Shown here: piece by piece, positions 1-21,605 of the stretch
Layout of the letters: each line of letters begins with the position of its first letter
How positions within the stretch are numbered: position 1 is the first letter of the stretch
Origin: a virus
Direction: 5' to 3' (one strand)
IMG/VR virus record: IMGVR_UViG_3300048804_000205
Coordinates: 1-21,605 of that record
Length of the DNA: 21,605 nt
Position numbers and translations under genes: made by a program
Notes under the pieces: model-generated
What the model was told of the DNA's origin: nothing
What the model saw: only the letters and a program-made list of their open reading frames with translations
Databases searched by the model: none

Positions 1-732
1 TTAACGGTAAAAGTCATAGATAGGTAGCGCGTGTAGGAAGAGCTCGAACCGCTGCTCGTAGTCCTTGCGGTTCATTATGTGCTTGGCTCTGATGGTGCCG
101 CTTGGTAGGGTGTGGAGGACCATACAGATGTCTGGGTAGTCACCAGTCATTTCTCCCCAGGCCATCGCGTAGGCGGCACATTGGATTTCCATTGACTTGT
201 GAGTGGATTTCCCTGTCTTGAGGTCGATGAGCATTAGCTGGCCGTCTTTGTTGCGGCCTATTGCATCGGCTGTTCCTGCGTAGTGATGAGTGTCACTGTT
301 AACCTGCACCTCAACTGAGGGTGCTTGAGCTCCGATGGTTGTGGTGTAAGTGACTGGGGCGAATCCCCACTCGGCTATCCAGGAGTCAAGTTGCCTGAGG
401 GCTTTGGTGATAACCTTGTCCCCTTCGTAGGGTTTGTAGTCCACCTCTTCACCCTTGAGCTTGCGTTCCAGGAGCTTGTGTATCGCCTTACCACGGTCTC
501 CGGCTGAGTCTCTGATGATGAGGTGTCGCTTCTTGGCTGCGGCTAAGGTTTCTGGGAGTATGTGTGGGATCTGGTAGGGGGTTTCCTTGAGGGGTTCCAG
601 TGCCTGTGCTATGTAGTCCACCGCTGAGTTCGCTGCCCACTGGATGAGGAATTGCTTGTCACCCACCATCCCTAGGACGTGTGTGACGCGGGGGAGTGAC
701 TCGCCTTTTACTGTGTAGAACTCTTTATCCAT
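1..732 (-). CDS. PD-(D/E)XK nuclease (Cas4/RecB-like)
   Basis: A 243-residue protein ending exactly at the window edge with TAA. It has the RecB/Cas4-type nuclease layout: an N-terminal helical part with an RGKAIHKLLE segment (His85) as in the G-x3-H-x3-E element, then Asp156 in GTAD, the Asp170-Leu-Lys172 core in LIDLKTGK, and the following Gln184-x3-Tyr188 helix. These are the metal-binding and catalytic residues of the fold, and all are present, so activity is likely. In phages and archaeal viruses such single-domain enzymes act as recombination or DNA-processing exonucleases. No four-cysteine Fe-S cluster like that of true Cas4 is visible. The ATG at 732 overlaps the upstream zinc-finger gene by 8 bp, suggesting coupled translation. 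The exact substrate cannot be inferred. Confidence 0.85.
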   Translation of the reverse strand: MDKEFYTVKGESLPRVTHVLGMVGDKQFLIQWAANSAVDYIAQALEPLKETPYQIPHILPETLAAAKKRHLIIRDSAGDRGKAIHKLLERKLKGEEVDYKPYEGDKVITKALRQLDSWIAEWGFAPVTYTTTIGAQAPSVEVQVNSDTHHYAGTADAIGRNKDGQLMLIDLKTGKSTHKSMEIQCAAYAMAWGEMTGDYPDICMVLHTLPSGTIRAKHIMNRKDYEQRFELFLHALPIYDFYR

Positions 733-910
733 CTTTTAGTTCCTTCATTCGTTGGAGGCGTCGTTCGTAGTTCTGGTGTAACCTCCAACAGTCTGGACAG
801 TAGTGGCGTCCGTGGTGGTATATGATATACGTATCATTGATTTCATCGAGGGATTTCTTGCACTTGTCACAGATGAGTGCAGGAGCTCCGCTGTTTGTTT
901 CAAGGTACAC
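725..910 (-). CDS. Small zinc-finger protein, probable leaderless GTG start
   Basis: A 61-residue protein with two CxxC knuckles, Cys14/Cys17 and Cys38/Cys41, separated by 20 residues (treble-clef or zinc-ribbon spacing), then a basic, helical C-terminus. The only plausible start is GTG at 910. It has no convincing Shine-Dalgarno sequence, but a TATATA-type box is centred about 26 bp upstream, which fits an archaeal leaderless mRNA. Its end overlaps the nuclease gene by 8 bp, so the two probably form an operon and may act together. Family not recognised; DNA or RNA binding or an accessory role to the nuclease is inference only. Confidence 0.7.
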   Translation of the reverse strand: MYLETNSGAPALICDKCKKSLDEINDTYIIYHHGRHYCPDCWRLHQNYERRLQRMKELKDG

Positions 911-932
911 CTAAGAAGTATTAGACTTCAGG

Positions 933-942
933 GTATATAATA
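933..942 (-). promoter_or_regulatory. Archaeal-type TATA box for the zinc-finger/nuclease operon
   Basis: On the minus strand the string TTATATAC (940 to 933) is centred about 26 bp before the GTG at 910, the usual distance from TATA box to transcription start in archaea. Transcription would begin at or next to the start codon. The promoter call rests on spacing and sequence only. Confidence 0.5.
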
Positions 943-971
943 ATATGTATAAATTATTCAGTGGAGTGGTT

Positions 972-979
972 AAAAAAAG
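972..979 (-). terminator. T-run terminator of the leftward micro-gene cluster
   Basis: Minus-strand sequence CTTTTTTT lies 7 bp after the stop codon of the 33-residue gene. No strong stem precedes it. Oligo-T tracts alone can terminate archaeal RNA polymerase, and the next promoter-like box lies just downstream, so this is a reasonable operon boundary. Confidence 0.4.
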
Positions 980-985
980 AGTGGC

Positions 986-1087
986 CTAGAACCCCAACAT
1001 CAACCATAGGATTGCGAGGGGTGCTAGGCACAGCGCACATATAATAAAGTATAGCGGCCAGGAAAAGTGTTCAGTTTCGTTTGTCAT
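986..1087 (-). CDS. 33-residue single-pass membrane micropeptide
   Basis: A short reading frame starting ATG at 1087, 13 bp after the stop of the preceding gene, and ending TAG. The first ten residues are polar and acidic (MTNETEHFSW). The remaining 23 are almost all hydrophobic with two Cys and one Pro, forming one membrane span that runs to the C-terminus. The upstream GAAGG is a weak ribosome site. It sits last in the micro-gene cluster, just before a T-run. Function unknown; membrane-targeted host interference or lysis help is speculation. It could be a chance frame, but spacing, composition and position favour a real gene. Confidence 0.5.
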   Translation of the reverse strand: MTNETEHFSWPLYFIICALCLAPLAILWLMLGF

Positions 1088-1100
1088 GTTGAGCCTTCTT

Positions 1101-1343
1101 TTAACTGAGGTCTTTTGCTAGTTCCTTTACTTTCTTGAGTTCCTCAGTACATCGGGGGCAGAAAGGTCTTGCCGTCCCCTCGTTATACCCTGTGTCCTCA
1201 TTCATCTTGTAGTCTATGTTACGGTCCACTACTATGTTGATGAGCTCACCCATTGGTTTCCCAGTGTCGGGGTCCTGAGCTTCCCATTCGTAGGTTACGG
1301 TGAGGACATTACAGGGACATTGGAAGGTGTCGGTGTAGGTCAT
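1101..1343 (-). CDS. Small four-cysteine zinc-binding protein
   Basis: An 80-residue protein with Cys9-x-Cys11 near the N-terminus and Cys62-x2-Cys65 near the C-terminus, probably one zinc site, followed by a Lys/Glu-rich helix. A frame with TTG at 1361 is possible, but ATG at 1343 is preferred: it follows GGGAGA at a suitable distance and begins one base after the stop of the upstream gene, as elsewhere in this cluster. Family not recognised. Its place in a run of tiny leftward genes behind one promoter suggests an early viral accessory protein. Confidence 0.7.
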   Translation of the reverse strand: MTYTDTFQCPCNVLTVTYEWEAQDPDTGKPMGELINIVVDRNIDYKMNEDTGYNEGTARPFCPRCTEELKKVKELAKDLS

Positions 1344-1344
1344 A

Positions 1345-1695
1345 TTATTTTCTCCCGTCAAGCCAGCAACGGATGTTGGTGTAGCCGGTTTTCATGCCAT
1401 CCCAATATCTCACCATATTGTAGGTGTCGAGGCAGCGATCTCTTTCCTTACACTTGTCTACTTCTTTGAGCTCATATTCTATGTGCTCTCGGAGACACTT
1501 CTCAATGTGCTGGTCTTGGTACTGTTTGAAGTGTCTCTTGATCTCTGTTAACTCTAGTATGTGGTCGTAGTACGTGACGCCTTCAGGTTTTGCAGGCCCC
1601 CACATACAACGGTTGACCTTATTTTCTAGGTCTCGTAAGTCGCGTTTCAATACGCAGATCTCGTTAGCCAAGTATTCAATCTCTTCACGACTCAT
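1345..1695 (-). CDS. Hypothetical coiled-coil protein
   Basis: A 116-residue, highly charged protein. Residues 1-30 have a heptad-like pattern (leucines and isoleucines among Glu/Arg/Lys), and residues 45-85 are again strongly helical and Glu/Lys-rich. Six cysteines are scattered without a classic zinc-finger spacing. Start ATG at 1695 overlaps the stop of the upstream gene as ATGA, with GGAGAGGTGGAG just upstream as ribosome site. No known family recognised. Probably a small early protein acting through protein-protein contacts. Confidence 0.75.
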   Translation of the reverse strand: MSREEIEYLANEICVLKRDLRDLENKVNRCMWGPAKPEGVTYYDHILELTEIKRHFKQYQDQHIEKCLREHIEYELKEVDKCKERDRCLDTYNMVRYWDGMKTGYTNIRCWLDGRK

Positions 1696-1853
1696 ATTAA
1701 CTCCACCTCTCCTTTGTTCTTCATCTGCTCAAAGATCTGACCCCGCACGTCCTCAGCAGTGATGACAAGGATGACAACAGGGAGCGCGTCTGGGATGCCT
1801 ATGTCAAGGAGCTTTACTTCTCCTATTACTACACCATTAGAGGTTAGGTCCAT
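1692..1853 (-). CDS. Hypothetical 53-residue protein
   Basis: Small frame from ATG at 1853 to TGA at 1692, preceded by GGGTGA six bases from the start. It overlaps its upstream neighbour by 17 bp, and its stop overlaps the next ATG as ATGA. The protein has a hydrophobic beta-rich middle (residues 15-31, IPDALPVVILVITAED) and a charged helical tail. Family unknown. The tight overlaps on both sides and the good ribosome site are the evidence that it is real. Confidence 0.65.
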   Translation of the reverse strand: MDLTSNGVVIGEVKLLDIGIPDALPVVILVITAEDVRGQIFEQMKNKGEVELI

Positions 1854-2016
1854 TGTTTGTCACCCATTCCCGCATGTGCTGTTCTAACGATGGGATAAAC
1901 TTAGGGTCAACACTGATATTTATTATCTCCCCTTGTCGTGCTTCCATACGTAAATGATGACGAATATGGCTGCTTACCCAATGCCATACTTCTTCTTCAA
2001 CGTCTTCCCAGTTCAT
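1837..2016 (-). CDS. Hypothetical 59-residue acidic/His-rich protein
   Basis: Small frame from ATG at 2016 to TAA at 1837. GGTGA stands six bases before the start, and the ATG overlaps the upstream TGA as ATGA (2013-2016). A second ATG four bases upstream is in another frame and stops after seven codons, so it is not used. The N-terminus is acidic with three Trp, followed by a His-rich stretch (HIRHH) and an amphipathic C-terminal helix. No family recognised. It belongs to the co-translated leftward micro-gene cluster. Confidence 0.65.
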   Translation of the reverse strand: MNWEDVEEEVWHWVSSHIRHHLRMEARQGEIINISVDPKFIPSLEQHMREWVTNNGPNL

Positions 2017-2192
2017 TCATTATCACCTGTTTCCAGCTGTTCGATCCGCCCTTCACAGTTGCAGACTTCATTAGTTATTCGCGCTGCTAACTGGTTGATC
2101 TCTTCTTGCATCCGTTCCATCTTGGCTGCTGTTGCCCTAGCGAAGGCCTTAAAGTATTCAATCTCTGATTCTATCTCTGGTTGCGTTCTCAT
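2013..2192 (-). CDS. Hypothetical 59-residue coiled-coil protein
   Basis: ATG at 2192 is chosen over an upstream in-frame start at 2216. It has AGGAG seven bases upstream and forms an ATGA overlap with the preceding gene (stop 2189-2191). Nearly the whole protein is a heptad-patterned helix (PEIESEIEYFKAFARATAAK, then MERMQEEINQLAARI), followed by a Cys-x-Cys and an acidic tail. Likely an oligomerising small protein. Family not recognised. Confidence 0.7.
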   Translation of the reverse strand: MRTQPEIESEIEYFKAFARATAAKMERMQEEINQLAARITNEVCNCEGRIEQLETGDNE

Positions 2193-2386
2193 TGGGTTCT
2201 CCTCACAAAGGCACACTGGAGTACCTCCTTGCTGCGGTCTATGTAGTTGTTGCAGCTATAGCAACGGCGAATGGAGCTCAGGCCGTTGCGATCTTTCTTA
2301 GTCCATCTGTGCATAGGACACTTGACTCTTGCTATCTGCATCCTATAGCCAGACCAGTTGATAGGCATTTCGTGAGCTACTTGCAT
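2189..2386 (-). CDS. Small zinc-ribbon-like basic protein
   Basis: First gene of the leftward micro-gene cluster, 65 residues from ATG at 2386. Metal ligands are visible: Cys23-x2-His26, Cys42-x2-Cys45 and a further Cys58, in a Lys/Arg-rich protein, which suggests a nucleic-acid-binding zinc ribbon. No good Shine-Dalgarno precedes ATG 2386. The in-frame ATG at residue 7 is an alternative start. A CTTATATATC box 33-40 bp upstream could give a short-leader transcript, as in archaea. Function unknown; a small early regulator is plausible. Confidence 0.6.
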   Translation of the reverse strand: MQVAHEMPINWSGYRMQIARVKCPMHRWTKKDRNGLSSIRRCYSCNNYIDRSKEVLQCAFVRRTQ

Positions 2387-2570
2387 AATATATTCACTAG
2401 AAAAGAGAAGGTGATGAAGATATATAAGGGTATGGAGACGTATAATTTATGAAACCGCTGGCTTTAATATCGCTGGGAACATACCCATAACACAAGTGGA
2501 TCTTTTCTCATGAGTAGAGGCCCCTGAAAGCTTCCTTTTCTCAACGTGGTTTTCCTAACAGGGGTCTAAC

Positions 2571-2772
2571 TTTTCCTAGTGATTTAGCCCGCGAGAGCCT
2601 GGGGGTAGTTTAGATGTATAAAAAATAATACTATGTTGTAGGGGTATAGCACTCATTATATATATCAATTGTGTATGGTTAATGCACACATCTGTACATT
2701 AGCACTAGGAAAAACTATCATTTTAGGGTATAGGCACCTTCGCGCAGAAATTCACTAGGAAAACTAGGAAAA
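2571..2772. repeat. ACTAGGAAAA iterated motif (4 perfect copies)
   Basis: The decamer ACTAGGAAAA occurs at 2704-2713, 2754-2763 and 2763-2772 on the plus strand and at 2571-2580 on the minus strand. Looser copies lie at 2393-2403 (one G missing) and 2550-2557 (minus strand, TAGGAAAA). The last copy abuts the TATA-like box of the HNH gene, where an archaeal BRE or an activator/repressor site would lie. Probable operator repeats. Confidence 0.7.
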
Positions 2773-2781
2773 GTTTAAATC
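2767..2781 (+). promoter_or_regulatory. BRE/TATA promoter of the HNH gene
   Basis: GGAAAAG followed by TTTAAATC (2774-2781), centred about 26 bp before ATG 2804. This is the expected geometry for an archaeal leaderless promoter, and no Shine-Dalgarno lies before the ATG. The upstream purine/A-rich part coincides with the last ACTAGGAAAA repeat. Confidence 0.55.
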
Positions 2782-2803
2782 CAATCAAAACAGAGAATAT
2801 ACT

Positions 2804-3331
2804 ATGCAGTTAGAAGATATCCTTAGCTTTTACGCCAACCCCCATGTTATCCTAGTTCGGCTGAAAGCGCGGTGTACTGTGGCTGGCGAGCCAGGGGACG
2901 AGCATTGGATATACAGGGGAGCGCATAAAGACGATGGTCAGTTCTTCCTAAGCCACAAAGAGGTGGCCCCTCTCCCCAGACAGGTTAAAGTTCGTAACGG
3001 GAAGACCGTCTCAGCCCGCAGGTTAATGTACCTGCTTTACTATAAAGAGATCCCTGATGGCGCAAACGTTAAGACGTTGTGTGGCGTACGCTCTTGTATG
3101 AACCCCGACCATTTAACCATACGCGGCAGAGAAAAATATGAAGATGGGATTTTGCGCGGTGTACTTGTCAATGTTCAAGACAAGCCAGCGATCTCACCTG
3201 TTAAGCAAGAGTTAAAGGATGTGGATGAAGCTGAGTGTATTTTTGGTGCCAAGGCCATCGAACGAGAGCACCGCAGGTCTATCAGCGTGACCTCTAAAGA
3301 GTATAAAAAGTTTAGAGAAGAAGATATTTAA
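2804..3331 (+). CDS. HNH-fold protein lacking the first catalytic His
   Basis: A 175-residue protein, the only clear rightward gene. Residues 68-104 resemble the HNH_3-type phage/homing endonuclease core: a helix SARRLMYLLYYKEIPDG, then VKTLCGVRSCMNPDHL with Cys93, Cys98, Asn100 and His103. In this family the usual motif is V-x-H-x-C; here the His position is Thr91. The zinc-knuckle ligands and final His remain, but the general-base His is missing, so a DNA-binding or regulatory role seems likelier than cleavage. The C-terminal 60 residues are charged and unlike any domain I recognise. The gene stands alone behind an iteron-rich promoter, which also fits a regulator. It is probably leaderless. 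Confidence 0.7.
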   Translation: MQLEDILSFYANPHVILVRLKARCTVAGEPGDEHWIYRGAHKDDGQFFLSHKEVAPLPRQVKVRNGKTVSARRLMYLLYYKEIPDGANVKTLCGVRSCMNPDHLTIRGREKYEDGILRGVLVNVQDKPAISPVKQELKDVDEAECIFGAKAIEREHRRSISVTSKEYKKFREEDI

Positions 3332-3360
3332 AAAAGAATATCCCCCCAAGAGGGGGTAAG
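3330..3360. terminator. Bidirectional terminator between convergent genes
   Basis: A CCCCC/GGGGG hairpin (3343-3347 with 3352-3356, short loop CAAGA on the plus strand reading) lies between the convergent HNH and membrane-protein genes. In the leftward direction it is followed by a T-run (minus-strand TTCTTTTTT, 3338 to 3330), an intrinsic-terminator layout. In the rightward direction the following TTT is short, so it works better for the leftward unit. Confidence 0.6.
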
Positions 3361-3400
3361 AGGGGTTTAAATTACTCTTACATTAGGGGGTTAGTCGTAT

Positions 3401-3679
3401 TCAATATATAAGACTTGCTGCTATCACTACCAAGAGTGCCGTGGTAAAAAACATTAAATTACGTCCACACCTGAGCATACGATAGTTCTCTATTGCAGTA
3501 CTATTGATCTCGTTTGTCGTTGCAGAGATCGCTGCTAAAGCCTTAAAGACTACTGTATGTTCAGCGTCTAAGTTTTCGAGCAGCCCTTGTATCTCGGCAT
3601 TGGTAAACACACCTTCCTGAAAACAATCGCTGATTGTTTGAACCGTCTCTGTTGTTGTTGTCGATGTTTCGTATTGCAT
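3401..3679 (-). CDS. Small tail-anchored membrane protein
   Basis: A 92-residue protein from ATG at 3679 (residue 14 of a longer open frame). This start is chosen because GGGAGGGTGA lies immediately upstream. Residues 1-70 are soluble, Thr-rich at the start and then helical. A Cys-Gly-Arg-Asn hinge then leads to one C-terminal membrane span (residues 72-91, FFTTALLVVIAASLIY) with almost no residues after it, a tail-anchor arrangement. No homologue recognised. Its ribosome binding site is exactly complementary to the loop of the upstream hairpin RNA, which suggests tight translational control such as is used for toxic or lysis-related membrane proteins. It is transcribed convergently to the HNH gene and ends before a terminator hairpin. 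Confidence 0.7.
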   Translation of the reverse strand: MQYETSTTTTETVQTISDCFQEGVFTNAEIQGLLENLDAEHTVVFKALAAISATTNEINSTAIENYRMLRCGRNLMFFTTALLVVIAASLIY

Positions 3680-3683
3680 ATTC

Positions 3684-3694
3684 ACCCTCCCAGG
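3684..3694 (-). promoter_or_regulatory. Ribosome binding site complementary to the upstream hairpin loop
   Basis: In the leftward mRNA these 11 bases read CCUGGGAGGGU, the Shine-Dalgarno region of the tail-anchored protein gene starting at 3679. They are the exact reverse complement of the 11-nt loop (minus-strand ACCCUCCCAGG, 3813 to 3803) of the hairpin 109 bp upstream. Pairing would block ribosome entry. Confidence 0.6.
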
Positions 3695-3721
3695 GATCCT
3701 ATGCCTATTGATTAGCATGTC

Positions 3722-3750
3722 ATTGTATATATAATAAACCTAAGTGTCAA
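3722..3750 (-). promoter_or_regulatory. Promoter of the tail-anchored membrane protein gene
   Basis: On the minus strand TTGACA (3750-3745), a 17-bp spacer and TACAAT (3727-3722) match a bacterial sigma-70 promoter closely. The same stretch contains TTTATTATATATAC, which could serve as an archaeal TATA box. Either reading starts RNA around 3705-3717, downstream of the hairpin, so this RNA would carry the ribosome site but not the hairpin. Confidence 0.45.
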
Positions 3751-3784
3751 GTATGAATTATTGTATAAAATGTCAAGTATGAAT
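3745..3784. repeat. 14-bp direct repeat TGTCAAGTATGAAT
   Basis: Two perfect copies of TGTCAAGTATGAAT at 3745-3758 and 3771-3784, start-to-start distance 26 bp (about 2.5 helical turns). The copy nearer the membrane protein gene contains the TTGACA string of its promoter. The layout fits an operator, possibly for the XRE-type repressor encoded next door. Confidence 0.6.
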
Positions 3785-3837
3785 GGGGGCCACAGAGGCA
3801 CTCCTGGGAGGGTAGTGTCGGCGCTGTGGCTTCCCCC
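3785..3837 (-). ncRNA. Candidate hairpin riboregulator with anti-Shine-Dalgarno loop
   Basis: On the minus strand this 53-nt element folds as follows. An outer stem pairs GGGG near 3837-3834 with CCCC at 3788-3785. A 2-nt bulge follows, then a perfect 7-bp stem (GCCACAG with CTGTGGC, 3830-3824 with 3795-3789), an asymmetric internal loop, and a 6-bp inner stem (3819-3814 with 3802-3797, one G-U). The 11-nt apical loop is ACCCUCCCAGG. The whole loop is complementary to the ribosome site at 3694-3684. A TTTAAATA box (3866-3859, minus strand) lies about 26 bp before the 5' edge of the stem, so a discrete RNA starting here is plausible. It could instead be a leader or 3' region of the XRE transcript, or a DNA dyad bound by protein. 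Confidence 0.55.
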
Positions 3838-3856
3838 ATAGTAAAAGAAAAGATAG

Positions 3857-3866
3857 TATTTAAATC
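3857..3866 (-). promoter_or_regulatory. TATA-like box before the hairpin element
   Basis: Minus-strand GATTTAAATA, centred about 26 bp upstream of the first G of the hairpin (3837). It shares the TTTAAAT core with the HNH promoter. If used, transcription would begin at the hairpin base. Evidence is spacing and sequence only. Confidence 0.35.
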
Positions 3867-3878
3867 TACTTACTAGGC

Positions 3879-4130
3879 CTACTCAACACGCGCCTTTTCA
3901 CGCAGTCTGCGTGGCTGGATCTTGAGAACAGTAGAGATCCGTCGTATGATCTCTTCATCAGGTTGGAACGTAACGCCACTCTCAATACGGCTGTAGGTAG
4001 GCTGTGTCGTATGGACCAGACGGGCCATCTGTGCCTGTGAGAGACCTCTCTTTAGCCTCGCTATCCGCATGTTGTTAGCGCGTTTTATAATATACAGGTC
4101 ATCGTTAAATTCATTTTCCGCTTGGGGCAA
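3879..4130 (-). CDS. XRE-family helix-turn-helix repressor
   Basis: An 83-residue protein starting with TTG at 4130 behind a near-perfect AGGAGGTGAG ribosome site. Residues 20-75 form a Cro/C1-type domain: MRIARLKRGLSQAQMARLV with the helix-turn-helix, TTQPTYSRIESG as the recognition helix and turn, and ISTVLKI as the closing helix. The C-terminus is short and basic (RRLREKARVE), with no dimerisation or protease domain, so it is a small Cro-like or antitoxin-like regulator. It sits between the late operon terminator and the hairpin/operator region, and the 14-bp direct repeats downstream are candidate binding sites. It probably controls the neighbouring membrane protein gene, its own promoter, or a lysogenic switch; the target is inference. 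Confidence 0.88.
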   Translation of the reverse strand: MPQAENEFNDDLYIIKRANNMRIARLKRGLSQAQMARLVHTTQPTYSRIESGVTFQPDEEIIRRISTVLKIQPRRLREKARVE

Positions 4131-4150
4131 ATCCTCTCACCTCCTGGGGC

Positions 4151-4194
4151 GTATTTTATATACAGTACCTACTAGGGGTTCACTTATATAAAAG
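4151..4194 (-). promoter_or_regulatory. Promoter region of the XRE-type regulator
   Basis: Minus strand shows CTTTTATATAAG (4194-4183), which contains the archaeal consensus TTTATATA, and a second box GTATATAAAATAC (4163-4151). The first would give a start near 4162 and a leader of about 30 nt carrying the strong ribosome site. The second would start near the TTG itself. The first is preferred. Confidence 0.5.
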
Positions 4195-4223
4195 GCTTTG
4201 CAACAACAAACGACAATATTGAT

Positions 4224-4259
4224 AAAAAAAGACAACAGCCGCTCACGGGGAGGGCTGTT
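4224..4259 (-). terminator. Intrinsic terminator of the late operon
   Basis: Minus-strand AACAGCC (4259-4253), a 12-nt loop and GGCTGTT (4240-4234) form a perfect 7-bp stem. GTC and a seven-T run (4230-4224) follow. The stem overlaps the last codons and stop of the holin-like gene. No gene continues leftward for 90 bp, so this closes the structural operon. Confidence 0.8.
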
Positions 4260-4527
4260 CGGGTTGTACTGGTAGTTTTTCGATGACGGCCTTACCTAAC
4301 CCATAAATTCCACTGCTCAAGAGGCCTAATACAAAGCCATCTCTAAGTGCAGTCATTGGGTCAAAGTTAGGATACATCATAGACACACTGACAAATATTG
4401 CCATTGATAACCCTAATACTAATATAGGGATCAGCTTTGGCATAAGTACAGGGTTTACTCTGGGCTCTAGTGCGGTCTTGATAAACTCAACGAGCACGAT
4501 AACGAGGCCAGCGACACCCATATACAC
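4243..4527 (-). CDS. Holin-like small membrane protein
   Basis: A 94-residue protein with three hydrophobic stretches: about 5-19 (VAGLVIVLVEFIKTAL), 31-51 (LIPILVLGLSMAIFVSVSMM) and 64-82 (GFVLGLLSSGIYGLGKAVI), then a short Pro/Gln/Glu-rich tail. Size, topology and the position as last gene after the tail fibres are those of phage holins, which form membrane pores at lysis. The start is GTG at 4527; an ATG two codons later is the alternative. GAGGTGATA at 4551-4543 is a ribosome site at somewhat long distance, and a TTTTATAC box lies about 26 bp before GTG, so a separate promoter is possible. No endolysin gene is adjacent. Confidence 0.65.
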   Translation of the reverse strand: MYMGVAGLVIVLVEFIKTALEPRVNPVLMPKLIPILVLGLSMAIFVSVSMMYPNFDPMTALRDGFVLGLLSSGIYGLGKAVIEKLPVQPEQPSP

Positions 4528-4589
4528 GGTCGGGTCGATAGTATCACCTCGTATAAAATATACAGTTGTGAAGTGATAAAGAGTTCGAT

Positions 4590-6725
4590 TTAAGCTATCT
4601 TATTCCCCGCAGCCTTCCATGCTGTTTTATCGGTGCCAGTTCCACCATCATAAAAGATGGTGCTGTGTCCACTCTCTTTTAGATTATTTCCTGTAACCAG
4701 GTTGTTATTGCTACCGATCCCAACCCAAAATCCATACCCCGTTCGCGGGGCTGCTCCCCCTTTATAAGCACTATTCCCAAAGGCGATGTTTTCACTAGCA
4801 CCACCCGCTGCACCCGTAGAAAAGGCGAGATTCGTCCACGCATTATCTGTGTTGGCTCCGTTTTGTGTCACGACGTTGCCGTTCATAGTTGAGTACAGGG
4901 CATCAGCTAACTCTAGGCCATTCTTACCGTTATAAAAGACCTCGTTATCGTTAACACACCCATACGAAAGAGTAACCCCAACAGTCGTGTCGGATCCGAT
5001 GCCGCTGGCGTGGTTCCCAACTACTGCATTTCCAGAAACGTTCATATACTCACATCTACAAGCGAGAAAGATCCCATGCCCGTCTGTTGGACCCCCACCA
5101 CTACAGGTGTTACCGATAATCACCGATCCGGCGCCATCAGCTTCAATGTCGATGTTAGCGTAAGACGCATAGTACAGGCTGTTGCCACAGATAAGGTTCT
5201 GCACACCCCCATTGACAGCAACACCCTCAAAAGGTCTACCTGTGGTATCCCCCGAAGAAGTGCACCCCACGACTGCACAGTGTTCACAGTTGAAGATGAA
5301 GTAAGCAGCTATCGCGTGGGTGGTAACAACACAACTACGAACCATACAATCGTTAGAGTTAATCAAAAAGAAACCACCGAACTCAAGGGACATACAACCA
5401 ATAATATGAACATAGGCAGCGTGGTCACAATACACAAGGTAACTCCCATTAGAGGCCCCAACACACGAACACCCCTCAATGGTGACGTGTTCGCAATATA
5501 GGACATTAATACCACAGTATGTGTTTGTAAAGTGAACCTTTTGGACACTAACATACGGAGGTTCTATACAACCAGAAAGATAGATCCCATCCATAGTAGG
5601 CACCCCAGCACCACCAGAACTTGCGATTGTGAGGTCACGGATGATAATACCTGAGTTTCCCATGTCCCCATCAGCGTTACGTATTGCCCCCGTGCCAACA
5701 CCACCTACAGTACTGAGTATTGTGGCCCTGCCCACCCCACATAAAGTGATGTTATCATAGACGTTCACTGCCGCAGCGAGGTTATACGTGCCGTCTAGGA
5801 TCATAACGGTTCCACCACCAACTGCGTGAGCTGCGTCAAGTGCGGCCTGTATCTGTACATCATCTGCCGTGCCATCACAGATGAAGTCCGCCCCTACCTT
5901 TTTGAGTGATGTTGACTGAGCAACAACCTGTGTAGCCTGTATAGGTCCAATGTCACGCGCTAGGTCAGCATACTGGTTTGCTAAGTTAAACATTCGAGCG
6001 TAAGTGTGGGGGGCACTCACCGAGGGTGCTACGGCCCACGTGTGATTAGTGTGTGGGACCCTCCAGCGTTCCGCCTCGTAGTTCTGTTCGATCTCTAATG
6101 TTGTGAGGACTCGGTTAAATATACGAATAAGGTAGACTTTACCGCGCAAGACAAAAACAGAAGTGCCACCATCAGAGACTTGGAAATTGAGTCCCTGTAC
6201 TGGGGACTCAGCATTGGTTCCGGTGTTATTGTAAAGCCCTCTAAGGTAAATGTTAGTGTTGTTTGCCCCCCCAGTCTTGTTATGGGTTACAACCACATGA
6301 TATACTTGACCGATGGTGATGGCCGCAGCGGTCTTAACCCTGATTTTAAGCGACCACCCAGCACCATAGGATTCAAACCATATTTTCCCATCGTCGTTGA
6401 AATAATAAAGGAACCAACCCGCTGCCGTAGTATCGTCAAAATCCCCGCAGATCTCTTGGCTCTGTCCGGCACCCGTGCTTGCGCTAATCGAGAACACTGC
6501 TTCAACCGAGAATGTATCAGTGAGTCCCCACGTACCCGAACTCCGCATATACGCGGTGAGACCATCAAAACCATAGAAGGGTGCCTTGCTCGTGGCGATA
6601 CCCTGCTTGGCGTCCCAGTTAGAGAGGTCGTATGAACCAGGGGTGATGTGGTTTATGATGGGACCTATCGACTCACTAAAGTCATACTTATGCGTGCACC
6701 CTACCTCAGTTGCATCAAAGATCAT
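4590..6725 (-). CDS. LamG plus beta-helix tailspike/fibre protein
   Basis: A 711-residue protein whose ATG overlaps the preceding TGA as ATGA. Residues about 10-228 form a LamG/concanavalin-like sandwich (HKYDF near the start, GLTAYMRSSGTWGL, SVEAVFSI, YHVVVTHN, and the closing QNYEAERWR helix). Such domains bind glycans. From about residue 275 comes a right-handed parallel beta-helix of the NosD/pectate-lyase kind: GADFICDGTADDVQIQAALD, GGGTVMILDGTYNL, then many turns with V-x-G-N and N-x-I-x-G-N patterns. The end, GTGTDKTAWKAAGNKIA, matches the end of its upstream paralogue. It probably forms a trimeric host-binding or depolymerising spike on the tail tip. No catalytic residues can be assigned. 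Confidence 0.8.
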   Translation of the reverse strand: MIFDATEVGCTHKYDFSESIGPIINHITPGSYDLSNWDAKQGIATSKAPFYGFDGLTAYMRSSGTWGLTDTFSVEAVFSISASTGAGQSQEICGDFDDTTAAGWFLYYFNDDGKIWFESYGAGWSLKIRVKTAAAITIGQVYHVVVTHNKTGGANNTNIYLRGLYNNTGTNAESPVQGLNFQVSDGGTSVFVLRGKVYLIRIFNRVLTTLEIEQNYEAERWRVPHTNHTWAVAPSVSAPHTYARMFNLANQYADLARDIGPIQATQVVAQSTSLKKVGADFICDGTADDVQIQAALDAAHAVGGGTVMILDGTYNLAAAVNVYDNITLCGVGRATILSTVGGVGTGAIRNADGDMGNSGIIIRDLTIASSGGAGVPTMDGIYLSGCIEPPYVSVQKVHFTNTYCGINVLYCEHVTIEGCSCVGASNGSYLVYCDHAAYVHIIGCMSLEFGGFFLINSNDCMVRSCVVTTHAIAAYFIFNCEHCAVVGCTSSGDTTGRPFEGVAVNGGVQNLICGNSLYYASYANIDIEADGAGSVIIGNTCSGGGPTDGHGIFLACRCEYMNVSGNAVVGNHASGIGSDTTVGVTLSYGCVNDNEVFYNGKNGLELADALYSTMNGNVVTQNGANTDNAWTNLAFSTGAAGGASENIAFGNSAYKGGAAPRTGYGFWVGIGSNNNLVTGNNLKESGHSTIFYDGGTGTDKTAWKAAGNKIA
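4594..4610. repeat. 17-bp identity between tailspike gene 3' ends (copy 1)
   Basis: GCTATCTTATTCCCCGC here is identical to 6726-6742, the same codons at the end of the neighbouring tailspike gene. The flanking 40 bp are also alike. This indicates duplication or recombination of the 3' module. Confidence 0.7.
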
Positions 6726-8149
6726 GCTATCTTATTCCCCGCTGTCAGCCACGCTGTTGTATCGGTGCCCGTTCCTGAGTTGTTTATCGTTCCCGCAGAA
6801 CCACCCTCTTTGAGATTGTTTGCAGTTACTAAATTAGAGGCACAGCTCGCCCCAACAATACTTATCCCATAATTAGGGTATATTGGCCCCCCACCCTTGT
6901 GGCAGCGGTTCCCAATTATAGTATTATCGCTAGACGAATTGGCTAATATTATATTGGGGCCGGAGTGGCCTTGTGCGTTTGCACTCACATTATTGCTTTC
7001 AATAACGTTCCGGTTGCTCCCAGTTAACGTTATTCCTGCCTCATGATTTCTGTAGATCACATTGTTTGAAACTGTGCAGTAAGACGCCGTGCCTAGATAA
7101 ATTCCTGCGTTACCAGTTGAGTATGAACAAGTATTACCACTGACCGTCGCATAGTTTGAATTGGCAATAATAAGGTTCATGCCGTTTTGGTACATTGAAT
7201 TACCAACTATGGTGGTATAATGGGCGCTTGCTTCAAGGGTGATCCCGTACCCAGAGTTGTTCCTAAACGTGTTACCGAGGATTGAGTTGTATGTCGCCCC
7301 GACAACACGAAGGCCATAGGCATTATTATACAATGTGCACCCTGTCACAGCGGTTCGCACCGTTGCCGTTGAGAGGTCTATCCCATAGTAGCTGTTACCA
7401 AAACCATCGGTGTTTGCTATTACACAGTCCGAGCAGCCAGTGAGGAGCATGCCGTTACCATTTCCGGTGGCGGTGTTGTTCGTGAACTGAACGGTCGAAC
7501 CTGAAGCGTTAATCCCTGCACCACCACCACACCCAAATGCCACACATTTGTCCACTATGAACGCCTTACTACCTTCCACATATATGCCAGAGCTTCTGGT
7601 GTACTTAACATAGCAATTCCTTATGATGTTACGCGCAGAGGTGTCCGTACAATTATAAAAGGCTATGCCAAGCTGAGTTCCCGCCACCTGGTTTGAATTA
7701 TTGCCATCTACCACAAGATCCTTGACCACCATATTTTTGTTGCCTGGGGCTGCTACGGTATTATGGGTTATCGCATTAATGTTTGCGTTGACACCGTTTT
7801 TGATCTTGATAATCGTATTACCACCCATCCCACTTAGGGTGATCTTATCTTTAAGTTTAATCGGACCACCTATAACATACGTTCCTTCGAGCAGCAGAAC
7901 CTCACCACCACCAGCGGCCACTGCCTCGTCAATTGCCGTGTTGATCGTGGTCTCTGCGTTGGTCGCACCTATCGGTATGAGGTGGTCTGCACCTATCCCG
8001 TGGATCGACGTGCCGTCTATTGCCACAGTAACGGTGACGGTGATTGCTCCAAAGTCTGCCTTGGCCGCTGTGTATTGTCCCTCTATATTGTTGAGTCTTG
8101 CGGCAGTAATATCGTCCGCGTCGCTCCAGGTGTATGGTGTATAAGTCAT
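6722..8149 (-). CDS. Beta-helix tailspike/fibre protein
   Basis: ATG at 8149 is preferred over the upstream in-frame ATG at 8167. It has GGTGA seven bases before it and forms an ATGA overlap with the preceding stop, giving 475 residues. The N-terminus (MTYTPYTWSDADDITAARLN, then NIEGQY) is the W-x-D-x-D-x-I-T-A-x-x-L-N-x-I-E segment common on phage fibre proteins as a tail attachment peptide. The body is a parallel beta-helix: GGGEVLLLEGTYVIGGPIKL, DKITLSGMGGNTII, then repeated turns rich in Asn/Gly (VSGNTCSYSTGNAGI, VSNNVIYRNHEAGI). The last ~100 residues resemble those of the next gene product. Likely host-surface polysaccharide binding or cleavage. Confidence 0.82.
   Translation of the reverse strand: MTYTPYTWSDADDITAARLNNIEGQYTAAKADFGAITVTVTVAIDGTSIHGIGADHLIPIGATNAETTINTAIDEAVAAGGGEVLLLEGTYVIGGPIKLKDKITLSGMGGNTIIKIKNGVNANINAITHNTVAAPGNKNMVVKDLVVDGNNSNQVAGTQLGIAFYNCTDTSARNIIRNCYVKYTRSSGIYVEGSKAFIVDKCVAFGCGGGAGINASGSTVQFTNNTATGNGNGMLLTGCSDCVIANTDGFGNSYYGIDLSTATVRTAVTGCTLYNNAYGLRVVGATYNSILGNTFRNNSGYGITLEASAHYTTIVGNSMYQNGMNLIIANSNYATVSGNTCSYSTGNAGIYLGTASYCTVSNNVIYRNHEAGITLTGSNRNVIESNNVSANAQGHSGPNIILANSSSDNTIIGNRCHKGGGPIYPNYGISIVGASCASNLVTANNLKEGGSAGTINNSGTGTDTTAWLTAGNKIA
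6726..6742. repeat. 17-bp identity between tailspike gene 3' ends (copy 2)
   Basis: Second copy of GCTATCTTATTCCCCGC, encoding the conserved AGNKIA end of the upstream tailspike. See copy 1 at 4594-4610. Confidence 0.7.
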
Positions 8150-8685
8150 GTTGCTGTCACCGTCCATGTAATAATCATTGAAATTGTATTGTTCTTGTTA
8201 ACGTTCGGGCTTATCACCACACGGGCAAACATGGTACCCAGTATAGAGGCATTGAAAAGCCCTGCCTCCTTCAATGTAACTGGCTCAGTCGCGGGATATG
8301 CGGCAGGGATATAACATTTTATCGTGATAACGCCGGTCGAGGTGTAGCCAAGGTAGGTTATCATATCACGGTAGACCTCTGCCACGAGCGCCGTATCCCC
8401 TACCACTACAGCCGTGTCGCCCGTGCCAACGGCGAAGTGCGTGAGTCGGCTCGTGGTGGCGTCCTTATCTTTCAATCTGTTTACGAAAAGATCCTTGCCA
8501 ACGCTGGTGATAAGGTTGTGTGCGGTCTGCGTAGCTTCTGCTAACGCTGAGAAGTCTTCACCTTCTCGTATCCTATGTTCGATCTCCTCAACGCTTGTGT
8601 TATAAAATGCAGCAAGCTTCATTAGGTCAAACGTTTGAATCGTAACGTTATCCTTTACTTTTAATTCTTCTTTTAATTCACACAT
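8146..8685 (-). CDS. Small tail fibre/baseplate-associated protein
   Basis: A 179-residue protein from ATG 8685, overlapping the hub gene by 13 bp. The first ~65 residues are helical and charged, a probable stalk. The rest has the pattern of phage fibre attachment proteins: LTHFAVGTGDTAVVVGDTAL, a beta-rich part with Y-x-P-A-x-Y-P-A-T-E-P, then LKEAGLFNASILGTMFARVV and a final beta-strand ISMIITWTV. Proteins of this kind sit between the tail hub and the large spikes. Its gene order, between hub and beta-helix spikes, agrees. No enzymatic motif. Confidence 0.65.
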   Translation of the reverse strand: MCELKEELKVKDNVTIQTFDLMKLAAFYNTSVEEIEHRIREGEDFSALAEATQTAHNLITSVGKDLFVNRLKDKDATTSRLTHFAVGTGDTAVVVGDTALVAEVYRDMITYLGYTSTGVITIKCYIPAAYPATEPVTLKEAGLFNASILGTMFARVVISPNVNKNNTISMIITWTVTAT

Positions 8686-11186
8686 TCTGAAAATCCTACC
8701 TTGGCATCAGTCGTTGCGGTATGTGCGGGTGCCCCGTTAGTTTGTGAAAATGAATCTGTTACAGTTAAGGACTCAGGGCTCCTTGTTAGCAGTACTAGCG
8801 TTTGCCCCTCATTGATCTTGAAGGTTCGGCCAGAGGCTGCCTCATCTGTAAAGAACTTTGTCCAGCCACCCAGAGCTTCCCCAGACGCCGCTGTAACGTC
8901 GTATGTGTATTGCACGAACGATTCATCAGCGGTTGAAACCTCAGTGATTAGGTAGGCATCATCTAAGTCAAGGTCAGGAAGATCAACAGTTAATAACTGA
9001 CCGGCTTTAAGTCCTGGGGTATGCGTGGTGAACTTCACTACCTCTGGGATGGTTCCATACTTGGCAAGCAACCGCGCTGCTTTCTCAAGCGCCCATGAGG
9101 TATCATCGAGTGTGCCATCGTTTTCGATAGTTTCATATATCCCCGTCCCAGACCCCTCAAGGGCTGCTTGTGTCGCCTGAGCAGTAGCATCATCAACCAC
9201 ATCAAGGAGGGGGAAACTGTACTGGTACGTAACGGAGAGCTTTTGATCCTGCTCAAGAATGTCGCCTTGGCTTGTGTGGCTATAACGCCACCGTTCTGCA
9301 AGGTAGTTCTGCCTTAACTGCTCCTCGGTGAGCAGCCCCGTTGTGAGGGTGTCTGGGTCTGGGTATGACATCGGGGGAATAATTGAGCTGCGGAACAGTC
9401 TGAATAGAAGGAACGACCCATAAAAGGGACGATTAAACGCTGCACGGTTGCCTATGTACGCATCGTACGAACTATCACTCATAAAGGCCGTTACTGTGCC
9501 TGTGGTGGTGGCTGTGACCGTCTGTTTTGCTCCATTTATATAAACTGTAGGTAGGTTGCCAATGGTGGTGCTATCCCAGACGATTTGAACGTGGTAGTAG
9601 TGCCCCACCGTGATCGTGTTAGCGGGGGTCGAGTAAACTATATAGCCCCCCCCAATACCATAGCGCCAAATTGACACGCTATTGGTTGTGTTGTTAATGT
9701 AGACTATGAAATCGCCTTTATCAAACAACCGAGGATCTGTTGACGTAAGCCCCCACCAGAAGATCCACTCCATAGTCATCTGTTGGAGGTTGTCAATGGG
9801 TATGTCATGGGGGATCTTGATGTAGTCCGCAGCGTTGGTAAAGCGCCAGCTCCCTGCACCAGTTGAGAGTGGCCTATAGCTATTCTCATACGCGGTGGCA
9901 TCCATCCCCACCCCAGCTTCCGACCTGTTCTTGAGCGTCGCGTCGGCGTTGTCGCTGAAGTCATACTCAATTGAGCTAAACTTTTTGTATGCCTCAACCT
10001 TTTGTGACTGTGTTATCGTGTCAGAGTTGTCAGACCAGTACCAGTCCTTATCCTCATCGACGCTCTGGATGCCTGTGGTTTGAGCAACGCCATCTACGGT
10101 GATCGTTGGCACTTTAGCAACCTGATACTGTAACTTAAATGACGTGAGCTTACCGTCACCTAAGAACGTCTCGGTGCGAGGTTCACTTAATTGGTTGCCA
10201 CCTTGGATCCATTGCCGGTTCCTGTACTCTGCTGTGGACTCACTAGCATCAAGGGTGATATAATGACAATCTGTGTCGGTGAGTTCAAACGGTGCTATGT
10301 TGCGGGTTCGCTCAAAGAAGTGCAGTTCTTTATCGCAGTCAATATACCAGGAGAACCCACACTGTTCAGCAAGCTGGTTAAATGCTTCAGCGACTGTGCA
10401 GTAATTAAAGACCGCCTTATCAAGAGTGATGCCTGGTTCAACGTGTCCACCACTTGCGATCTTTACTGCTACAACCCCCTCACCCGTCAGAAAATACTGA
10501 TTGATGTGGAGGACGATGTCATCAGCACTCATGTCCTCATAATTCCAACCGATAAGGTGGCGGGTAGCAAGTGTAGAATAATCAGCACATTTGTATGCGT
10601 ATTCATAACCATCAACATCCCCAATCTGGTTGCGTTGACGGTCTGTGATTATACCTGCAAATAGTTGAGTAGTATCTGAATCCCAAAGCTCGACTGGCTG
10701 GCCGACTTCCCCTGCATCTGGATCAGTTAAGTGTCGCGTGGTGAATGAAAGAGTGTTCCTACCGTCAAGCTGGTCAATGACATTTACAGTGTTCGGTACG
10801 AGCTTTGTAGAAAAATCAACACCATTTATATAGACTCCGGCAGCCTCATGGCAAGGGGTTGTGAGGGCTGCCATCGTGACGCCACCAGATAAAATACTAC
10901 CATGACATCTGTGGTACACTACCAATATTGGGAAATACTTTGAGGTGTCAAAGGGGCCAACTACTAATTCTGTCCCCGCTGGTAACGAAACAGATTGACA
11001 CCAATAAAGGCCTACATCATAGGGATCAAATGAACGGTAAACAACAACGTCATCAACCGCAGAATCATTATAAAAATGTAGGTATGTCCGCTCATCAATC
11101 CTAATATAATCCGTGCCGTTCACAGGGTAATATGTTGGTGACGGTCCCCCAACAGTAAGGAGAAATGGGATGATACAGTCGGTCAC
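8673..11186 (-). CDS. Tail hub/tail-associated protein with inserted LamG domain
   Basis: An 837-residue protein starting with GTG at 11186 after AGGAG. Residues 19-110 resemble the GPF-domain proteins encoded at 19230-19977 (for example VVGPFDTSKYF). Residues 117-400 look like a phage hub of the gpD/gp44-like (Tal) type: YINGVDFSTK, LSFTTRHLTDPDAGEVGQPV, LFAGIITDR, AFNQLAEQCGFSWYID, KELHFFERT. Residues 405-635 are a LamG-like sandwich ending QNYLAERWRYSHT, inserted between DTITQ and GDILEQDQKLSVTYQY, two parts that are contiguous in ordinary hub proteins. The C-terminal part (660-800) resumes the hub fold. Such proteins form the tail tip. The LamG insert would put a glycan-binding head on the hub. 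Confidence 0.75.
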   Translation of the reverse strand: MTDCIIPFLLTVGGPSPTYYPVNGTDYIRIDERTYLHFYNDSAVDDVVVYRSFDPYDVGLYWCQSVSLPAGTELVVGPFDTSKYFPILVVYHRCHGSILSGGVTMAALTTPCHEAAGVYINGVDFSTKLVPNTVNVIDQLDGRNTLSFTTRHLTDPDAGEVGQPVELWDSDTTQLFAGIITDRQRNQIGDVDGYEYAYKCADYSTLATRHLIGWNYEDMSADDIVLHINQYFLTGEGVVAVKIASGGHVEPGITLDKAVFNYCTVAEAFNQLAEQCGFSWYIDCDKELHFFERTRNIAPFELTDTDCHYITLDASESTAEYRNRQWIQGGNQLSEPRTETFLGDGKLTSFKLQYQVAKVPTITVDGVAQTTGIQSVDEDKDWYWSDNSDTITQSQKVEAYKKFSSIEYDFSDNADATLKNRSEAGVGMDATAYENSYRPLSTGAGSWRFTNAADYIKIPHDIPIDNLQQMTMEWIFWWGLTSTDPRLFDKGDFIVYINNTTNSVSIWRYGIGGGYIVYSTPANTITVGHYYHVQIVWDSTTIGNLPTVYINGAKQTVTATTTGTVTAFMSDSSYDAYIGNRAAFNRPFYGSFLLFRLFRSSIIPPMSYPDPDTLTTGLLTEEQLRQNYLAERWRYSHTSQGDILEQDQKLSVTYQYSFPLLDVVDDATAQATQAALEGSGTGIYETIENDGTLDDTSWALEKAARLLAKYGTIPEVVKFTTHTPGLKAGQLLTVDLPDLDLDDAYLITEVSTADESFVQYTYDVTAASGEALGGWTKFFTDEAASGRTFKINEGQTLVLLTRSPESLTVTDSFSQTNGAPAHTATTDAKVGFSECVN

Positions 11187-11211
11187 TTTTTATAATCTCC
11201 TTTTTATTATT

Positions 11212-12906
11212 CTATGGGGTGTAAGGCGTGTCATTTAATACCGAGATATACAGGTTTGTATTATCGTAAGTGATAGTTGGGTAGGGGCCAAAAAGCGGTA
11301 AGGGAAAAGGGCCTATAAACGTGCCGCGATCCGGGGATAACGCAAGGGTATAATCTATCGTTTCGTCGGCCCCGGTAACGGTTATATCGTGAACGCGGCA
11401 ACCGTCGCCAATATTCCCGTGTTTTAATAGTAATAATTCGTTGCCGGTATTGGTGAATGTGTCCGTTAATATAGGGGCTGTACCACCACACGCCCCCGCA
11501 CCCGCGTAAGAGGGTATTATCCCATCTGATTGCATACCGCGGGCGGTAACATAACTATCGACTAAGAGGGTTATACCCGCTGCCGTAATAATCGGAACGG
11601 GTGCCGCTCCAATGCGATTTCCGCTTATTTTTACATTGCTTGTTTTATCTAGTATCCATATTTTACCATTTGCCGAAAATGTGTTATTTCTTATTACAAT
11701 ATTATTCCACGATGAATCGGTGGTGTTTTCATCACCATATATACTACCTATCGCGCTTCCGAGAAATAAGAATCCCGTGCCAAATGATTGCGGGGTTAAA
11801 CCCTCCGCAACAGATGGTATCGCTCCGAAATCGTTATTATAAACTTCTAGCCCGTCAACTGTAATTTTATTTACCCAATCGTTCATATCTCGCGCGCAAA
11901 AAGGCATACCATAAAATGTATTATTCCTGACAATATTATCGGTAAACGTAGAACCCCCATTATTATTTATCCAAAACCCCCACGATGCGCCCGCGCCGTT
12001 TACTGTGATACTATTATTTTCAAATACGTTATCCCGCGTATCAGTGTAAACCGCGGTTGCGTCGGTTTTAAACATTAACCCCACTGAGTTCACCGATACC
12101 GTATTATTCGAAAAAGTATTGTATGACGAACCACTTGCGACACATAGTCCTATAGAATATCCTGCCGTGGCATATGTTACGATATTATTGTCAACTAGGT
12201 TATTATTAGACCAGTATAGTAGTTGGGGGCCCCCCAGAGAATCAATAATCGTATTTCCGGTTATAAAACTATCACACATCGCATCATATTCTACCCCCCA
12301 GTTACTACAAAGGTCCATCGTGTTATTTTTAACCGTGATATTAGTTCCTGCGATATGACCAGCGAGGATCGGGAAACCAGTAGTCATACTCGGCCCGATC
12401 GCCGCGTCATAAAAATAACAGTTTTGTATTGTAATGTCAGATATCCTTGGGATGGGTCCGTACGTAGCGTCGTAGCCCCCAAACTCTACACAGCACGCGT
12501 ATTGAGCTAAGGGGGTTGCATAACTCCTATTATTCATATCAAACGACAGATTATCAACGGTTATGTTGCTATCCCCCGTCGTTAAGCCGTTTTTATTCGT
12601 TAGTATCGCCCTGCATACGCGCGTTTCACCAGCGGCGTGTTTAATCATAGGCTTAGCGCCACCCGTTGCACCGAGTAAGATAATGTTAGAAGATGCGGCG
12701 AAGCAATAATAGAATGGAGGGTCGTAACTGTACCATGGTACCTCTGCCTGCGTCGTTACTTTATAGTTAACCGATGGTATAGGGAATAATACGGTATTAG
12801 TCCAGAGTGCCGCCTCCGCTGCGTTTATCGCATCCTGTATCGCTACGGTATCGTCGGTCGTCCCATCTCCGGTAGCGCCGTAATCGGTAACGTCAAATGT
12901 GGTCAT
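11212..12906 (-). CDS. Pectate-lyase-type (Pectate_lyase_3) tailspike
   Basis: The ATG at 12906 gives 564 residues; a TTG at 12918 is an alternative that would overlap the previous gene by 8 bp. The N-terminus has the hallmark of the pectate_lyase_3/GH28-like beta-helix head of tailspikes, DYGATGDGTTDDTVAIQDAI. It is followed by many beta-helix turns with Asn ladders (ITVKNNTMDLCSNWGVEY, LVDNNIVTYATAGYSIGL, YNTFSNNTVSVNSVGL). The last ~110 residues leave the helix pattern and form a beta-rich cap, probably the receptor or trimerisation part. The gene lies between the lectin-like gene and the hub, in a stretch visibly richer in CG dinucleotides than the genes to its left, which hints at separate acquisition. 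Confidence 0.82.
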   Translation of the reverse strand: MTTFDVTDYGATGDGTTDDTVAIQDAINAAEAALWTNTVLFPIPSVNYKVTTQAEVPWYSYDPPFYYCFAASSNIILLGATGGAKPMIKHAAGETRVCRAILTNKNGLTTGDSNITVDNLSFDMNNRSYATPLAQYACCVEFGGYDATYGPIPRISDITIQNCYFYDAAIGPSMTTGFPILAGHIAGTNITVKNNTMDLCSNWGVEYDAMCDSFITGNTIIDSLGGPQLLYWSNNNLVDNNIVTYATAGYSIGLCVASGSSYNTFSNNTVSVNSVGLMFKTDATAVYTDTRDNVFENNSITVNGAGASWGFWINNNGGSTFTDNIVRNNTFYGMPFCARDMNDWVNKITVDGLEVYNNDFGAIPSVAEGLTPQSFGTGFLFLGSAIGSIYGDENTTDSSWNNIVIRNNTFSANGKIWILDKTSNVKISGNRIGAAPVPIITAAGITLLVDSYVTARGMQSDGIIPSYAGAGACGGTAPILTDTFTNTGNELLLLKHGNIGDGCRVHDITVTGADETIDYTLALSPDRGTFIGPFPLPLFGPYPTITYDNTNLYISVLNDTPYTP

Positions 12907-12910
12907 GGTT

Positions 12911-14089
12911 TTATCCAATATACATTAACCGGGTTCCGACCCCGTACCTAACATCTGCTGGTAAGTATTCAACGTCCCAATGAAACATACCCGCATCTGT
13001 GCCGTAATACCACGGACCGCCGAACGCAACTATGACGTTCTGTCCGCCGTATTGGTAATACCTATCACATAGTTTTGTAGTCGACGAACCACCTACTGCG
13101 GAGGGTAAAAACCCGTAATCACTCGGAACTGTGGCCTCGGTTACGATGTCTGTCACCCACCCATCTGTACTGGATAGTGTAAGTTTGCTGTCGATATACG
13201 GAGTCGCGAACGCCATATAGTTCGTAGCGAAACCGTGGTCGGCTATCCATGCCCTATGTGCGTCCGTGATGTTAATTCCGTCTATATACGTGTGTGTATT
13301 CCCATAGAAATTCTCGATACCCCGGTAGGACATCGCATGCGTAGTTATCGCTTCGTGTTCGGCAGTAAATGCCACGTCACCACTTGCGTTTCCGAGATCC
13401 GTCCCGTAAGAGCCAGTATGGCCAGTAGTACATGATTCATTTGCAGCTCCCGCGGACATATTAGTAATTCCCGCAGATAACGCCGTTTGACTACTAAACG
13501 TGCCGTATTCTATCAAGTATAACAACTGGACTGCACTCGTAGTAAGGTAGTCTTGTATCTCCCACTTGTTAGTAGTCCCTGCCCGTAACTCTGCGGCGGT
13601 TCTGTATTGCGCAAGCGTTAGGCCTGTTGTCGGCTGAAATCCGGCAACAGATTCTAATTTAGTTGCCGGTGCGTAGGCCTCAAACGCGCCTAAGAAAATA
13701 TAATCTTTAGTTACACCGTTTCTAATAAACGCCGGATGAACGGCCCAAGCGTGGTCCGCGCCTGTTGGTAGCGTGTCGGTACCTGTATCAGAAATCCACC
13801 ATTTATAAGTTCCCGCTGTCGTTGTGTGGTCAGTCGTGTACCAAAACTTCTTTAGTTTCACCATCACCTGGCCCATGTTCGCTACACCGGTGTCGGTATA
13901 ACACCTATCCCCATAATTTGCCGTTAATGTGCCGTCATCCCATAGGTTGCAGCGACCCATAGCCCCATAAGGGTTAATCGCATCACATTGCGCTATTGTC
14001 GTTGCGGGCGTTAATGAGGTGAGTACTGATTCAGCCGGTCGTGTGTATGTGTTAGTTGATTGCACCCATTGAAGTCCAGTTATTGTCAT
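12911..14089 (-). CDS. C-type-lectin-fold receptor-binding protein (DGR-target-like)
   Basis: A 392-residue protein with GAGGT before ATG 14089. It follows the layout of a family of phage receptor-binding proteins with a formylglycine-enzyme/C-type-lectin fold: an N-terminal part with CNLWDDGTLTANY and VMVKLKKFWY, then YKWWIS and HPAFIRNG, LLYLIEYGTFSSQ, SYRGIENFYGNTHTYIDGIN, and the closing module YYQYGGQNVIV, FGGPWYYGTDAGMF, GVGTRLMYIG. The GG-x-W-x2-G-x2-AG-x-F and G-x-RL ending is the variable region of proteins diversified by retroelements, such as Mtd-like and archaeal-virus targets. No reverse transcriptase or template repeat is visible in the window. It should bind a host surface ligand at the tail tip. 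Confidence 0.75.
   Translation of the reverse strand: MTITGLQWVQSTNTYTRPAESVLTSLTPATTIAQCDAINPYGAMGRCNLWDDGTLTANYGDRCYTDTGVANMGQVMVKLKKFWYTTDHTTTAGTYKWWISDTGTDTLPTGADHAWAVHPAFIRNGVTKDYIFLGAFEAYAPATKLESVAGFQPTTGLTLAQYRTAAELRAGTTNKWEIQDYLTTSAVQLLYLIEYGTFSSQTALSAGITNMSAGAANESCTTGHTGSYGTDLGNASGDVAFTAEHEAITTHAMSYRGIENFYGNTHTYIDGINITDAHRAWIADHGFATNYMAFATPYIDSKLTLSSTDGWVTDIVTEATVPSDYGFLPSAVGGSSTTKLCDRYYQYGGQNVIVAFGGPWYYGTDAGMFHWDVEYLPADVRYGVGTRLMYIG
12914..13057 (-). other. VR-like C-terminal region of the lectin-fold protein
   Basis: Codons 345-392, from YQYGG to the last residue, correspond to the ligand-binding surface and inner core of C-type-lectin variable proteins. In a DGR this is the variable repeat copied from a template repeat with adenine mutagenesis. 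Whether it is diversified cannot be told from one sequence. Confidence 0.4.
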
Positions 14090-14111
14090 TTTTTACCTCA
14101 TGTGTTTATCA

Positions 14112-17100
14112 TTAGATTATCCCACGTTCATGCTTGATCGTGTCGGCTATCTTTTTGGCTAGGTTGCGGGCTGCGCGATCATCGAGGATCGTGTTGCCGG
14201 TGATGTTAATTTCTATAGCGTTTGCGATTGAGCCTGTTGCACCAGGGCCAATGGTTGCGCCACCGCCTAACTTTGGCAATGCCTGAAGCACCCATGGCTG
14301 TATTGCCCACCAGTACTTCTGGGGTATGACTGCTTCTGGACCTGCTTCGCCAATTAATGCGAGTTGGGGTTTACTAGTCATATACGCTGGGGCTTCTTCT
14401 CCAAAGGCGCCAGTGGCTAAAGACCGTATCCCACTTGCAAGTGCTAGTATTCCTTCAGCGTGTGCGCTAGTGGCTTCGGCTGACGTGGTTGTAGCTGATC
14501 CCTTTGAGGCCCAATCGACTGGTGTTGGTGGGGCCGGTTCCGTGCGATACCCCAATTTATTCGCTACTGCTTTCCCCCATCCAATAAGCCCACCTTCTGC
14601 AAGCTTGAGCACACCAAAGATATCAATGGTAAGTGAAGGTAGACCCCCTAAGATCCCTTGCCAGATCCCCTGAATGTTGATACTGTGGAGTGCGTTCAAC
14701 CAACCATCAGCGACACCCGTAAGGAACGACCAAATTTGTACTGAGGTGCTGTGTAAAGAGCCGATCCAGCTATCAGCGACACCTGTCAAAAATGATGCAA
14801 TTTGTACTGCGGTATTGTGTATAGAGTTAAGCCAACTATCAGCAACACCCGTGGCGAAGCTTGCGATTGCCGTTGCGGTGTTGTGTACTGCGTTAAGCCA
14901 CGCATCAGCGACGCCAGTAGCCCAGGATCCTATTGCTGTTGCTGTGTTATGAACTGCATTAAGCCATGCGTCTGCAACGCCAGTGGCCCAACTTGCTATT
15001 CCAGAAGCAACATTGTGTATAGTGTTAAGCCACGAGTCAGCGACGCTTGTGACAAACGACCCGATTGCAACGGCAATATTAATGACGGTGGTTTTTAATG
15101 TGTCAAGCCATTCGCCACCTTGCTTGATGATGTTTACAGTAAAGTCAACAACCTTTCCGGCGAAGTTAGCAAGCCACTCGCCACCTCTTTTTACAATGTT
15201 TACAACAAAGTCAACGACTTTACCTGCAAAGGTGTTAACCCACTCGCCACCCCTTTTAACAACATTTACGATGAAGTCAACGACTTTACCATTAACTGCT
15301 TTAAGTGTATCAAGCGCTTCGCCGCCTTTTTCTACAATCTGCACCGCTAAACTTGCCACTCCTTTTGATAAGAAGTCCCAAACAGCTCCGGCGACTGGTA
15401 CAAATTTTGAGGCAATGGATATCGTCGCTCCTCCGAACCTGTCACCCCCTGTCGGTTTATTCTTGGCGTGATACGGGTCGTTAGAGAAATCAGTTTTATC
15501 CACGAACAGATCGTCAAACCAACCACCAATCATATCCTGCCAGTTTGCAGGGTCACTCATGTCCCCCTTATCTGGTTGTCCAAGCAGGTGCGGCTTGCCT
15601 GTCTTTTTATCAGGCTCTGCATTTGGAAATACAGAACCCATAATAGCAGCTGTAACAATTGCACCCCAGTCGATAGTTGCCATGGCACTCTGAGCACCTG
15701 CCACAAAGCCTTTAACAAGAGCGTCGCCTGCGGTATTTCCTGCCTCTTGTAGCTTCGACCAACCGCTAGTCTGAGTACCAAATTCACTTGCACCTGTGGA
15801 TCCCGCAGACCACGTAGTTGCGCTTGGATTTTGCCTAGAATAAAGTGAGTCGAGACCCGTATTATCCCCAGCAGGAGTTTTACCTTGCGCGATGTCTCCA
15901 AAGAGGGCGGTCATAGCGCCACTAATCATACTTCCTAATATGTTACCTATGAAAGTCCCAATGGCCGACCAGTTGACTTTATTTTCCATATAGTCGGCAA
16001 CCTTCCCTGCAAGCGGCTCAAGCCCGTCTACTATAAGTTGCCATATATTGCCAACACCTTTTTGGAAACCAGAGAGGAAGCTTGTAGCGGCATTAAAACC
16101 AACTTCTAAAAGTGAGGCGGACTTGGTGTTCTCTGTTGGTATAAGCTCGCCTAGGCCACCAACGAGAGTATTAAGGGCTGTCTTTATAGCATTTCTAATG
16201 GCTAACCCGATCTGTTCCCCCACGTCACTCCACGTGACGCTTTGTATCCAGTTGATAAGACTCGTCTTGATGAAGTCCCACACAGGGCCAAACGTGGCTT
16301 GAAGGGTCTGAATCCCTTGTTGGATCTTAGCAGGTATGTCTGCGGCAAGTTGCGCCCACGGGACACTGTTCTTCCAGTTGTTGAAACTCGTTGCGATGAA
16401 GTCCCAGACAGGACCAATGGTAGCCATGCCAAGTTTAATGGCATTTATAATCGCGTTGGGTATGTCTTGGGCAAGCTGACCCCAGGGGACACTAGCCATC
16501 CAAGTTTTGAAGCTTGTTACAATACCATCCCATACGGGTCCTAATAGGTTTTGAAGTTCTTTTATCCCGTTAATAATTCCATTAGGGATATCTTTTGAGA
16601 GTTGCTGCCAGTTGACACTACTCACCCACTTAGTGAAACTGGTTTTGATCTCATCCCATATTGGACCCCACGTATTCATGAGGTCTTTAACACCCTTTTG
16701 GATCTCCTCGATTATCGTTTTCCCAACAGAGTGCCAATCAATCTTTTTTAAATCGTTAAAGAGATCGTCAAATCCTTTCTTGAGTTCGGCAAGCCCTTCT
16801 TTCCACTCACCTTTTGTAAAGAATCCAAAAGCAGCAGCGACGTGTCCGCCGAACGCCATAAGATCGCCCGCGAGAGTTCCAAGAATCCCACGGAACGTTG
16901 ATGATTGTGTATATGCTAAAGCAAATCCTGCGGCTAAGGCAGCTAAAGCGATGACGATGGGTGCGAGTACAAGACCAATCGCTATAATGGCGGGGGCTAA
17001 TGTTATCATTGCCCCTGCAAATGCAAGAGCCCCCATAGCTATCGTCGAAAATGAGGAGATAAGGAGGCCAATAACTATTAAAAGCGGCCCGATGATAGCG

Positions 17101-18314
17101 GCAAGCCCAGCTATAATAATAAATGCGTTTTGAATGGGTTGTGGGAGTGAAGTAAAGGCGGTTACAAGTCTCGTGATCCCGCCGATTATCTGCTGGATGA
17201 CGGGCATGAACCCTGTTAGAACACCTATAATAGCAATACCGAGCGGGGCAAGTGCGACTTCTAAACCGTGTTTGAGCATCTCAAGCTTCTGGTAGAAGTA
17301 CATCGTTTTGTCGGCGGCTTCCTCCAAGCTTACGGGTGCCTTATTAAGCATTTCCAGGAAGTCTTTAAAGTCAAGGCGGCCTTCTTTTATAGCGCCGACA
17401 ATTTGTGCTGAGAACCGATTTCCAAAGACAACCGCAGCTTGACCTGCTGTTATTGAACCATCCTTAATCCCTTGGAAAAAGGCAGCCATCACGTCGCCAG
17501 AGTCCTTGGCGCTACCCTTCATCTTAGTTAGCTCAGTATTAATGGCCGCTATGATAGGGGTCATCTGCTTTGATACAGTACCCCCACCCGTCATTGCCTT
17601 TGCGAGATTAGACCACCCATAATCCATCCCACGCATAATATCCGATGTGCTGATGCCCACCTCATTTAAGGACGAGAACAGGGCAATGGTTTCAGGGAGG
17701 GTGAACCCATACGCCTGTCTCATTACCTGTCCTTGTTTATCAACGTCGTTGGTGAGTGTTGTTATCGGGACATGGGTTTTAGTATATGCTGTGTATAATA
17801 AGTCGAGGGCTTTCGCAGACTCGGCAGCGGGTACTTTCCACTGTAAGAGCATTGAAGAAACATTTTCAGCCAGCTTTTGTGGTGCCTCCTGTGACATTCT
17901 GGCGAGGTCTAAAAATTTCTTTGAGGTTTCGGGGATAGCGTAGTTGAGCTCATTGAGCTTATCATAAACAATAGAGATAACCTGGGCGACTTCTTTTGCG
18001 CTTTGTGGTACATGACTAAAAACAGTATCAAACCCACGTTTAAGCTTCTCCAGTTCAGCGCCGGTTGTCCCAGTCTGGGCCTGGATATCTTTGTAAGCGC
18101 CACCCACCGTGACTGCGCTCTGCACGGCGGCAGCACCGATAGCCATTATAGGTAGGGTAATGCCAGCGGTCATGGCAGCGCCGACAGCGGTAAAGCCAGC
18201 GCCGATGGTCTGTAGGGCGGTCATCTCCGTCCTTAACTTACCAAATGCTGCAACAACAGGGGTGATATCCCCCGTCACCCGCACTACTAAATCCGCTAAT
18301 ACATTGCCCGCCAT
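14112..18314 (-). CDS. Tail tape measure protein (TP901 type)
   Basis: A 1400-residue protein, the longest in the window, from ATG 18314 with GAGGAG upstream. Residues about 70-290 match the TP901/PhageMin_Tail core (AAVQSAVTVGGAYKDIQAQT, VTTLTNDVD-like and GISTSDIMRGMDYGWSNLAK segments). Residues ~350-475 are strongly hydrophobic with several helices able to cross a membrane (LGIAIIGVLTGF, NAFIIIAGLAAIIGPLLIVI, LAPAIIAIGLVLAP), as expected for a protein that helps DNA cross the cell membrane. Then come four 42-residue repeats, four ~22-residue repeats and six 22-residue repeats, described separately. The Gly/Ala-rich C-terminus ends in a charged helix. At about 1.5 angstrom per residue it would set a tail near 200 nm. 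It follows the G/GT chaperone genes that load it. Confidence 0.92.
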   Translation of the reverse strand: MAGNVLADLVVRVTGDITPVVAAFGKLRTEMTALQTIGAGFTAVGAAMTAGITLPIMAIGAAAVQSAVTVGGAYKDIQAQTGTTGAELEKLKRGFDTVFSHVPQSAKEVAQVISIVYDKLNELNYAIPETSKKFLDLARMSQEAPQKLAENVSSMLLQWKVPAAESAKALDLLYTAYTKTHVPITTLTNDVDKQGQVMRQAYGFTLPETIALFSSLNEVGISTSDIMRGMDYGWSNLAKAMTGGGTVSKQMTPIIAAINTELTKMKGSAKDSGDVMAAFFQGIKDGSITAGQAAVVFGNRFSAQIVGAIKEGRLDFKDFLEMLNKAPVSLEEAADKTMYFYQKLEMLKHGLEVALAPLGIAIIGVLTGFMPVIQQIIGGITRLVTAFTSLPQPIQNAFIIIAGLAAIIGPLLIVIGLLISSFSTIAMGALAFAGAMITLAPAIIAIGLVLAPIVIALAALAAGFALAYTQSSTFRGILGTLAGDLMAFGGHVAAAFGFFTKGEWKEGLAELKKGFDDLFNDLKKIDWHSVGKTIIEEIQKGVKDLMNTWGPIWDEIKTSFTKWVSSVNWQQLSKDIPNGIINGIKELQNLLGPVWDGIVTSFKTWMASVPWGQLAQDIPNAIINAIKLGMATIGPVWDFIATSFNNWKNSVPWAQLAADIPAKIQQGIQTLQATFGPVWDFIKTSLINWIQSVTWSDVGEQIGLAIRNAIKTALNTLVGGLGELIPTENTKSASLLEVGFNAATSFLSGFQKGVGNIWQLIVDGLEPLAGKVADYMENKVNWSAIGTFIGNILGSMISGAMTALFGDIAQGKTPAGDNTGLDSLYSRQNPSATTWSAGSTGASEFGTQTSGWSKLQEAGNTAGDALVKGFVAGAQSAMATIDWGAIVTAAIMGSVFPNAEPDKKTGKPHLLGQPDKGDMSDPANWQDMIGGWFDDLFVDKTDFSNDPYHAKNKPTGGDRFGGATISIASKFVPVAGAVWDFLSKGVASLAVQIVEKGGEALDTLKAVNGKVVDFIVNVVKRGGEWVNTFAGKVVDFVVNIVKRGGEWLANFAGKVVDFTVNIIKQGGEWLDTLKTTVINIAVAIGSFVTSVADSWLNTIHNVASGIASWATGVADAWLNAVHNTATAIGSWATGVADAWLNAVHNTATAIASFATGVADSWLNSIHNTAVQIASFLTGVADSWIGSLHSTSVQIWSFLTGVADGWLNALHSINIQGIWQGILGGLPSLTIDIFGVLKLAEGGLIGWGKAVANKLGYRTEPAPPTPVDWASKGSATTTSAEATSAHAEGILALASGIRSLATGAFGEEAPAYMTSKPQLALIGEAGPEAVIPQKYWWAIQPWVLQALPKLGGGATIGPGATGSIANAIEINITGNTILDDRAARNLAKKIADTIKHERGII
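14689..15084 (-). repeat. Six 66-bp (22-residue) repeats in the tape measure gene
   Basis: Phase marks (ATCAG-like codons for the Ala-Asp segment) at 14706, 14772, 14838, 14904, 14970 and 15036 are exactly 66 bp apart. Each unit encodes a form of TGVADSWLNxxHNTAxxIxS. Twenty-two residues equal two hendecads, as in tape measure coiled coils. Confidence 0.85.
15085..15345 (-). repeat. Four ~22-residue GGEW repeats in the tape measure gene
   Basis: Units with GGEWLxTFAGKVVDFxVNIVK recur; the Gly-Glu-Trp codons are spaced 66 bp at 15112, 15178 and 15244, with a diverged fourth unit 75 bp further. They adjoin the six Ala-Asp-Trp repeats and share their 22-residue period, so both may derive from one ancestral unit. 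Confidence 0.75.
16164..16667 (-). repeat. Four 126-bp (42-residue) GPVWD repeats in the tape measure gene
   Basis: Four successive 42-residue units begin GPxWDxIxTSFxxW and contain SVxWxQLxxDIPxxI. The fourth is diverged after SVTWSDV. The DNA period is 126 bp, for example CCCACACAGGGCC near 16278 versus CCCAGACAGGACC near 16404. Confidence 0.8.
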
Positions 18315-18315
18315 G

Positions 18316-18783
18316 TTACTCCTCTTCCTTACCTACTATACCCGCCTCTATCAAAAGGGGGGTGATGTCTGTGTCCTCTGCGGCGTCCTTCTTGGGTTTG
18401 AACACGTCTTTAAAGACCTCTTTCAGCTCAGCGACTTCTGCGAGTTTCTCTTCTCTAGTTCTGCTATCACCGAGTTCATTAGTAGCCCCAATCTTGGTGG
18501 GCCCTGTCTGGACTGACCGTAAAACAGGGTAGAGTGGTCTGCCAAGTAACTGTTCAAACTTGAGTTTCTCTGAACCCCATGCTTTCAAAAGAAGGAACGT
18601 CTGCGCTAAGGCATCTTCTCGCTCGCGCTCTTTACGCCAAACCCAACCGTCGTACATATCGCACAGTTCCCCCACGGTCAGTTCACCGAGTTTACTCGAC
18701 TCATGTGGACCGAAACCGAGAGGGCCAAATGCTACCTCAAAAATGAGATCCCAGTTGGTCTTGAAGTCCGTGTCAGTAATTAC
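18316..18783 (-). CDS. Tail assembly chaperone T part, made by -1 frameshift from G
   Basis: From the slippery site at 18783-18792 the -1 frame stays open for 155 codons to TAA at 18316, with no stop between the end of G and this frame. The early part (VITDTDFKTNWDLIFEVAFG, then PHESSKLGELTVGELCDMYD) and the following GWVWRKEREREDALAQTFLL are typical of the T domain of G-T chaperones, which recruits major tail protein to the tape measure. An internal GTG at 18675 could start a free 119-residue product, but it has no strong ribosome site, and the frame relation argues for a 292-residue G-T fusion. The tape measure gene starts two bases after its stop. Confidence 0.8.
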   Translation of the reverse strand, partial: VITDTDFKTNWDLIFEVAFGPLGFGPHESSKLGELTVGELCDMYDGWVWRKEREREDALAQTFLLLKAWGSEKLKFEQLLGRPLYPVLRSVQTGPTKIGATNELGDSRTREEKLAEVAELKEVFKDVFKPKKDAAEDTDITPLLIEAGIVGKEEE

Positions 18784-19193
18784 TTTTTTGGGCGGTCTTT
18801 ACCCTCTTCTACGACATCTTCTTTCGGGACCCGCTGCCGGTTGCTCATTGCAAGAGCTTCGGTGATGTGCGGCATTATCGCATCTGTGTCAGACAGGTCA
18901 AACAAAGACCCCACATCTTCACGGGTAAGCTCTGGGTGGCTTGACTTTAGGCCTACCCAGATAAGGTCACGAAGCATACCAATGCGGAAGGAAACGTTGA
19001 CGGGCATCCCAGCCTCGTCAAGAACAAACTTTCCTTCAGCGTTGATGCTAGGAGAGAAGATTTCGAGGATGCTCTGATCATAGAGGTCCTCAAAGTCGGC
19101 CAAGGCGTTAAGGTCATACCTTAATTTGTACGTCTTGGGTTCACCGTTTTCGTCAGTTAATTCAACTAAGACTTCATTTTTGAGTTTCTTCAT
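18780..19193 (-). CDS. Tail assembly chaperone G
   Basis: A 137-residue acidic protein from ATG 19193, with AAGGT upstream. It has the pattern of the siphovirus G family: beta-strands KNEVLVELTDENGEPKTYKL, then RYDLNALADFEDLYDQSILE and a helical part with MLRDLIWVGLKSSHPELTRE. It coats the tape measure protein during tail assembly and is not part of the virion. The end of the gene, codons CCA AAA AAG TAA, contains the frameshift signal that yields the longer G-T protein. Its place, between the tail tube protein module and the tape measure gene, is the canonical one. Confidence 0.85.
   Translation of the reverse strand: MKKLKNEVLVELTDENGEPKTYKLRYDLNALADFEDLYDQSILEIFSPSINAEGKFVLDEAGMPVNVSFRIGMLRDLIWVGLKSSHPELTREDVGSLFDLSDTDAIMPHITEALAMSNRQRVPKEDVVEEGKDRPKK
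18783..18792 (-). promoter_or_regulatory. -1 programmed frameshift site (CCCAAAAAAG)
   Basis: Minus-strand CCCAAAAAAG, read C CCA AAA AAG in the G frame, followed at once by TAA. It holds two overlapping heptamers of the X-XXY-YYZ type, C CCA AAA and A AAA AAG; the latter is the most efficient known bacterial slippery string. The downstream -1 frame equals the T frame. Confidence 0.85.
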
Positions 19194-19229
19194 TGTTTAT
19201 AACCTTCTGGCTGTGAAGGTTATGCGGGG

Positions 19230-19595
19230 TTAGCTCAGCGTCGGACCTCTTCTGATTATAAAGAATATACAATCAGCTTCGGTGGCGCTCCATGCGAGGT
19301 GCACGAGGCTGCTAGTGTCGTTGTAGTGTGCCGTTGAGAACGGGCCTATAACGTGCGACTGGCCGTGTGTCATGGTGTACGTCCTGTTGTGGATAACACC
19401 AAAAGGACAAGCGCCTTGTCCGGTGACGGTGAGTATTGGATCTACTGCCACGTCGGTGTTCTTACAGAAGATCACTATATCTCCGTCGTTTGCGAACGTA
19501 TGCCCGTCTGTGTGTGCCGCCGAGTAATATGTGCTCGCGTCTATTCGTGCTCCGGCCTCAGAGGTCGTAAGTGCTGTTAATGCAGTTTCTACCAT
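19230..19595 (-). CDS. GPF-domain structural protein, copy 2
   Basis: A 121-residue beta-rich protein with GGTGAGAT before the ATG. It is clearly paralogous to the gene just upstream: both begin with a short TALT/LTVLTSTEAG-like segment, then HTFANDGDIV / STFANDGTVM, N-R-T-Y-T, and the motif IGPFSTAHYND / IGPFSTAHFND before a V-H-x-x-W-S strand. The domain also occurs at the N-terminus of the hub protein. Related small proteins with GPF and YND motifs are found near the major tail or capsid genes of many phages. A tail-tube decoration or virion surface role is likely; I cannot say which. Confidence 0.65.
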   Translation of the reverse strand: MVETALTALTTSEAGARIDASTYYSAAHTDGHTFANDGDIVIFCKNTDVAVDPILTVTGQGACPFGVIHNRTYTMTHGQSHVIGPFSTAHYNDTSSLVHLAWSATEADCIFFIIRRGPTLS

Positions 19596-19608
19596 TTTAT
19601 CTCACCAC

Positions 19609-19977
19609 CTAACCCATCGTTGGTCCTTTCTTAAACGCCAGAACAAACTCACTAGCGTCCCCGTCACTCCACGTTATGTGGACAAGCCCAGTCGCATCGT
19701 TAAAGTGCGCTGTGCTAAAGGGCCCTATCAAGTGATTCTGGGCTGCGGTACACGTATATGACCTGCTATGGCTGACGCCATAAGCACAGGCCACTTGGTA
19801 CGTGACGCCAAGTATTCCGCTCTTAGCTCCTGCGCTATTGATGACTAACAGCATCACAGTGCCGTCGTTCGCAAAGGTGCTGCCGTTCGCCACGTCACAC
19901 ACCGTCATGTGGTCGTCTATCCGGTGTCCTGCCTCGGTCGATGTTAATACTGTGAGTGAAGATTCTACTACTGCCAT
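19609..19977 (-). CDS. GPF-domain structural protein, copy 1
   Basis: A 122-residue paralogue of the next gene, separated by 13 bp. Motifs in order: TSTEAGHRIDDH, STFANDGTVMLLVINSAG, YGVSHSRSYTCTAAQNHLIG, GPFSTAHFNDATGLVHITWS, and the closing FVLAFKKGPTMG. GTGAG stands before the ATG. The similarity lies in protein rather than DNA, so the duplication is not recent. Located directly after the major tail protein, it is probably a virion component. Confidence 0.65.
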   Translation of the reverse strand: MAVVESSLTVLTSTEAGHRIDDHMTVCDVANGSTFANDGTVMLLVINSAGAKSGILGVTYQVACAYGVSHSRSYTCTAAQNHLIGPFSTAHFNDATGLVHITWSDGDASEFVLAFKKGPTMG

Positions 19978-19992
19978 CTTTTACTCACTTCC

Positions 19993-20403
19993 TCAGACCT
20001 TGACCAATGCGCCAGTACCTTGTAGACTAACTGCTGCGGTGTAAAGGCCGCCGTCGGGTGCTGAGTATTTCAGTGATTTTATAATCACCGTGCCAGTCCA
20101 TTTGGTTGCACTCGCCGGTGTCTTTACTGCGACGGGTACTGTCGTTCCTGCAAAAAAGTGGGTCTCAAGGTGTACGAGTGCCGTGTCCGTCTCAACGATG
20201 AGTGCATCGGCGTCAACGTTCCAACCCTTGTATCCAGGGATGTAGGACTTCCATAGGTTAGCGCCACACACTTTATATGAAGAATCTACTGTGTCTGTGT
20301 CCATATTAAGCGTGGCGTTCTTTTGCATCCCCACTTCAACATAGTTGCCCGCGTCGGTTGTGTCAACCGCTAGTAAAACACAGGCACCATTTATTGCTAC
20401 CAT
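19993..20403 (-). CDS. Major tail (tube) protein
   Basis: A 136-residue protein from ATG 20403 with GAGGAG upstream. It fits the TP901-1-type major tail protein pattern: N-terminal strands GACVLLAVDTTD and VEVGMQKNATLNMDTDTVD, the Lys-containing turn SSYKVCGANLWKSYIPGYKG with the following WNVDADALIV, then VIIKSLKYSAPDGGLYTAAV and the final SLQGTGALVKV. Hexameric rings of this protein build the tail tube. Its position between the tail terminator and the chaperones supports the call. Confidence 0.85.
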   Translation of the reverse strand: MVAINGACVLLAVDTTDAGNYVEVGMQKNATLNMDTDTVDSSYKVCGANLWKSYIPGYKGWNVDADALIVETDTALVHLETHFFAGTTVPVAVKTPASATKWTGTVIIKSLKYSAPDGGLYTAAVSLQGTGALVKV

Positions 20404-20419
20404 TTTCTAACTCTCCTCT

Positions 20420-20839
20420 TTATGTTTCGATATATTGCATTTTAAATCTGAAGTACACAATCGCGTGTGCCTTCGTCGCATCAAAGCGAAACTGCCTACT
20501 CCCGTCTAATCCGTGGCTCACCAAACTCCAGTTAGCGTTAAACAAAAAAGGCGCTCCTGAAAGTGCGTGGAAAAGCTCTCCTTTCAAACTGTCGAGCTCG
20601 TCATAGCCGTCCTCCATGGTGAAAATGTCGAACGTTATGACCATATCGCTACCGTTGCTGAGTTTTGTACCAAACTCGTTCTCGGTGCTTGCTCCAATAA
20701 TCATATATGGGAAGCTCTTGTTGCGTGGCGCGTTGCCATTATAAACCGGACAACTTACCGCTGCGCTCAGACGCATATTGAGCACTCTACGAAGTTCAAG
20801 CTCCGCACTGTGCTCCCATACAAAAGGTTTATTTACCAT
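20420..20839 (-). CDS. Tail terminator/completion protein (DUF3168-like)
   Basis: A 139-residue protein from ATG 20839, with GGAGAGGAT some ten bases upstream. Features of the DUF3168/gp17-like tail terminator: an N-terminal helix leading to LNMRLSAAVSCPVYNGNAPR, then FPYMIIGASTENEFGT, a DMVITFDIFTMEDGYDELDS strand-turn-helix, LKGELFHALSG, and final strands QFRFDATKAHAIVYFRFKM. Such proteins cap the finished tail and join it to the head. Gene order (gp10-like connector before it, tube protein after it) agrees. Confidence 0.8.
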   Translation of the reverse strand: MVNKPFVWEHSAELELRRVLNMRLSAAVSCPVYNGNAPRNKSFPYMIIGASTENEFGTKLSNGSDMVITFDIFTMEDGYDELDSLKGELFHALSGAPFLFNANWSLVSHGLDGSRQFRFDATKAHAIVYFRFKMQYIET

Positions 20840-20860
20840 CTTTTTTTATCCTCTCCCACC

Positions 20861-21310
20861 TCATACACCTGAAACAATCGCTGACAGTTCCACGACTTTA
20901 GCCTGGATCGCTGGTTTGCTCATTTCGACTGCCGGTGTCACGAACGGCTGTGCGTCAACACCTTCTTCTGTGATCTTTGCCACAATCGCCTCTACTGTCA
21001 TCCCTTTGTCTTCCGCCCAAGCGTAGAGTGCGCCCCTGGGGGGGACGTGTGGCGGTGCGCCGAACTCCATGTAATATGCGTACGGAACGTGCGGCCCTAC
21101 TTCAACGGTGTTATAACTGGTCTTGTCGACACGGATGCTTGCTTTGAGTTGCCCTGTCCATTCTGGGGCGAGTTCTCGCATCCTTTCAGCTAAGATCTCA
21201 CCAGAATCCCTCACAGCCCTGTCTTGGAAAACCGCCATTTTGCCAAGAAATGTAGTCATTCGCCCGAAGGCTGATTCGAGGCCACCTATTGTAGCGTTTA
21301 ATAACCCCAT
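20861..21310 (-). CDS. HK97 gp10-like head-tail connector
   Basis: ATG at 21310 gives 149 residues with AGAGG upstream; a TTG at 21340 would add ten residues and overlap the preceding gene more. The HK97-gp10 family signature is visible: an N-terminal amphipathic helix, ILAERMRELAPEWTGQLKAS followed by IRVD, then VEVGPHVPYAYYMEFGAPPH with the following VPP, and a C-terminal helix after QPFVTPAVEM. These proteins form the head-completion or tail-adaptor ring in siphoviruses. The gene lies between the head-tail adaptor and the tail terminator as usual. Confidence 0.85.
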   Translation of the reverse strand: MGLLNATIGGLESAFGRMTTFLGKMAVFQDRAVRDSGEILAERMRELAPEWTGQLKASIRVDKTSYNTVEVGPHVPYAYYMEFGAPPHVPPRGALYAWAEDKGMTVEAIVAKITEEGVDAQPFVTPAVEMSKPAIQAKVVELSAIVSGV

Positions 21311-21311
21311 T

Positions 21312-21605
21312 TTAGGCCTCTGGTAACGTCTCTTTGACAAGTATGTTGAGTTGTGTGTGTCTGTTCTGGGGGTCTATGACGTTGAGGGGTGTGAAGTAGC
21401 GGTAACGATCATACGCATCATCCCACATTTTCAGCTGCATCGTCGTGTCGAGTAGCGTAGTAAAACGCATGTTGATCTGGTGCGTGACTTCGTGTCCTGC
21501 CTGAAGGGCTTTGAATATCTCCACCCCTGTAAGCGGGGTCAGTTTCCCACGCATCGTGCCAATGGACTCCCAATTAGATGTTACTGAGCCGGTTTCTGAC
21601 CGACC
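21312..21605 (-). CDS. Head-tail adaptor protein, 5' end cut by window edge
   Basis: The frame is open from the right edge of the window to TAA at 21312 (97 codons visible). It reads SNWESIGTMRGKLTPLTGVE, then FKALQAGHEVTHQINMRFTT, YRYFTPLNVIDPQNRHTQLN and ILVKETLPE, which is the pattern of the phage head-tail joining family (HK97 gp9/SPP1 gp16-like, Phage_H_T_join), including the T-x-x-x-RF strand and the final L-x-x-x-E. An internal ATG at 21554 falls in the middle of the conserved domain, so it is not the true start. The missing portion is probably only 10-20 residues. Confidence 0.8.
   Translation of the reverse strand, partial: GRSETGSVTSNWESIGTMRGKLTPLTGVEIFKALQAGHEVTHQINMRFTTLLDTTMQLKMWDDAYDRYRYFTPLNVIDPQNRHTQLNILVKETLPEA

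Follow-up and report, generated by a model that had tools for sequence, protein, structure and literature searches.

A hairpin loop complementary to a downstream ribosome-binding site: a possible cis-acting translational switch in a putatively archaeal virus

In the 21.6-kb virus record analysed here, the loop of a minus-strand hairpin is perfectly complementary to the Shine-Dalgarno (SD) region of the next gene downstream, which encodes a tail-anchored membrane protein of 92 aa. The sequence arrangement is real and probably non-random, and coincidence is an unlikely explanation for the loop-SD match. Given the sequence and the folding predictions, we favour a cis-acting translational switch of the tail-anchored gene, to which we assign a probability of about 0.45, i.e., somewhat below even odds.

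The proposed switch would operate as follows. Long RNAs, which either start at the hairpin foot (promoter P1) or read through from the upstream regulator gene, would continue into the tail-anchored gene. Within these RNAs, the anti-SD segment in the hairpin loop would form a helix of 11-12 bp with the SD, which is located 108 nt further downstream, such that ribosome binding would be blocked. RNAs from a second promoter (P2, 3750-3722) would be without the anti-SD segment and would be translated. That is, the membrane protein would be made only during P2 activity, perhaps under control of a regulator at the TTCATACTTGACA repeats. The analysis shows the sequences (Table 1), their complementarity, predicted energies and the occurrence of the elements in one relative; activity of both promoters, synthesis of the long RNAs and repression by pairing in vivo are what we infer. 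If true, the promoter-inside-helix switch known from T4 would also be used by archaeal tailed viruses, with a hairpin loop as its ready-made anti-SD arm. It would be a rare example of timing control at the RNA level in a virus that probably infects methanogens.

Table 1. Features of the region from the regulator gene to the tail-anchored gene. Positions refer to the window, i.e., the whole stretch of 21,605 nt that was analysed; the relative is the related record IMGVR_UViG_3300046703_000105.
Feature	Positions	Strand	Remark
Cro/C1-type helix-turn-helix regulator gene, TTG start	3879..4130	-	Pfam HTH_3 2.5e-12; directly upstream of the intergenic region
TTTAAATA box, putative archaeal promoter P1	3857..3864	-	sequence; identical in relative
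TCTTTTCTTTT tract, upstream of hairpin	3843..3853	-	sequence; identical in relative
Two-tier hairpin	3784..3838	-	-24.4 kcal/mol, z -1.79
Apical loop ACCCUCCCAGG, anti-SD segment	3803..3813	-	perfect complement of 3684-3694
TTCATACTTGACA direct repeat, first copy	3771..3783	-	exact repeat
TTCATACTTGACA direct repeat, second copy	3745..3757	-	26 bp from first copy; one mismatch in relative
Putative promoter P2, located between loop and SD; TTTATTATATATA with archaeal TATA-like part at 3738-3726	3722..3750	-	also reads TTGACA-17-TACAAT
CCUGGGAGGGU, SD region of tail-anchored gene, loop target	3684..3694	-	duplex with archaeal anti-SD -12.0 kcal/mol
Gene of 92-aa helical protein, C-terminal hydrophobic helix (tail-anchored type)	3401..3679	-	no known family

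Genomic context and likely host

The window carries tail-spike, tape-measure, connector and exonuclease genes. On its minus strand, a holin-like gene (4527-4243) is followed by the regulator gene, a 199-bp intergenic region and the tail-anchored gene. The regulator protein has a 95% identical counterpart in the relative. For the 92-aa protein, no family match was found; a C-terminal hydrophobic helix is its only recognizable trait, and its structure model has a pLDDT of 53.

An earlier note on this sequence had taken the virus for an archaeal one, which is a reasonable, though inferred, assignment. TTTAWATA boxes are found at 1.96 per kb in intergenic vs. 0.05 per kb in coding regions of the window, and ATA codons are frequent in its genes. 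Furthermore, a gene of the relative for a CcdA-like membrane protein (L009:7930-8583, matching phrog_33510) has only archaeal matches in a genome scan, with Methanosarcinales being closest and most frequent (39-44% identity). Taken together, these traits make an archaeal, methanogen-type host likely. The CcdA-like gene itself is possibly a host-derived redox gene within the virus or part of a host flank.

Relatives were searched among viral contigs using five proteins and two DNA patterns as queries, which returned the one relative. No DNA match was obtained from phage and plasmid collections, nor any protein match there for the membrane protein or the regulator. Peptide patterns of the membrane protein had no hit in genome contigs or in 238 genomes of the Methanoperedens class, no relative of the capsid was present in a 393-genome sample of the Methanoperedens phylum, and a DNA search of host genomes gave two weak, chance-like matches only. 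With the host group being only likely, such blanks in host-genome searches mean little. Two distant relatives of the regulator, L004 and L005, are of a generic kind and have nothing comparable.

Structure of the hairpin

The two-tier hairpin with its loop at 3813-3803, as described in the earlier note, is present on the minus strand. It is composed of a basal stem (UGGGG/CCCCA), a 3-nt GAA bulge, the stem GCCACAG/CUGUGGC, an internal loop, the stem CACU/AGUG and the apical ACCCUCCCAGG. Its stability is modestly above that of dinucleotide shuffles, 11/200 of which are as good. The apical 11 nt had been regarded as an unpaired loop that is matched from stem to stem. The match does fill the apical segment, but the predicted fold pairs the inner CC with GG (two G-C pairs), which leaves a minimal loop of 6 nt (CUCCCA).

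No Rfam family is matched at the gathering threshold, and matches below the threshold are at chance level. We looked for an excess of loop-like copies across the window and found none, such that the idea of a repeated element was dropped. An intrinsic terminator was rejected as well, given that no T-run follows the hairpin.

Loop-SD complementarity and its chance expectation

The loop (3813-3803) and CCTGGGAGGGT (3694-3684) form a perfect 11-nt inverted pair with 108 nt between the arms that can be extended by one U-G pair, exactly as had been claimed. When the gene's own upstream intergenic region is compared with its start region, shuffling yields a match of at least 11 nt with p=0.0012. For the other 23 window genes tested, leader-to-start-region matches reach at most 8 nt, and none of the 115 leader genes from Methanosarcinales loci (0/115) reaches 11 nt.

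The alternative that survives best, although we consider it doubtful, is a fortuitous complementarity in which a purine-rich SD meets a C-rich loop. The hairpin would then be an ordinary one, i.e., the end of the regulator mRNA, an RNA-stability element or a palindromic DNA site. In line with this, chance alone should give about 1.2 perfect 11-nt inverted repeats (within 300 bp) per window, the hairpin's z-score is only -1.8, and the loop-SD match was chosen after the fact. Among the ~200 minus-strand hairpins at -12 kcal/mol or better, four loops match a start region over at least 11 nt. These include the loop at 3813-3803 as well as one inside the tape-measure gene (at 17705) that matches the very same SD (3694-3684). 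Coincidence is at odds with the p-value for the gene's own leader and with the empty background set. Moreover, the match fills the apical loop on one side and, on the other, the SD of the gene that comes next downstream, and it is unchanged in the relative. In view of the three other loops, the earlier note's claim that chance can hardly account for the match is somewhat overstated.

Putative promoters, repeats and transcript ends

The P1 box has the sequence of a consensus TATA box and comes straight after the regulator's stop codon and a T-rich tract. Using the TATA-to-start spacing usual in archaea, P1 transcripts would start right at the hairpin foot, i.e., at about 3837-3833. Since stop codon and T-rich tract directly precede it, the box could also belong to a terminator, and the TCTTTTCTTTT tract may serve as a U-rich terminator for the regulator mRNA.

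For 3750-3722, a promoter between hairpin and gene had been suggested that would make an mRNA without the hairpin; a consensus match, and thus a putative promoter, is indeed found there. Among positions 1-5000, P2 is the best sigma-70-type match (11/12 positions). The relative shows an identical TATA-like part and TTGACG in place of TTGACA. Just upstream of P2, the two exact TTCATACTTGACA repeats form a possible, even likely, regulator site.

Between hairpin and gene, an intrinsic-terminator scan, read with the caveat that a U-run may suffice for termination in archaea, returned no terminator-like site. The only U-run after the hairpin is UUUU at 3770-3767. Without a terminator-like site in between, the P1 RNA would be a long leader.

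Predicted RNA pairing

The 12-bp loop-SD duplex has a predicted energy of -23.8 kcal/mol. In RNA-RNA interaction prediction, as also suggested in the earlier note, the tail-anchored gene is the best loop target among the 25 start regions of the window (-28.7 vs. -17.6 for the next), i.e., it ranks first by 11 kcal/mol. Within the P1 transcript, the predicted loop-SD pairing probability is about 1, and that of an unpaired SD is 0.004. For the unpaired SD, respective values are 0.29 on average for shuffled leaders (0/200 as low) and 0.49 when the leader is removed. The short P2 transcript has a freer SD, yet a weak local fold at SD/AUG. These model results support that loop-SD pairing is able to block translation.

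With regard to the hairpin itself, the nested loop-SD form (-52.2 kcal/mol) is favoured by about 5 kcal/mol over the structure with the hairpin kept (-47.4 kcal/mol). A pseudoknot that keeps the lower tier and pairs the loop is estimated at about -47.5 kcal/mol when a penalty of 9 kcal/mol is assumed. As the upper tier is weak, the lower one might persist during loop-SD pairing. For the relative, the nested model predicts a loop-SD pairing probability of only 0.39 vs. ~0.6 for the competing hairpin. It also counts against the cis switch that the hairpin is dispensable for simple sequestration and that its own stability is unremarkable. We consider it improbable that a hairpin RNA, in trans or as a cis kissing-loop pseudoknot, shuts off translation of the membrane protein by pairing of its preformed loop to the ribosome site, for which no example is known to us from an archaeal virus.

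The earlier note had proposed a small RNA or a readthrough leader and leaned towards action in trans. Repression by loop-SD pairing agrees with the predicted energies, but we favour a long leader acting in cis because no terminator-like site precedes the gene and because a promoter is located between the arms, as in T4 gene e. For a purely trans-acting RNA, P1 would have to produce a short hairpin RNA that ends before the SD and whose loop binds the SD of P2 transcripts. Such an RNA would start exactly at the hairpin foot, its best target would be the tail-anchored gene by the 11 kcal/mol given above, and masking of ribosome sites in trans is known for the archaeal sRNA162 (PMC3510493). Against it stand the terminator scan, in which just the UUUU run (possibly enough for an archaeal end) was seen after the hairpin, and the fact that any continuing transcript would carry its own target and pair in cis; an Rfam match is missing, too. 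We therefore rate a separate trans-acting small RNA as quite improbable.

Comparison with the relative

The relative is colinear with the window and about 70-87% identical in aligned blocks. Hairpin, loop and SD are all retained there, as are the two TATA-like boxes; with a single relative and a local identity of ~95%, an unchanged loop and SD are uninformative on pairing. Two substitutions and one deletion are located at the hairpin foot, and the hairpin is equally stable.

The tail-anchored protein has a homologue of 66% identity in the relative. Codons 1-31 of its gene show one synonymous change, compared to 14 in the latter half of the regulator gene, which hints at additional constraint near the start site or at a recent exchange. 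The C-terminal two thirds (3401-3586) diverge fast, with 60% nucleotide identity and codon changes that are nonsynonymous in 29 and synonymous in 11 cases.

A DNA-level role of the two inverted copies as protein-binding or recombination sites, e.g., of an invertible promoter segment, which usually looks like a promoter flanked by inverted repeats, would fit exact 11-bp copies 108 bp apart, but it is very improbable, since the orientation is the same in both genomes, no recombinase was found among the proteins scanned (some ORFs only, with both records being fragments), and a hairpin loop in one copy and an SD in the other would be left unexplained.

Comparison with known systems

The closest parallel of the cis switch is found in phage T4, where the SDs of genes e (lysozyme), soc, 49 and the intron-encoded I-TevI are sequestered in long transcripts, and a late promoter within the structure frees them; for gene e, early long transcripts are silent while late ones, initiated within the structure, are translated (PMC3014915). 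Similarly, the SD studied here is predicted to be paired in upstream-initiated RNA (unpaired probability 0.004; weaker in the relative with 0.39 pairing in the nested model), and the putative P2, a consensus match, is placed between the two arms such that its short RNA would be without the 5' arm. Differences are that the start region in T4 is covered by a local stem-loop, whereas here the loop of a preformed hairpin, located 108 nt upstream, makes up the 5' arm, that the virus is probably archaeal rather than bacterial, and that the gene product is unrelated. By analogy, the arrangement would work like T4 gene e control, and we treat it as a variant and not as a member because its arms are 108 nt apart and one of them is a preformed loop.

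Among archaeal examples, sRNA162 of Methanosarcina mazei (PMC3510493) also masks a ribosome-binding site by RNA pairing and targets a neighbouring operon. It is, however, a separate trans RNA that pairs via a single-stranded linker instead of a loop, and it is without internal promoter logic. In the Halobacterium virus phiH, another archaeal tailed virus with RNA-level control at ribosome sites, an antisense RNA acts on transcript T1 (PMC4284463). That RNA stems from the opposite strand and brings about a cleavage by which the ribosome site is removed, in contrast to the same-strand pairing proposed here.

The resemblance to type I toxin control that had been put forward fits poorly. In both cases, pairing at the ribosome site may keep a small membrane protein repressed, but a type I antitoxin is a separate antisense RNA. 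Hairpin and gene share one strand here, a layout that excludes a type I toxin-antitoxin locus, and no toxin homology was found. As for described systems of this layout in archaeal viruses, of which the earlier note knew none, our limited search of open-licence papers likewise found no such case.

Observations in the vicinity

Past the membrane gene, an HNH endonuclease gene is encoded on the opposite strand (2804-3331), and the relative has another HNH type beside its copy of the membrane gene (L009:2414-2722). The differing types suggest turnover of homing endonucleases at this spot. Further along, the intergenic region 2571-2772, which precedes the minus-strand genes at 2386, contains four copies of TTTTCCTAGTG (one with a mismatch) in both orientations, where 0.5 are expected. 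This cluster is a putative operator-like element; the relative has shorter TTCCTAGTG copies only.
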